DNA of 64,000 nucleotides. Source: Candidatus Streptomyces philanthi (GTDB lineage: Bacteria > Actinomycetota > Actinomycetes > Streptomycetales > Streptomycetaceae). The stretch covers positions 5,811,501 through 5,875,500 of the forward strand of contig CP073042.1 of NCBI GenBank assembly GCA_018114805.1. The letters run 5' to 3'. Shown piece by piece: positions 1 to 64,000 of this stretch. A model generated the notes under the pieces. That model ran no database searches. It was not told the origin of the DNA and saw only the letters and a program-made list of their open reading frames with translations. Each line of letters starts with the position of its first letter. Positions within the stretch are counted from its first letter, which is position 1. The position numbers and the translations under genes are program-made.

Positions 1-34
1 GGATCGCCAGCCCCGAAAGGCTGACGGGTGATCC
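1..34. other. nested inverted repeat at window edge
   Basis: Outer arms GGATC (1-5) and GATCC (30-34) enclose a stem-loop CAGCC / GGCTG around CCGAAA. It lies downstream of the minus-strand tRNA cluster, so it may be a terminator or the edge of another stable RNA that continues outside the window. The window edge prevents a firmer call. Confidence 0.3.
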
Positions 35-44
35 TCAGGGATCT

Positions 45-60
45 GGGTCGTGCGCGACCC
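45..60 (-). terminator. hairpin downstream of tRNA cluster
   Basis: GGGTCG-tgcg-CGACCC, a 6-bp stem with a 4-nt loop, begins about 10 nt past the 3' end of the tRNA-Val gene on the minus strand. No T-run follows, which is common for Streptomyces terminators. Confidence 0.4.
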
Positions 61-70
61 GAAGGTCCAG

Positions 71-142
71 TGGACGATACTGGGATTGAACCAGTGACCT
101 CTTCCGTGTCAGGGAAGCGCTCTCCCGCTGAGCTAATCGTCC
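71..142 (-). tRNA. tRNA-Val (anticodon GAC)
   Basis: A complete cloverleaf reads on the minus strand: acceptor GGACGAT/ATCGTCC with discriminator A, D-arm TAGCTCAG, anticodon stem CTTCC/GGAAG holding GAC, and T-arm ACTGG-TTCAATC-CCAGT. CCA is not encoded. It is third in a minus-strand tRNA cluster and follows tRNA-Cys with one base between. Confidence 0.97.
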
Positions 143-143
143 G

Positions 144-214
144 AGGTGGAGACGGGATTTGAACCCGTGTACACGGCTTTGCAGGCCGTTGCCTCGCCTC
201 TCGGCCACTCCACC
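144..214 (-). tRNA. tRNA-Cys (anticodon GCA)
   Basis: Minus-strand cloverleaf with acceptor GGTGGAG/CTCCACC, discriminator U as usual for tRNA-Cys, anticodon loop CTGCAAA giving GCA, and T-loop TTCAAAT. It is the middle gene of the Gly-Cys-Val cluster and is probably cotranscribed from the promoter near 361-389. Confidence 0.97.
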
Positions 215-242
215 AGCAGCGAAGGACGAATCCTTCACTTCG

Positions 243-315
243 AGCGGACGACGAGATTCGAACTCGCGACCCTCACCTTGGCAAGGTGATGCTCTACCAA
301 CTGAGCCACGTCCGC
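243..315 (-). tRNA. tRNA-Gly (anticodon GCC)
   Basis: Minus-strand cloverleaf with acceptor GCGGACG/CGTCCGC, discriminator U, anticodon stem CACCT/AGGTG with GCC, and T-loop TTCGAAT. It is the promoter-proximal gene of the three-tRNA transcript. Confidence 0.97.
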
Positions 316-360
316 AGTTGTCGTTGTCCAGAACGCTTGGGTGTCCCGGCCACGTGTTGA

Positions 361-389
361 ACTCTAGCGGATTCCTGGGCCAGCTCAAA
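361..389 (-). promoter_or_regulatory. promoter of the Gly-Cys-Val tRNA operon
   Basis: On the minus strand TTTGAG (384-389) is followed after 17 bp by TAGAGT (361-366), a plausible housekeeping -35/-10 pair, 45 bp ahead of the tRNA-Gly 5' end. The region also separates this operon from pabB on the other strand. Confidence 0.55.
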
Positions 390-450
390 TTCCGTTTCCG
401 CAGCGTGCTGCGGTGGTCACCACCCCACAGCGGTCTTCGCGCCCCCGCCA

Positions 451-456
451 TAGACT
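451..456 (+). promoter_or_regulatory. -10 box of a leaderless pabB transcript
   Basis: TAGACT ends 7 nt before the GTG start at 464, so the expected transcription start falls on the start codon itself. No good -35 hexamer is visible. Confidence 0.45.
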
Positions 457-463
457 CGCCACC

Positions 464-1555
464 GTGTACGACCTGCCGCCCCTGGTCCGCTTCGGCGGAC
501 GCCTCGCCACCGACCTGCGCGACGTCACCAGCGATCCCGCCGCTCTGGATTCCTCGGGCTTCTGGGCCGTGGTCGCCGACTTCGAGGGCCGGCTGACCTG
601 CGCCCGCTTCGGCGACGTGCGCCCCGCGCCGGTGCCGAGGCCGGTCCCGGGCGCCTGGCGCGGCCTCACCGTAGACGCCTGGACCTCCTCCCTGGACCGG
701 GCCGCGTACACGGCCGGCGTGCGCCGTATCCGGCAGCACATCGTGGCGGGCGAGGTGTACCAGGCCAACCTCTGCCGGGTGCTGTCCGCGCCGCTGCCGC
801 TCGCGCCCGGGAGCGCCCCCGCCGACGTCGACGCGCTCACCGCGGTGCTGGCCCGGGGCAACCCCGCCCCGTACGCCGGCACGGTCCGGCTCCCCGCGCA
901 CGGCGTCGAGGTGGCCACGGCGTCGCCGGAGCTGTTCGTCCGACGGACCGGCCGCGTGGTCGAGTCCGGCCCGATCAAGGGGACCGGGCGGGTCGCGGCC
1001 GAGCTGTTGGAGAAGGACTACGCCGAGAACGTGATGATCGTGGACCTGGTCCGCAACGACCTGGGTCGGGTCTGCGCCACCGGTTCGGTGATGGTGCCCG
1101 CGCTGTGCGCCGTGGAGCCGCACCCCGGCCTGGTCCACCTGGTCTCCACGGTGCGCGGCGAACTGGCCGACGGCGCGGGGTGGCCCGAGCTGCTGACCGC
1201 GACCTTCCCGCCCGGCTCGGTGACCGGCGCCCCCAAGTCCAGCGCACTGGCGATCATCGACGCTCTGGAGACGGCCCCGCGCGGCCCGTACTGCGGCGGC
1301 ATCGGCTGGGTGGACGCCGACCGGCGCACCGGCGAGGTGGCCGTCGGCATCCGCACCTTCTGGATCGACCGTGCCCCCAGCGACCCGTCGCCCGCGACCG
1401 CCGCCGGCGGCCCGGTGCTGTGCTTCGGCACCGGAGCCGGCATCACCTGGGGCTCCGACCCGCAGCGGGAGTGGCGCGAGACCGAACTGAAGGCGTCGCG
1501 CCTGCTCGCGGTAGCGTCGGGGGCACGACAGGCGGCAGAGGGGACGATACGGTGA
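464..1555 (+). CDS. pabB: aminodeoxychorismate synthase component I (PabB)
   Basis: This 363-aa chorismate-binding enzyme of the anthranilate synthase I/PabB family aminates chorismate to 4-amino-4-deoxychorismate for p-aminobenzoate and folate. The C-terminal half shows the family signatures: a catalytic-domain lysine in GPIKGTGR, then DLVRNDLGR, then the PGSVTGAPK motif and GIGW near the end. I chose the GTG at 464 rather than the in-frame GTG at 413 because a TAGACT -10 box sits 7 nt ahead, as in leaderless Streptomyces genes. Its last 4 nt overlap pabC (GTGA), so the two are translationally coupled. The partner glutamine amidotransferase PabA is not in this window. Confidence 0.9.
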   Translation: MYDLPPLVRFGGRLATDLRDVTSDPAALDSSGFWAVVADFEGRLTCARFGDVRPAPVPRPVPGAWRGLTVDAWTSSLDRAAYTAGVRRIRQHIVAGEVYQANLCRVLSAPLPLAPGSAPADVDALTAVLARGNPAPYAGTVRLPAHGVEVATASPELFVRRTGRVVESGPIKGTGRVAAELLEKDYAENVMIVDLVRNDLGRVCATGSVMVPALCAVEPHPGLVHLVSTVRGELADGAGWPELLTATFPPGSVTGAPKSSALAIIDALETAPRGPYCGGIGWVDADRRTGEVAVGIRTFWIDRAPSDPSPATAAGGPVLCFGTGAGITWGSDPQREWRETELKASRLLAVASGARQAAEGTIR

Positions 1556-2388
1556 CGATCTGGCTCGATGGGGCACTGCGGGACGAGAGCGAGGCCCGCG
1601 TCTCGGTCTTCGACCACGGCATAACGGTCGGCGACGGCATATTCGAAACGCTCAAGGCCGTCGACGGCGTCCCCTTCGCGCTCACCCGCCACCTGGACCG
1701 GCTCGCCACCTCGGCCCGCGGCCTGGGACTGGCTGAGCCCGACGCCGACGAGGTGCGCCGGGCCGTCGCCGCCGTGCTGGCCGACAACCCCATGCCGCTG
1801 GGGCGGCTGCGGATCACCTACACCGGCGGGCTCGCGCCGCTCGGCTCCGACCGGGGCCAGTCCGCCCCCACCCTCGTCGTGGCGCTCAGCCCGACCGCCC
1901 CGAGCCCCGACACCACCGCCGCGATCACCGTCCCCTGGACCCGCAACGAGCGCAGCACCCTCGCCGGCCTGAAGTCCACCTCGTACGCGGAGAACGTCGT
2001 GGCCCTGAGCGCGGCGCGCCAGCAAGGGGCGTCCGAGGCGCTGTTCGCCAACACCGTGGGACAGCTCTGCGAGGGCACCGGCTCCAACGTCTTCCTCGTC
2101 ATCGACGGCGAACTGCACACCCCGCCGCTGACCTCCGGCTGCCTGCCGGGCATCACCCGCGCGCTGGTCGTGGAGTGGGTGGGCGCCAAGGAGACGGACC
2201 TGCCGCTGTCGGCGCTCGACGACGCCGAGGAGATCTTCCTGACCTCGACCCTGCGCGACGTGCAAGCCGTACACCGGATCGGCCCCGAGGGCGCAGGCCG
2301 CACCCTGACGCCGGCGCCCGGCGAGGTAACCCGCGTTGCCATGCGGACCTTCACCGAACGCGCGGCGGCCGACTCCGACCCCCGCTAG
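1552..2388 (+). CDS. pabC: aminodeoxychorismate lyase (PabC), PLP class IV
   Basis: A 278-aa class IV PLP-dependent enzyme of the branched-chain aminotransferase/PabC fold. It is predicted to release pyruvate from 4-amino-4-deoxychorismate to give p-aminobenzoate. Visible features are the N-terminal VFDHGITVGDGIFETL, the PLP lysine in GLKSTSYAENV, and the phosphate-binding GTGSNVF near residue 180. The GTG start overlaps the pabB stop by 4 nt with a GAGGGGAC ribosome-binding site upstream. Adjacency to pabB favours PabC over a D-amino-acid or branched-chain transaminase. Confidence 0.87.
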   Translation: MTIWLDGALRDESEARVSVFDHGITVGDGIFETLKAVDGVPFALTRHLDRLATSARGLGLAEPDADEVRRAVAAVLADNPMPLGRLRITYTGGLAPLGSDRGQSAPTLVVALSPTAPSPDTTAAITVPWTRNERSTLAGLKSTSYAENVVALSAARQQGASEALFANTVGQLCEGTGSNVFLVIDGELHTPPLTSGCLPGITRALVVEWVGAKETDLPLSALDDAEEIFLTSTLRDVQAVHRIGPEGAGRTLTPAPGEVTRVAMRTFTERAAADSDPR

Positions 2389-2519
2389 CGCGCGCCCGCC
2401 GCCGCCGACCGCGCCGGGGCCGCCCGCTGCCGCCGCCACGCACGGCGCGTACGAACTCGGTCGTACGCGTGTCTGGCCGTACGGCCCGCGGCGGGCGCGG
2501 CCGGGGCCGGGAAAACCTG

Positions 2520-2549
2520 GTGACGGGTGCCCCGCCTGGTGGGTAGAAC
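2520..2549 (+). promoter_or_regulatory. promoter of the acetyltransferase gene
   Basis: GTGACG (2520-2525), an 18-bp spacer and TAGAAC (2544-2549) end 6 nt before the GTG at 2556. The geometry predicts a leaderless mRNA. The last base of the -10 box departs from TANNNT. Confidence 0.4.
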
Positions 2550-2555
2550 AACCAC

Positions 2556-3378
2556 GTGACCACCACCTTGCGACCGACCGCCCCGCCGCACGAGTCCGCC
2601 GACGGGGTCCGTTCCCGCGCGTACGAGGTGTGCGTCAACGGCCGTCCCGTCGGCACCGCCGAACTGAGCACCGACGCCCGGTTCGGCGAGAGCTTCGGGA
2701 AGATACGGCACCTGAGCATCGCCGAAGGCGACCGGCGGCGCGGGCGCGGCACCGTGGCCGCGCTTGCGGCGGAGGAGGTGCTGCGCGGCTGGGGCTGCAC
2801 CCAGGTCTCGGCCTCCGTGCCGGCCGACGCCCACGGCGCCCTCGCCCTGACCACCGCCCTCGGCTATACCGCGCGCGCCCACAACATGGTCAAGGACCTG
2901 ACCGAGTCGCCCGAGCTGCCATCGGCGAGCGGCGTCCGACCGTTGACCGACGCGGAGTACCCCGAGTGGTTCGCCCAGGAGCGGGCCGGCTACATCCGTA
3001 GCTGGGTGGACCGCGGCGTGCCCGAGGAAGGCCGACGCTGACTACGCCACCCTGCTCCCCGACGGGCCCACGACCCGCTCCGTCCTGCTCCGGGTGCTCA
3101 CTCACGAGGACGTGGACCGCGGGAACATCTGGATCGCGCTCGGCGACCGCTCCGAGAACGGCGAGGGCGCGTACGTCTACGCCGTCGAGGTCGCGCCCGA
3201 GCACCGCGGCCAGGGGCACGGCCGCAGCCTGCTGCTGGTCGCCGAGCGCGAGAGCCTGGCCGCCGGCATCATCCGGCTCGGCCTGCACGTCTTCGCGGAC
3301 AACACGCCGGCGGTCCGCCTGTACGAGTCCCTGGGGTACCGGTACGTCGTGACGCACATGGTCAAGTCGCTGCGCTAG
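2556..3378 (+). pseudogene. tandem-domain GNAT acetyltransferase, frameshifted
   Basis: The first frame (GTG 2556 to a stop at 3041) holds one GNAT domain, with LSIAEGDRRRGRGTVAAL as the acetyl-CoA loop near residues 50-70. It ends prematurely after GVPEEGRR. From 3031 the +1 frame continues without interruption as ADADYATLLPDG and then a second GNAT domain (VEVAPEHRGQGHGR, then FADNTPAVRLYESLGY) to the stop at 3378. Streptomyces have intact two-domain proteins of this kind, so the gene looks broken by a small indel near 3027-3031, or the sequence has an error there. A GTG at 3094 could restart the second half on its own. The substrate is unknown. Confidence 0.75.
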
Positions 3379-3410
3379 GCTCGCCCCCGCCGCACCCGCC
3401 GGGAGATACG

Positions 3411-3433
3411 AGCGGGCCCGCGGCGGGCCCGCT
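3411..3433. terminator. bidirectional hairpin between convergent genes
   Basis: AGCGGGCCCG and CGGGCCCGCT form a perfect 10-bp stem with a 3-nt loop between the convergent acetyltransferase and DsbA-family genes. Confidence 0.6.
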
Positions 3434-3444
3434 CCGGCCGTCCG

Positions 3445-3993
3445 CTACCGTGCCCCGCCCTCGCCGAGCAGCCGGTCCGCGATCTCGATGATCCGCTCCC
3501 GCAGCCCCTCCTGGCTCTTCCCGCCGTCCAGCCGCTCGCCGCCGATCTCGTACGTCGGGGCGCCGGTGACCCCGATCGCCTGCCCCTCGGCCTGGTCGGC
3601 GTCCACGACCAGCAGGTGCCGGCCGTCGATCAGCGCGGTGTCGAACTCGTCGGCGTCCAGGCCGAGTTCCCGCGCCACCTCCACGAGCACCCGCACCCCG
3701 CGCGCGTCCAGGTCGGCCACCCGCTCCAGCACCGCCTCCACGTACGGCCAGCTCTGCCCCTGCGCCGCGGCCTCCTTCGCCGCCTGGGCCGCCGCGTATG
3801 CGTGCGGGTGCTTGGCCAGCGGGAAGTGCCGCAGCCGGACGTCCAGGGCCTCGCCGTAGCGGGCCCGCAGCTCCCGCAGGTCAGCGAGGGCCGAGTGGCA
3901 GTCGGGGCACTGGAGCTCGCACCACACGTCGAGGACGACGGGGAGCTGGGGGAGTCGGCGCGGGGGGAAGCGGCGGAGTCCGTTCGGGCTCAT
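3445..3993 (-). CDS. DsbA-family thioredoxin-fold protein
   Basis: This 182-aa protein has the DsbA/FrnE-like architecture: a thioredoxin beta strand (LPVVLDVWCELQ), a CPDC redox motif near residue 29, a helical insert rich in Ala, and a conserved cis-proline loop VTGAPTYEIGG near residue 145. It is predicted to be a cytoplasmic disulfide oxidoreductase, since I see no signal peptide or membrane helix. The ATG at 3993 gives the natural domain boundary; the reading frame extends further upstream but without domain content. It is divergent from the membrane protein at 4160. The redox partner and substrate are unknown. Confidence 0.8.
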   Translation of the reverse strand: MSPNGLRRFPPRRLPQLPVVLDVWCELQCPDCHSALADLRELRARYGEALDVRLRHFPLAKHPHAYAAAQAAKEAAAQGQSWPYVEAVLERVADLDARGVRVLVEVARELGLDADEFDTALIDGRHLLVVDADQAEGQAIGVTGAPTYEIGGERLDGGKSQEGLRERIIEIADRLLGEGGAR

Positions 3994-4159
3994 GGGTGCA
4001 GTCTTCCAGCCTCCGGGGAGTAGCCGCACTGGGACCTGCGGAGGAGGCGCTCCCCCGAGATGTCCCGGATATCGCATCGTGAGCGGACCCGATCGTGGCT
4101 GAACGCGCGCCCGACGGTGCACGATGGAAGAGACAGCACCTGACGAGCAGGAGGACCGC

Positions 4160-4615
4160 ATGCTGACCTCGACGCTGTGCGCCGCACTGTCGGCGGCGGG
4201 CCTGGGCATCGCCGTCATGACGGCGTACCGCAAGCGGTTGCTGGCGGCGACCCGGATCGCCGCGTACGCGCTCGTTCCGCTGGGACTGGCCGTGACCGGG
4301 ATCGCCGACTGGATAAGCGACCTGGTGTTCAAGCCCTCCGTGTGGCTCGGCTTCGGCGTGCTCGCCGTCTCCGCGCTGCTGTTCGTGATCTGCCGCGCCG
4401 TCGAGCGCCGCTCCGATGAGGGTGGTACCCGCAAGGAGCGCAGGGCCGCCGCCGCGGCCCAGCGGGCGGCGCTGGCCCCGGAGGCGTCCGAGCCCTCGCT
4501 CCGTGGCGCCCAGGCTCCCGCGCAGCGGGCCCGACGCAAGGCCAAGGCCGACACGAGTGGTGGCGGCGACGAGTTCGCCGATATCGAGGCGATCCTGAAG
4601 AAGCACGGAATCTAG
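4160..4615 (+). CDS. small conserved membrane protein, function unknown
   Basis: A 151-aa protein with about three hydrophobic segments (residues 3-20, 30-47 and 58-75), followed by a basic Ala/Arg/Lys-rich cytoplasmic tail that ends DIEAILKKHGI. The ATG at 4160 is preceded by AGGAGGA at the right spacing and is preferred over the ATG at 4124. I do not recognise a named family. A short hairpin follows the stop. Confidence 0.75.
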   Translation: MLTSTLCAALSAAGLGIAVMTAYRKRLLAATRIAAYALVPLGLAVTGIADWISDLVFKPSVWLGFGVLAVSALLFVICRAVERRSDEGGTRKERRAAAAAQRAALAPEASEPSLRGAQAPAQRARRKAKADTSGGGDEFADIEAILKKHGI

Positions 4616-4623
4616 CGAACTAT

Positions 4624-4637
4624 CCCCCGTGCGGGGG
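4624..4637 (+). terminator. short C/G hairpin
   Basis: CCCCC-gtgc-GGGGG, followed by GGCGTTCGTCGTT, begins 9 nt past the stop of the membrane protein. Confidence 0.5.
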
Positions 4638-4684
4638 GGCGTTCGTCGTTGCGCGTGACCCAGCTCCGGGATCATCGAGCAGCG

Positions 4685-4888
4685 ATGTCGCACTCACCCG
4701 GGGAACGCATCCCCATCCCAGGACCCTTATCAGGAACCGCGCCGGGCACCACCCAGGCACCCGCTCCGGAGCACGAGGAGGCGCGCGGTTGCCTGTACGC
4801 GCTGTCCCAGCCGCCGCTGATGCTCTTCCTCAGCGTGATCGCCACCCTGCTCCTGCTAGCCGCGGTCCACGATCTCTACCTCTGGTGA
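4685..4888 (+). CDS. single-pass small membrane protein with a TTA codon
   Basis: A 67-aa protein: a Pro/Gly/Thr-rich N-terminal segment of about 40 residues, then one strongly hydrophobic helix (PLMLFLSVIATLLLLAAVHD, residues 44-63) and a short YLW tail. The ATG at 4685 is one choice; a frame-compatible GTG at 4649 would add 12 residues. Codon 15 is TTA (4727-4729), one of only three TTA codons I found in the window's genes. Expression may therefore depend on the bldA tRNA. Function is unknown. Confidence 0.65.
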   Translation: MSHSPGERIPIPGPLSGTAPGTTQAPAPEHEEARGCLYALSQPPLMLFLSVIATLLLLAAVHDLYLW

Positions 4889-4954
4889 GCCGCCGCGGCC
4901 CGCCCCGCCGACCGGCTCCAGCCCGGCGACGTGCCGCGTACGGCCCAGGTCGCC

Positions 4955-5515
4955 TCAGACCCCGGCTTCCCGGCGCCGGGCACGGTAGGCGGCCACGTGC
5001 AGCCGGTTGCCGCAGGTCCGGCTGTCGCAGTAGCGGCGCGAACGGTTCCGCGACAGGTCGACGAAGGCCCGCTGGCAGTCCGGGGCCTCACACCGCCGCA
5101 GCCGCTCGCGCTCACCCGCCACCAGCAGGAACGCCAACGCCATGCCACCGTCGGCGGCGAGGTGGTCGGCGATCGAGGCGCCCGGCGCGAAGTAGTGCAC
5201 GTGCCAGTCGTAGCCGTCGTGGTCGGTGAGCTGTGGTGTGGTGCCCGCGGCGGCCACCATGGCGTTGAGCAGGGCCGCCGCGGTCGGCGTGTCGGTGGCC
5301 GCGAAGGCCTCGACGAACCGGGCCCGCGTCGCGTGCACGGCCACCAGGTCGCGCTTGCCGAGCGCGCCCACGTCGCTGATCGCGTGCCGGGTGACCAAGT
5401 CGCCCAGCGAGGCCACGTCGGGCAGACCGTCGGGCTCGCCACCCTCGGGCATCGTGTTCACCAGATCGACGACCGCGTCGAGCGCGCACCGGGTGTCGTG
5501 GTTGATCAGCACCAT
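4955..5515 (-). CDS. CGNR zinc-finger (ABATE-domain) putative regulator
   Basis: A 186-aa protein with the N-terminal ABATE-like helical/beta domain (stress-responsive regulator family) and a C-terminal CGNR zinc finger. The ligands are visible as CEAPDC (about residue 143) and CDSRTCGNR (about 163), followed by a basic helix (HVAAYRARRR) that is the likely DNA contact. Members of this family are presumed transcription factors, but the targets are unknown. It lies convergent to the small membrane protein and downstream of ssgB on the same strand. An unusual inverted repeat and a tandem repeat occupy its upstream region. Confidence 0.87.
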   Translation of the reverse strand: MVLINHDTRCALDAVVDLVNTMPEGGEPDGLPDVASLGDLVTRHAISDVGALGKRDLVAVHATRARFVEAFAATDTPTAAALLNAMVAAAGTTPQLTDHDGYDWHVHYFAPGASIADHLAADGGMALAFLLVAGERERLRRCEAPDCQRAFVDLSRNRSRRYCDSRTCGNRLHVAAYRARRREAGV

Positions 5516-5579
5516 CTGCTCCCTGGCTGGCTGGGTCGGCGGCTGCCCTTCGACTCCCGTGACTCTAGCGGCTGGGAGC

Positions 5580-5628
5580 GACGACGGTGCCGTTACCGCG
5601 GTCAGAACCGGGCCACGGCACCGTCGTC
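5580..5628. repeat. 14-bp perfect inverted repeat between ssgB and the CGNR gene
   Basis: Arms 5580-5593 (GACGACGGTGCCGT) and 5615-5628 are exact reverse complements separated by 21 nt. It could be the ssgB terminator or an operator for the CGNR gene; there is no T-run. Confidence 0.7.
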
Positions 5629-5663
5629 TCTCGTGTGCGATTGTGTCTCTCGTGTGCGATTGT
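5626..5663. repeat. 19-bp exact tandem direct repeat
   Basis: Two abutting copies of GTCTCTCGTGTGCGATTGT occupy 5626-5644 and 5645-5663. They share three bases with the right arm of the inverted repeat. The position, upstream of the CGNR gene, suggests a regulator-binding array or a replication-slippage product. Confidence 0.75.
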
Positions 5664-5771
5664 CGAGTGCCCGCCGTGTCGCGAACCGTCTCCCCGAGTC
5701 GGACGGCCCCACGCGGGCGGGAGCCAGCGCGTCGCGATGCGTGACCGCGAGGCGTCAGCCCACGCGCGAAG

Positions 5772-6185
5772 TCAGCTCTCGGCCAGGATGTGCGACAGCT
5801 CCGTATCCAGGTCGAAGTGCCGGTGCTCTGTGCCTGGCGCCACGGCGGCGTCTGTTCGCTTCAGGAAGGACTCCAGGGCCCGCGCCGGGGCTTCGAGCAG
5901 TGCCTCACCCTCCGGAGAGCTCAGGGCGATGCAGACGACGCCCTGACCGTGGCTGCGGGACGGCCAGACACGGACGTCGCCGGTGCCCGTGGGCCGGTGC
6001 AGGCCCTCGGCGAGCAGGTCGCGGGCGAACACCCACTCGACCGTCTCTTCGGCTCCGGTGTGGAAGGTGGCGTGCACGGCATAGGGATCGGCCGTGTCAT
6101 ACCGCAGGCCCGCGGGTACAGGCAGTGAGGACTCGCTCGACACAACGAGGCGCAGGTGCAGCTCGCAGCTGACCGTGGTGTTCAT
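5772..6185 (-). CDS. ssgB: SsgB, sporulation-specific cell division protein
   Basis: This 137-aa protein is essentially the textbook SsgB: it begins MNTTVSCELHLRLVVSSES and ends HFDLDTELSHILAES. SsgB is the archetypal SsgA-like protein, which in Streptomyces recruits FtsZ to sporulation septum sites in aerial hyphae. The ATG at 6185 gives the family's usual length; the open frame continues 22 codons upstream without homology. A BldD-like palindrome lies about 15-30 bp upstream of the start, fitting BldD control of ssg genes. The gene firmly marks the organism as a sporulating streptomycete-type actinomycete. Confidence 0.97.
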   Translation of the reverse strand: MNTTVSCELHLRLVVSSESSLPVPAGLRYDTADPYAVHATFHTGAEETVEWVFARDLLAEGLHRPTGTGDVRVWPSRSHGQGVVCIALSSPEGEALLEAPARALESFLKRTDAAVAPGTEHRHFDLDTELSHILAES

Positions 6186-6199
6186 AAGCGCCAGGGCCT

Positions 6200-6214
6200 T
6201 TCGCTCAGTGTGCG
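6200..6214. promoter_or_regulatory. possible BldD box upstream of ssgB
   Basis: TTCGCTCAGTGTGCG fits the BldD pattern NTNACNCWGNGTNAN at 7 of 9 defined positions; the two A positions are replaced. ssgB is a reported BldD target in S. coelicolor, from memory. The match is imperfect. Confidence 0.4.
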
Positions 6215-6362
6215 CTCGGGGATTCGCACGTCGGCGAAATCGACATGCCACCTACGGTGCTGTTGTAAACCCCTCTGCCCGTTTTGCGGGTCTTCGGGTC
6301 GCTCGGCTGGCCGACCCCTCGTTCGCTCAAATCCGCCATTCCAGTGAAGCTGCGCGATCCGG

Positions 6363-6368
6363 TAGGTT
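6363..6368 (+). promoter_or_regulatory. -10 box of a leaderless transcript
   Basis: TAGGTT followed by exactly 7 nt and then ATG at 6376. There is no ribosome-binding site between them. Confidence 0.45.
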
Positions 6369-6375
6369 GGCAAGT

Positions 6376-6852
6376 ATGAACGCGGAGAGTGACGGGTGGC
6401 AGATGGGCACCGTAACGCCCACACCGCCCGATACGGGGGATACCGATACGGGGGATACCGAAGAGCGCGGAAAGGCCGAACCAGTGCTCGGCTCACGGGC
6501 GCCGCACTTCATCAAGAGGTCGCGCGCCCTGCACCTGAGCTGGCAGGTCGGCGTCTTCGTGGTGGGCCTCGCGGTCGTCATCGTGGGCATCATCATGCTG
6601 CCGCTGCCCGGACCCGGCTGGCTGGTCATCTTCGGCGGCATAGGAATCTGGGCCACCGAGTTCGTCTGGGCCCAGCTCGTCCTGCGCTGGACCAAACGCA
6701 AGGTCAGCGAGGCCACCCAGCGCGCCCTCGACTCCAAGGTGCGCCGTCGCAACATCATTCTGACCGTCATCGGCCTGGTGATCGTGGCCGCCGCCCTCGC
6801 GGTGTACGTCTGGAAGTTCGGCATCGTCATGCCGTGGAAGATCGACGAGTGA
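6376..6852 (+). CDS. PGPGW (TIGR02611-like) membrane protein
   Basis: A 158-aa protein with three or four hydrophobic helices. The diagnostic PLPGPGWLVIFGGIGIWATE lies at about residues 75-95 and matches the actinobacterial TIGR02611/PGPGW transmembrane family. The N-terminus carries a short Asp-Thr-Gly repeat, encoded by a nearly exact duplicated run at 6428-6460. The start is chosen because the -10-like TAGGTT is 7 nt upstream. The role is unknown. It is divergent from ssgB. Confidence 0.8.
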   Translation: MNAESDGWQMGTVTPTPPDTGDTDTGDTEERGKAEPVLGSRAPHFIKRSRALHLSWQVGVFVVGLAVVIVGIIMLPLPGPGWLVIFGGIGIWATEFVWAQLVLRWTKRKVSEATQRALDSKVRRRNIILTVIGLVIVAAALAVYVWKFGIVMPWKIDE

Positions 6853-6905
6853 CCCACCCGTGGTCATAAGCACGGCCTGACATGCGGTAATGTTGGCCGG
6901 GCTGA

Positions 6906-6980
6906 GGGCGATTAGCTCAGTGGGAGAGCGCTTCGTTCACACCGAAGAGGTCACTGGTTCGAAACCAGTATCGCCCACCA
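6906..6980 (+). tRNA. tRNA-Val (anticodon CAC), copy 1, CCA encoded
   Basis: Complete cloverleaf: acceptor GGGCGAT/ATCGCCC, D-arm TAGCTCAG, anticodon stem CTTCG/CGAAG with CAC, T-arm ACTGG-TTCGAAA-CCAGT, discriminator A at 6977 and a genomic CCA (6978-6980). Apart from one T-loop base it matches the copy at 7850. Confidence 0.97.
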
Positions 6981-6998
6981 AGGGGATAGGCGACTCGT

Positions 6999-7017
6999 GT
7001 CCGCGGAAAGCGCGGAC
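6999..7017 (+). terminator. hairpin after tRNA-Val copy 1
   Basis: GTCCGCG-gaaag-CGCGGAC, a perfect 7-bp stem, starts 19 nt after the tRNA. Confidence 0.5.
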
Positions 7018-7276
7018 CGGGTCCCCTTCGTCGTTTCTGCTCGGCTTCGCCTCGCTGGGCGGGGGCTCCGCCACCCGCACCCCCGGGGCACGGCGGGGTG
7101 GGGCCGCGGCGTGGGGTGGGGCTGGCTTGGCTTCGCCATTGCGGGGTGGTGTCTGGGCTTGGGTGGTGAGTGCGGTCGGGTGGTTGTGGGGGTGCTCGGC
7201 TGTGCCGTGGTGGGGGTAGGTTCGGTGTGTGTCTCGCGGACCCTTGGGGGGCGTCGTGCGGGGCAGACTGGTGCTC
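7018..7276. other. G-skewed intergenic stretch without a gene
   Basis: The plus strand is strongly G-rich, with many GGGG runs. I see no credible protein in it; the frames running through it have no domain content. It separates tRNA-Val copy 1 from the SRPBCC pseudogene. Confidence 0.5.
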
Positions 7277-7737
7277 ATGGCTGGTTGGCATCACTACCGA
7301 TTCCGCAGCTCGTGGGCGCTCGCCGCGTCGCCCGACCTCGTGTACGCGGTGCTGGAGCGGGCCGAGGAGTATCCGGCCTGGTGCCCGCAGGTGCGTGCGG
7401 CCGAAGCGGAGGGCGAGTTCAGCGGGTCGCTGCGGGTTCGCTCGTTCCTGCCGTACGACCTCCGCCTCGCCGCGCGGGCCACGCGGCGCGACCCCGTGGC
7501 GCGGGTGTTGGAGATCGCGATGACCGGGGACCTGGAGGGCTGGGCGCGGTGACGGTGCGGGCCGCCGCTCGGGGTGAGGAGAGCCGGGCGCTCTTCGAGC
7601 AGGAGGTCGAGTTGTGTAAGCCGTTCCTGCGGCGCCTGGGGTTGCCGTGCCGGCCGTTCCTTGTCCTCAACCACGCGCTGATGATGCGCGGCGGCCAGTG
7701 CGGTCTGCGATCCTTGCTGGCCGTCGGGCCCGGGTAG
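7277..7737 (+). pseudogene. SRPBCC-family protein, single-base frameshift
   Basis: The gene begins MAGWHHYRFRSSWALA, with the SRPBCC/polyketide-cyclase N-terminus VYAVLERAEEYPAWCPQV. It hits a TGA at 7550-7552 after MTGDLEGWAR. Reading from 7549 in the other frame resumes as VTVRAAARGEE and then FEQEVELCKPFLRRLGL to a stop at 7737. This is the expected C-terminal half, so one lost base near 7550 (TGG to TG) explains it. CAGACT sits 7 nt ahead of the ATG, a decayed version of the leaderless -10 seen elsewhere here. It may be a pseudogene or a sequencing error. It lies between two tRNA-Val genes. Confidence 0.75.
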
Positions 7738-7747
7738 CGAACGCGGT

Positions 7748-7777
7748 TTGAACAACGGTCGTCGCGACCTGTATTGT
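7748..7777 (+). promoter_or_regulatory. promoter of tRNA-Val copy 2
   Basis: TTGAAC (7748-7753), an 18-bp spacer and TATTGT (7772-7777). An 8-bp inverted repeat TTGAACAA / TTGTTCAA (7748-7755, 7774-7781) overlaps both hexamers. The predicted start lies about 65 bp ahead of the mature tRNA. Confidence 0.6.
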
Positions 7778-7820
7778 TCAACTCGTTCTTCGCCGGAAAG
7801 CCCACAGGGAAAACCGCCGA

Positions 7821-7866
7821 ATAGCCGGGCGATTAGCTCAGTGATAGCCGGGCGATTAGCTCAGTG
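7821..7866 (+). repeat. 23-bp tandem duplication of the tRNA-Val 5' end
   Basis: Positions 7821-7843 and 7844-7866 are identical. The second copy contains the first 17 nt of the functional tRNA, so a truncated extra D-arm half precedes the real gene in the precursor. Confidence 0.9.
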
Positions 7867-7921
7867 GGAGAGCGCTTCGTTCACACCGAAGAGGTCACTG
7901 GTTCGAACCCAGTATCGCCCA
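7850..7921 (+). tRNA. tRNA-Val (anticodon CAC), copy 2
   Basis: Full cloverleaf with acceptor GGGCGAT/ATCGCCC, anticodon CAC and T-arm ACTGG-TTCGAAC-CCAGT. It differs from copy 1 at one T-loop position and in lacking an encoded CCA (ACCC follows). It is preceded by the partial tandem duplication and a strong promoter. A hairpin (GCGC and ACTCC stems around ATGA, about 7933-7966) follows and probably terminates it. Confidence 0.96.
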
Positions 7922-8117
7922 CCCGGAATCGATAAGGCGCTGTACTCCATGAGGAGTGCGGCGCTTTGCGTTGCCCCTCGCGCATTCCCCGATGGTGTAG
8001 CTGGGTACACCCCGACATGGGGGAGTGCTCCATGGTGGGCCCCGCCGCCGCGTACCTACCGTGAACCGCGACGGAGCCGGCGGGACGGGCCGCGCGGCGG
8101 CGAGGAAGGTGACGAGG

Positions 8118-8297
8118 ATGAACGGTGCGACCAAGGCCGTGCTGTGGCTGATGCTCGGGTTGTGCCTGGGGGCCAACGTGATCCTGACGGTGGCGCTCGA
8201 CGGCGGCGGGACGGAGACGGTGCTGAGCGTGCTGACCGGCGTCTGCGCCCTCGCGGCCGGTGTCGGGCTGGCCGCCGCGCGTCGGGCCGAGCGCTGA
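8118..8297 (+). CDS. small two-helix membrane protein
   Basis: A 59-aa protein with two hydrophobic segments, residues 6-24 (VLWLMLGLCLGANVILTVAL) and 32-51, ending in a short Arg-rich tail. The ATG at 8118 has GAGGAAGGTGACGAGG upstream. I do not recognise a named family. The 278 bp between it and thrS hold only a possible TACGAT -10 (8519-8524) for thrS. Confidence 0.6.
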   Translation: MNGATKAVLWLMLGLCLGANVILTVALDGGGTETVLSVLTGVCALAAGVGLAAARRAER

Positions 8298-8575
8298 GCC
8301 GACCCCCCGCGTGCCGGCCGGGTGCGCCGCATCGGGCGGTCCCGGTGGCGCGGCCGCGAACCCGCCTCGTGCGACGGACGGTTGGGGGCCGTGGGGCGCG
8401 CGGAGAGCCCAGGTGCGGGAGGGATAGGGCTCGGCGCACGGCGTGACCGTCCTGGGGCGGGGCCCGGTCGAGGGGCGGGGCGCGGCGAACCGTTTCGCGA
8501 GAGGGGTGCCCCGCTCGGTACGATTCGTGTCGCGCAGTGTTCGCTGTCGCGCGACCCATACGTCAGGAGAGACCG

Positions 8576-10558
8576 GTGTCAGACGTCCGTGTGATCATCC
8601 AACGCGATTCCGAGCGGGAAGAACGCGTGGTCACGACGGGCACGACGGCCGCCGCCCTCTTCGATGGCGAGCGCTCCGTGATCGCCGCCCGGGTGGCCGG
8701 CGAGCTGAAGGACCTGGCGTACGAGGTGGCCGACGGCGATGCCGTCGAGCCCGTCGACATCACCTCCGAGGACGGCCTGAACATCCTGCGGCACTCCACC
8801 GCGCACGTGATGGCGCAGGCCGTCCAGGAGCTGTTCCCGGAGGCCAAGCTCGGCATCGGCCCGCCCATCCGGGACGGCTTCTACTACGACTTCGACGTCG
8901 AGACCCCCTTCCACCCCGACGATCTCAAGCGCGTCGAGAAGAAGATGCAGGAGATCCAGAAGCGCGGCCAGCGGTTCTCCCGCCGTGCGCTCACCGACGA
9001 GGCGGCCCGCGAGGAGCTGGCGGACGAGCCGTACAAGCTGGAGCTGATCGGGCTCAAGGGCTCCGCGGCCGACGCCGCCGAGGGCGCGTCCGCCGAGGTC
9101 GGCGCCGGCGAGCTGACGATCTACGACAACCTCGACGCCAAGACCGGCGAGCTGTGCTGGAAGGACCTGTGCCGCGGCCCGCACCTGCCGTCGACGCGGG
9201 CCATCCCCGCCTTCAAGCTGATGCGCTCGGCCGCCGCGTACTGGCGGGGCAGCGAGAAGAACCCGCAGCTCCAGCGCATCTACGGCACCGCGTGGCCGAC
9301 CAAGGACGAGCTCAAGGCGCACCTGGAGTTCCTCGCCGAGGCCGAGAAGCGCGACCACCGCAAGCTCGGCTCCGAGCTGGACCTGTTCTCCATCCCCGAG
9401 GAGCTGGGCTCCGGCCTCGCGATCTTCCACCCCAAGGGTGGCGTGGTGCGCAAGGTCATGGAGGACTACTCGCGCTGGCGGCACGAGGAGGCGGAGTACG
9501 AGTTCGTCAACACCCCGCACATCTCGAAGGAGAAGCTCTTCGAGACCTCGGGGCACCTGCCGAACTACGCCGACGCCATGTTCCCGCCCCTGGAGTTCGA
9601 CGGGCAGAACTACCGGCTCAAGGCCATGAACTGCCCCATGCACAACCTGATCTTCAAGGCCCGTGGCCGCTCCTACCGCGAGCTGCCGCTGCGCCTGTTC
9701 GAGTTCGGCACGGTCTACCGGTACGAGAAGTCGGGCGTCGTGCACGGCCTCACCCGGGCCCGCGGCTTCACGCAGGACGACTCGCACATCTACTGCACCA
9801 AGGAGCAGATGCCGCAGGAGCTGGACGACCTGCTCACCTTCGTGCTGAACCTGCTCCGCGACTACGGCCTGAACGAGTTCGAGCTGGAGCTGTCCACCCG
9901 CGACCCCGAGTCCGACAAGTTCATCGGCGAGGACGCGGAGTGGGAGGAGGCCACCGAGGCGCTGCGGCTGGCGGCGGAGAAGCAGGGCCTGCCGCTGGTG
10001 CCCGACCCGGGCGGGGCGGCGTACTACGGGCCGAAGATCTCCGTACAGGCCAAGGACGCCATCGGGCGCTCCTGGCAGATGAGCACCATCCAGGTCGACT
10101 TCCAGCAGCCCAAGCGGTTCAACCTAGAGTACACGGCCGCCGACGGCTCGCGACAGCAGCCCGTCATGATCCACCGGGCGCTCTTCGGGTCCATCGAGCG
10201 GTTCTTCGCGGTGCTCCTCGAGCACTACGCGGGCGCCTTCCCGGCCTGGCTGGCCCCGGTGCAGGCGGTCGGCATCCCCATCGGCGACGGGCACGTGCTC
10301 TACCTGGCGGAGTTCGCGGCCGAGGCCAAGGCCAAGGGCTTGCGGATCGAGGTCGACTCCTCCTCGGACCGGATGCAGAAGAAGATCCGCAACGCGCAGA
10401 AGGCGAAGATCCCCTTCATGGTCATCGCGGGCGACGAGGACGTGGCCGCCGGCGCGGTCAGCTTCCGCTACCGCGACGGCTCACAGAAGAACGGCATCCC
10501 GCGGGCGGAGGCCATCGCGGAGATCGTGGACGCCGTGGAGCGCCGCGTCCAGGTGTGA
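8576..10558 (+). CDS. thrS: threonyl-tRNA synthetase
   Basis: A 660-aa class II synthetase that charges tRNA-Thr. Domains in order: TGS (about 1-65), the editing domain with HSTAH near residue 73, the class II catalytic core with AMNCPMHNL (zinc Cys near 353), motif 2 ([15 protein letters not shown]) and [10 protein letters not shown], and a C-terminal anticodon-binding domain. The GTG at 8576 is chosen because AGGAGAGA precedes it and the length matches actinobacterial ThrS. A strong hairpin follows. The gene order with the downstream HIT gene and pgsA-patA-pimA is the classical actinobacterial one. Confidence 0.97.
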
Positions 10559-10564
10559 GTGACC

Positions 10565-10605
10565 GGGGCCCCGCCGTCTCGCCCCCGGGCGGGCGGCGGG
10601 GCCCC
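10565..10605 (+). terminator. thrS terminator hairpin
   Basis: GGGGCCCCGCCG (10565-10576) pairs perfectly with CGGCGGGGCCCC (10594-10605) around a 17-nt loop, starting 6 nt after the thrS stop. Confidence 0.65.
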
Positions 10606-10671
10606 GGCGTCGCCGGGCCCGGTGCTGGTCGGGCCGCCCGGGGCGCCCCGCACCACTGCCCCACCGGGGAA

Positions 10672-10677
10672 TATGCT
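10672..10677 (+). promoter_or_regulatory. -10 box of a leaderless HIT-gene transcript
   Basis: TATGCT is followed by 7 nt and the ATG at 10685. The sequence between has no ribosome-binding site. Confidence 0.5.
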
Positions 10678-10684
10678 GGCGCGC

Positions 10685-11233
10685 ATGACGAGTGAGCCCG
10701 AGCAGCAGATCGGAGTCGGCACCCAGGACGCCTTCCAGCGCCTGTGGACGCCGCATCGGATGGCGTACATCCAGGGCGAGAACAAGCCGACCGGTCCGGG
10801 CGCTGATGACGGCTGTCCGTTCTGCACGATCCCCGACAAGAGCGACGAGGACGGGTTGATCATCGCCCGGGGCCAGCAAGTGTACGCGGTGCTGAACCTG
10901 TACCCGTACACCTCCGGGCACCTCATGTCTGTCCCCTTCCGGCACGTCGCCGACTACACCGAGCTGCGGGCCGACGAGACGGCCGAGCTGGCCGAGTTCA
11001 CCAAGGCCGCCATGACCGCGCTGCGCACCGCCTCCGGCGCGCACGGCTTCAACATCGGCATGAACCAGGGCAGCGTCGCGGGGGCCGGTATCGCTGCGCA
11101 CCTGCACCAGCACGTGGTGCCGCGCTGGGGCGGGGACACGAACTTCATGCCCATCGTGGCCACCACCCGCGTCCTGCCCCAACTGCTGGCCGACACCCGG
11201 CAGTTGCTCGCCGACATCTGGCCGCTGTCCTGA
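10685..11233 (+). CDS. HIT-domain protein, probable Ap4A phosphorylase
   Basis: A 182-aa histidine-triad protein. The active-site triad is seen as AAHLHQHVVPRW near residue 138 and a zinc-binding-type CPFC near 44. The actinobacterial orthologue next to thrS and pgsA (Rv2613c in Mycobacterium) has been described as a diadenosine tetraphosphate phosphorylase. That function is inferred here from family and position. The start at 10685 is supported by a -10 box 7 nt upstream; an in-frame ATG at 10673 overlaps that box and is less likely. Confidence 0.88.
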   Translation: MTSEPEQQIGVGTQDAFQRLWTPHRMAYIQGENKPTGPGADDGCPFCTIPDKSDEDGLIIARGQQVYAVLNLYPYTSGHLMSVPFRHVADYTELRADETAELAEFTKAAMTALRTASGAHGFNIGMNQGSVAGAGIAAHLHQHVVPRWGGDTNFMPIVATTRVLPQLLADTRQLLADIWPLS

Positions 11234-11300
11234 TCTGGGCCGCTGACCTGGCCGGCTCGCCCCACGGCGCGGGCCGTCGGCCCGCGGCCCCGTCCGCACC

Positions 11301-11321
11301 GCCGCCCGGAAGCCGGGCGGC
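11301..11321. terminator. hairpin between convergent genes
   Basis: GCCGCCCGG-aag-CCGGGCGGC, a perfect 9-bp stem, between the HIT gene and the minus-strand membrane-protein gene. Confidence 0.65.
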
Positions 11322-11393
11322 CACACACAGCGGCCCGCCCCCGGATGAGCGGGAGCCGGCCGCTGGTGCGTGGTGTCGGTCCGGCCGCGACCG

Positions 11394-13070
11394 CTACGCG
11401 TCGTACAGGTCGGCCTTGCGAGGCGTCGCGTCCTGCACCGCGCCGCTGAGGGCGAGCGAGCGGTTGCCGAAGCGCTCGGTGTCCACGCCGTTGTCGCGCA
11501 GCACCCGCAGGGCCGCGTCGTGCACCACGCGCAGCACCGGGGTCACGGCGCGCAGCGCGTCGTCCGCCATGAGCAGCGCGTCGTCCGCCATGAAGCGGTG
11601 CCGCCAGGGCTTGTCGGCCCAGGCGTGCCGCAGGCCGAAGGGCTCGGGCAGGGTGAGCTTGCCGCCGAGGTAGTCGAGGAGTGGCGGGTACCAGGTGAAG
11701 GGTGCCCGGGCCGCGAGCCGCACCACCTCGCTGGCCTCGACCAGGGGCTGCGGAATGCTCCGGGTCTCCCAGAACTTGATGGTCTTGTTGACCGTCTTGG
11801 TCTTCGGTGACGGCTTGGTCGTGAAGAGCGGGTGCACCGGGCCCAGGGCGTGCCCCGTCACCTCGATGCGCAGCGTCTTGTGCAGCACGGTCACGGTGAT
11901 GAGCATGGTGATCACGAGCTGGCCGTCCCAGAACACGAACTGCACGTCCAGGTAGTGCCGGTCGCCGCTGTCGAACTGCTGGTCGTTGCAGATGCGCTGC
12001 AACTCCACGCCCTTGACCTGGAAGCCCTCCTCCTCCGTGCTCCCGCCGCGGGCCACCGACTTGGCGCCCTCGCCGATGGCGGAGACCACCCAGTGCCGCA
12101 CCGAGGGGGTGGGGAAGCCACCGGTGTGCAGCGGGCCGCGCTCCAACAGCTTGAGCTGGTCGTGGATGGCCTTTATGACGTCCCAGCTACGGAACGGGTT
12201 GATATCCTTGTCCGCCTCGCTGGGCACCAGGTCCTCGGCGAGCTGCCAGGTGCCCCAGCGGGTGCCCATGCCCAGTATCCCCTTGGGCCCGCCGTAGAAG
12301 ACGATGTTGCTGTGCTGCTCGGCGGTGAGCTTCTCCAGGTTCTTGCGCAGCTGCTCGGCCGCCGTCTCGCCGGGGTTGCGGGGCACGGCCTCGGGCACCT
12401 TGGCACCCAGGCCGCCGCCGGTCAGCAGCGCGGTCCAGCGCTCGCGCAGGTCCTTGGCGGTGCGCTCGCTGATCTGCTTCGCGATGAACCAGCCCGCCAC
12501 CGGCGCGACCAGCATCACCCGAGCGTAGATCCACCAGAAGTTGTCCACCAGCGCCTTGATCATCCCGAACACGACGAGCCCGGCAGCGACCAGGGCCAGC
12601 AGGACGCCGAGGGCGCCGGCGCGCTTGTTCTTCGAGCCTGCCAGGGTGCGTCGGATCTGGAAGGCGGCGAGCCAGAGCAGCACGCCGGGCAGGAACAGCA
12701 GCCCGAAGACGACCATGACGACGGTCAGCCGCGCGTCCCGGGTCTTGCGGATGCGGTTGGCCGCCAGGCAGTGCTCGACCACGGTCTGCGGCTCTATGCC
12801 GAAGGACTGGATGATCTGGTTGCGGGCGCCGCCGAGCATGCGGACCTGGACGGCGCGCGAGAACGCCTCCCCGAGGCTGGGCTCGAAGAGGGAGAACCGC
12901 GGCGGCTTGACCTCGGAGACCGTCCACTCGGAGTTGGCGTCGAGCAGCTTGCTGACCTCGCTGTCGCGGTAGGCGGCCGAAGCGAGCGCCTGTGTCGCGG
13001 CCGTCTCCCCCGCCGCCCCGGAGAGCGGCACCTGCGCCCCGGGACTGAAGTCGAATCCATCCGCCGTCAC
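11394..13070 (-). CDS. large membrane protein of unknown function
   Basis: A protein of about 558 aa. After an N-terminal soluble part (about 100 residues) come two long hydrophobic segments (LTVVMVVFGLLFLPGVLLWL, and then LGVLLALVAAGLVVFGMI with a third close by, roughly residues 115-200), then a large cytoplasmic region without a motif I can name. Near the C-terminus MADDALL and MADDALR are repeated in tandem. The GTG at 13070 follows GGGGGCGG and gives the most natural N-terminus, but the frame stays open to 13133. The gene is downstream of the EF-G paralogue on the same strand. Confidence 0.65.
   Translation of the reverse strand: MTADGFDFSPGAQVPLSGAAGETAATQALASAAYRDSEVSKLLDANSEWTVSEVKPPRFSLFEPSLGEAFSRAVQVRMLGGARNQIIQSFGIEPQTVVEHCLAANRIRKTRDARLTVVMVVFGLLFLPGVLLWLAAFQIRRTLAGSKNKRAGALGVLLALVAAGLVVFGMIKALVDNFWWIYARVMLVAPVAGWFIAKQISERTAKDLRERWTALLTGGGLGAKVPEAVPRNPGETAAEQLRKNLEKLTAEQHSNIVFYGGPKGILGMGTRWGTWQLAEDLVPSEADKDINPFRSWDVIKAIHDQLKLLERGPLHTGGFPTPSVRHWVVSAIGEGAKSVARGGSTEEEGFQVKGVELQRICNDQQFDSGDRHYLDVQFVFWDGQLVITMLITVTVLHKTLRIEVTGHALGPVHPLFTTKPSPKTKTVNKTIKFWETRSIPQPLVEASEVVRLAARAPFTWYPPLLDYLGGKLTLPEPFGLRHAWADKPWRHRFMADDALLMADDALRAVTPVLRVVHDAALRVLRDNGVDTERFGNRSLALSGAVQDATPRKADLYDA
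11552..11593. repeat. 21-bp exact tandem duplication inside the membrane-protein gene
   Basis: Positions 11552-11572 and 11573-11593 are identical. The unit length keeps the frame and doubles a seven-residue MADDAL(L/R) segment, typical of replication slippage. Confidence 0.9.
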
Positions 13071-13256
13071 TACCGCCCCCAATGCCACAGGCCTGCGTTG
13101 CTGCGGCTTGTTCCCGACTGGCACTCTCGACACGTGTCCTGCGCTGCAGCGGCTCGCCGCTGAGCCGCCCTTCAGCGTATCCGTGGCGGGTGCCGCCTGT
13201 CCTTACCGCCTCGAAAGCCGTCCACGGCAGGGCCGTTGGGGGCGGCGGTGTGCGTG

Positions 13257-15455
13257 CTATGCCTGGCTTTTCGCCGGTTCGCGCATGCGCTCGGCGAGCT
13301 GAGGGGGCATCGGCTCGTGGCGCACGTACGAGCGATCGAAGCGGCCCGTGCCGTGCGAGAGCGAGCGGAGGTCCACGGCGTAGCGGCTGATCTCCCACTC
13401 CGGCACCTCGGCCCGTACCAGCGTGAGCCCGGAGCCGGTCTGCTCGGTGCCCACCACGCGGCCCCGGCGCCCGGACAGATCGCTCATCACAGCTCCGACG
13501 TACTCGTCCGCGATGCTCACGCGCAGCTCGCACACCGGTTCCAGCAGGTCGATGCGGCAGTCGGCGGCGGCCTCGCGCAGCGCGAGCGCGCCGGCGGTCT
13601 GGAACGCGGCGTCCGAGGAGTCCACCGAGTGTGCCTTCCCGTCCAACAGCGTGACGCGGACGTCCACCAGCGGGTAGCCGGCCGCGACGCCGCGCGCCGC
13701 CTGCGCGCGCACGCCCTTCTCCACGGAGGGTACGAACTGCCGGGGCACGGCCCCGCCGACGACCTTGTCGACGAACTCGACGCCGGAGCCGGCGGGCAGC
13801 GGCTCCACCTCGATCTCGCAGATGGCGTACTGGCCGTGGCCGCCGGACTGTTTGACGCGCCGGCCCCGGCCACCGGCCGCGGCGCCGAACGTCTCGCGCA
13901 GCGACACCCTGTGCGGCACGGCGTCCACGCGCACCCCGTACCGGGCGCGCAGCCGCTCCAACACGACGTCCACGTGCGCCTCACCCAGGCACCACAGCAC
14001 CACCTGGCGGGTGTCCGGGTTGTGTTCGAGGCGCATCGTCGGGTCCTCGGCTACCAGCCGCGCGAGGCCCTGCGAGAGCTTATCTTCGTCGGCCTTGCTG
14101 TGTGCCTCGATGGCGATCGGCAACAGTGGCTCCGGCATCACCCACGGTTCCATCAGGAGCGGGTCGTCCTTGGCGGAGAGGGTGTCACCGGTCTCGGCCC
14201 GGCTCAGCCTGCCCACGCATACCAGGTCGCCCGCGACGGCCCGCGACACGGTGTGCTGCTGCTTGCCGAAGGGCGCGGACAGCGCGCCGACGCGCTCGTC
14301 CACGTCGTGGTCCTCGTGGCCCCGGTCCTCAAGGCCGTGCCCGGAGACGTGCACCGTCTCGTCGGGGCGCAGCGTGCCGGAGAAGATCCGCACCAGCGAG
14401 ACGCGGCCGACGTACGGGTCGGACGAGGTCTTCACGACCTCGGCGGCTAGCGGCCCCGCCGGGTCGCAGGTGAGGGCCGGCCGCGGCGCGCCCTGGGGCG
14501 TGGTCACGGCCGGGGCCACGCGCTCCAGCGGCGTGGGGAAGCCGCCGGTGACCAGCTCCAGGAGTTCGGTGGTGCCGAGCCCGTGGCGGGAGCCGTCCGC
14601 GGCCGGGGCGGCGGCCAGTACCGGGTGGAAGGAGCCGCGCGCCACCGCCCGCTCCAGGTTCTCGATGAGCGTCTTGACGTCGATCTCCTCGCCGCTGAGG
14701 TAGCGGTCCATGAGGGTCTCGTCCTCGCTCTCGGCGATGATGCCCTCGATGAGCCGGTCGCGGGCCGCGGCCACCAGGGGCGCCTCTTCCGCGTCCGGGG
14801 GGCGCTGGGTGCGCTCGCCCGAGCCGTAGTCGTGAACCTGTTCCGAGAGCAGCCCGATCAGCCCGGTGACCGGGCGGTGCCCGTCGGGGCCCGCGGCGCC
14901 GTGCAGTGGCAGGTACAGGGGCAGCACCGCGTCGGGGTCGTCGCCGCCGAAGGCGGCGCGGCAGGTCTCGGTCATCTCGTCGAAGTCGGCGCGCGCTGCC
15001 TCCAAATGGGTGATGACGATGGCCCGGGACATGCCGACGGCGGCGCACTCCTGCCACACCATGCGCGTCGCACCGTCCACGCCGTCCGCGGCGGAGACCA
15101 CGAAAAGGGCCGCGTCCCCGGCTCGCAGACCGGCCCTCAGCTCCCCGACGAAGTCGGCGTACCCTGGTGTGTCCAGTAGGTTGATCTTGATTCCGCCCCA
15201 TTCGACGGGGATCAGTGAGAGCTGCACGGACCGGTGCTGGCGGTGCTCGATCGCGTCGTAGTCGGACAGGCAGCCCCCGTCCTCGACCCGGCCGGCCCGG
15301 TTCACCGCCCCGGTGGCCAGCGCCAGCGCCTCGACCAGCGTCGTCTTGCCCGCCCCGCTGTGGCCGACCAGCACCACGTTCCGGATCGCGCTGGGGCGCT
15401 CGGCCGTCGGCGCCCTGCCGGCGGCCCCTGGATGCGTGCTCGTCTTGTCGCCCAT
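13257..15455 (-). CDS. elongation factor G-like protein (EF-G2)
   Basis: A 732-aa paralogue of EF-G, not the main fusA. G1 is GHSGAGKT at about residue 31, followed by DTPGYADF (G3) and an altered NKxD region (ITHLE at about residue 150). The remainder follows domains II-V of EF-G, ending MPPQLAERM before a short Lys/Gln tail. The ATG at 15455 is preceded by GGGAGGTCGAG. Actinobacterial EF-G2 proteins bind GTP, but in mycobacteria they are reported not to replace EF-G; the role here is inferred to be auxiliary. Confidence 0.88.
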   Translation of the reverse strand: MGDKTSTHPGAAGRAPTAERPSAIRNVVLVGHSGAGKTTLVEALALATGAVNRAGRVEDGGCLSDYDAIEHRQHRSVQLSLIPVEWGGIKINLLDTPGYADFVGELRAGLRAGDAALFVVSAADGVDGATRMVWQECAAVGMSRAIVITHLEAARADFDEMTETCRAAFGGDDPDAVLPLYLPLHGAAGPDGHRPVTGLIGLLSEQVHDYGSGERTQRPPDAEEAPLVAAARDRLIEGIIAESEDETLMDRYLSGEEIDVKTLIENLERAVARGSFHPVLAAAPAADGSRHGLGTTELLELVTGGFPTPLERVAPAVTTPQGAPRPALTCDPAGPLAAEVVKTSSDPYVGRVSLVRIFSGTLRPDETVHVSGHGLEDRGHEDHDVDERVGALSAPFGKQQHTVSRAVAGDLVCVGRLSRAETGDTLSAKDDPLLMEPWVMPEPLLPIAIEAHSKADEDKLSQGLARLVAEDPTMRLEHNPDTRQVVLWCLGEAHVDVVLERLRARYGVRVDAVPHRVSLRETFGAAAGGRGRRVKQSGGHGQYAICEIEVEPLPAGSGVEFVDKVVGGAVPRQFVPSVEKGVRAQAARGVAAGYPLVDVRVTLLDGKAHSVDSSDAAFQTAGALALREAAADCRIDLLEPVCELRVSIADEYVGAVMSDLSGRRGRVVGTEQTGSGLTLVRAEVPEWEISRYAVDLRSLSHGTGRFDRSYVRHEPMPPQLAERMREPAKSQA

Positions 15456-15896
15456 GTGTCTCGACCTCCCGGTTGACACCCGCGTCCTTCGAGCTTTCCA
15501 CCGTGGTCATGGCGTGTCCATACGTCGCACATGGCCCCGCAACCCCGCACGCCGGGCCTGCTCCGCACCCCCTGACCGCCCCCCCCGCTGTCCTGCCGCC
15601 CACCACCGCGCCACCGCCCGGCCGGGGCCGAGCGGGCGGCCCGGCGGGTGAGGGCGGACGCCGGGCGGACGGAGAGTGGGCGAGGGCGGCCGGTCGGGGC
15701 GGCCGGCGCGGCTCGGCGCCCCGCCGCGGTGCCCGTCCGCCGCTCGTCGCGGCGCCCCAGGTCGCCGGGCGATGGCGCGCGTGCGCGGCGCACCACGGCG
15801 CGTGGCTACGATGGGCCAGCCGGTGGCCTGCTGGCTACGATGGGCCAGCCGGTGGCCTGCTGACCACGCGGCCCGTTTCGACCCTTCGGGAAGGCC
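15456..15896. other. 441-bp divergent region between EF-G2 and pgsA
   Basis: No gene is visible. It is very G+C-rich and holds the promoters of both neighbours. Its only distinct element is the 29-bp tandem repeat at 15804-15861 on the pgsA side. Confidence 0.6.
15804..15861 (+). repeat. 29-bp exact tandem repeat carrying a duplicated -10-like box
   Basis: Positions 15804-15832 and 15833-15861 are identical. Each contains TACGAT (15807-15812 and 15836-15841), a good TANNNT -10 sequence, 85 and 56 bp ahead of the pgsA ATG. Neither has a clear -35. Confidence 0.85.
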
Positions 15897-16601
15897 ATGC
15901 TGAACAAGTACGCGCGTGCGTTCTTCACGCGTGTTCTCACGCCGTTCGCCGCCCTGCTCATCCGGCTCGGGGTCAGCCCCGACGCCGTGACCCTCATCGG
16001 AACCGGTGGGGTCATGGCCGGCGCGCTGGTCTTCTACCCCCAGGGCGAGTTCTTCTGGGGCACGGTGGTCATCACCCTGTTCGTCTTCTCCGACCTGGTC
16101 GACGGCAACATGGCGCGCCAGCTCGGCCGCTCGAGCCGCTGGGGCGCCTTCCTCGACTCAATGCTCGACCGGGTCGCCGACGGCGCAATCTTCGGCGGGC
16201 TCGCCCTGTGGTACGCTGGTGGCGGCGACAGCGTCACGCTGTGCGCGGTGACCATCTTCTGCCTGGCCAGCGGCCAGGTCGTGTCGTACACCAAGGCCCG
16301 CGGCGAGTCCATCGGGCTGCCGGTGAACGTCAACGGCCTCGTCGAGCGCGCCGAGCGGCTGGTCATCTCGCTGGTCGCGTGCGGCTTCTCGGGGCTGCAC
16401 AAGTTCGGCGTCCCGCACATCGACATCCTGCTGCCGATCGCGCTGTGGGCGGTCGGCGTGGGCAGCCTGGTCACCCTGGTCCAGCGCGTGGTCACCGTGC
16501 GGCGCGAGGCGCTCGAGGCGGACGCCCGGGACGGCGACGACGCCTCGGGGTCCACCGCCGCGGCCGGCGCCCCGGCCCACGGGGGAAGCGAGCGGGCGTG
16601 A
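15897..16601 (+). CDS. pgsA: CDP-alcohol phosphatidyltransferase, phosphatidylinositol phosphate synthase
   Basis: A 234-aa integral membrane enzyme with the CDP-alcohol signature D-G-x2-A-R-x8-G-x3-D-x3-D (DLVDGNMARQLG then WGAFLDSMLDRVAD, about residues 65-95) and several transmembrane helices. It is predicted to join CDP-diacylglycerol and inositol phosphate for phosphatidylinositol and PIM synthesis. The context decides this call: the overlapping downstream genes are the PIM acyltransferase and PimA, the order seen in mycobacteria. The stop overlaps the next start by 4 nt (GTGA). Confidence 0.92.
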   Translation: MLNKYARAFFTRVLTPFAALLIRLGVSPDAVTLIGTGGVMAGALVFYPQGEFFWGTVVITLFVFSDLVDGNMARQLGRSSRWGAFLDSMLDRVADGAIFGGLALWYAGGGDSVTLCAVTIFCLASGQVVSYTKARGESIGLPVNVNGLVERAERLVISLVACGFSGLHKFGVPHIDILLPIALWAVGVGSLVTLVQRVVTVRREALEADARDGDDASGSTAAAGAPAHGGSERA

Positions 16602-17533
16602 GGGAACGCCTGACCGACGGGCTCTACGGGCTGGGCTGGAGCACCCTGAAGGCGCTGCCCGACCCGGTCGTCACCCGCCTCGGCCAGCACGCCGCCGACG
16701 CCGTGTGGCGCCGCCGAGGCGCCGGGGTGCGCCAGTTGGAGGCGAACCTGGCGCGGGTGGTGCCGGCCCCGACCGCCCGCTGCCTGGCCGCGCTCTCCCG
16801 GCTCGGCATGCGCTCGTACACGCGCTACTGGCTGGAGTCCTTCCGGCTGCCGACCTGGAGCGAGGACCGCATCCGCGACAGCTTCGCGCCGACCGGCGTG
16901 CACCACCTGGAGGAGGGCCTGGCCAGCGGGCGTGGGGTGGTCCTCGCCCTGCCGCACCTGGCCAACTACGACCTGGCCGGGGCATGGGTCACCACCAAGC
17001 TCGGGGTGCCGTTCACCACCGTCACGGAGCGGCTCAGGCCCGAGACGCTCTACGACCGGTTCGTGGCCTACCGCGAGGGCCTGGGCATGGAGGTGTTGCC
17101 GCACACCGGCGGCAGCGCGTTCGGCGCGCTCGCGCGGCGGCTGCGCGCCGGCGGCCTGGTGTGCCTGGTCGCCGACCGCGACCTGTCGGCGTCCGGCGTC
17201 GAGGTGACCTTCTTCGGCGAGACCACGAAGATGCCCGGGGGGCCCGCCTCGCTGGCCGTGCGCACCGGGGCGCTGCTGCTGCCGGTGACCCTCTGGTACG
17301 ACCGGTCGCCGGTCATGCACGGCCGGGTGCACCCGGCGATCGAGGACCCGGGCGCCGGCACCCGCGCCGAGCGGACCGCCGTGATGACCCAGCGCCTCGC
17401 CGACGTCTTCGCCGAGGGCATCGCGGACCACCCCTACGACTGGCACATGCTGCAACGGCTGTGGCTCAGCGATCCCGACCCCCGCCCAGCGACCCCCGGC
17501 AGCCCCGGCAGCCCCGGAACGGAGCCGAGTTGA
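16598..17533 (+). CDS. patA: phosphatidylinositol mannoside acyltransferase
   Basis: A 311-aa member of the LpxL/HtrB lysophospholipid acyltransferase family. The catalytic H-x4-D appears as HLANYD near residue 123, and FFGETTKMPGGPASLA is the family's substrate-binding segment. Between pgsA and pimA it is expected to acylate the mannose of PIM at the cytoplasmic face. It starts with GTG inside the pgsA stop and ends overlapping pimA (TTGA). The last about 15 residues are a Pro/Gly/Ser tail. Confidence 0.9.
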   Translation: MRERLTDGLYGLGWSTLKALPDPVVTRLGQHAADAVWRRRGAGVRQLEANLARVVPAPTARCLAALSRLGMRSYTRYWLESFRLPTWSEDRIRDSFAPTGVHHLEEGLASGRGVVLALPHLANYDLAGAWVTTKLGVPFTTVTERLRPETLYDRFVAYREGLGMEVLPHTGGSAFGALARRLRAGGLVCLVADRDLSASGVEVTFFGETTKMPGGPASLAVRTGALLLPVTLWYDRSPVMHGRVHPAIEDPGAGTRAERTAVMTQRLADVFAEGIADHPYDWHMLQRLWLSDPDPRPATPGSPGSPGTEPS

Positions 17534-18714
17534 GAATCGGGATCGTCTGCCCGTATTCGTGGGACGTCCCCGGTGGCGTGCAATTTCACATCCGTGACCT
17601 GGCGGAACACCTCATCCGCAGCGGGCACCAGGTGTCGGTGCTCGCCCCCGCCGACGAGGACACGCCCCTGCCGTCGTACGCTGTCTCCGCGGGCCGGGCC
17701 GTACCCGTTCCGTACAACGGCTCGGTCGCCCGGCTGAACTTCGGCTTCCTGTCCGCCGCCCGGGTGCGCCGCTGGCTGCACGAGGGCGACTTCGACGTGA
17801 TCCACATCCACGAGCCCACCTCGCCCTCGCTCGGCCTGCTGGCGTGCTGGGCGGCGCAGGGGCCGATCGTGGCCACCTTCCACACCTCCAACCCGCGCTC
17901 GCGGGCGATGATCGCCGCGTACCCGATCCTGCAGGCCGCGCTGGAGAAGATCAGCGCGCGGATCGCGGTCAGCGAGTACGCCCGGCGCACCCTCGTCGAG
18001 CACCTGGGCGGCGACGCGGTGGTCATCCCCAACGGCGTGGACGTGGACTTCTTCGCCCGGGCCGAGCCCAAGCCGGAGTGGTCGGGCGGGTCGACCGGCG
18101 GTGCCGAGGGGGAGACCATCGGGTTCATCGGCCGTATCGACGAGCCGCGCAAGGGGCTGCCGGTGCTGATGCGGGCGCTCCCCGCGATCCTCGCCGAGCG
18201 CCCGCGCACCCGACTGCTGGTCGCCGGCCGCGGCGACGAGGAGGAGGCCGTCGCCGACCTGCCCGAGGCGGTACGGGACCGGGTGGAGTTCCTCGGCATG
18301 GTCAGCGACGAGGACAAGGCCCGGCTGCTGCGCAGCGTGGACCTGTACGTGGCGCCCAACACCGGTGGCGAGAGCTTCGGGATCATCCTGGTGGAGGCGA
18401 TGTCGGCGGGCGCGCCGGTGCTGGCCAGCAACCTGGACGCGTTCGCCCAGGTGCTCGACCAGGGTGAGGCGGGCGAACTGTTCCGCAACGAGGACGCGGG
18501 CGCGCTGGCCGAGGCCGCGGTGCGGCTGCTGGCCGACCCGGGGCGGCGGGCCGCGCTGCGCGCCCGCGGCTCCCGGCACGTGCGGCGCTTCGACTGGGTC
18601 ACGGTCGGCGCGGACATCCTGGCCGTGTACGAGACGGTCACCGCGGGCGCGGCCTCGGTGGCCACCGACGAGCGGTCGACGCTGCGCTTCCGGTTCGGGC
18701 TCAGCCGCGAGTAG
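17530..18714 (+). CDS. pimA: phosphatidylinositol alpha-mannosyltransferase (PimA)
   Basis: A 394-aa GT4 glycosyltransferase that adds the first mannose to phosphatidylinositol from GDP-mannose. Seen are the N-terminal LRIGIVCPYSWDVPGGVQ, the linker IGRIDEPRKGLPVLM, and the GT-B donor motif ESFGIILVEAMSAGAPV around residues 280-300. The start is TTG at 17530, overlapping the patA stop by 4 nt. The three genes form a tightly coupled PIM operon. Confidence 0.93.
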   Translation: MRIGIVCPYSWDVPGGVQFHIRDLAEHLIRSGHQVSVLAPADEDTPLPSYAVSAGRAVPVPYNGSVARLNFGFLSAARVRRWLHEGDFDVIHIHEPTSPSLGLLACWAAQGPIVATFHTSNPRSRAMIAAYPILQAALEKISARIAVSEYARRTLVEHLGGDAVVIPNGVDVDFFARAEPKPEWSGGSTGGAEGETIGFIGRIDEPRKGLPVLMRALPAILAERPRTRLLVAGRGDEEEAVADLPEAVRDRVEFLGMVSDEDKARLLRSVDLYVAPNTGGESFGIILVEAMSAGAPVLASNLDAFAQVLDQGEAGELFRNEDAGALAEAAVRLLADPGRRAALRARGSRHVRRFDWVTVGADILAVYETVTAGAASVATDERSTLRFRFGLSRE

Positions 18715-18782
18715 CCGCGAACCCGGCAGACGCGGGGCCGGGTGCGGACCGTGGGTGGGCTCGGGCGGTGCTCGGAAGCCGG

Positions 18783-18788
18783 TACCGT
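18783..18788 (+). promoter_or_regulatory. -10 box of a probably leaderless transcript
   Basis: TACCGT lies 8 nt before the GTG at 18797; there is no ribosome-binding site. Confidence 0.35.
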
Positions 18789-18796
18789 GACCCCGC

Positions 18797-19336
18797 GTGA
18801 CCACTTTGATCTGGATCGCGGTCGTTCTCCTCGCCATCGCCGGATATCTGCTGTGGACGGCCGGTCGGCTGGACCGGCTGCACACCCGGCTGGACGCGAC
18901 CCGCGCGGCGCTGGACGCGCAGTTGCTACGGCGCGCCTCGGTGGCCCAGGAGTTGGCCACCTCAAGCCTGCTCGACCCGGCCGCCTCGATCGTGCTCTAC
19001 CAGGCGGCACAGGCCGCGCGGCAGGCCGAGGAGGAGCACCGGGAGGTGGCCGAGAGCGAGCTGAGCCAGGCGCTGCGGGCGGTCTTCGCCGAGTCGGCCC
19101 AGGTGGAGGCGGTGCAGCAGGCGCCGGGCGGTGACGCGGCGATGGGGGAGTTGGTCGAGGCGGTCCGCCGGGTGCCGATGGCCAGGCGGTTCCACAACGA
19201 CGCGGTGCGCGCGGCGCGGGCCCTGCGCCGGCACCGGAAGGTGCGCTGGTTCCGGCTCGCGGGCCACGCGCCGTTTCCGCTGGCCTTCGAGATGGACGAC
19301 GAACTGCCGGCCGCCCTGGCGGACCGGGTGGCGTGA
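18797..19336 (+). CDS. membrane-anchored protein, LemA-like architecture
   Basis: A 179-aa protein with an N-terminal transmembrane helix (LIWIAVVLLAIAGYLLWTAG), then a long helical soluble domain with many Gln/Glu/Ala residues (QAAQAARQAEEEHREVAESE). The architecture resembles LemA proteins, but I do not see enough conserved residues to be sure. It closes the pgsA-patA-pimA neighbourhood, separated from pimA by 82 bp. Confidence 0.65.
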   Translation: MTTLIWIAVVLLAIAGYLLWTAGRLDRLHTRLDATRAALDAQLLRRASVAQELATSSLLDPAASIVLYQAAQAARQAEEEHREVAESELSQALRAVFAESAQVEAVQQAPGGDAAMGELVEAVRRVPMARRFHNDAVRAARALRRHRKVRWFRLAGHAPFPLAFEMDDELPAALADRVA

Positions 19337-19372
19337 GGCACGCCGCCTACCCCCGGTAGCCCGGTGCCCGCC

Positions 19373-19412
19373 CGACGGCCGCCGCCGGGCCCGCGTCGGC
19401 GGGCCGTCGCCG
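19373..19412 (+). terminator. long imperfect hairpin
   Basis: CGACGGCC pairs with GGCCGTCG, with further pairing inside, starting about 35 nt after the stop at 19336. It is the only structure in the left part of the 360-bp gap to pdxS. Confidence 0.45.
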
Positions 19413-19622
19413 CGTACCTGGTGTCCCGCCGGGCCGGGGCGGGGTGTTCGGGCCATGCACCGGGCCGCCTTCGGCGAGTGGGCGGGCTGCGACCCGCGCG
19501 GCCCGCAGGGCGCGCCCCGACCAGCCAACGAGCCACCTGCCCCGGATTGGCCCTTGCCGCCGAGGATCACCAACTGGTTTTGTCAGAGGTGTAGCACTAT
19601 CGGCCCGAACCTGGACCGGAAG

Positions 19623-19662
19623 CCCATTCCGACCCTCGTTTCGAATGGGCCTACGATAGGAT
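19623..19662 (+). promoter_or_regulatory. pdxS promoter region with inverted repeat
   Basis: CCCATTC (19623-19629) and GAATGGG (19643-19649) form a 7-bp inverted repeat directly ahead of two overlapping -10-like boxes, TACGAT (19652-19657) and TAGGAT (19657-19662). The stretch 19560-19690 is markedly less G+C-rich than its surroundings. The repeat is a candidate operator; no PdxR-like regulator gene is adjacent. Confidence 0.45.
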
Positions 19663-19696
19663 CATTCGCGCTATTCGTATCGAGTGAGGTCACACC

Positions 19697-20623
19697 GTGT
19701 CCAGCACGTCCCCCAGCACGCCTGAAACCGCTTCCCAGCACCCCGAGACCGGCACCGCCCGTGTCAAGCGCGGCATGGCCGAGCAGCTCAAGGGCGGCGT
19801 GATCATGGACGTCGTCACGCCGGAGGAGGCGAAGATCGCCGAGGACGCGGGCGCCGTCGCGGTGATGGCCCTGGAGCGCGTCCCGGCCGACATTCGCAAG
19901 GACGGCGGCGTGGCCCGGATGTCCGACCCGGACATGATCGACGGGATCATCAACGCCGTCTCCATCCCGGTGATGGCCAAGTCCCGCATCGGCCACTTCG
20001 TCGAGGCCCAGGTGCTCCAGTCGCTCGGCGTGGACTACATCGACGAGTCCGAGGTCCTCACCCCCGCCGACGAGGTCAACCACAGCGACAAGTGGGCCTT
20101 CACCACTCCCTTCGTCTGCGGCGCCACCAACCTCGGCGAGGCCCTGCGCCGCATCGCCGAGGGTGCGGCCATGATCCGCTCCAAGGGCGAGGCCGGCACC
20201 GGCAACGTCGTCGAGGCCGTGCGCCACCTGCGCCAGATCAAGGGCGAGATCGGCCGGCTGCGCTCGCTCGACCACAACGAGCTGTTCGCCGCCGCCAAGG
20301 AGCTGCGCGCCCCCTACGAGCTGGTTAAGGAGGTCGCCGAGCTGGGCAAGCTGCCGGTCGTGCTGTTCTCCGCCGGTGGCGTGGCCACCCCCGCCGACGC
20401 CGCGCTCATGCGCCAGCTCGGCGCCGAGGGCGTCTTCGTCGGCTCGGGCATCTTCAAGTCCGGCGACCCGGCCAAGCGCGCCGCCGCCATCGTGAAGGCC
20501 ACCACCTTCTACGACGACCCCAAGGTCATCGCGGACGCCTCCCGCGACCTCGGCGAGGCCATGGTCGGCATCAACTGCGACACCCTCCCCGAGTCGGAGC
20601 GCTACGCCAACCGCGGTTGGTGA
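19697..20623 (+). CDS. pdxS: pyridoxal 5'-phosphate synthase subunit PdxS
   Basis: A 308-aa Pdx1-type (beta/alpha)8 enzyme that makes PLP from ribose 5-phosphate, glyceraldehyde 3-phosphate and ammonia. Family markers are MKxG-type [25 protein letters not shown], the lysine in [16 protein letters not shown], and the phosphate loop [13 protein letters not shown]. Ammonia comes from PdxT encoded 160 bp downstream. The GTG at 19697 gives the usual length with a short Ser/Thr-rich N-terminus. The promoter is described separately. Confidence 0.97.
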
Positions 20624-20653
20624 ACCGGCCCCGGCCGATGTGAGCGGCGGCGG

Positions 20654-20702
20654 CCCCGCGCCAGCGCGGGGCACCCGGCGGCCCGCCAGCAGACGGGCCG
20701 CC
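20654..20702 (+). terminator. two consecutive hairpins between pdxS and pdxT
   Basis: CCCCGCGC-ca-GCGCGGGG (20654-20671), then GGCGGCCCG / CGGGCCGCC around 8 nt (20677-20702). These could attenuate read-through into pdxT or act as a terminator with pdxT having its own promoter. Confidence 0.5.
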
Positions 20703-20785
20703 ACCCCGCCGCCCGCGCCCACCCGGGTCGCGGCCCCGCGGCCCGACCGCTGTCCCAACCGCTCTCTCCTGCGAGGTCCCACCCC

Positions 20786-21376
20786 GTGTCCCGCACTCCC
20801 ACCGTCGGCGTCCTCGCCCTCCAGGGCGACGTCCGCGAACACTTCATCGCGCTGGCCGCGGCCGACGCCGTGGCTAGCCCCGTACGCCGCCCCGAAGAGC
20901 TGGACGAGGTGGACGCCCTGGTGATCCCCGGCGGCGAGTCCACCACGATGTCCAAGCTCGTCGGCGTCTTCGGCCTGCTGGAACCGCTGCGCGAGCGGGT
21001 GCGGGCGGGGCTGCCGATGTACGGCACGTGCGCGGGCATGATCATGCTGGCCGACAAGGTCCTCGACGGCCGGGACGACCAGGAGACCCTCGGCGGCATC
21101 GACATGATCGTGCGCCGCAACGCCTTCGGCCGGCAGAACGACTCCTTCGAGGCGGCCGTCGAGGTCAAGGGCGTCGAGGGCGGCCCCGTGGACGGCGTGT
21201 TCATCCGCGCGCCCTGGGTCGAGTCCGTCGGCGCCTCGGCCGACGTGCTGGCCGTCCACGACGGTCACACCGTCGCCGTCCGCCAGGGCAACGTGCTCGC
21301 CACCTCCTTCCACCCGGAGCTGACCGGCGATCACCGGATACACGCCCTGTTCGTGGACATGGCGCGCGAGCGCTGA
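20786..21376 (+). CDS. pdxT: pyridoxal 5'-phosphate synthase glutaminase subunit PdxT
   Basis: A 196-aa class I-type glutamine amidotransferase that supplies ammonia to PdxS. The oxyanion strand PGGESTT, the nucleophile in [11 protein letters not shown] (about residue 82) and the His-Glu pair in [11 protein letters not shown] are all present, so the triad is complete. The start is GTG at 20786. Confidence 0.96.
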
Positions 21377-21491
21377 GCCCAGCCACCCGACCCGGCACCG
21401 CGCCCCCGCGCCAGTGGAGCGGCCCGAGCCCGCTCGCCCCTCCGTGAAGACCCGCCCGCAGTCCGGGCACGGCCGGGCCCGGTGATCCCGG

Positions 21492-21497
21492 TAGGAT
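21492..21497 (+). promoter_or_regulatory. -10 box upstream of yebC
   Basis: TAGGAT, 45 bp ahead of the ATG at 21543. GAAGGAGA just before the start is the ribosome-binding site. Confidence 0.4.
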
Positions 21498-21542
21498 CGC
21501 AGGCGTTGGTAAGGATTTTGGTTACGTGAAGGAGACAGGCGG

Positions 21543-22295
21543 ATGTCCGGCCACTCTAAATGGGCTACGACCAAGCACAAGAAGGCCGTGATCGATGCCA
21601 AGCGCGGCAAGCTCTTCGCGAAGCTGATCAAGAACATCGAGGTCGCCGCGCGGACCGGCGGAGCCGACCCGGACGCCAACCCGCCCCTCTTCGACGCCAT
21701 CCAGAAGGCCAAGAAGAGCTCGGTGCCGAACAAGAACATCGACAGCGCGGTCAAGCGCGGCGCGGGTCTTGAGGCGGGCGGCGCCGACTACGAGACGATC
21801 ATGTACGAGGGCTACGGCCCGAACGGCGTCGCGGTGCTCATCGAGTGTCTGACGGACAACCGCAACCGCGCGGCCTCGGACGTGCGCGTGGCCACGACCC
21901 GCAACGGCGGCTCGATGGCCGACCCGGGCTCGGTCTCGTACCTGTTCAACCGCAAGGGCGTAGTGATCGTGCCCAAGGGCGAGTTGGCCGAGGACGACGT
22001 GCTCCGCGCCGTGCTCGACGCGGGCGCCGAGGAGGTCAACGACCTCGGTGAGACGTTCGAGGTGATCAGCGAGGCCACCGACCTGGTGGCCGTGCGCACC
22101 GCGCTCCAGCAGGAGGGCATCGACTACGACTCGGCCGATGCCAACTTCGTGCCCACCATGCAGGTCCAGTTGGACGAGGAGGGCGCGCGCAAGATCTTCA
22201 AGCTCATCGACGCGCTGGAGGACAGCGACGACGTGCAGAACGTCTTCGCCAACTTCGACGTGTCGGACGAGGTCATGGAGAAGGTCGACGCCTAG
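21543..22295 (+). CDS. yebC: YebC/PmpR family protein
   Basis: A 250-aa protein beginning [20 protein letters not shown], the hallmark of the YebC/TACO1 family. It also has the conserved [14 protein letters not shown] and a C-terminal acidic domain. Family members are described as DNA-binding regulators and, more recently, as translation factors acting on polyproline stalls; which applies here cannot be read from sequence. It precedes ruvC, a common order, but a terminator-like hairpin separates them. Confidence 0.95.
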
Positions 22296-22387
22296 CCTGC
22301 GCATCGGGCCGTACGACTGAGCCAGGGCGGCCGAACCCGCGCCGCGGCCCAGCCGTACCGTCCGGGGCACGAGGTACAGCCGCCACT

Positions 22388-22414
22388 GGGCCGACGGGAC
22401 GCCCCCGTCGGCCC
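22388..22414 (+). terminator. yebC terminator hairpin
   Basis: GGGCCGACGGG (22388-22398) and CCCGTCGGCCC (22404-22414) form a perfect 11-bp stem with a 5-nt loop. Confidence 0.65.
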
Positions 22415-22520
22415 GTCGCGTTGTCACAGCCAGCGGCTACTGTGCCTGTTCGGGGGAAGACCCCCACAGATGTGCGACACGCACGTCGGACGCATACGTC
22501 AGTGAGGTGGAGGGCGCGCG

Positions 22521-23153
22521 ATGCGGGTGCTCGGCGTGGACCCAGGGCTGACCCGCTGCGGCATCGGCGTCGTCGACGGTGTCGCGGGCCGCCCGCTGCG
22601 CATGGTGGATGTCGGCGTCATCCGCACCGCGGCCGACGCCGACATCGGGGACCGGCTGGTGCTCATCGAGCGTGGCATCGAGTGGTGGTTGGAGACGCAC
22701 CGACCGGAACTGGTCGCCGTGGAGCGGGTGTTCAGCCAGCACAACGTCCAGACCGTGATGGGCACCGCCCAGGCGAGCGCCGTCGCCATGCTGTGCGCCG
22801 CCCGGCGCGGACTGCCGGTCGCGCTGCACACCCCCAGCGAGGTCAAGGCCGCCGTGACCGGCTCCGGCCGCGCCGACAAGGCGCAGGTCGGTGCCATGGT
22901 CACCCGCCTGCTGCGGCTGGACGCGCCCCCGAAGCCGGCCGACGCGGCCGACGCCCTGGCACTGGCCATCTGCCACATCTGGCGGGCCCCCGCCACCAAC
23001 CGCCTCCAGCAGGTCGTGGCCGCGCACCGGCAGGCCCAGGCGCCGGCCGCGTCGCCGGCCACACCCCCGCGGCCCGCCCCGGCGGCCGCCCGGCGCGGCG
23101 CTGTCGGCCGCGCGACCCCCTCCTCCGCTCGCACCCGGAAGGGTCCCGCATGA
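22521..23153 (+). CDS. ruvC: Holliday junction resolvase RuvC
   Basis: A 210-aa endonuclease of the RNase H fold that cleaves Holliday junctions. The first catalytic Asp is in [13 protein letters not shown], the Glu in [11 protein letters not shown], and the C-terminal acidic pair in [16 protein letters not shown]. The last about 40 residues are a Pro/Ala/Arg-rich extension beyond the usual domain. ATG 22521 follows GAGGTGGAGG. The stop overlaps ruvA by 4 nt. Confidence 0.96.
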
Positions 23154-23773
23154 TCGCGTTCGTCCAAGGACAGGTGGCCGCCCTCGCCCCCGACCTCGCC
23201 GTCGTCGAGGTCGGCGGCGTCGGTATGGCCGTGCAGTGCACGCCGGCCACGCTGGCCGCGCTGCGCGTGGGCAAGCCCGCCCGGCTGGCCACCTCGCTCG
23301 TGGTCCGCGAGGACTCGCTGACCCTGTACGGCTTCGCCGACGACGACGAGCGCCAGGTCTTCGAACTCCTCCAGACCGCCAGCGGAGTCGGGCCGCGGCT
23401 CGCGCAGGCCATGCTCGCCGTGCACGCCCCCGACGCGCTGCGCCGGGCGGTCGCCGGCGGCGACGAGAAGGCGCTGACCGCCGTCCCGGGCATCGGCAAG
23501 AAGGGCGCCCAGCGGCTGCTGCTCGAACTCAAGGACCGGCTCGGCGACCACACCGGCGGCGCCGGCGGCGTGGGCGTGGGCAGCGCGGTCACCGCCAGTT
23601 GGCGCGACCAGTTGCACGGCGCGCTCATCGGCCTCGGCTACGCCACCCGCGAGGCCGACGAGGCCGTGGCCGCCGTCGCGCCGCAGGCCGACCAGGCCGT
23701 GGCCAGCGGCGCCGAGCCCCAGGTGGCCACGCTGTTGCGGGCCGCCCTGCAGACCCTGGGCCGAGGTCGCTGA
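23150..23773 (+). CDS. ruvA: Holliday junction branch migration protein RuvA
   Basis: A 207-aa junction-binding subunit with an N-terminal OB-fold ([12 protein letters not shown]), the double helix-hairpin-helix region ([14 protein letters not shown] and [20 protein letters not shown]), and a C-terminal domain for RuvB contact. It starts within the ruvC stop codon (ATGA) and is followed by ruvB after 41 nt, forming a ruvCAB operon. Confidence 0.96.
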
Positions 23774-23814
23774 GGGCCGCCGGCCCGGCACCGCGCACAC
23801 GGAGAGAGGACGTC

Positions 23815-24921
<1,107 letters not shown>

Positions 24922-24968
24922 CGGCGCGGTCAGTGGTCCGGTCAGGAACCCCGGTGCCATGCTGGGCG

Positions 24969-25043
24969 TTGTTCCTGAGGCGCGGGCTCGCTTAGACTCC
25001 GCCGATGCCGTCCGTTCAGTGCGGCGCACCTACCCCGTATACT
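24969..25043 (+). promoter_or_regulatory. two candidate promoters of yajC-secD-secF
   Basis: P1: TTGTTC (24969-24974), 18 bp, TAGACT (24993-24998). P2: TTCAGT (25015-25020), 17 bp, TATACT (25038-25043). P2 would give a leader of about 35 nt before the yajC GTG; P1 falls close to an ATG at 25005 that opens a short overlapping reading frame. Confidence 0.5.
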
Positions 25044-25083
25044 AGGCCGTGCATTCGCGGTCGTGCGAAGGAAATTCCGTCCC

Positions 25084-25572
25084 GTGAATATCGTGACTCT
25101 CCTGCCGTTCATCGTGCTCATCGGGGCCATGTTCCTGATGACCCGATCGGCCAAGAACAAGCAGCGCCAGGCGGCGCAGATGCGTGACCAGCTCCAGCCG
25201 GGCACCGGCATCCGGACCATCGGCGGCATGTACGCCACGGTCAAGGAGGTTCACGACGACACGCTCCTGCTTGAAGTCGCGCCGGGCGTGCACGCCATTT
25301 ACGCGAAGAACTCGGTGGGTGCCGTTCTGGACGACGCCGAGTACAACCGCATCGTCCACGGCATCGAGTCCGAGCACGACGATGACGCCCCCGTGGTTCC
25401 CGACGACGCTTCCTCCCTGACCGAGGGCGACGACGACCGGCGAGTTGACATGACCAAGGGTGACGCCGCGGACGAGACCGACGCCGCGGGTGCCGTCGAC
25501 GCCGACGCGTCCCAGCCCGAGGACGCCAAGCCGGAGGACCGCAAGGGGTCCGGCAACGACGACGCGAAGTAG
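25084..25572 (+). CDS. yajC: preprotein translocase subunit YajC
   Basis: A 162-aa Sec auxiliary membrane protein: one N-terminal helix (VTLLPFIVLIGAMFLMTRSA), the basic KNKQRQAAQMRDQL segment, the IRTIGGMYATVKEV domain, and a long acidic tail of about 65 residues. The GTG at 25084 is preferred over the in-frame GTG at 25063 because AAGGAA precedes it and it starts just ahead of the helix. It precedes secD and secF. Confidence 0.92.
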   Translation: MNIVTLLPFIVLIGAMFLMTRSAKNKQRQAAQMRDQLQPGTGIRTIGGMYATVKEVHDDTLLLEVAPGVHAIYAKNSVGAVLDDAEYNRIVHGIESEHDDDAPVVPDDASSLTEGDDDRRVDMTKGDAADETDAAGAVDADASQPEDAKPEDRKGSGNDDAK

Positions 25573-25720
25573 TCGCGCTCCGGACGCCGCGTAACACCAC
25601 CGCTCGGTGCGCAGCGGCTACGAGACGGTCTAGGCTCCGGCGGGGGCACGTCCCCACAACACTTCGTGGCCGCCTGGCGCACACCCGTCGCCGGGCGGTT
25701 GGACAGGGAGAAACGAAAAG

Positions 25721-27553
25721 GTGGCAGCACCGAAGAAGGGCCGTAGGTCCGCCGGGGCCCAAGGCAGGCCCGGTCGTGCCCTCGTCGGGATCTTGGTCGC
25801 CATGGTGGCGCTGGTCGGAGGGATGTTCCTCTCCGGCAACACCACCCCGCGGCTGGGCATCGACCTCGCCGGCGGCACCAGCTTCACGCTGGAGGCCAAG
25901 AACGAGCCCGGCAAGCCCAACGCGATCAACAGCGCCAACATGGACACCGCCGTCAACATCATGGAACGGCGCGTCAACGGGCTTGGTGTATCCGAGGCTG
26001 AGGTCCAGACCCAGGGCAGCAAGCACATCATCGTCAACATCCCCAAGGGCACGGACGCCGACCAGGCCCGGGAGCAGGTCGGCACCACGGCCAAGCTCGG
26101 CTTCCGCCCGGTGCTGTCCATCGGTGACCCCAAGCCCACCAAGGACCCCGGAGGCGTACCCAAGCCGAACGAGACCCCTGACAAGGGCGACGACGGTAAG
26201 AAGCCGGCCCAGGGGGACAAGGGCGACGGCGACAAGGGCGACGGAGACTCCGACAAGAGCGACGGAGAATCCGACAAGGGCGACAAGGACGCGGACAAGA
26301 GCGACGCCACGGCGCCGACGTCCACCCCCACCACCCAGGGCCGTGCCGTCCCCAGCGCCCTGAAGAAGGCGCCCACCCCCACCCCCACGCCCACCGGCGA
26401 CGCCCCGCAGAAGCCGACGAAGGAGCAGGCCGACCAGGCCAAGCAGGCCGAAGAGCTGCAGAAGCAGTTCGCGGCGCTGGACTGCTCCAACCCCAAGGCC
26501 CGCTCCGCCGCCAGCCAGAAGGCCGCGAGCCGGCCGACGGACCAGCCGATCGTCGCCTGTGACCGCAAGGGCCAGGTCAAGTTCATCCTGGGCCCCGTCG
26601 AGCTTGAGGGCGACCGCGTCGAGGACGCCTCGGCGGTCTTCAGCGCCCAGGGCGGCTCCGGCTGGATCGTCCAGCTCGACTTCGACGGCAAGGGCGGCAA
26701 GCAGTTCGGCAAGATCACCGGCGAGCTGGCCAAGCAGCAGTCCCCGCAGGACCAGTTCGGCATCGTCCTGGACGGTGAGGTCGCCTCGAACGCCGAGGTC
26801 ACCTTCGCGATCAAGGGCGGCAAGGCGGAGATCTCCGGTGGCTTCAAGCAGGGTGAGGCCGAGGACCTGGCCAACATCCTCTCCTACGGTTCGCTGCCGC
26901 TGACCTTCGACATCGTCGACGAGACCACCGTCTCCTCCGCGCTCGGCGAGGAGCAGCTGCGGGCGGGCCTGATCGCGGGCGCCATCGGCCTCGCGCTGGT
27001 CATCCTGTACATGGTCGTCTACTACCGGGGCCTGGCCCTGGTGGCCATCGCCAGCCTCGCGGTCTCCGCTACGCTCACCTACTCGCTCATGGTGCTGCTC
27101 GGCGAGGCGATCCAGTTCGCCCTGAACCTGCCGGCCGTCTGTGGCGCTATCGTGGCCATCGGCATCACCGCGGACTCGTTCATCGTGTACTTCGAGCGCG
27201 TCCGGGACGAGATCCGCGAGGGCCGCACGCTGCGGCCCGCCGTGCAGCGCGGCTGGCCCCGCGCCCGGCGCACCATCCTCGTCTCCGACTTCGTCTCGTT
27301 CCTGGCCGCCGCGGTGCTCTTCATCGTCACGGTGGGTAAGGTGCAGGGCTTCGCGTTCACGCTGGGCCTGACGACGCTGCTGGACGTCGTGGTGGTCTTC
27401 TTCTTCACCAAGCCGCTGATGACGCTCCTCGCCACCCGCACGTTCTTCGCGACCGGGCACCCCTGGTCGGGCCTCGACCCGAAGCGGCTCGGCGTCAAAC
27501 CGCCGCTGCGCTCCCGCCGCCCCGCCGCCCCCGCCGACACGAAGGAGGCGTGA
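25721..27553 (+). CDS. secD: protein translocase subunit SecD
   Basis: A 610-aa RND-type membrane protein that, with SecF, uses the proton gradient to drive late protein export. The first helix (about 20-40) is followed by RLGIDLAGGTSFTLEA (P1 domain). Near residues 150-235 comes an Asp/Lys/Gly-rich low-complexity insert, then a Thr/Pro stretch (PTPTPTPTG). The conserved IVLDGEVASNAEV and the five C-terminal helices with AIGITADSFIVYFERVRDE follow. The insert makes it longer than enteric-type SecD apart from the usual P1 expansion of actinobacteria. Start is GTG 25721; secF starts 1 nt after the stop. Confidence 0.95.
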   Translation: MAAPKKGRRSAGAQGRPGRALVGILVAMVALVGGMFLSGNTTPRLGIDLAGGTSFTLEAKNEPGKPNAINSANMDTAVNIMERRVNGLGVSEAEVQTQGSKHIIVNIPKGTDADQAREQVGTTAKLGFRPVLSIGDPKPTKDPGGVPKPNETPDKGDDGKKPAQGDKGDGDKGDGDSDKSDGESDKGDKDADKSDATAPTSTPTTQGRAVPSALKKAPTPTPTPTGDAPQKPTKEQADQAKQAEELQKQFAALDCSNPKARSAASQKAASRPTDQPIVACDRKGQVKFILGPVELEGDRVEDASAVFSAQGGSGWIVQLDFDGKGGKQFGKITGELAKQQSPQDQFGIVLDGEVASNAEVTFAIKGGKAEISGGFKQGEAEDLANILSYGSLPLTFDIVDETTVSSALGEEQLRAGLIAGAIGLALVILYMVVYYRGLALVAIASLAVSATLTYSLMVLLGEAIQFALNLPAVCGAIVAIGITADSFIVYFERVRDEIREGRTLRPAVQRGWPRARRTILVSDFVSFLAAAVLFIVTVGKVQGFAFTLGLTTLLDVVVVFFFTKPLMTLLATRTFFATGHPWSGLDPKRLGVKPPLRSRRPAAPADTKEA

Positions 27554-27554
27554 G

Positions 27555-28733
27555 ATGTCTCGACTCGGCAGTGTCGGCGCCAGGCTCTACCGCGGTGAGG
27601 TCGGTTACGACTTCGTCGCCAAGCGGATGATCTGGTACGGCCTCTCCATCCTGATCACCATCACGGCCATCGTGGGCCTGTCGGTGCGCGGCCTGCACAT
27701 GGGCATCGAGTTCTCCGGCGGCGCGGTCTTCACCACGCCCAAGACGAGCATCTCGGCCGACGACGCCCGGGAGAAGGCGGAGGGGGCCGCCGACGGCCAC
27801 ACGGCCATCGCTCAGAAGCTCGGCAACAGCGGCCTGCGCATCCAGATCAGCGACCTGGACACCGAGGCCGCGCAGCCGGTCCAGAAGGCGCTCGCCAAGG
27901 AACTCGGCGTCGAGAGCTCGAAGATCAACACGCAGCTCGTCGGTCCCAGTTGGGGTGAGGAGATCGCCAAGAAGGCCTGGCAGGGCCTGGCGATCTTCAT
28001 GCTCCTGGTGGTGATCTACCTCGCCATCGCCTTCGAGTGGCGGATGGCGCTGGCCGCCCTCATCGCGCTGGTGCACGACCTCACGATCACGGTCGGCGTG
28101 TACGCGCTGGTCGGCTTCGAGGTCACCCCGGGCACGGTGATCGGCCTGTTGACCATCCTCGGTTACTCGCTGTATGACACCGTCGTCGTCTTTGACGGTC
28201 TACGCGAGAGTACGAAGGGCCTCACCAAGCAGACCCGCTACACCTACAGCGAAATCGCCAACCGCAGCCTCAACGGCACCCTGGTGCGCTCCATCAACAC
28301 CACCGTGGTAGCGCTGCTGCCGGTCGCGGCGCTGTTGTTCATCGGTGGTGGCTTCCTGGGCGCCGGCATGCTCAACGACATCTCGCTGGCACTCCTCGTC
28401 GGCCTCGCGGCCGGCGCGTACTCCTCGATCTTCATCGCCACTCCGCTGGTCGCCGACCTGAAGGAGCGGGACCCGCAGATGAAGGCGCTGGCTGCCCGGG
28501 TGAGGGCCAAGCACGCCGCGGCGGCCGCCCGGGCCGAGTCGTCGAGCAAGGCGGCGCCGGCCGATGACGCCGACCCCGAGGAGGCCGCGGACGAGGAGGC
28601 CGAGCGCGAGGAGGCGGCCGCGGCCGGGGTGGTGCGCCAGCATAGCACCCAGCCCACCCGTCCCCAGTCGTCCACCCGCAATCAGCCGGGCTGCAACCGT
28701 GGTCGGGGCCGTCCGTCGGGCAAGCGCCGATGA
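27555..28733 (+). CDS. secF: protein translocase subunit SecF
   Basis: A 392-aa partner of SecD with an N-terminal helix, the periplasmic P4 domain (MGIEFSGGAVF), five C-terminal helices including GYSLYDTVVVFDGLRE, SINTTVVALLPVAALLF and a long hydrophilic tail rich in Ala/Glu and then Arg. It is translationally coupled to secD (1-nt gap) and to apt (ATGA overlap). Confidence 0.95.
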   Translation: MSRLGSVGARLYRGEVGYDFVAKRMIWYGLSILITITAIVGLSVRGLHMGIEFSGGAVFTTPKTSISADDAREKAEGAADGHTAIAQKLGNSGLRIQISDLDTEAAQPVQKALAKELGVESSKINTQLVGPSWGEEIAKKAWQGLAIFMLLVVIYLAIAFEWRMALAALIALVHDLTITVGVYALVGFEVTPGTVIGLLTILGYSLYDTVVVFDGLRESTKGLTKQTRYTYSEIANRSLNGTLVRSINTTVVALLPVAALLFIGGGFLGAGMLNDISLALLVGLAAGAYSSIFIATPLVADLKERDPQMKALAARVRAKHAAAAARAESSSKAAPADDADPEEAADEEAEREEAAAAGVVRQHSTQPTRPQSSTRNQPGCNRGRGRPSGKRR

Positions 28734-29335
28734 GCGGGGCCGAGGTCACCGACCTGAGCACCGACGGACCGCGACCGGCGGCCGTCGGGCTCGGCGCCGA
28801 CGAACTGCGGGAACTGCTGCTCAGCCGCATCCACGACGTCCCGGACTACCCGCGACCCGGAGTGGTGTTCAAGGACATCACCCCGTTGCTGGCCGACCCG
28901 GTCGCCTTCGGCGCGCTGACCGACGCCCTCGCGGCCCTGTACCGCGCCTACCGGGCGGACAAGGTCGTCGGCCTCGAGGCCCGTGGCTTCATCCTGGCCG
29001 CGCCGGTCGCGGTCCGTGCCGGCGGGGGCTTCGTGCCGGTGCGCAAGGCGGGCAAGCTGCCGGGGGCGACCCTGCGGCAGGCGTACGCGTTGGAGTACGG
29101 GACGGCCGAGATCGAGCTGCACGCCGACGCCCTGCGCACCGGTGATCGAGTTCTGGTCATCGACGACGTTCTGGCCACCGGCGGCACTGCCGAGGCGTCC
29201 CTGCACCTCATCCGGCGGGCCGGGGCCGAGGTCGCGGGCGTCGCGGTCCTGCTGGAACTCGGATTCCTCGACGGCAGGCAGCGGCTTCAGGCCAGCTTGG
29301 ACGGCGCCCCGCTGGAGGCGCTGACCACCGTTTGA
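28730..29335 (+). CDS. apt: adenine phosphoribosyltransferase
   Basis: A 201-aa type I phosphoribosyltransferase converting adenine and PRPP to AMP. The PRPP loop is VLVIDDVLATGGTA near residues 140-153; the N-terminal IHDVPDYPRPGVVFKDITPLL and FVPVRKAGKLPG are characteristic of Apt. The start overlaps the secF stop. Position between secF and relA is conserved in actinobacteria. Confidence 0.96.
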   Translation: MSGAEVTDLSTDGPRPAAVGLGADELRELLLSRIHDVPDYPRPGVVFKDITPLLADPVAFGALTDALAALYRAYRADKVVGLEARGFILAAPVAVRAGGGFVPVRKAGKLPGATLRQAYALEYGTAEIELHADALRTGDRVLVIDDVLATGGTAEASLHLIRRAGAEVAGVAVLLELGFLDGRQRLQASLDGAPLEALTTV

Positions 29336-29352
29336 CCTCCGTGAATCTCCGC

Positions 29353-29388
29353 AAGGCGGGTACCTGGCAAGTCCCGGGTGCCCGCCTT
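29353..29388 (+). terminator. apt terminator hairpin
   Basis: AAGGCGGGTACC pairs with GGGTGCCCGCCTT over 12 bp, with one G-T wobble, 17 nt after the apt stop. Confidence 0.6.
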
Positions 29389-29491
29389 CGGCGTGCCGGA
29401 GTCGGGGCCGTGGCGCGACAATGGGTGTGGCGGGATCGATACCATGGCCGTCCGACTCCCGTTTCGGACCGGTCCCGCTTGAGGAGTGCTC

Positions 29492-31996
<2,505 letters not shown>

Positions 31997-32272
31997 GGTC
32001 TCGTACCGGCGGCGTACCGACCGCACGCGTCCAACGGGGCTGATTCCGAGTGCCGTTGGCGAACCGCTCTCGGGCGGGGAGGACCCGCGGCCGGTGCGGG
32101 CCCGCGACGCGCGCTCCGGTGCGGGGCTGGTCGACCGGCTGCCGGAGCGATGCGACCTGGCGGCGGCCGCGTGCCGAGCCGCCCGCGCGGGCGCGTCCGC
32201 CCGGGTGCGGGCCCACCGCGGCGGCCCCTCCGGGCCGTGGCCCGCGCGCCGGCGCACTCAGCGGTCCCACGC

Positions 32273-32314
32273 GACGAGGGCCCCGGCACGCCTTCGCTTA
32301 CCGGGGCCCTCGTC
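32273..32314. terminator. bidirectional terminator between relA and the DUF349 gene
   Basis: GACGAGGGCCCCGG (32273-32286) is perfectly complementary to 32301-32314, a 14-bp stem with a 14-nt loop, between convergent genes. The rest of the 357-bp gap holds no gene that I can see. Confidence 0.75.
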
Positions 32315-32353
32315 ACGACCGCCTTCAGGTGCCCGCGCGGGCGGACGGCAGCG

Positions 32354-33583
32354 TCAGCCGCCGAACTCTTGGAGCCCCTTTAGGGCCTGGTCGAGGAGTG
32401 CCTGGCGCCCCTCAAGCTCCTTGGCGAGCTTGTCCGCCTTGGCGTTGTTGCCCGCCGCCCTGGCCTTGTCCACCTGCTCCTGGAGCTTGTCCACGGCGGC
32501 CTGGAGCTGGCCGGTCAGACCCGCGGCGCGGGCCCGGGCCTCCGGGTTGGTGCGCCGCCACTCCGACTCCTCGCTCTCCTGGATGGCCCGCTCGACCGCG
32601 TGCATCCGGCCCTCGATCTTCGGCCGGGCGTTGCGCGGCACGTGGCCGATGGCCTCCCAGCGTTCGTTGATCGACCGGAACGTCGCCCGCGCCGCCTTCA
32701 GGTCCGTGACCGGCAGCAGCTTCTCCGCCTCGATGACCAGCTCTTCCTTGCGCGTCAGGTTCTCCCGCTGCTCGGCGTCGCGCTCCGCGAACACCTCGCC
32801 ACGGGCCTGGAAGAAGACGTCCTGGGCGCCCCGGAAACGGTTCCACAGGTCGTTCTCGGCCTCGCGCTGCGCGCGCCCGGCCGCCTTCCAGTCCGCCATC
32901 AGCTCGCGGTACCGGGCCGCGGTGGGGCCCCAGTCCGTGGACTTCGACAGCGCCTCCGCCTCCGCGACCAGCTTCTCCTTGGCCTTGCGGGCCTCCTCGC
33001 GCTGGGCGTCCAGCGAGGCGAAGTGGGCCTTGCGGCGCTTGGAGAACGCCGAGCGGGCGTGCGAGAAGCGGTGCCACAGCTCGTCGTCCGTCTTACGGTC
33101 CAGGCGCGGCAGCCCCTTCCAGGTGTCCACCAGGGCCCGTAGCCGCTCGCCCGCCGCCCGCCACTGCTCGCTGGCGGCCAGCTCCTCGGCCTCGGTGACC
33201 AGCGCCTCCTTGGACCTGCGCGCCTCGTCCGACTGCTTGGCCTTGGCGGCCTTGCGCTCCTCGCGGCGCGCCTCGACCGTCTGGACCAGCTTGTCGAGCC
33301 GCTGCCGCAGCGCGTCCAGGTCGCCTACGGCGTGGTGTTCGTCCACCTGCTGGCGCAGGTGCTCGATGGCGGCGCTCGCGTCCTTCGCCGATAGGTCGGT
33401 GGTCTTCACCCGACGTTCGAGGAGGCCGATTTCGACAACCAGGCCCTCGTACTTGCGCTCGAAGTAGGACAGAGCTTCCTCGGGGAAGCCCGCCTGCCAG
33501 GAGCCGACGACCCGCTCGCCATCGGCTGTACGCACGTACACGGTCCCCGTCTCGTCGACGCGGCCCCATGGGTCGCTGCTCAC
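32354..33583 (-). CDS. DUF349 coiled-coil protein
   Basis: A 409-aa almost wholly helical protein made of repeated DUF349 units with recurring Trp motifs (EQWRAAGERLRALVDTWKGL; TDWGPTAARYRELMADWKAA; FRSINERWEAIGHV), ending in a heptad-rich coiled coil. The N-terminal 40 residues (DPWGRVDETGTVYVRTADGE) form a small beta part. The GTG at 33583 follows GGAGGAGGCGCT. Function is unknown; the family is conserved next to hisS and relA in actinobacteria. Confidence 0.85.
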   Translation of the reverse strand: MSSDPWGRVDETGTVYVRTADGERVVGSWQAGFPEEALSYFERKYEGLVVEIGLLERRVKTTDLSAKDASAAIEHLRQQVDEHHAVGDLDALRQRLDKLVQTVEARREERKAAKAKQSDEARRSKEALVTEAEELAASEQWRAAGERLRALVDTWKGLPRLDRKTDDELWHRFSHARSAFSKRRKAHFASLDAQREEARKAKEKLVAEAEALSKSTDWGPTAARYRELMADWKAAGRAQREAENDLWNRFRGAQDVFFQARGEVFAERDAEQRENLTRKEELVIEAEKLLPVTDLKAARATFRSINERWEAIGHVPRNARPKIEGRMHAVERAIQESEESEWRRTNPEARARAAGLTGQLQAAVDKLQEQVDKARAAGNNAKADKLAKELEGRQALLDQALKGLQEFGG

Positions 33584-33807
33584 AGCGCCTCCTCCACATG
33601 ATGCCGGCGCGGGCGCCCCGGCCCGCGGGCATCGTCCACGGTTTACTCCCGGCCTGGCAGCGCCGGGCCAGTCCGACGAGCTGCTGGGATACCGATTCGG
33701 TAGGGCGGCAGCCGTCGGGGCAGGCATCCTACACAACGCAAACATAGGCGACCGGTGGCCCGGCTGTCCGTATCCAGCGCGTCCGAAATTTCGCAGTACG
33801 CGCGTCA

Positions 33808-33831
33808 GTGCGCTCCCGTGCGGGAGCGCAC
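33808..33831 (-). terminator. cyclophilin-gene terminator
   Basis: GTGCGCTCCC-gtgc-GGGAGCGCAC, a perfect 10-bp stem about 50 nt past the stop of the minus-strand cyclophilin gene. A TAGGAT box (33726-33731, minus strand) further on may serve the DUF349 gene. Confidence 0.7.
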
Positions 33832-33882
33832 GGGCACGCGGACGCGGCGCCGCGCGGGCGGCGCCGGCGCCCGTCGACGACG

Positions 33883-34704
33883 TCAAGACCGCTTGACGGT
33901 CGCCTTGTTGATCACCACGGTGGCGATCGGCGCGGTGTTCCCCGTCTGCGGGTCCGGGGCCGTCGCGCCCGCCTTGGTGATCTTCTTCAACACGTCCTCG
34001 CCGCCCTTGAGCGTGCCAAACGGCGTGTAGTACGGAGGCAGCTCGCTGTCCTGGTACACGATGAAGAACTGGCTGCCGCCGCTGTCCTCGTTCTTGCTCT
34101 GGCCCTTGGGCGGTTGCGGGTTGTAGCGGTTGGCCATGGCGATCGTGCCCGCCGGGTAGACGTTCCCCCTGAGCTTCGGGTCCTTCAGGTTCTCGTCCGG
34201 GATGGTGTACCCGGGCGTGCCGGTGCCGTCTCCCTTGGGGTCGCCGCACTGCAACACGTAGATGCCCTGGTCGGTCAGCCGGTGGCACTTGGTGTGGTCG
34301 AAGTACCCCTTGCCTGCCAGGAAGTTGAAGGAGTTCACCGTGTGCGGGGCGTTCTTCGCGTCCAGCCCGATGGTGATGTCGCCGCAGGTGGTCGCCAGCT
34401 CCATCGTGTAGTCGGCCGACTTGTCGATCGTGAGCTTCGGCTCCTTCTTCCAGGTCTGCCCCGATGGGGCGCCCGGGGCCGGCTTGGCGCACGGGTCGGC
34501 GACGGTGCCCTTCTTGTCCTTGTCGTCCGAGTCGAAGAGGCCCACCGCCGCCACCACCAGACCGGCGACCAGCGCCAGCACGATGCCGCCCGCGATCGCG
34601 GCGTTGCGCTTCTGGGTCTTGGACCGGGCTGCCGCCCTGCGCTGCTGCTGACGCTCCAGCTTCTCGCGGGCGAGCTGCCGTCGCCGCTGCTCCTGACTGA
34701 CCAC
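33883..34704 (-). CDS. membrane-anchored cyclophilin-type peptidyl-prolyl isomerase
   Basis: A 273-aa protein with a short basic Gln/Arg-rich cytoplasmic start (QRRRQLAREKLERQQQRR), one transmembrane helix (IAGGIVLALVAGLVVAAVGLF, residues 37-57) and an extracytoplasmic cyclophilin domain. Seen are NSFNFLAGKGYFDHTKCHRL and GGSQFFIVYQDSELPPYYTPFG, although the usual active-site arginine segment (FHR) is changed to CHRL. It probably assists folding of exported proteins. GTG 34704 is the start. Same gene order as other streptomycetes next to hisS. Confidence 0.88.
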   Translation of the reverse strand: MVSQEQRRRQLAREKLERQQQRRAAARSKTQKRNAAIAGGIVLALVAGLVVAAVGLFDSDDKDKKGTVADPCAKPAPGAPSGQTWKKEPKLTIDKSADYTMELATTCGDITIGLDAKNAPHTVNSFNFLAGKGYFDHTKCHRLTDQGIYVLQCGDPKGDGTGTPGYTIPDENLKDPKLRGNVYPAGTIAMANRYNPQPPKGQSKNEDSGGSQFFIVYQDSELPPYYTPFGTLKGGEDVLKKITKAGATAPDPQTGNTAPIATVVINKATVKRS

Positions 34705-34892
34705 CGGGTCTACTCCTCAACTGTCACGCCGCGCCATTGCCGCGCGGCGTCTGCCGTGTTTGCGTCCCCCGGCGCGGCTGCCCGGCGCTGGCCGGTGCCG
34801 TGCTCGCGGGTCCGTGACGGTCCTCCGTCCGCCCCGCCCGCCGGCGCATGGCCGTACCGTATAGCGGTTCGCTGTGGCCCGTGCGCCGCAGG

Positions 34893-34898
34893 TAGGCT
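34893..34898 (+). promoter_or_regulatory. -10 box ahead of the MBL-hydrolase/hisS pair
   Basis: TAGGCT in the 265-bp divergent gap, giving an mRNA leader of about 70 nt before GTG 34970. No clear -35. Confidence 0.35.
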
Positions 34899-34969
34899 CT
34901 TCGCACGCCGACTTTCCGCCCCGGCGTCACGGCCACCGCGCCGACCGCCGGACCACCTGAAGGACGATC

Positions 34970-35680
34970 GTGCTCATTGCTGGGTTCCCTGTCGGGGCCT
35001 GGGGGACCAACTGCTACCTGGTCGCCCCCGCCGCCGGCGAGGAGTGCGTGATCATCGACCCGGGCCACCAGGCCGCCGACGGCGTCGCGGAGACCATCGC
35101 CAAGCATCGGCTCAAGCCCGTGGCCGTCATCCTCACCCACGGCCACATCGACCACGTCGCCTCGGTGGTCCCGGTGTGCGGGGCGCACGACGTACCGGCC
35201 TGGATCCACCCGGCCGACCGCTACATGATGAGCGACCCGGAGAAGGCGCTCGGCCGCTCCATCGGGATGCCGCTGATGGGGGAGCTGACCGTCGGCGAGC
35301 CCGACAACGTCAAGGAGCTCTCCGACGGCGCGGCCCTGAACCTGGCCGGTCTGGAGCTGTCCGTCGTGCACGCGCCCGGCCATACCAAGGGGTCGGTGAC
35401 CTTCCGGCTGCCCGAGAGCGCCCACATCCCGTCGGTGTTCTTCTCGGGCGACCTGCTCTTCGCCGGCTCCATCGGACGCACCGACCTGCCCGGCGGTGAC
35501 CACGCCGAGATCCTTGAGTCGCTGGCCCGGGTGTGCCTGCCGCTCGACGACTCGACCGTGGTGCTGTCCGGTCACGGTCCCCAGACCAGCATCGGCCAGG
35601 AGCGCGCCACCAATCCGTACCTGCGGCAGGTGGCCGCCGGCCTCGGAGGCGGCCCGGCCGCCCCGCGACGAGGAATGTGA
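34970..35680 (+). CDS. metallo-beta-lactamase-fold hydrolase (glyoxalase II-like)
   Basis: A 236-aa protein with the MBL metal motif THGHIDHV (near residue 47), the later His in [12 protein letters not shown], and the Asp and His of FSGDLLF and VLSGHGPQT. It resembles hydroxyacylglutathione hydrolase-type thioester hydrolases, but actinobacteria lack glutathione, so the substrate is open. The start is GTG and the stop overlaps hisS (GTGA), so the pair is coupled. Confidence 0.88.
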
Positions 35681-36954
35681 CGACCTACCCCGTGGACGCC
35701 TTCACCGCCCCCAAGGGCACGTACGACCTGACCCCGCCGGACTCCGCGACCTTCCTCGCGGTCCGCGAGGCGCTCGCCGCCCCGCTGCGCCGCTCCGGGT
35801 ACGGCTACATCGAGACCCCCGGCTTCGAGCACGTCGAACTCTTCTCGCGCGGCGTCGGTGAGTCCACCGACATCGTGACCAAGGAGATGTACACCCTCAC
35901 CACCAAGGGCGGTACCGAACTCGCGCTGCGCCCCGAGGGCACCGCGTCCGTGCTGCGCGCCGCCCTGGAGCGCAACCTGCACAAGGCCGGCAACCTGCCG
36001 GTCAAGCTCTGGTACTCGGGCTCGTACTACCGCTACGAGCGCCCGCAGGCGGGCCGCTACCGGCACTTCTCGCAGGTCGGCGCCGAGGCGATCGGCGCCG
36101 AGGACCCGGCCCTGGACGCCGAGTTGATCATCCTAGCCGTGGACGCCTACCGCTCGCTGGGGCTGCGCGACTTCCGCCTCCTGCTGAACTCGCTGGGCGA
36201 CAAGGAGTGCCGGCCGGCCTACCGCGAGGCGCTGCAGGGCTTCCTGCGCGGGCTCGACCTCGACGAGGACACCCGGCGGCGGATCGAGATCAACCCGCTG
36301 CGTGTGCTCGACGACAAGCGCGAGGCCGTGCGTAAGGAACTCGTCAGCGCGCCCGCGCTGCGCGACCACCTGTGCGAGGCTTGCAAAGCCTACCACGAGC
36401 GCGTACGTCAGTTGCTGACGGCCGCGGGCGTCGTCTTCGAGGACGACGAGAAGCTGGTGCGCGGGCTCGACTACTACACGCGTACCACGTTCGAGTTCAT
36501 TCACGACGGGCTTGGTTCGCAGTCCGCGGTGGGCGGTGGCGGGCGCTACGACGGCCTGTCTGAGATGATCGGCGGCCCGGCCCTGCCGTCGGTCGGCTGG
36601 GCGCTCGGCGTGGACCGCACGGTGCTCGCGCTGCGCGCCGAGGGCGTGGAGCTGGAGCTGCCGGCGGCCACCGATGTGTACGCGGTGCCCCTCGGCGAGG
36701 CGGCCAGGGACGTGCTCTTCGACCTGGTCACAGCCCTGCGCCGAGCCGGTGTCGCCGCTGACTTCGCCTTCGGCGGCAAGGGCCTGAAGAACGCCATGAA
36801 GTCCGCGAACCGCTCCGGCGCCAGGTTCGCCCTGGTCGCGGGGGAACGCGACCTCGCCGAGGGCGTCGTCCAGTTGAAGGACCTGGCCAGCGGGCACCAG
36901 ACACCTGTCTCCCTGGATGCCGTCGTGGAGGAACTGCGCGCACGGCGCGGTTGA
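35677..36954 (+). CDS. hisS: histidyl-tRNA synthetase
   Basis: A 425-aa class II synthetase. [18 protein letters not shown] is the N-terminus with motif 1 following, [14 protein letters not shown] is the HisRS-specific segment, motif 2 is [18 protein letters not shown], and [13 protein letters not shown] is the second HisRS signature, with the anticodon-binding domain at the C-terminus. The GTG start at 35677 overlaps the hydrolase stop. Confidence 0.97.
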
Positions 36955-37014
36955 TTCACAGGAGCCTGGTGCACAATGACCAGGCTATGACCGACTGACG
37001 AGACGAATGGCGCT

Positions 37015-37668
37015 ATGACGACTTCGGCACTTTACCGTTCTGACACGGACGGGGACGCGGAGAAGACCACCCCCGGCGGCGCCGTCGGCGGCGGCCGGGT
37101 CTTCGCCTGGTTGCTTATCCTCTCCGGCGCCGCGGGCCTGCTGGCCGCCTGGATCATCACCCTCGACAAGAACCACATCCTGGAGGCGAAGGCCGAGAGG
37201 AAGACCTACACCCCCGGCTGCAGCATCAACCCGATCGTCTCCTGCGGCAGCATCATGGAGAGCGACCAGGCCGAGGCGTTCGGCTTCCCGAACCCCCTGC
37301 TCGGCCTGGTCGCCTACGGCATCGTCATCGCCGTGGGCGTGGGCGTGCTCGTCGGCGCGGGCTTCCCGCGCTGGTACTGGCTGACCCTGAACGCCGGCTG
37401 CCTGTTCGGCGTCGGCTTCTGCACCTGGCTCCAGTACCAGTCGCTGTACGAGATCGGCGCGCTGTGCCTGTGGTGCTGCCTGGCCTGGGCCGCCACCATC
37501 CTGATGTTCTCCTACGTGACGTGGTTCAACGTCAAGCACCGCTTCCTGCCGGCGCCCGAGGGGCTGCGCCGCGGGTTCCTGGAGTTCCACTGGCTGCTGC
37601 CGGTGCTGTGGATGGGCGTCATCGCGATGCTGATCCTCACCAAGTGGAAGAGCCAGCTCTGGGCCTGA
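37015..37668 (+). CDS. vitamin K epoxide reductase (VKOR) family membrane protein
   Basis: A 217-aa polytopic protein with about five helices. It has the VKOR cysteine pairs: a loop pair in PGCSINPIVSCGSIM and the active-site CxxC in GALCLWCCLAW. In actinobacteria such proteins reoxidise DsbA-like partners with quinones for disulfide formation in exported proteins. A cytoplasmic-type DsbA-fold gene lies at 3445 but is far away, so the physiological partner is unknown. Confidence 0.9.
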   Translation: MTTSALYRSDTDGDAEKTTPGGAVGGGRVFAWLLILSGAAGLLAAWIITLDKNHILEAKAERKTYTPGCSINPIVSCGSIMESDQAEAFGFPNPLLGLVAYGIVIAVGVGVLVGAGFPRWYWLTLNAGCLFGVGFCTWLQYQSLYEIGALCLWCCLAWAATILMFSYVTWFNVKHRFLPAPEGLRRGFLEFHWLLPVLWMGVIAMLILTKWKSQLWA

Positions 37669-37687
37669 CCGAGGACGCCGGGCCGAG

Positions 37688-37728
37688 AGCCGGGCCCACC
37701 GGGGTGCGAACCCCGGGTGGGCCCGGCT
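37688..37728 (+). terminator. terminator after the VKOR gene
   Basis: An 18-bp stem with one bulged G (AGCCGGGCCCACCGGGGT and its complement) and a 4-nt loop, followed by TC. Confidence 0.75.
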
Positions 37729-37767
37729 TCGCGTTGGTCGCCCCGGCCCGTTGTCAGTGCGGTGACA

Positions 37768-37773
37768 TAGGCT
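37768..37773 (+). promoter_or_regulatory. -10 box of a leaderless rarA transcript
   Basis: TAGGCT followed by 6 nt and the GTG at 37780. Confidence 0.45.
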
Positions 37774-37779
37774 TCCCAC

Positions 37780-39180
37780 GTGGAGCCAGACCTGTTCACC
37801 GCCGCCGCCGAGGAGCGCCAGGAGAAGGACCCGGCCGCCAGTCCGCTGGCCGTCCGGATGCGTCCGCGCACGCTCGATGAAGTCGTGGGGCAGCAGCACG
37901 TGCTGCGCCCTGGTTCGCCGCTGCGCCGGCTGGTGGGGGAGGGGAGCGGCGGCCCGGCCGGGTCCTCGTCGGTCATCCTGTGGGGCCCGCCGGGCACCGG
38001 GAAGACGACGCTGGCGTACGTCGTCAGCCAGGCCACCCAGAAGCGCTTTGTGGAGCTGTCGGCGATCACCGCCTGCGTCAAGGAGGTGCGGGCCGTCATC
38101 GACGGCGCCTGCCGCAGCTCGGGCGGGTACGGCCGGGAGACCGTGCTCTTCCTGGACGAGATCCACCGCTTCAGCAAGGCCCAGCAGGACTCCCTGCTGC
38201 CCGCCGTGGAGAACCGCTGGGTCACCCTCATCGCGGCCACGACGGAGAACCCGTACTTCTCGGTCATCTCCCCGCTGCTCTCCCGCTTGCTGCTGCTCAC
38301 GCTGGAGCCGCTGACCGACGACGACCTGCGGTCCCTGCTGCGCCGCGCGCTGACCGCCGAGCGCGGTCTCGGCGGCGTGGTGGAGCTGCCCGAGGACGCG
38401 GAGGCACACCTGCTGCGGATCGCCGGCGGCGACGCCCGGCGGGCGCTGACGGCGCTTGAGGCGGGCGCGGGCTCGGCGATAGCCAAGGGAGAGCCGCAGA
38501 TCACGCTGGCCACGCTGGAGGAGGCGGTCGACCGGGCGGCGGTCAAGTACGACCGGGCCGGCGAACAGCACTACGACGTGGCCAGCGCGCTCATCAAGTC
38601 CATCCGCGGCTCGGACGTGGACGCTGCGCTGCACTACCTGGCCCGCATGATCGAGGCGGGTGAGGACCCGCGGTTCATCGCCAGGCGGCTGATGATCTCG
38701 GCGAGCGAGGACATCGGCATGGCCGACCCGACGGCGCTCCAGACGGCGGTGGCCGCGGCGCAGGCGGTGGCCCTGATCGGCTACCCCGAGGCCCGGATAG
38801 CGCTCGGGCAGGCCACGGTGGCGCTCGCGCTCGCGCCCAAGTCGAACGCGGCGTACCTGGCCATCGACGCGGCCCTGGCCGACGTGCGCGCCGGCCTGGC
38901 CGGCCCCGTCCCGCCGCACCTGCGCGACGGGCACTACAAGGGCGCCCAGAAGCTCGGCCACGCGCAGGGCTACCTCTACCCGCACGACCTGCCGGGCGGC
39001 ATCGCCGCGCAGCGGTACGCGCCGGACGCGGTGCACGGCAAGCGGTACTACGAGCCGACGCGGTACGGGGCGGAAGCGCGGTACGCCGACGTCGTGGAGC
39101 GGGTCAGGGCCCGGCTGCGCGGTGACCCGCCGCCCCCGGCCGCGCGCGCCGAGCAGCCCGAGCCCAAGGCCGCCGAGTAG
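37780..39180 (+). CDS. rarA: replication-associated recombination protein RarA (AAA+)
   Basis: A 466-aa clamp-loader-like AAA+ ATPase of the RarA/MgsA family that acts at stalled forks. [18 protein letters not shown] begins the core; Walker A is [13 protein letters not shown] near residue 70, Walker [16 protein letters not shown], then [12 protein letters not shown] and a C-terminal tetramerisation domain with [15 protein letters not shown] 37780 gives the expected N-terminus and fits a leaderless promoter. Confidence 0.95.
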
Positions 39181-39453
39181 CGGTCCCCGCGCGGGCGCCA
39201 CGGCGCCCCGACGGGCGCGATCGGCGCCCCGGAGCCGCGCGACGCGACTGACCTGCCAGCCGGCGCGGCCGGTTCGCCGCGCCGCTGCGGCATGCCCAAC
39301 TCCCGCCAGGTGAGCGGGGGTTGGGGTGGACGGTGCTCCGGCTGGGCGTGTCCGGGCACGCCGAGGGGGTCGGTGAGGGGGAGGGGCGAGCGGGCGCGGG
39401 AGGGGGCGGGTGTGGAAGGGCGCGGCAGTGCGGGAGCTTGGGGAGGCGGTCGG

Positions 39454-40417
39454 CTACTCGGCCGCGGCCTCGAAGAGGGTGTGCATGGCGCGCCGCAGCT
39501 CCGTCACGTCGCGCACCGGCTCCGGGAAGTCGAAGCGGGCGTCGAAGGAACGGCGGGTGGAGTCGGTGAAACGGACCCGCAGGCCGAAGCGGGTGAGGGA
39601 GACGGGCACCGCCCGCACGGCGTGTCCGGCCGACGCGTGCGCCTTCTCCCTGCTGCGGTGCGCCAGGTTCACGCGCGGCTCCGCAGTTGGCGTGCTCCCC
39701 GATGAGCGCGCAGAGCATCTGGACCTGCTCGCTGTGCGCGGAGTGCAGGTGCTGGAGGAGGTCGGCCTCGTGGGCCACCAGTGGGTCGGGGGCCGCGGCG
39801 GCGAAGGCGTCCGGCTCGACGCCCTCGACGCCCCACATGTCGTCCACGCACGCCTCGCCGACCTCAAGCCGTAGTAGCACCCAGGCGGGTCGCCCGCCGG
39901 GGTGCTGCGCGGTGGGCGGGTGTGGCGCGTCGTCTATGCCGAGGATCTCGCCCACCGGGTGGCGCTCGGCGAGCAGCATGGCGCAGGCGGCCTGCTCCGC
40001 GTCGCGTACCGGGGTGAGCCAGCCGGCGACCCAGGCGCGCCCGCGCATGCGATACGGCACCGCGACGGGTGCGACGTCCGTGATCTCCATCACGCACGCG
40101 AGGTCGTCATCCTGGGCGTACGCTGCGGCTCTGGACGCCGGAGAGCCACCGGGGACCAGCAGTAGCACGTCTCCGTCGGGCATGACGGTGCGGGCCGTGG
40201 GGATGCCCGCGGTGAAGTCCTCGGGCTCCTCGATTCCAGGAATCGCGAGAGAAGCCGTAGCCTTGGATTGTACGAGGGTTCGTACGCGCTCGGCAGCAGT
40301 AGGTTGCCGGGCGTCTTCCGCGGGGCGCGGCTGACCCACCTCAGTGCCTTCAGGCCCGGAGTCGTCTGACTCCGGGCCCTGGGCGGCGCTGGATGTGGGG
40401 CTCCCAGGTCGAAACAT
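39454..40417 (-). pseudogene. PNPOx-like/DUF2470 protein, frameshifted
   Basis: From ATG 40417 (GAGGAG upstream) the frame encodes a split-barrel flavin/haem-type domain (SKATASLAIPGIEEP, VLLLVPGGSP, CVMEITDVAPVAVPYRMRGR) and most of a DUF2470 domain up to CALIGEHANCGA. Near 39671-39680 the correct frame is lost. Its continuation (VNLAHRSREKAHAS, then FDARFDFPEPVRDVTELRRA, ending at 39454) lies in the +1 frame. One extra base explains this; read as is, the product runs on with an aberrant tail to 39104. Proteins with this domain pair (HugZ-like) are linked to haem use, fitting the iron box just upstream. Confidence 0.72.
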
Positions 40418-40431
40418 ACGTTCTCCTCAGC

Positions 40432-40450
40432 TAAGGTAAGCCTAACCTAA
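40432..40450. promoter_or_regulatory. iron box (IdeR/DmdR-type operator)
   Basis: On the minus strand the site reads TTAGGTTAGGCTTACCTTA, matching the DmdR/IdeR 19-bp consensus TTAGGTTAGGCTCACCTAA at 17 of 19 positions. It lies 15 bp from the DUF2470-gene ATG and 22 bp from the rpsD GTG, overlapping TANNNT-type -10 sequences on both strands (TAGGTT minus, TAAGGT or TAACCT plus). Confidence 0.8.
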
Positions 40451-40472
40451 CTTATAAGGAGGTTCGTTCCAC

Positions 40473-41084
40473 GTGAACCAGTCGCGCCCCAAGGTCAAGA
40501 AGTCCCGTGCGCTCGGAATCGCACTGACTCCCAAGGCCGTCAAGTACTTCGAGGCTCGCCCCTACCCGCCGGGTGAGCACGGCCGTGGCCGCAAGCAGAA
40601 CAGCGACTACAAGGTCCGACTCCTTGAGAAGCAGCGTCTGCGCGCTCAGTACGACATCAGCGAGCGCCAGATGGCCCGTGCCTACGACCGCGCTCGGAAG
40701 GTCGACGGCAAGACGGGCGAGGCCCTGATCATCGAGCTTGAGCGCCGCCTGGACGCGCTCGTCCTTCGGTCGGGCATCGCCCGGACCATCTACCAGTCGC
40801 GCCAGATGGTCGTGCACGGTCACATCGAGGTCAACGGCCGGAAGGTCGACAAGCCGTCCTTCCGCGTCCGCCCGGGCGACGTCGTGATGGTCCGCGAGCG
40901 CAGCCGCGAGAAGCACCCCTTCCAGGTCGCTCGCGAGGGTGGCTACGACACCGACGGTGAGACGCCGCGCTACCTCGAGGTCAACCTCAAGGCGCTTGCG
41001 TTCCGCCTCGACCGGGACCCGAACCGCAAGGAGATCCCGGTGATCTGCGACGAGCAGCTCGTCGTCGAGTACTACGCCCGCTAA
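40473..41084 (+). CDS. rpsD: 30S ribosomal protein S4
   Basis: A 203-aa S4, 16S rRNA primary binder and assembly protein. The order [20 protein letters not shown], then RQNSDYK-type [20 protein letters not shown] and the S4 RNA-binding domain ([20 protein letters not shown]) is clear. AAGGAGG lies 10 nt before GTG 40473. As in other streptomycetes it stands apart from the main ribosomal operons. The promoter region contains an iron box, which is unexpected for this gene. A classic T-rich terminator follows. Confidence 0.97.
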
Positions 41085-41102
41085 GCACAGCTCAGCGGGT
41101 AG

Positions 41103-41128
41103 GCCCCGCCCGCGAGGGCGGGGCTTTT
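41103..41128 (+). terminator. rpsD intrinsic terminator
   Basis: GCCCCGCCC-gcga-GGGCGGGGC (9-bp stem) followed by TTTT, 19 nt after the stop: the most canonical terminator in the window. Confidence 0.85.
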
Positions 41129-41144
41129 CGCGTACCGGCCGGGC

Positions 41145-43418
41145 CTAGCCCGCGGGCTCCTCGTCCGCCCCGGCCGGCGGCGGGCCGGCCGGCTCCTTGC
41201 GGCGCAGCGCGGCGGCCGCGCCCGCGGCCCACTCCTCGGCCGCCCGGCCCTCGCTGGCCCGGTCTTCCTCGGGCCAGGGCCGCCCGGCCACCCCGCCCGC
41301 CTGCCCGACCAGGCTGGCCGGGCGACCGCGGCCCCGCTCCAGGACCTGGGCCACCGCCGAGTCGAGGCCCGCGCGCCGCCCGTCGCGCCGCGCCGCCTCG
41401 TACCCCGCCTCCCCGAGCAGGCCCCTGGCCCGCGCGGCGCAGCGCTCGTGCCGCTGGCGCAGCAGCGGGGAGCGCAGCGGCTCGCCGGCCAGGTCGCGCC
41501 AGCCGCTGAGGGCGGCGCCCTGCAACTCGGCCGCCCACTGCGGCCCGTCGAGCACCACCAGCGGCGCCAGCCGCTCCAGCGCTAGCGTCATGCCCAGCAG
41601 GTCGCCGAACTCCCGCTTGATCACCAGGCAGGCCACCAGGAGTTCGCGCGCCTGCTCGTCCTCGCCCCGCGCGTACAGGGCGTACGAGCGCACCCACCGC
41701 TCCCCGCTGTCACTGGCCACCTGCCGGGCGTCCTCGGCCAGCGCCAGGGCCGCCTCCGCGTCGCCGAGCAGCTCCAACGCCAGCGCGAGCTGCACCTGCG
41801 CGAGGAGCACCAGGGCGTTCAGCTCGCCCCGGGCGCGATAGCGCTCAAGGCACTCGCGCAACAGGGCCACCGCGCCCGGCAGGTCGTCGTTGGCGAGCGC
41901 GGTCGCGCCCAGCATCTGGGTGGCCAGCGCCGCCGCGCCCTCGTCGCCGCACCGGTCGGCCAGCTCGCGGCACTCGTGCAGCGCCGTCAGCGCGGTCAGC
42001 GCGGCCACCGCGTCCCCGCGCGCCGCCGCCGTCAGGCCCACCGCCCACAGCGCCTTCGCACGCGGCTCCGGCTGGTCGCCCCCGAGTTCCAGTGCGCGCT
42101 CCAGCCAGCGCTGGCCCTCGGCGAGCCGCCCGCAGCCGACCCAGTAGAACCACAGGGTGCCGGTCAGGTACTGGCCGATATGCGCGTCCTCGGGGCTCTC
42201 CAGGCTGTACTCCAGCGCGAGCCGCAGGTTCGGCGGCTCCGCCTCCACGCGCCGGGCCACCTCGACCTGGCGCAGGCTGAACCAGTCCAGCTCGCACCAG
42301 GTGGCGAGCCCCAGGTACCAGTCGCGGTGCCGCCTGCGCAGCCGCTCGGTCTCGCCCAGCTCCGCCAGCCACCGGGCGCCGTACGCGCGCACCGGGCGCA
42401 GCAGCCGGTAGCGGGCCTGACCGGCGCCCTCGGACGGGTCGTCCCGGACCACGACGGACTGCGCGACCAGGCCCGACAGGACCGGCAGCACCTCGTCGGC
42501 GGGCAGGTCCGGGCCGGAGCACACGTACTCGACGGCGTCCAGGTCGAAGCCGCCGTCGAAGACCGACAGCCGCGACCACAGCAGCCGCTCGCCGGCCGTG
42601 CACAGCTCGTGGCTCCAGCCGATCGCCGTGGACAGCGAGCGGTGCCGGTCGGGGACGCTGTGGCCGCCGCTGGTCAGCAGCCTGAGCGGGTCCTCCAGCC
42701 GGAGCAGGACCTGTTCCAGGGACAGGGTGCGTAACTGCGCCGCCGCCAGCTCGATGGCCAACGGCACAACGTCCAGGGGCCGACACACCTCGCTCACCGC
42801 TTCGCGGTCGGCCGCCGCGGTGAAGGCGGGCAGCAGCGCCGAGGCGCGGTCGGCGAACAGGGCGACGGCGTCGGGCCGCACCGGCAGCGGGCCCAGCGGC
42901 AGCAGCCGCTCGCCGGTGATCCCGAGCGGACGTCGGCTGGCGACGAGCACCCGCAGGCCCGGCACCCGCCGCAACAGCTCGGCCACCAGCGCGGCACACG
43001 GCTTGCTCAGGGGCTCGCAGCCGTCGAGCACCAACAGCGTCTCGCCCTGCGCGAGGCGCCGCACCAACACCTCGCGCGGGGGCCGCCCGCCGGGCGCGGT
43101 CAGCCCGAGCGCGTGGAGCACGGCCTCGTCGGGGTCGGTGTCGGTGGGGAGTTCGGCCAGGCTGACCAGCCACATGCCGTCGCAGAAGCGATTCCGCATC
43201 CGCCGGGCCGCCCGGAGCGCCAGCCGGGACTTGCCGATCCCGGCGACGCCCGTGACGGTCACCAGGCGGGTTCGGGAGAGGAGTCGCCTGGTCTCCGCCA
43301 GTTCCGCGGACCGCCCGACGAACCGGCTGACTTCGGCGGGGAGGGCGCCTGCTCTGCTGGGTTGGGCGGAGGGGCTGGGCTTCGCTGATCCGGGGCGCGG
43401 AACATGTCGCAGAAACAC
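41145..43418 (-). CDS. STAND-type NTPase with TPR-like region, AfsR/LuxR-like core
   Basis: A 757-aa protein. VTVTGVAGIGKSRLAL is Walker A near residue 55, LLVLDGCEPL is Walker B, and LRVLVASRRPLGITGE follows as in AfsR/MalT-type signal ATPases. The centre (RHRSLSTAIGWSHELC, YRLLRPVRAYGARWLAELGE) matches this class, and the C-terminal half is a helical-repeat region. There is no recognisable DNA-binding domain at either end, unlike SARP or LuxR relatives. Codon 229 is TTA (42732-42734, minus strand), so translation may need bldA. Start GTG 43418 has a poor ribosome-binding site and is uncertain. Confidence 0.82.
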   Translation of the reverse strand: MFLRHVPRPGSAKPSPSAQPSRAGALPAEVSRFVGRSAELAETRRLLSRTRLVTVTGVAGIGKSRLALRAARRMRNRFCDGMWLVSLAELPTDTDPDEAVLHALGLTAPGGRPPREVLVRRLAQGETLLVLDGCEPLSKPCAALVAELLRRVPGLRVLVASRRPLGITGERLLPLGPLPVRPDAVALFADRASALLPAFTAAADREAVSEVCRPLDVVPLAIELAAAQLRTLSLEQVLLRLEDPLRLLTSGGHSVPDRHRSLSTAIGWSHELCTAGERLLWSRLSVFDGGFDLDAVEYVCSGPDLPADEVLPVLSGLVAQSVVVRDDPSEGAGQARYRLLRPVRAYGARWLAELGETERLRRRHRDWYLGLATWCELDWFSLRQVEVARRVEAEPPNLRLALEYSLESPEDAHIGQYLTGTLWFYWVGCGRLAEGQRWLERALELGGDQPEPRAKALWAVGLTAAARGDAVAALTALTALHECRELADRCGDEGAAALATQMLGATALANDDLPGAVALLRECLERYRARGELNALVLLAQVQLALALELLGDAEAALALAEDARQVASDSGERWVRSYALYARGEDEQARELLVACLVIKREFGDLLGMTLALERLAPLVVLDGPQWAAELQGAALSGWRDLAGEPLRSPLLRQRHERCAARARGLLGEAGYEAARRDGRRAGLDSAVAQVLERGRGRPASLVGQAGGVAGRPWPEEDRASEGRAAEEWAAGAAAALRRKEPAGPPPAGADEEPAG

Positions 43419-43660
43419 GGAGCGTACTCAACGGTATGCAGGCCATACAATCCCCGTCCGTGCCACTCGGTTCGGGTGCGCGCCCCCGCCGGAAGCGGCC
43501 CGTGGCGAGCGACAATCCGGTACGGCCGACGAGCCGCGGCGCGATAGGCTCGGTGTCTGCCGTCCGCGCCCGCGATGTCTGACCGCCCGCAAGCGGCGGC
43601 GGGCCGCGCTGAACGAGTGCAGCCCACGACGAGTCAACGATCAGCAGGGAGCGGTGCGAC

Positions 43661-44107
43661 GTGTCCGGTGGAGAAGTGGCCGGGATCCTCGTGGCCGTCT
43701 TCTGGGCGATCCTGGTGTCGTTCCTCGCCCTCGCGTTGGTGAGGCTCGCGCAGACGCTCAAGGCGACCACCAAGCTGGTGGCGGACGTGACCGACCAGGC
43801 GGTGCCGCTGCTGAGCGAGGCGTCGGCCACGATGCGCTCGGCCAACACCCAGCTCGCGCGCGTCGACTCGATCGCGGCCGACGTCCAGGAGGTCACCTCC
43901 AACGCGTCCGCGCTCTCCTCCACCGTCTCGTCGGCCTTCGGCGGCCCGCTGGTGAAGGTGGCCGCGTTCGGGTATGGGGTACGCCGGGCCATCGGCCGCA
44001 AGGGCGAGGCCCCCGAGCGTTCGACCGTCGTCGTCGGCAAGACCGTGCCGTCCGCACGGCTCGGTGGCCGCCGCAGCCGGAGCAATGACCGGAGCAAGAA
44101 GGACTGA
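43661..44107 (+). CDS. DUF948-like membrane protein
   Basis: A 148-aa protein with an N-terminal helix (AGILVAVFWAILVSFLALAL), then an amphipathic helical segment (LKATTKLVADVTDQAVPLL) typical of DUF948 proteins, and a basic C-terminus. Function unknown. It starts a run with the next membrane protein and alaS, separated by 5 nt. Confidence 0.82.
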   Translation: MSGGEVAGILVAVFWAILVSFLALALVRLAQTLKATTKLVADVTDQAVPLLSEASATMRSANTQLARVDSIAADVQEVTSNASALSSTVSSAFGGPLVKVAAFGYGVRRAIGRKGEAPERSTVVVGKTVPSARLGGRRSRSNDRSKKD

Positions 44108-44112
44108 TCGCG

Positions 44113-44511
44113 ATGTTCCGCCGCGCATTCTGGTTCACCACCGGCGCCGCAGCCGGCGTGTGGGCCACCACCAAGGTCAATCGCAAGTTGCGCCAGCTGA
44201 CCCCTGAGAGTCTGGCCGCGCAGGCCGCGGACAAGGCGGTGGAGACCGGACACCGACTGAAGCAGTTCGCCCTGGACGTACGGGTCGGAATGTCGGACCG
44301 GGAAGCGGCGTTGAACGACGCGCTGGGACTCAACGGGGGGCCCGACGTCCGGGAACTGCCCGTACGGCACGCGCAGGTGCTGGAGTCGAAGACCTACCGC
44401 CCCGCGGGCCTGACCGCCCCAGGCGATCCGGACACCCGCCGGGGCGACGACTGGAACGACCGGGGAAACGACCGGAAGACCGACCGGAACGATCGGAAAG
44501 AGGACTACTGA
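44113..44511 (+). CDS. small protein next to alaS (DUF6167-like)
   Basis: A 132-aa protein with a short hydrophobic start ([20 protein letters not shown]), a helical middle ([20 protein letters not shown]) and a highly charged Asp/Arg/Asn C-terminus ([17 protein letters not shown]). It is conserved immediately before alaS in streptomycetes. Its TGA stop shares a base with the alaS ATG, so translation is coupled. Function unknown. Confidence 0.78.
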
Positions 44512-47180
44512 TGGAGTCGGCCGAAATCCGCCGCCGCTGGCTACGCTTCTTCGAGGAGCGGGGGCACACCGTCGTGCCGTCGGCGTCGCTGATCGCGGAC
44601 GACCCGACGCTGCTGCTGGTCCCCGCGGGCATGGTGCCCTTCAAGCCGTACTTCCTCGGCGAGGTCAAGCCCCCTTTCGACCGGGCCACCAGCGTGCAGA
44701 AGTGCGTGCGCACGCCCGACATCGAAGAGGTCGGCAAGACCACGCGGCACGGCACGTTCTTCCAGATGTGCGGCAACTTCTCCTTCGGCGACTACTTCAA
44801 GGAAGGCGCCATCAAGCTCGCCTGGGAGCTGCTGACCAGCTCGCAGGCGGACGGGGGCTACGGCCTGGCCCCGGAGAAGCTGTGGATCACGGTCTACGAG
44901 CAGGACGACGAGGCCGAGCGCATCTGGCGTGAGGTCGTTGGCGTGCCAGCCGAGCGCATCCAGCGCCTGGGCATGGGCCCCAACTACTGGTCCATGGGCG
45001 TGCCCGGACCGTGCGGCCCCTGCTCCGAGATCAACTACGACCGTGGCCCCGAGTTCGGCCCCGAGGGCGGCCCGGCCGTCAACGACGAGCGGTACGTGGA
45101 GATCTGGAACCTGGTCTTCATGCAGTACGAGCGCGGACCGGGCTCCGGCAAGGAGGACTTCCCGATCCTCGGCGAGCTGCCCAGCAAGAATATCGACACC
45201 GGCCTCGGCCTCGAACGCCTGGCGATGATCCTGCAGGGCGTGCACAACATGTACGAGACGGACACCCTCCTGGTCGTCATGGACCAGGCCACCGAGCTGA
45301 CCGGAGTCGCCTACGGCACCGGCACGGACACCGACGTCGCCCTGCGCGTGGTCGGCGACCACATCCGCACCTCGGTGATGCTCATCGGTGACGGCGTCAC
45401 CCCGGGCAACGAGGGCCGCGGGTACGTGCTGCGCCGCATCATGCGCCGCGCCATCCGCAACATGCGCCTGCTGGGCGCCACCGGCCCGGTGGTCGGGCAG
45501 CTCGTGGACGTCGTGCTCACGACGATGGGCCAGCAATATCCGGAGCTGCTCGAGGACCGCAAGCGCATCGAGACGGTCGCCCTGGCCGAGGAGAACGCGT
45601 TCCTCAAGACGCTGAAGTCCGGCACCAACATTCTGGACACGGCCGTCAGCGAGACCAAGGCCGCCGGCTCCACCACGCTCGCCGGCGACAAGGCGTTCCT
45701 GCTGCACGACACCTGGGGCTTCCCCATCGACCTGACCCTGGAGATGGCCGCCGAGCAGGGGCTGACCGTCGACCAGGAGGGCTTCCGCCGCCTGATGAAG
45801 GAGCAGCGGGAGCGGGCCAAGGCGGACGCCAAGGCCAAGAAGCAGGGCTACGCCGACCTCTCCGCCTACCGCGCGGTCGCCGACACCTCCGGCACCACCG
45901 TCTTCACCGGGTACGCGGAGACGGCGGGGGAGTCCTCCGTCGTCGGGCTGCTGGTCGACGGCGTCTCGTCGCCCGCCGCGCACGAGGGCGACGAGGTCGA
46001 GGTCGTCCTCGACCGCACCCCGTTCTACGCCGAGGGCGGCGGTCAGCTCGCCGACACGGGCCGGATCAAGCTGGACACCGGCGCCGTGGTCGAGGTGCGC
46101 GACGTGCAGCAGCCGGTGCCCGGCGTGAGCGTGCACAAGGGCGTGGTGCAGGTCGGCGAGGTCGTCGTCGGAGCCGGGGCGTACGCCCAGATCGACGTCG
46201 CCCGCCGGCGGGCCATCGCCCGCGCGCACAGCGCCACCCACCTCACCCACCAGGCGCTGCGCGACGCGCTCGGCCCGACGGCCGCGCAGGCCGGTTCGGA
46301 GAACTCACCCGGCCGCTTCCGGTTCGACTTCGGCTCGCCGGCCGCGGTCCCCGGCACGGTGCTCACGGACGTCGAGCAGAAGATCAACGACGTGCTCTCC
46401 CGCGAGCTCGACGTCACCGCCGAGGTGATGAGCATGGACGAGGCGAAGAAGCAGGGCGCCATCGCCGAGTTCGGCGAGAAGTACGGCGACCGGGTGCGCG
46501 TGGTGACCATCGGGGACTTCTCCAAGGAGCTGTGTGGTGGCACGCACGTGCACAACACGGCCCAGCTCGGCCTGGTGAAGCTGCTCGGCGAGTCCTCGAT
46601 CGGCTCGGGGGTGCGCCGCGTGGAGGCCCTGGTGGGCGTGGACGCGTACAACTTCCTCGCTCGCGAGCACACGGTGGTCTCGCAGCTCACGGACCTGGTC
46701 AAGGGGCGTCCCGAGGAGCTGCCCGAGAAGATCTCCGGGATGTTGGCCAAGCTCAAGGAGGCCGAGAAGGAGATCGGGCGGTTCCGCGCGGAGAAGGTGC
46801 TGCAGGCCGCTGCCGGCCTCGCCGAGGGCGCCCAGGACGTGCGGGGCGTCCCCCTGGTGACCGGCCGGGTGCCCGACGGCACCGGCGCCGACGACCTGCG
46901 CAAGCTGGTGCTCGACGTGCGCGGGCGCATCCAGGGCGGTCGCCCGGCCGTCGTCGCGCTGTTCGCCGTCGCCGGCGAGCGCCCGCTCACGGTGATCGCC
47001 ACCAACGAGGCGGCCCGCGAGCGCGGCCTCAAGGCCGGTGAGTTGGTGCGTGCCGCCGCCAAGACGCTCGGTGGCGGCGGCGGCGGCAAGCCGGACGTCG
47101 CGCAGGGCGGCGGCCAGAACCCGGCCGCCATCGACGACGCGATCGCCGCCGTGCAGCGCCTCGTCGCCGAACAGGCGTGA
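44511..47180 (+). CDS. alaS: alanyl-tRNA synthetase
   Basis: An 889-aa class II synthetase: an N-terminal catalytic domain ([20 protein letters not shown], then [15 protein letters not shown] and [16 protein letters not shown]), the editing domain with HSATHLTH near residue 572 and CGGTHVHNT near 677, and the C-terminal oligomerisation and DHHA1 region. The ATG overlaps the preceding stop. A 13-bp-stem terminator follows. Confidence 0.97.
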
Positions 47181-47492
47181 GGAGCGGCCGAGCGGGCGTG
47201 AGGGCCAGCGGTCCGGACGCGCGGATTGGCCGGGCCGGCGGTTCGAGCGGCTGAGTGGGCGCGGCGGCTGGCCGCCTCGCGCGCGACGCGCGAGCGAGCC
47301 GCCGCGCGGTAGTGGTAGCGGTCGGCCGGCCGGGTGGACGTCACCCGGCCGGCCTATGACCGCCCGGGCCGGGGCGTCGCGCACTCGACCGGGCGAGGGA
47401 ACGGACGGGGTGACGGGAGTACGTCACCCCGGTGGTGGAACGAGGGCTCCGGCGTGAGCGGATAGGTCGAGCGGGAGCGGGTACGAGGCGGC
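47181..47492. other. 312-bp gap between alaS and ruvX with two hairpins
   Basis: There is no gene. GGCCGGCCGGGTG (47324-47336) pairs perfectly with 47342-47354 and is the likely alaS terminator. A second structure, CGGGGTGACG / CGTCACCCCG (47406-47415 and 47422-47431), lies 60 bp ahead of ruvX and could be a terminator or an operator. Confidence 0.65.
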
Positions 47493-47975
47493 GTGAGCGA
47501 GGAACGGCCCATGCGACGCGGGCGACGGATCGCCGTCGATGTCGGAGACGCCCGGATCGGGGTGGCCTCGTGCGACCCCGACGGGGTCCTGGCGACACCG
47601 GTGGAGACGGTACCGGGCCGGGAGGTCCCGGCCGCCCGGCGCAGGCTGGTGGCGATCGTCGAGGAGTACGAGCCGATCGAGGTCGTCGTCGGCCTGCCAC
47701 GGTCACTGCGCGGTACGGAGGGCCCGGCCGCGACCAAGGTGCGCGGCTTCGCCGACGAGCTGGCCCAGGCCGTGGCGCCGGTGCCGGTGCGGCTGGTGGA
47801 CGAGCGCATGAGCACGGTCACCGCGACCCAGGGGCTGCGCGCCGCGGGGGTCAGGAGCAAGAAGGGGCGGTCGGTCGTCGACCAGGCCGCCGCCGTCATC
47901 ATCCTGCAGAACGCGCTGGAGATGGAGCGCGCCTCGGGCCGCCCGCCGGGAGAGGCCGTCGAAGTGGTCATCTGA
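47493..47975 (+). CDS. ruvX: RuvX/YqgF-family putative pre-16S rRNA nuclease
   Basis: A 160-aa RNase H-fold protein. GRRIAVDVGDARIGVASCDP carries the first catalytic Asp, VVVGLPRSLRG the next strand, and VDERMSTVTA and QAAAVIILQNALE close the site. The family processes the 5' end of 16S rRNA. GTG 47493 or ATG 47511 could start it; the ATG has GAGGAACGG at a good distance. It precedes mltG. Confidence 0.92.
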   Translation: MSEERPMRRGRRIAVDVGDARIGVASCDPDGVLATPVETVPGREVPAARRRLVAIVEEYEPIEVVVGLPRSLRGTEGPAATKVRGFADELAQAVAPVPVRLVDERMSTVTATQGLRAAGVRSKKGRSVVDQAAAVIILQNALEMERASGRPPGEAVEVVI

Positions 47976-48101
47976 TCGCGATACGGTAACGTTCCGCGCG
48001 GCATGGCAGCCGTTCGAATCCCGGGCGTCGTGATAGCCCGGCGGAGCGAACCCCGCGCCCCACGCGCGTACCGGCTGCCGCAGCGCGGCACTAGGGGATT
48101 G

Positions 48102-49985
48102 ATGACTGAGTATGGCCGGAGATCCGGCTCCCAACCGTGGGACCCCGAGGACCCCTTGTACGGGGACCCGGGGTGGCACGGGCAGCAGGCCGCGGGCGGT
48201 CAGAGCCCCTACGGTGACCAGGCCCAGCAGTATGCGCAGCAGCAGGAACCTTTCGCGCAGCAGCAGTACGACTGGGACGGTGCGCAGGGCTCGGCCGCGC
48301 CGTACGGCGGCGGCCCGGGCGATCCGTACGTGCACGGCCAGCAGCCGACCCAGCAGCAGGGCCAGTCCGTCGACCCCTACGGCACGGGTCAGCACGCCCA
48401 GCCCTACGCGCCGGGCCAGCACGTCCAGCCGGTCGACGGATACCCCTCCGGTCAGCACGGTCACCCGTACGGCGGTGAGCGGGCCGACTACCACGGGACG
48501 CCGGACGGCTACCCGGCCCCCGAGCAACAGGCCGCCCCGCACGGCCAGCACGCCCAGCAGCAGCCGGCGTACCAGCGGCAGGCGGGGCAGGAGCCCGCGC
48601 AGCAGACGCGGGGGCGATCTCCGGCGGGCGCCCCGGAGGGGGAGCCGGTAGACGACTGGCGGGCGGCGAACGAGCCCGATCCGGGCGCGCCCGACCACCT
48701 CTTCTTCGCGGAAGAGAAGAACTCCTTCTTCGACGACGCGGACGGCGCCGGCCGCGACGGGCGTGCCGGACGAGGGCCGGGGCGCGACGAGGGCCGATGC
48801 GCCGAGCACGACGACGCGTTCGACGCCGCCTATGGCGACGATGTCAGCGACCCGCGCGAGGAGCGTCGGCAGTCCCGGGAGCGGCGGAACAAGAAGACCA
48901 AGCGCCGTAGCGACATGGCGTGTCTGGTAGTCACGGTGGTGCTCGGCGGCGTCGTGGGCGGCGTGGGCTACTTCGGCTACCAGTTCTGGCAGAGCCACTT
49001 AGGCGCCGCGCCGGACTTCGCGGGCGAGAGCACCGACGAGCAGGTGCAGATCGAGATCCCCGAGGGCACCGGGGTCGCCGCCATGGGCGAGATCCTCAAA
49101 CGCGAAGGCGTCGTCAAGAGCAGCCAGGCGTTCGTGGACGCCGCCAACGGAAACCCCAAGGGCGACCGCATCCAGGCGGGGACGTACACGCTCAACAAGC
49201 GGATGTCGGGTGACGCGGCCGTCACGATGATGACCGACCCCGCGGCGCTGAACTCCCTGATCGTCACCGAGGGCATGCGCAACCGCGCCGTCTACGCGGC
49301 GATCGACAAGAAGATCGGCGCCGCCGAGGGCACCACCCTGGAGGTGGCCCAGAAGGAGTACCGCAACCTCCGGCTCCCCGCGTGGGCTAACAAGAACTCT
49401 GCCATCAAGGACCCCCTGGAGGGGTTCCTCTACCCCTCCCGCTACAGCGTCGGCAAGGACGCCAAGCCCGCCGCCGTACTGTGCAAGATGGTCGAGCAGG
49501 CCAACAAGGAGTACGAGAAGCTCGGCATCGACGAGGCCAAGGCCGAGAGCCTGGGCCTGGCGTCGCCGCTCGACATCGTCACCGTGGCCAGCCTCGTCAA
49601 CGCCGAGGGCATGACGCACGACGACTTCCGTAAGATGGCCGACGTCGTCTACAACCGCCTCAAGCCCGACAACGTGCAGACCAACGGGCTGCTGGAGTTC
49701 GACTCCACGTACAACTACATCAAGAACCAGAGCAAGATCGACTTGACGATCGAGGAACTACGCAAGTACGACAACCCCTACAACACGTACCACGACGAGG
49801 GGCTGCCGCCCGGACCCATCGGGAACCCGGGGGAGGACGCGCTGAAGGCCACCCTGAAGCCCGAGCGGGGCGGGTGGTACTACTTCATCTCCGTCGACCT
49901 CAAGACGACGAAGTTCACCAAGACCTACGCCGAGCACAAGAAGCTGGTCGACGAGTTCAACAAGACGCGCGGCGGCGGTAACTGA
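48102..49985 (+). CDS. mltG: endolytic murein transglycosylase MltG
   Basis: A 627-aa YceG/MltG enzyme that cuts nascent glycan strands. Residues 1-200 are a disordered Gln/Gly/Tyr/Pro-rich cytoplasmic region with recurring GQHxQP units, followed by acidic and basic stretches, a transmembrane helix (about 273-295), then the LysM-like IEIPEGTGVAAMGEIL and the catalytic domain. There ASLVNAEG supplies the conserved Glu and YNTYHDEGLPPGPIGNPG is the family signature. Codon 300 (48999-49001), just after the membrane helix, is TTA, a rare bldA-dependent codon. The start ATG 48102 is preceded by AGGGGA. Confidence 0.93.
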   Translation: MTEYGRRSGSQPWDPEDPLYGDPGWHGQQAAGGQSPYGDQAQQYAQQQEPFAQQQYDWDGAQGSAAPYGGGPGDPYVHGQQPTQQQGQSVDPYGTGQHAQPYAPGQHVQPVDGYPSGQHGHPYGGERADYHGTPDGYPAPEQQAAPHGQHAQQQPAYQRQAGQEPAQQTRGRSPAGAPEGEPVDDWRAANEPDPGAPDHLFFAEEKNSFFDDADGAGRDGRAGRGPGRDEGRCAEHDDAFDAAYGDDVSDPREERRQSRERRNKKTKRRSDMACLVVTVVLGGVVGGVGYFGYQFWQSHLGAAPDFAGESTDEQVQIEIPEGTGVAAMGEILKREGVVKSSQAFVDAANGNPKGDRIQAGTYTLNKRMSGDAAVTMMTDPAALNSLIVTEGMRNRAVYAAIDKKIGAAEGTTLEVAQKEYRNLRLPAWANKNSAIKDPLEGFLYPSRYSVGKDAKPAAVLCKMVEQANKEYEKLGIDEAKAESLGLASPLDIVTVASLVNAEGMTHDDFRKMADVVYNRLKPDNVQTNGLLEFDSTYNYIKNQSKIDLTIEELRKYDNPYNTYHDEGLPPGPIGNPGEDALKATLKPERGGWYYFISVDLKTTKFTKTYAEHKKLVDEFNKTRGGGN

Positions 49986-50007
49986 CACAGGGGGCGGGGA
50001 CAGACAG

Positions 50008-50847
50008 ATGCCGGACGACCGCAGGGCGGCGGTCCTAGGATCGCCGATCGCGCACTCGCTCTCGCCGGTGTTGCATCGGTCCGCGTACGCCAAGCTGGGG
50101 CTGACCGGCTGGCGCTACGACCGGTACGAGGTGGACGAGGCCGGGCTGCCGGCCTTCCTGCAGGGGCTGGACCGCGACTGGGCCGGGCTCTCGCTGACGA
50201 TGCCGCTCAAGCGGGCGATCATCCCGCTGCTCGACGAGATCACCCAGACCGCGGCCTCGGTGGAGGCGGTGAACACCGTGCTGTTCACCGAGGAGGGCCG
50301 GCGGGTCGGCGAGAACACCGACATCCCCGGCATGATCGCGGCGATGCGCGAGCGCGGCGTGGAACGGGTGGAGCGCGCCGCGGTGTTGGGCGCCGGGGCC
50401 ACGGCGTCATCGGCGCTGGCCGCCCTCGCCCGCATCCAGGTCGGCGAGGTCACCGCGTACGTCCGCGGGGCGGCCCGGGCCACCGAGATGCGGCAGTGGG
50501 GCGAGCGGCTCGGGGTGCGCGTGCGCACCGCGGACTGGGCGGACGCCGCCGAGGCGATGAGCGCCCCGCTGGTGTTCGCGACCACCCCGGCCGGCAGCAC
50601 CGACGCGCTGGCCGCCGCCGTGCCCGAGCGACCCGGCGCGCTCTTCGACGTGCTCTACGACCCGTGGCCCACCGCGCTGGCCGCCGCCTGGTCGGCGCGC
50701 GGCGCCGTCGTCGGCGGGCTCGACCTGCTCGTGCACCAGGCGGTGTTGCAGGTGGAGCGGATGACCGGCGGCGCGGCACCGCTGGCCGCCATGCGGGAGG
50801 CGGGCGAGGCCGCGCTCGCGGCGCGGCAGCGGCCTCCGGCGCCGTAG
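50008..50847 (+). CDS. aroE: shikimate dehydrogenase
   Basis: A 279-aa NADP-dependent enzyme reducing 3-dehydroshikimate. GSPIAHSLSPVLHRSAY is the shikimate-binding segment, LTMPLKR holds the catalytic Lys, GENTDIPG the second substrate site, and VLGAGATASSALAAL the nucleotide fold. It starts 22 nt after mltG and precedes aroC. Confidence 0.95.
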   Translation: MPDDRRAAVLGSPIAHSLSPVLHRSAYAKLGLTGWRYDRYEVDEAGLPAFLQGLDRDWAGLSLTMPLKRAIIPLLDEITQTAASVEAVNTVLFTEEGRRVGENTDIPGMIAAMRERGVERVERAAVLGAGATASSALAALARIQVGEVTAYVRGAARATEMRQWGERLGVRVRTADWADAAEAMSAPLVFATTPAGSTDALAAAVPERPGALFDVLYDPWPTALAAAWSARGAVVGGLDLLVHQAVLQVERMTGGAAPLAAMREAGEAALAARQRPPAP

Positions 50848-51073
50848 CGGCTCCGGCCCGCGGGTCGGCGTTCCGCGCTCGCCCGACCGGGGGCCACCGG
50901 GGGCGAGCACGGCCGGACGCGGCGCGCCGCGCACACGGCGTGCGAACGGCGCGCCGCCCGGGAAGGGGCGCGCGCCGTCGTCCGTAGCGTGGACGGGCGA
51001 ACGGGCTCCGTCGCAGCTCATGGGAGGATCGGGGCTGAGAAGTCGCACGGGCGCGAGGTTTTAAGGAGCACCG

Positions 51074-52258
51074 TTGAGCAGGTTGCGTTGGCTGACGGCG
51101 GGGGAGTCGCACGGCCCCGCACTGGTGGCGACCCTGGAGGGGCTGCCCGCCGGGATACCGATCACCACCGACATGGTGGCGGACGCGCTCGCGCGGCGGC
51201 GGCTCGGCTACGGCCGCGGTGCCCGGATGAAGTTCGAGCGCGACGAGGTCACGTTCATCGGCGGCGTACGACACGGCCTGACCCTGGGCGGCCCCGTGGC
51301 GATCATGGTGGGCAACACCGAGTGGCCCAAGTGGGAAAAGGTGATGGCAGCCGACCCGGTCGACCCCGAGGTGCTGGCTGTGCTGGCCAGGAACGAGCCG
51401 CTAACCCGCCCCCGGCCCGGCCACGCCGACCTGGCCGGCATGCAGAAGTACGGCTTCGACGAGGCCCGGCCGATCCTGGAGCGCGCCTCCGCGCGGGAGA
51501 CCGCGGCTCGCGTCGCCCTCGGCGCCGTCGCCCGTTCCTACCTCAAGGAGACGGCCGGCATTGAGATCGTCTCGCACGTGGTGGAGCTGGCCGCGGCCAA
51601 GGCCCCGTACGGCGTCTACCCCACCCCCGGCGACGTCGAGCGACTCGACGCCGACCCGGTGCGCTGCCTGGACCCCAAGGCCAGCGAGGCGATGGTGGCC
51701 GAGATCGACCAGGCGCACAAGGACGGCGACACCCTCGGCGGCGTGGTCGAGGTGCTGGCGTACGGTGTGCCGGTCGGGCTCGGCTCGCACGTGCACTCGG
51801 ACCGGCGGCTCGACGCGCGGCTCGCGGCAGCGCTCATGGGCATCCAGGCAATCAAGGGCGTCGAGCTGGGCGACGGGTTCGACCTGGCCCGGGTCCCCGG
51901 CTCGCAGGCGCACGACGAGATCCTGCCGACCGAGGACGGGATCAAGCGGGCGACCGGCCGCTCCGGCGGCACCGAGGGCGGGCTGACCACCGGCGAACTG
52001 CTGCGCGTGCGGGCCGCGATGAAGCCGATCGCGACCGTGCCCCGGGCGCTGGCCACCGTCGACGTGACCACCGGCGAGCCGACCAAGGCCCACCACCAGC
52101 GCTCGGACGTGTGCGCCGTGCCGGCCGCCGGGATCGTCGCCGAGGCGATGGTGGCGCTGGTGCTCGCCGACGCGGTGGCGGAGAAGTTCGGCGGCGACAG
52201 CGTCCCCGAGACCCGCCGCAACGTCCGTGGCTTCCTCGACCACCTGCAGATCCGGTGA
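51074..52258 (+). CDS. aroC: chorismate synthase
   Basis: A 394-aa FMN-dependent enzyme making chorismate from EPSP. All three family signatures are present: [18 protein letters not shown], the [13 protein letters not shown] region with [12 protein letters not shown], and [19 protein letters not shown]. The TTG at 51074 is the start because AAGGAG is 8 nt upstream and the protein begins exactly where the family does. GTGA overlap with aroK. Confidence 0.97.
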
Positions 52259-52809
52259 CCGGCGCGGAACAGCACACCGCGCCCGGCGCCGGCGAGCGCC
52301 CCGGGCCCGTCGTGATCCTGGTGGGCCCGCCCGGCACGGGCAAGACGACCGTGGGCGCGCTGCTCGCCGAGCGCCTCGGCACGACCTACCGCGACACCGA
52401 CGCCGACATCGAGCAGACCGCCGGCCGGCCCATTCCGGAGATCTTCTTCGAGCACGGCGAGCCGCACTTCCGCGCCCTTGAGCGGGCCGCGGTGCGCGCC
52501 GCGGTGGCCGAGCACCCGGGCGTGCTCTCGCTCGGCGGCGGCGCGGTGATGGACGAGGACACCCGGGCGCTGCTGACCGGCCTGCCGGTGGTCTTCCTCG
52601 ACGTGCGGCTCGCCGCGGCCGTGCGCCGGGTGGGCCTGGACGCGCCGCGCCCGCTGTTGGCCGTCAACCCGCGACAGCGCTGGCGGGAGCTGATGGAGGC
52701 GCGCCGCCCGTTGTACACGCAGGTGGCCCGCGCCGTCGTGAGCACCGACGACCGCACTCCCGAGGACGTGGCCGGCGAGGTCGCCAGGGCGCTGGAGCTT
52801 CAGGAGTGA
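52255..52809 (+). CDS. aroK: shikimate kinase
   Basis: A 184-aa P-loop kinase. Walker A is [17 protein letters not shown], the substrate site [18 protein letters not shown] with GEPHFRALE, then the GGGAV strand and the lid RPLLA...RRPLY. An N-terminal extension of about 15 residues precedes the fold. GTG start inside the aroC stop. Confidence 0.96.
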
Positions 52810-54434
<1,625 letters not shown>

Positions 54435-54622
54435 CGTGACCCGCCCGGCGCCCTGGGCCCCACGCGCGCCGGCGGGGGAGCGCGCACCGGCCAACGGCAG
54501 GCCGGGTGAGGCGCTGTTCACCCGGAAGTGGGAGAGTACCGTTCGGTAGCGCACTCGGCCGGCGCACGCGCGCGGCCGGGTCGACACACGTCAGCCGCCC
54601 GTACGAGACGGAGAGCCACCGG

Positions 54623-55469
54623 ATGCAGCACGCAGTGGGAGTTCCGCTGCCCCCGTCCCACGGCCAGGGGCAGGGTGCGGCGGGCGCCGCCCAGCACTCG
54701 GGCCACCCGCGCCACCCGGGTCGCCGCCCGTGGCCGGCGGCCCCATCCGACGCCGGCCCGCGCCGACGCCCGGCTGGCCCGGGAGCCCCCCGCGCCGGCA
54801 CCCCGCCGCACCCGGCGACCGACGGCACCACCGGACCGGTGACGCTGCCCCCGGGCGCCCCTGTACCGCTGCCCGACGCGCCGCGGGATCAGCCCGTGAT
54901 CGACGCGTCCCGCACCGCGGTGGCCGTACTGCTCATCGGGCCGGCCGGTGCGGGCAAGACCACCGTGGCCCGGCTGTGGGCGGACAGCCGGCGGGTGCCC
55001 ACCGCGCACATCAGCCTCGACGACGTGCGCGAGTGGGTCAGGTCGGGCTTCGCCAACCCGCAGCCCGGTTGGAACGAGAACTCCGAGGCGCAGTACCGGC
55101 TCGCCCGCCGCACCTGCGGCTTCGCCGCCCGCAACTTCCTGGCCGACGGCATCTCCTGCATCCTGGACGGCGCCGTCTTCCCCGACCGCCCGGTCGTGGG
55201 CCTCGGCGGCTGGAAGCGGCACCGTCGGCCCCGGGCTGCTGCCCGTGGCGCTCCTGCCGGGCCTCGAGGTCGTCCTGGAGCGCAACGCGGCCCGCTCGGG
55301 CAACCGCAGGCTCAGCGACGAGGAGGTCGCCCGCATCCACGGCCGGATGGCCGGCTGGTACGGGTCGGGGCTGCCGATCATCGACAACTCGCAGTACGAC
55401 GTGGCCCAGACCGCCCAGATGCTGGACGAGGCCGTCGCGCGCAGCATCGCGAGCCCGCCGTCCTGGTAG
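54623..55469 (+). pseudogene. P-loop ATPase/kinase-like protein, frameshifted
   Basis: From ATG 54623 the frame encodes about 90 disordered Pro/Ala/His residues, then Walker A (LLIGPAGAGKTTVARLW), SLDDVREWVRSGFANPQPGW and CILDGAVFPDRPVVGLGGWKRH. At about 55222 the frame shifts. The natural continuation VGPGLLPVALLPGLEVVLERN, then RIHGRMAGWYGSGLPIIDNSQ, ends at 55469 in another frame, whereas the original frame continues as unrelated sequence to 55669. One extra C in CACC explains it. Intact copies occur here in streptomycetes; the substrate is unknown. Confidence 0.75.
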
Positions 55470-55666
55470 TCGCCGGGCCCGACCGGCGGAACCTTTCCGC
55501 TGGTCGAGCCCGGGGCCGGCCGTGGTGCGCTTGCCCCGTGAGCGGCCCGGCGCCGGCGCCCGTCCGCGTCCCCCGCCCCTCGCGCGTGGGCCTGGGTCGC
55601 ACCCGCCGCGGATGCCGGTCGTCCCTACTCGGACGTGCCCGACCGGCCGGGTGCGCGCGGCACCCC

Positions 55667-55672
55667 TAGGCT
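55667..55672 (+). promoter_or_regulatory. -10 box of a leaderless transcript
   Basis: TAGGCT followed by 7 nt and ATG 55680. Confidence 0.5.
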
Positions 55673-55679
55673 CGGAGAC

Positions 55680-56786
55680 ATGTCCGAGGTCTTCGCGACG
55701 CGACGTACCCGACTGCGCGAGCGGTGCGCGGCCGTCGGGAACGCGGCAGCGCTCGTGTCCCGACCGGCCAACGTCCGCTACCTGTGCGGCGAGACGCGGC
55801 CCGGGGCCGTACTGCTGCTCGGGCCGACGGAGGACGTGTTGCTGCGCTCCGCGGCCCGGGCGGCCGAGCCCGCCGCTGGCCGGCCCGAGGACGACCTCCC
55901 GGTGCGGGAGCTGACCGAGCCGCACGGCGACCCGGCCGTCGCCGCGGCCGATCTCGCCGCCGCCGCTGGTGCCGCGCGGCTGGCCGTCGACGAGCACCAC
56001 CTCACCGTGGACCGGCACCGCGCCCTGCGCTCGGCCGCCCCCCGGCTCGACCTCGCCGACCTCGGCTGCGCCGTCGAACAGCAGCTGATCGTCAAGGACG
56101 ACGACGAGATCGCCGCCCTGCGCATCGCCGCCGAGATCGCCGACCAGGCGCTGGGCGAACTCCTCGAGTCGATCCTGGTGGGCCGCACCGAGCGGCACCT
56201 CGCACTGGAACTGGAGCGCCGCCTGGTGGACCACGGCGCCGACGGCCCGACGTTCGCCACCTCCGTCGGCACCGGCCCGCACTCGGGCCGTCTCGGCCAC
56301 CTGCCCACCGACCGCCGCGTCGAGGAGGGCGACTTCCTCACCGTCTGCCTGGCTGCCAGCTACCGCGGCTACCGCTGCGAGGTGGGGCGGACCTTCGTCA
56401 TCGGGACCTCGCCGGCCGACTGGCAGATCGAACTGTACGATGTGGTCTTCGCCGCCCAGCGGGCCGGTCGGGAGGCGCTGGCGCCGGGCACGGCCTACCG
56501 CGAGGTAGATCGTGCGAGTCGGCAGGTGCTGGCCGCCGCGGGGTGCGATGGGACGCTCGGGGACCGCGTCGGGCACGGGCTGGGCCTGGAAAACGACGAG
56601 GACCCTCGGCTGGCGCCGGAAGCCATGGGTAAACTGGACGCTCGTGTGCCGGTCACCGTCGAACCGGGGGTCCACCTCCCGGGGCGGGGCGGCGTCCGGA
56701 TAGATGACACACTCGTCGTTCGCCCCGAGGTGGACGGCGGCCCCGAGCTACTCACCATCACGACCAAGGAGCTGCTCGCGCTCTAG
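55680..56786 (+). CDS. M24 (Xaa-Pro aminopeptidase-like) protein with altered metal site
   Basis: A 368-aa pita-bread-fold protein with an N-terminal creatinase-like domain ([15 protein letters not shown]). The five expected metal ligands of aminopeptidase P are partly replaced. Alignment around YRGY puts Cys where the first Asp should be ([11 protein letters not shown]) and Glu for the second (CEVGRTF). The His in GHGLGLE and the first Glu in TVEPGVHL remain, and the last Glu is Asp (VRIDDTLVV). It may be inactive as a peptidase or use another metal. It sits directly before efp with a 47-bp gap. The leaderless -10 supports ATG 55680. Confidence 0.85.
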
Positions 56787-56833
56787 CGCGCACCCCTGGT
56801 TCCACCAGTTTCAGTCCAGGAGATTCCGCAACC

Positions 56834-57400
56834 GTGGCATCCACGAACGACCTCAAGAACGGCCTGGTGCTCAAGCTCGACGGGGGCCAGCTCTGGTCCG
56901 TCGTCGAGTTCCAGCACGTCAAGCCCGGTAAGGGCCCTGCCTTCGTCCGCACCAAGCTGAAGCACGTGCTGTCCGGCAAGGTCGTCGACAAGACCTTCAA
57001 CGCCGGCGTGAAGGTCGAGACGGCGAATGTCGACAAGCGCGGCATGCAGTTCTCGTACAAGGACGGCAACGACTTCGTGTTCATGGACACGGAGACGTTC
57101 GACCAGATCAACGTGACGCCCGAGACCGTCGGCGACGCGGCCAACTACCTGCTCGAGGGCAACGAGGTCGTCGTCGCCATGTACGAGGGCGCCGTCCTCT
57201 ACATCGAGCTGCCGGCCTCCGTCGAGCTGGTCATCGAGTACACCGAGCCCGGCGTCCAGGGCGACCGCTCCACCGGTGGCTCCAAGCCCGCCCGCCTTGA
57301 GACCGGCTACGAGATCCAGGTCCCGCTCTTCATCACCACCGGTGAGAAGATCAAGGTCGACACCCGCTCCGGTGAGTACCTCGGTCGGGTGAATAGCTAA
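56834..57400 (+). CDS. efp: translation elongation factor P
   Basis: A 188-aa three-domain EF-P that relieves ribosome stalling at polyproline. The tip loop is KPGKGPA with Lys 34 or so, the palindromic PGKGP form reported for actinobacterial EF-P that works unmodified; no EpmA/EpmB-type gene is seen here. The C-terminal signature [16 protein letters not shown] is intact. GTG start. Confidence 0.97.
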
Positions 57401-57402
57401 CC

Positions 57403-57834
57403 GTGGCTGCCCGCAACAAGGCCCGCAAGCGTGCCTTCCAGATCCTCTTCGAGGCCGATCAGCGCGGTACCGCCGTGCCGACCGTGCTCGCGGACTGGAT
57501 CAGGCACTCGCGGTCCGACGACCGGCAGCCGCCGGTCAACGAGTACACGATGCAGCTCACCGGGGGGTACGCCGACCACGCGGACCGCATCGACGAGCTG
57601 ATCGCCACCTACGCGGTCGGCTGGTCCCTGGACCGGATGCCGGTCGTCGACCGGAACATCCTGCGGCTCGGCGCCTACGAGCTGATCTGGGAGGACGAGA
57701 CGCCGGACGCGGTGGTGATCGACGAGGCGGTGCAGCTCGCCAAGGAGTTCTCCACGGAGGACTCCCCGGCGTTCGTCAACGGCCTGCTGGGGCGGCTCAA
57801 GGAGCTCAAGCCCAGCCTGCGCCGCGAAGGCTGA
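57403..57834 (+). CDS. nusB: transcription antitermination factor NusB
   Basis: A 143-aa all-helical protein. ARNKARKRAFQILFEADQRG is the N-terminal RNA-binding arm, MPVVDRNILRLGAYELIW the conserved core, and FVNGLLGRLK the C-terminus. It starts 2 nt after efp. It assists rRNA operon antitermination with NusE. Confidence 0.96.
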   Translation: MAARNKARKRAFQILFEADQRGTAVPTVLADWIRHSRSDDRQPPVNEYTMQLTGGYADHADRIDELIATYAVGWSLDRMPVVDRNILRLGAYELIWEDETPDAVVIDEAVQLAKEFSTEDSPAFVNGLLGRLKELKPSLRREG

Positions 57835-57846
57835 CCCAGTACGCCT

Positions 57847-57898
57847 CATGCCGCTGCCCCTGGCACGACCCGAGAGGGTCGCCAGGGGCAGCGGCATG
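57847..57898 (+). terminator. very strong hairpin after nusB
   Basis: CATGCCGCTGCCCCTGGC (57847-57864) is perfectly complementary to 57881-57898; an inner GACCC/GGGTC stem stacks on top. It begins 12 nt after the nusB stop. A smaller hairpin, GGCTCAC-ggtc-GTGAGCC (57954-57971), follows and may serve bldD from the other side. The rest up to 58152 is empty. Confidence 0.85.
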
Positions 57899-58152
57899 TG
57901 CGCGGCCGATGCGGTCGCACCGCGTACGCTCGAACGAGTGACAGCCTGCGGCCGGCTCACGGTCGTGAGCCAACGGTGGGTGTCGGTCGGGCCACGCCGC
58001 ACACCCCCGCGCCGCCAGGGCGGTCACTCCGCGAGAGCGGGTGTCCTCCCCGGCGGGCGGGGGTGCGTGACGGCGGTGCAGGTGCGAGACGGGGCCCGGT
58101 GGCGCGCCCGAGGTGTCGCGGGCGCTACCGGCCGCCGGTCATCGGCGGTCGG

Positions 58153-58653
58153 TCACAGGTCCTCGTGCTGCACTGCGCGCCGGGCGTCCGCGTCCAGCAC
58201 GCCCCAGCCGATGAGCTGCTCGGTCAGCACGGAGGGCGACTGGTCGTAGATCACCGCGAGGGTGCGCAGGTCGTCCTGGCGGATCGAGAGGACCTTGCCG
58301 TTGTAATCGCCGCGCTGGCTCTGGATCGTGGCCGCGTACCGCTGCAGGGGGCCCGCCTTCTCGGCCGGGACGTGCGCCAGCCGCTCCAGGTCGAGCACCA
58401 GCTTCGGCGGCGGCTCGGCGGCCCCGCCCGGCGTCGTGCCCGGCAGCAGTTCCTGCACGGGAACGCCGTAGAAGTCGGCCAGCTCGGCCAGGCGCTGCAC
58501 CGTCACGGCACGGTCGCCGCGCTCGTACGAACCGACCACCACGGCCTTCCAGCGGCCCTGAGACTTCTCCTCGACACCGTGGAGGGAGAGCCCCTGCTGC
58601 GTGCGGATGGCGCGGAGCTTGGCTCCGAGCTGTTTAGTGTATTCGCTGGACAT
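58153..58653 (-). CDS. bldD: BldD, global developmental repressor responding to c-di-GMP
   Basis: A 166-aa two-domain regulator. The N-terminal XRE-type HTH (LGAKLRAIRTQQGLSLHGVE to VQRLAELADFYGVPVQELLP) binds BldD boxes; the C-terminal domain has the complete c-di-GMP signature RGD-x8-RQDD (RGDYNGKVLSIRQDD, about residues 114-128). In Streptomyces, c-di-GMP dimerises BldD to repress sporulation genes such as ssgB, also in this window. A perfect BldD box sits in its own promoter, so autorepression is expected. Confidence 0.97.
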   Translation of the reverse strand: MSSEYTKQLGAKLRAIRTQQGLSLHGVEEKSQGRWKAVVVGSYERGDRAVTVQRLAELADFYGVPVQELLPGTTPGGAAEPPPKLVLDLERLAHVPAEKAGPLQRYAATIQSQRGDYNGKVLSIRQDDLRTLAVIYDQSPSVLTEQLIGWGVLDADARRAVQHEDL

Positions 58654-58688
58654 AAAGCTCCCCGGACGAAGACTGGTAACTCACTGTG

Positions 58689-58718
58689 AGGTTACGCAGC
58701 GTAATCTGGCTTCGTCAA
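58689..58718 (-). promoter_or_regulatory. bldD promoter
   Basis: On the minus strand TTGACG (58713-58718), an 18-bp spacer and TAACCT (58689-58694), giving a leader of about 30 nt to ATG 58653. Confidence 0.7.
58691..58705. promoter_or_regulatory. BldD box (autoregulatory operator)
   Basis: GTTACGCAGCGTAAT matches NTNACNCWGNGTNAN at every defined position and overlaps the bldD spacer and -10 box. A second small palindrome, CTCACTGTGAG (58680-58690), lies beside it. Confidence 0.85.
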
Positions 58719-58805
58719 GCCGAAAGTTGCGTATGCGTGCTCGGCTGGGGGCCCCGACTGCGCACCTTTTCGGTCCTGGTACCGTCAATAACGTAAATTC
58801 CGACG

Positions 58806-58841
58806 TCCTTTAACGTCCGTCCCGTGAGGCGGAGAAGGAGG
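58806..58841 (+). promoter_or_regulatory. probable PyrR-binding RNA element overlapping the pyrR ribosome-binding site
   Basis: The leader segment GTCCCGTGAGGCGGAGAAGG (58819-58838 region) aligns with the core of Bacillus PyrR binding loops, GUCC-AGAGAGGC-GAGAAGG, as I remember it. It runs directly into the ribosome-binding site AAGGAGG (58835-58841), 11 nt before ATG 58853. Binding of PyrR with UMP would block translation. No terminator follows, so control is more likely translational, as in mycobacteria. Confidence 0.6.
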
Positions 58842-58852
58842 TCCGTTCCGTT

Positions 58853-59506
58853 ATGGACGCACCCAGCCAGCCCCCTGGCCCCGCATCGAGCACAAGCTCT
58901 GGCCATAGCTCTGGTCCGGAGATCGACGCCCGGCCCGTGCTCGAGGCGCCGGACATCGCCCGGGTCGTGACCCGCATCGCCCACGAGGTGGTGGAACGCG
59001 CCAAGGGCGCTCACCACGTTGTACTCCTGGGCATCCCGACGCGTGGCGTCTTCCTCGCCCGGCGGCTCGCCGCCAAGCTTGAGGAGATTACCTCCCGTGC
59101 CATCCCGGTCGGCTCGCTCGACATCACCATGTACCGCGACGACCTGCGGCTCGGCCCCGCCCGTACGCTCGCCCGCACCGAGATCCCCACGGCGGGCATC
59201 GAGGGCCGGCTGGTCGTCCTCGTCGACGACGTGCTCTTCTCGGGCCGCACCATCCGCGCCGCCCTGGACGCCCTCAACGACATCGGGCGCCCGCGCGCCG
59301 TGCAGCTCGCGGTCCTGGTCGACCGCGGCCACCGCGAGCTGCCCATCCGCGCCGACTACGTCGGCAAGAACCTCCCGACCTCGCTGCGCGAGACGGTGAA
59401 GGTGCAGTTCACCGAGTTGGACGGCCGGGACAGCGTGCTCCTCGGCGTGCGCCCCACAAGCCCCCGCGGCGGCGCCGAAGGCGAGCGCGCGGACGCCGGG
59501 CAGTAG
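58853..59506 (+). CDS. pyrR: PyrR, pyrimidine operon regulator/uracil phosphoribosyltransferase
   Basis: A 217-aa PRTase-fold protein. [20 protein letters not shown] is the PRPP loop, [13 protein letters not shown] and DITMYRDDL complete the site. PyrR proteins bind pyr mRNA in response to UMP. It has a longer than usual N-terminus (about 25 Ser/Pro/Gly residues) and a C-terminal tail. It is first in the pyr operon, 81 bp before pyrB. Possible -10 boxes TACCGT (58780) and TAACGT (58789) lie upstream. Confidence 0.95.
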
Positions 59507-59587
59507 TCCCCCGTACGGCACCGGCCCCCGGGCCGTGCCGCCGCGTGCCCGCACGCCCCACCACTCCTCACCTCACGGAGCCCACAG

Positions 59588-60624
<1,037 letters not shown>

Positions 60625-60628
<4 letters not shown>

Positions 60629-61920
60629 GCGAGACCACCAAGACCCTGCTGCGCGGCGCGCGACTGATCGGCGGCGACAGCGCCGCCGTCCTCATCGAGG
60701 GCGAGACCATCGCCGCCGTGGGCCAGGGCCTGTCGGCCGAGGGCGCCACGGTCGTCGAGGCCGAGGGCCAGATCCTGCTGCCCGGCCTGGTCGACCTGCA
60801 CACACACCTGCGCGAGCCGGGCCGCGAGGACTCCGAGACCGTACTGACCGGCACCCAGGCCGCGGCCGTCGGCGGCTACACCGCCGTGCACGCGATGGCC
60901 AACACCTTCCCCGTCGCCGACACCGCCGGTGTCGTCGAGCAGGTGTGGCGGCTCGGCCGCGAGTCCGGCTATTGCGACGTGCAGCCGGTCGGCGCCGTCA
61001 CCGTCGGCCTCGAAGGCGCGCAGCTCGCCGAACTCGGCGCCATGCACGAGTCGACCGCCGGCGTCGTGGTCTTCTCCGACGACGGCAAGTGCGTGGACGA
61101 CGCGGTGATCATGCGCCGGGCCCTGGAGTACGTGAAGGCCTTCGACGGCGTCATCGCCCAGCACGCGCAGGAGCCCCGGCTCACCGAGGGCGCCCAGATG
61201 AACGAGGGCGTCGTCTCCGCCCAGCTCGGCCTCGGCGGCTGGCCCGCCGTCGCCGAGGAGTCGATCATCGCCCGCGACGTCCTGCTCGCCGCGCACGTGG
61301 ACTCCCGGGTGCACATCTGCCACCTGTCGACGGCCGGCTCGGTGGAGATCGTGCGCTGGGCCAAGTCCAAGGGCTGGAACGTCACCGCCGAGGTCACCCC
61401 GCACCACCTGCTCCTCACCGACGAGCTCGTACGCTCCTACAACCCGGTCTACAAGGTGAACCCGCCGCTGCGCACCGAGGCCGACGTGCTGGCGCTGCGC
61501 GAGGCGCTGGCCGACGGCACCATCGACTGCGTCGCCACCGACCACGCGCCCCACCCGCACGAGGATAAGGACTGCGAGTGGGCGGCCGCCGCCATGGGCA
61601 TGGTGGGCCTGGAGACGGCGCTCTCGGTCGTCCAGCACACCATGGTGGACACCGGCCTCCTGGACTGGGCCGGCGTCGCCGACCGGATGTCCTTCCGGCC
61701 CGCCGCCATCGGCCGCCTCGCCGGCCACGGGCGGCCCGTCGCCGCCGGCGAGCCCGCCAATCTGACCCTGCTCGACGCGGCATACCGTGGTGTGGTGAAC
61801 CCCGCGGGCTTCGCCTCCCGCAGCCGTAACACGCCCTACGAGGGGCGCGAGCTGCCGGGCCGAGTGACACACACCTTCCTGCGGGGCCGGGCAACGGTCG
61901 TGGACGGGAAGCTGACGTGA
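60625..61920 (+). CDS. pyrC: dihydroorotase
   Basis: A 431-aa type I amidohydrolase. [21 protein letters not shown] holds the first metal ligands, [13 protein letters not shown] and [10 protein letters not shown] the middle histidines, and [10 protein letters not shown] the catalytic Asp. It closes dihydroorotate from carbamoyl-aspartate. Coupled by 4-nt overlaps on both sides. Confidence 0.97.
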
Positions 61921-62561
61921 CACCTGTGACATTTCTGGCGGCGGACGACACCCAGAACGCGGGTGACTGGGCCGCGCGCACCGGCTGGGTCGTGGGCCTG
62001 CTGCTGGTCATCGCGCTGCTGTACTGGCTGATGCGGGAGGGCTGGAAGTGGCGCGGGCTGCTCCAGTCGGACCTGCCGGAGCTGGCGCCGGTGCCCGCCG
62101 ACCCGGGCGAGCCCCGGCTGACCATGGCCGGGCGCTACCACGGCTCGACCAAGGCGGGGCAGTGGCTGGAGCGCATCGTCGCGCACGGCCTCGGCGTCCG
62201 CAGCCGCGCCGACGTCACGCTGACCGACGACGGGCTCATCGTGCGGCGCCCCGGCGCCCGGGACTTCCACGTGCCCACCAGCGCGCTGCGCGGCGCCCGG
62301 CTCGACAAGGGCATCGCCGGCAAGGTCCTCACCGAGGGCGGGTTGCTGGTGATCACCTGGCAGCTCGGCGACAGCGCGATCGACTCCGGCTTCCGCTCCG
62401 ACCACGCCGCCGAACACGCGGCCTGGGTCACCGCGATCAACGATCTCACCGGCGGCCCCAGCGACGCGACCGCCACGCGGCGTGACGAGGACGGCCGCGT
62501 GGCCGCCGGCGCCGCGACACCGCGGGGGGCGACCCCCGCAACCCCCGAGAAAGGCACATGA
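61917..62561 (+). CDS. PH-like-domain membrane protein of the pyr operon
   Basis: A 214-aa protein with one N-terminal transmembrane helix ([17 protein letters not shown], about 23-39) and a PH-like beta domain ([20 protein letters not shown], then [16 protein letters not shown]). A Pro/Ala/Thr tail follows. It lies between pyrC and carA with ATGA-type overlaps on both sides. Mycobacteria have a comparable gene at the same place (Rv1382), so it is an old operon member of unknown role. Confidence 0.82.
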
Positions 62562-63700
62562 TGACGCTCTCCACCCAGAGGGCCAGGGTCCCCGCCGTGC
62601 TCGTTCTGGAGGACGGCCGCATCTTCCGCGGCCGCGCCTACGGCGCAGTGGGGGATACCTTCGGCGAGGCGGTGTTCTCCACCGGCATGACCGGATACCA
62701 GGAGACCCTGACCGATCCCTCGTACCATCGGCAGGTGGTCGTCATGACCGCACCGCACGTCGGCAACACCGGTGTCAACGACGAGGACCCGGAGTCCGGC
62801 CGCATCTGGGTCTCCGGCTACGTCGTCCGCGACCCCGCCCGCAAGCCCTCCAACTGGCGCGCCCAGCGCACCCTGGACGAGGAGCTGGCGGCGCAGGGCG
62901 TCGTCGGCATCAGCGGGGTCGACACCCGCGCCCTCACCCGCCACCTGCGCGAGCGCGGCGCCATGCGCGTCGGCATCTTCTCCGGCACCGCGCTGGCGGA
63001 GGAGTCTGCGCTCGTCGAGCGGGTGCGCACCGCCCCCGGCATGAAGGGCGCCGACCTGTGGAGCGAGGTGACCACCAAGCAGACGTACGTCGTCCCCGCG
63101 GTCGGCACCAAGCGGTTCACCGTCGCCGCCATCGACCTGGGCATCAAGACGATGACCCCGCGCCGGATGGCCGAGCGCGGCATAGAGGTCCACGTCTTCC
63201 CGGCCACCGCCAGCCTGGAGGAGATCTACGCCATCGAGCCCGACGGCGTCTTCTTCTCCAACGGCCCCGGCGACCCGGCCACCGCCGACCACCCGATGGA
63301 GCTGGCGCGCGGAGTCCTGGACCGGCGCACCCCGCTGTTCGGCATCTGCTTCGGCAACCAGGTCCTCGGCCGGGCGCTCGGCTTCGGCACGTACAAGCTC
63401 AAGTACGGCCACCGCGGGATCAACCAGCCGGTGCAGGACCGCACCACCGGCAAGGTCGAGATCACCGCGCAGAACCACGGCTTCGCCGTGGACGCGCCCC
63501 TGGACGAGGTCGTGGACACCCCCTACGGCCTGGCCCGGGTCGCCCACGTGGGCCTGAACGACGACGTCGTGGGGGGCCTGGAGTGCCTCGACGTGCCCGC
63601 GTTCAGCGTCCAGTACCACCCCGAGGCCGCCGCCGGCCCGCACGACGCGGCCTACCTGTTCGACCGCTTTGTTTCCCTGATGGAGGGCCCCCGTGCCTAA
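62558..63700 (+). CDS. carA: carbamoyl-phosphate synthase small subunit
   Basis: A 380-aa glutaminase subunit. The N-terminal [21 protein letters not shown] domain contacts CarB; the class I amidotransferase domain has SNGPGDPA, the nucleophile in [11 protein letters not shown] and the His-Glu pair in QYHPEAAAG. Two adjacent ATG codons (62558 and 62561) can start it. It overlaps carB by 8 nt. Confidence 0.96.
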
Positions 63701-64000
63701 GCGCACCGATATCCAGTCCGTCCTGGTCATCGGCTCGGGCCCGATCGTCATCGGGCAGGCGGCCGAGTTCGACTACTCGGGTACCCAGGCGTGCCGCGTG
63801 CTCAAGGCCGAGGGCCTGCGCGTCATCCTGGTCAACTCCAACCCGGCCACGATCATGACCGACCCGGAGATCGCTGACGTCACGTACGTCGAGCCGATCA
63901 CCCCCGAGTTCGTCGAGAAGATCATCGCAAAGGAGCGGCCCGACGCCCTGCTGCCCACGCTCGGCGGCCAGACGGCGCTGAACACCGCCATCGCGCTGCA
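63693..64000 (+). CDS. carB: carbamoyl-phosphate synthase large subunit (partial)
   Basis: The first 102 codons from GTG 63693: [20 protein letters not shown] is the exact family N-terminus, followed by [34 protein letters not shown] and [15 protein letters not shown]. The gene continues beyond the window edge; the start is firm, overlapping the end of carA by 8 nt. Confidence 0.96.

Follow-up and report, generated by a model that had tools for sequence, protein, structure and literature searches.

A probable pseudo-peptidase of the M24 family adjoining efp in Streptomyces and related genera

The gene located directly upstream of efp in the window (the whole stretch of 64,000 nucleotides from Candidatus Streptomyces philanthi that was analysed) raises the question of what a protein with a peptidase fold is kept for when the residues that should hold its metals have been replaced. 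The preliminary description of this DNA had left two answers side by side, a different reaction at a changed metal centre or a binding protein, possibly linked to proline-rich translation. The comparison of orthologous sequences described below makes it probable that the product is a PepQ-type pseudo-peptidase, which lost catalysis once and has been kept for a non-catalytic role.

The assignment of the protein to the family presented no difficulties. Both M24B domains, PF00557 (8.9e-47) and PF01321 (Creatinase_N, 3.9e-13), were found above their cut-offs, and the solved structures closest in sequence are archaeal and bacterial prolidases (1e-39). The NCBIfam equivalog cut-offs for PepQ and related peptidases were not reached, the best score being 147.2 against 630 bits when the window protein alone was scored. 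The genome itself carries six M24 genes, namely the one considered here, one canonical-looking PepP, three methionine aminopeptidase-like genes and one divergent gene (named by eye); this sixth M24-like gene (L158, C1:3260151-3260870) appears, also by eye, to be devoid of the usual GHG metal motif.

The active-site positions are designated according to what we take to be the E. coli PepP numbering, with which the PDB titles (His350Ala, Asp271Ala, Glu383Ala) agree. In the alignment to solved prolidases, the five metal ligands Asp/Asp/His/Glu/Glu read Cys/Glu/His/Glu/Asp in the window protein, the active-site histidines 243, 350 and 361 read Gly, Asp and Asp, and R340 corresponds to the Arg404 site. 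The three ligand replacements that had been claimed earlier (Asp to Cys at C223, Asp to Glu at E234 and Glu to Asp at D342) were thus recovered, with neither Asp260 nor Asp271 restored by the alignment, and the claimed persistence of the fold and of the remaining ligands, His299 and Glu328, was borne out as well. The loss goes beyond that claim, as His243, His350, His361 and the S1' tyrosine are also replaced (Table 1). The available passages on P. aeruginosa PepP agree with the same numbering, give His354, Asp271, Glu384 and Glu408 as the ligands of metal site A, and report that alanine at His243 or Glu384 abolishes activity (PMC5723419).

Table 1 Features of the M24–efp locus, in window coordinates
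Feature	Position	Strand	Basis
aroQ-like gene, upstream	53988..54434	+	named by eye
P-loop (AAA_33) gene with Pro-rich N-terminus, between aroQ and M24	54623..55469	+	start inferred from conserved Met
M24B (PepQ-like) gene, 368 aa, probable pseudo-peptidase	55680..56786	+	ORF list, domains, relatives
Codon 206, Gly replacing His243	56295..56297	+	alignment to solved relatives, orthologs
Codon 223, Cys replacing metal ligand Asp260	56346..56348	+	alignment to solved relatives, orthologs
Codon 234, Glu replacing bridging metal ligand Asp271	56379..56381	+	alignment to solved relatives, orthologs
Codon 295, Asp replacing His350	56562..56564	+	alignment to solved relatives, orthologs
Codon 299, metal ligand His354 kept	56574..56576	+	alignment to solved relatives, orthologs
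Codon 306, Asp replacing His361	56595..56597	+	alignment to solved relatives, orthologs
Codons 313-368, lowered synonymous variation	56616..56783	+	0.50 vs 0.78 on the Streptomyces side (128 sequences), p 2.9e-8
Core GGTAAACTGGACGCT, 206 bp upstream of efp start; GACGC at 56637-56641	56628..56642	+	synonymous constraint
Codon 328, metal ligand Glu383 kept	56661..56663	+	alignment to solved relatives, orthologs
Codon 332, His replacing S1' tyrosine (Tyr388, P. aeruginosa PepP)	56673..56675	+	orthologs; role from the available passages of PMC5723419
Codon 342, Asp replacing bridging metal ligand Glu406	56703..56705	+	alignment to solved relatives, orthologs
efp, elongation factor P, directly downstream	56834..57400	+	ORF list; adjacency in relatives
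nusB-like gene, downstream of efp	57403..57834	+	named by eye

The ortholog set comprised 211 sequences fetched from searches of the genus, family, order and class, i.e. 46 canonical and 165 degenerate orthologs with fetched loci; the search matches overall were more numerous, and some of the unfetched ones are partial (e.g. G507, G499 and G538). Two broken copies, L113 (G378) and L130 (G371, a genome that is 76% complete and in which the efp match is split too), were excluded from column counts and dN/dS, which left 163 degenerate sequences, while the partial L214 (266 aa) was excluded from dN/dS and codon counts and retained in site counts. One further copy, L114 (G323), has an unusually long open frame of 444 aa.

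All nine active-site positions are canonical (HDDHHHERE) in 45 of the 46 canonical sequences, the exception having Thr at His350, and in none of the 163 degenerate ones. By origin, the canonical sequences were 39/39 from outside the family and 7/7 from the family genera g91 and g94 (bar the one Thr at His350); the degenerate form was present in 15 of the 17 family genera sampled, the window genus included. Asp260 and Asp271 were lost in every degenerate sequence, His243 in 158 (kept in 5), His361 in 160 (kept in 3) and His350 in 149, and Arg340 was retained in 163/163. The degenerate sequences fall into two subclades, a Streptomyces side of 129 and another of 34, to which all 14 keepers of His350 belong. 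Replacements of the lost ligands vary from genus to genus; residue 223 may be Cys, Arg, Gly, Asn, Ala or Ser, so that the Asp to Cys change holds for the window protein but is no fixed trait, Cys being found in 96/129 sequences of the Streptomyces side and 0/34 of the other subclade. In the latter, positions 234, 328 and 342 are mostly Ser, Gly and Glu, and the commonest set is Ser/His/Gly/Glu (21/34). Additionally, 68 named loci (alignment A2) fit the Streptomyces-side pattern; the named matches were at 74–85% identity.

That the protein is simply an active Xaa-Pro peptidase in which the substitutions are tolerated, as the assignment of family and fold to the prolidases would suggest, is extremely improbable in the light of these counts, because three metal ligands and three histidines are altered together, and in many ways across the clade, whereas in the available passages on PepP single alanine changes abolish activity (PMC5723419). 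The protein is very likely dead as an Xaa-Pro peptidase, as far as its residues tell. A second alternative, confined to the Streptomyces side, is a one-metal protein or enzyme, in which Glu234/His299/Glu328/Asp342 would rebuild site A with swapped side-chain lengths and serve a new reaction or sensing. These four residues occur together in 106/129 sequences, they stand at positions of the site A described for PepP, and the fully retained Arg340 also fits this explanation. Glu234 is, however, replaced by Gln or Arg in 16/129, none of the three histidines is present in 125/129, residue 223 varies, and the other subclade has its different set at 234, 328 and 342; we regard a one-metal protein as unlikely. 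Note that the occurrence of the four-residue set in 106/129 sequences is more than a wholly free site would show and, to that extent, weighs against a pseudo-peptidase.

The trees were built from 94 of the 211 sequences. In the first of them, all 50 degenerate sequences were located on one side of one branch, with the canonical genera g91 and g94 as the nearest sisters of the degenerate clade (support 94, quick method). In a more careful tree with the active-site columns blanked, the support of the degenerate clade was 100/100, and the clade was present in all 200 bootstrap trees. By this phylogenetic evidence, the active-site loss arose once.

A full M24 ortholog was missing from five genomes (G516, G050, G079, G112 and G340), and this was taken as an assembly gap rather than a loss because the efp match was absent from them too. 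In four genomes of family f42 (L161–L164: G447, G451, G454 and G452), efp was present and no M24 gene was found in the fetched 3.0–3.6 kb; it was either lost or moved elsewhere. Viral contigs, scanned to widen the diversity of M24 relatives, yielded none.

The pattern of conservation tells what was lost and what was kept. Of the 82 columns that are at least 95% conserved in canonical sequences, 64 were kept and 18 were lost in at least one subclade, the latter including 7 of the 9 catalytic ones (Fisher p 2.3e-4); on this alignment, the column loss is targeted at catalytic sites. The median pairwise dN/dS was 0.235 for the Streptomyces side (5583 pairs), 0.25 for the other subclade (199 pairs) and 0.166 for canonical sequences (only 21 pairs), values that were used only as signs of constraint because the Nei-Gojobori method is simple, the pairs are non-independent and GC-rich codons saturate. 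For codons 1-300, the medians were 0.244, 0.268 and 0.144, respectively, and for codons 131-300 on the Streptomyces side the median was 0.148. The frame is free of stops over at least 340 aa in 162 of the 165 fetched degenerate sequences. These are signs of purifying selection on the degenerate gene, apparently weaker than in its canonical relatives. At the nine catalytic codons, pN/pS was 0.334 vs 0.336 for codons 1-300 on the Streptomyces side and 0.714 vs 0.372 in the other subclade, and canonical pairs showed zero nonsynonymous changes. The dN/dS above that of canonical pairs, with a median of up to 0.369 in genus g92, and the His350 still present in 14/34 sequences of the other subclade weigh against a kept pseudo-peptidase.

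Of the two answers initially left open, a different reaction at an altered metal centre has lost ground, because the ligands vary by genus, the histidines are lost and the catalytic codons evolve at the gene average or faster. The binding protein is favoured: since the catalytic machinery was lost while the protein was kept, a binding rather than a cutting role is probable, and the protein is likely kept as a binding protein. Small prolidases are dimers. In our reading, the two-metal centre and the active-site histidines disappeared a single time, on the stem of 15/17 sampled family genera, which would leave a protein without Xaa-Pro hydrolysis that works as a folded binding protein, probably as a dimer. 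An AlphaFold model, for which 69 sequences served as input (that of the window and those from 68 named loci out of 80), had a pLDDT of 64.3, with residues 293-368 below 50, and a fold search with it placed prolidases first at TM-scores of ~0.5 and rmsd of 6-12; with such values, no inference about the pocket was drawn from the model.

The 3' end of the gene may have been conserved for another reason as well. The lowered synonymous variation of codons 313-368 (Table 1) was also seen in the other subclade (0.62 vs 0.74 for the rest, p 0.036), and the canonical sequences showed no significant difference (0.94 vs 0.84). Among sequences with the residue in question, rare codons are practically fixed in this part: GGT317 and CTA357 in 100% and GCT321 in 99%, against 12%, 3% and 4% gene-wide, respectively. 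A relaxed form of the core was found 203-291 bp upstream in 221 of the 253 efp starts found, the misses shown being mostly canonical and some from the Streptomyces side. In S. exfoliatus and S. zaomyceticus, which we take to be kin of S. venezuelae, the core element is located 207 and 208 bp upstream of efp, respectively. According to the available passages on S. venezuelae, a WhiA ChIP-seq peak lies 191 bp upstream of efp, efp is downregulated in the whiA mutant, and the WhiA motif is GACAC, with GACGC occurring in both treZ footprints (the importance of its bases being untested in that paper, as far as these passages go) (PMC3781837). The control of efp may overlap the coding 3' end of the M24 gene. 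A promoter scan of 55400-57000 found no sigma-70-like site. The reading of TAAACT in the conserved core as a -10 box was dropped because there is no -35. Two more parts of the gene, codons 131-158 (56070-56153) and 229-256 (56364-56447), also vary less at synonymous positions on the Streptomyces side (0.52-0.62).

With this constraint and the WhiA peak, another explanation comes into consideration, namely a protein of little function encoded by a slowly decaying relic, which persists partly on account of the efp regulatory DNA (a WhiA site or promoter) in its 3' end. The elevated dN/dS, highest in g92, would suit such a relic. The medians of 0.244 for codons 1-300 and 0.148 for codons 131-300 on the Streptomyces side argue against it, as do the frames open over at least 340 aa in nearly all copies, and we find it rather improbable.

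Turning from the gene to its neighbours, efp lies downstream in the same orientation, at a distance of no more than 400 bp, in 108/108 degenerate loci with room (57 had no room), 80/80 named loci with room and 42/43 canonical loci with room, the remaining one having a gap of ~650 bp. The adjacency to efp is confirmed, and it is older than the active-site change because canonical orthologs adjoin efp too. The EF-P tip loop is PGKGPAF or PGKGGAF in both the degenerate-clade and the canonical groups; residue 110 of EF-P (window numbering) is Phe in 177/189 degenerate-clade copies and in <10% outside. In Saccharopolyspora erythraea, the available part of the source gives the order pepQ-efp-nusB, with bldD beyond (PMC3359211), and in that of another source efp is near bldD in a pyr/bldD/efp block (PMC13118837). 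The adjacency to a translation-factor gene would suit a ribosome-associated M24 pseudoenzyme, placed near nascent chains beside EF-P by analogy with eukaryotic EBP1, which, in the passages available, keeps 2/5 metal ligands and binds the ribosomal tunnel exit (PMC11266112). The window protein does not, however, specifically resemble the EBP1 model (TIGR00495, 18.5 bits vs a cut-off of 430), and we regard such a function as very improbable.

The second neighbour, the P-loop gene, was counted by tblastn in loci with 1.2 kb or more of sequence on the upstream side. It was located upstream of the M24 gene in 89/89 Streptomyces-side, 68/68 named and 10/13 other-subclade loci, and in 0/41 canonical loci. 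The three exceptions are from genus g103, the genomes of which still carry the P-loop gene (8/8), in seven of them some 3-16 kb upstream on the contig of the M24 gene and in G322 on another contig. When entire genomes were searched, the canonical sister genera gave no match (0/7), nor did the six genomes from the class; the seven from the order gave two weak ones (E ~1e-4 to 1e-3). Within this sampling, the gain of the P-loop gene and the active-site loss fall on the same branch, which counts as a single coincidence. For the M24 protein, the partial distance correlation was 0.319 with the P-loop protein, 0.298 with nusB and 0.438 with efp; the value for the M24/P-loop pair, about that of nusB and below that of efp, indicates no specific co-evolution.

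The AAA_33 match of the P-loop gene was measured on the relative L308; an NCBIfam Pro-rich N-terminal domain was matched as well. In the 106 of 191 copies delimited by the shared start motif, the residues upstream of Walker A have a median proline content of 32%, and PPP is present in 100/106; in genera g92 and g93 (copies shown), the N-termini are shorter and less Pro-rich. In its core, the P-loop protein shows nearly the same degree of conservation as EF-P (mean distances of 0.109 and 0.107, respectively, 177 loci). In this assembly, its frame is broken by one base near 55222, either a strain change or a sequencing error, and it is open in the near relative G031 (L307).

The link of the M24 protein to proline-rich translation that the preliminary description had suggested remains a conjecture, with one new hint, the Pro-rich P-loop gene in the same clade. 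If the pseudo-peptidase is a binding protein, we would guess that its partner contains proline, and the Pro-rich N-terminus of the P-loop neighbour would be the best candidate on genomic grounds. A more elaborate and quite improbable extension is a three-gene proline module, in which a dead prolidase pocket would read the N-terminus of the Pro-rich P-loop NTPase, so that the capacity of EF-P would be sensed and passed on in sporulation; the polyproline-bearing NTPase itself should need EF-P for good translation, and EF-P would be tied to development via WhiA.

As for known systems, the bacterial and archaeal small M24B prolidases (e.g. 1wy2 and 1pv9) have both domains and most of the conserved fold columns in common with the window protein, which differs from them in the replacement of three metal ligands and three active-site histidines and in its scores far below the NCBIfam equivalog cut-offs. 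The gene order in B. subtilis is presumably aroQ-yqhT-efp. In the available passages, YqhT (PapA) is named an Xaa-Pro peptidase, the deletion of which delays entry into sporulation (PMC4703394), and a further source regards it as a peptidase too (PMC4993169); the gene order before efp is common to the window gene and the prolidase-type pepQ (PMC3359211, as far as available). No paper calling this efp-adjacent M24 protein inactive or a pseudoenzyme was found in the open-licence literature searched. Family models count the gene among those of peptidases, and it is common to the sampled genomes of a large, much-studied genus; its product is very probably no peptidase. According to the parts of the sources available, EBP1 likewise lost its catalytic residues with the family fold and the protein kept (PMC11266112), and the same holds for two more eukaryotic pseudoenzymes related to M24 or aminopeptidase P, namely Leishmania PA2G4 and PID-5 (PMC3888471, PMC10377022). 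EBP1 and PA2G4 are MetAP-like, whereas the window protein is PepQ-like, bacterial and common to 15 sampled genera; it would provide a bacterial case, of one origin, of the conversion of an enzyme into a pseudoenzyme, to which canonical sisters within the family can be compared; the gene adjoins efp and, by the available passages, is near bldD (PMC13118837).
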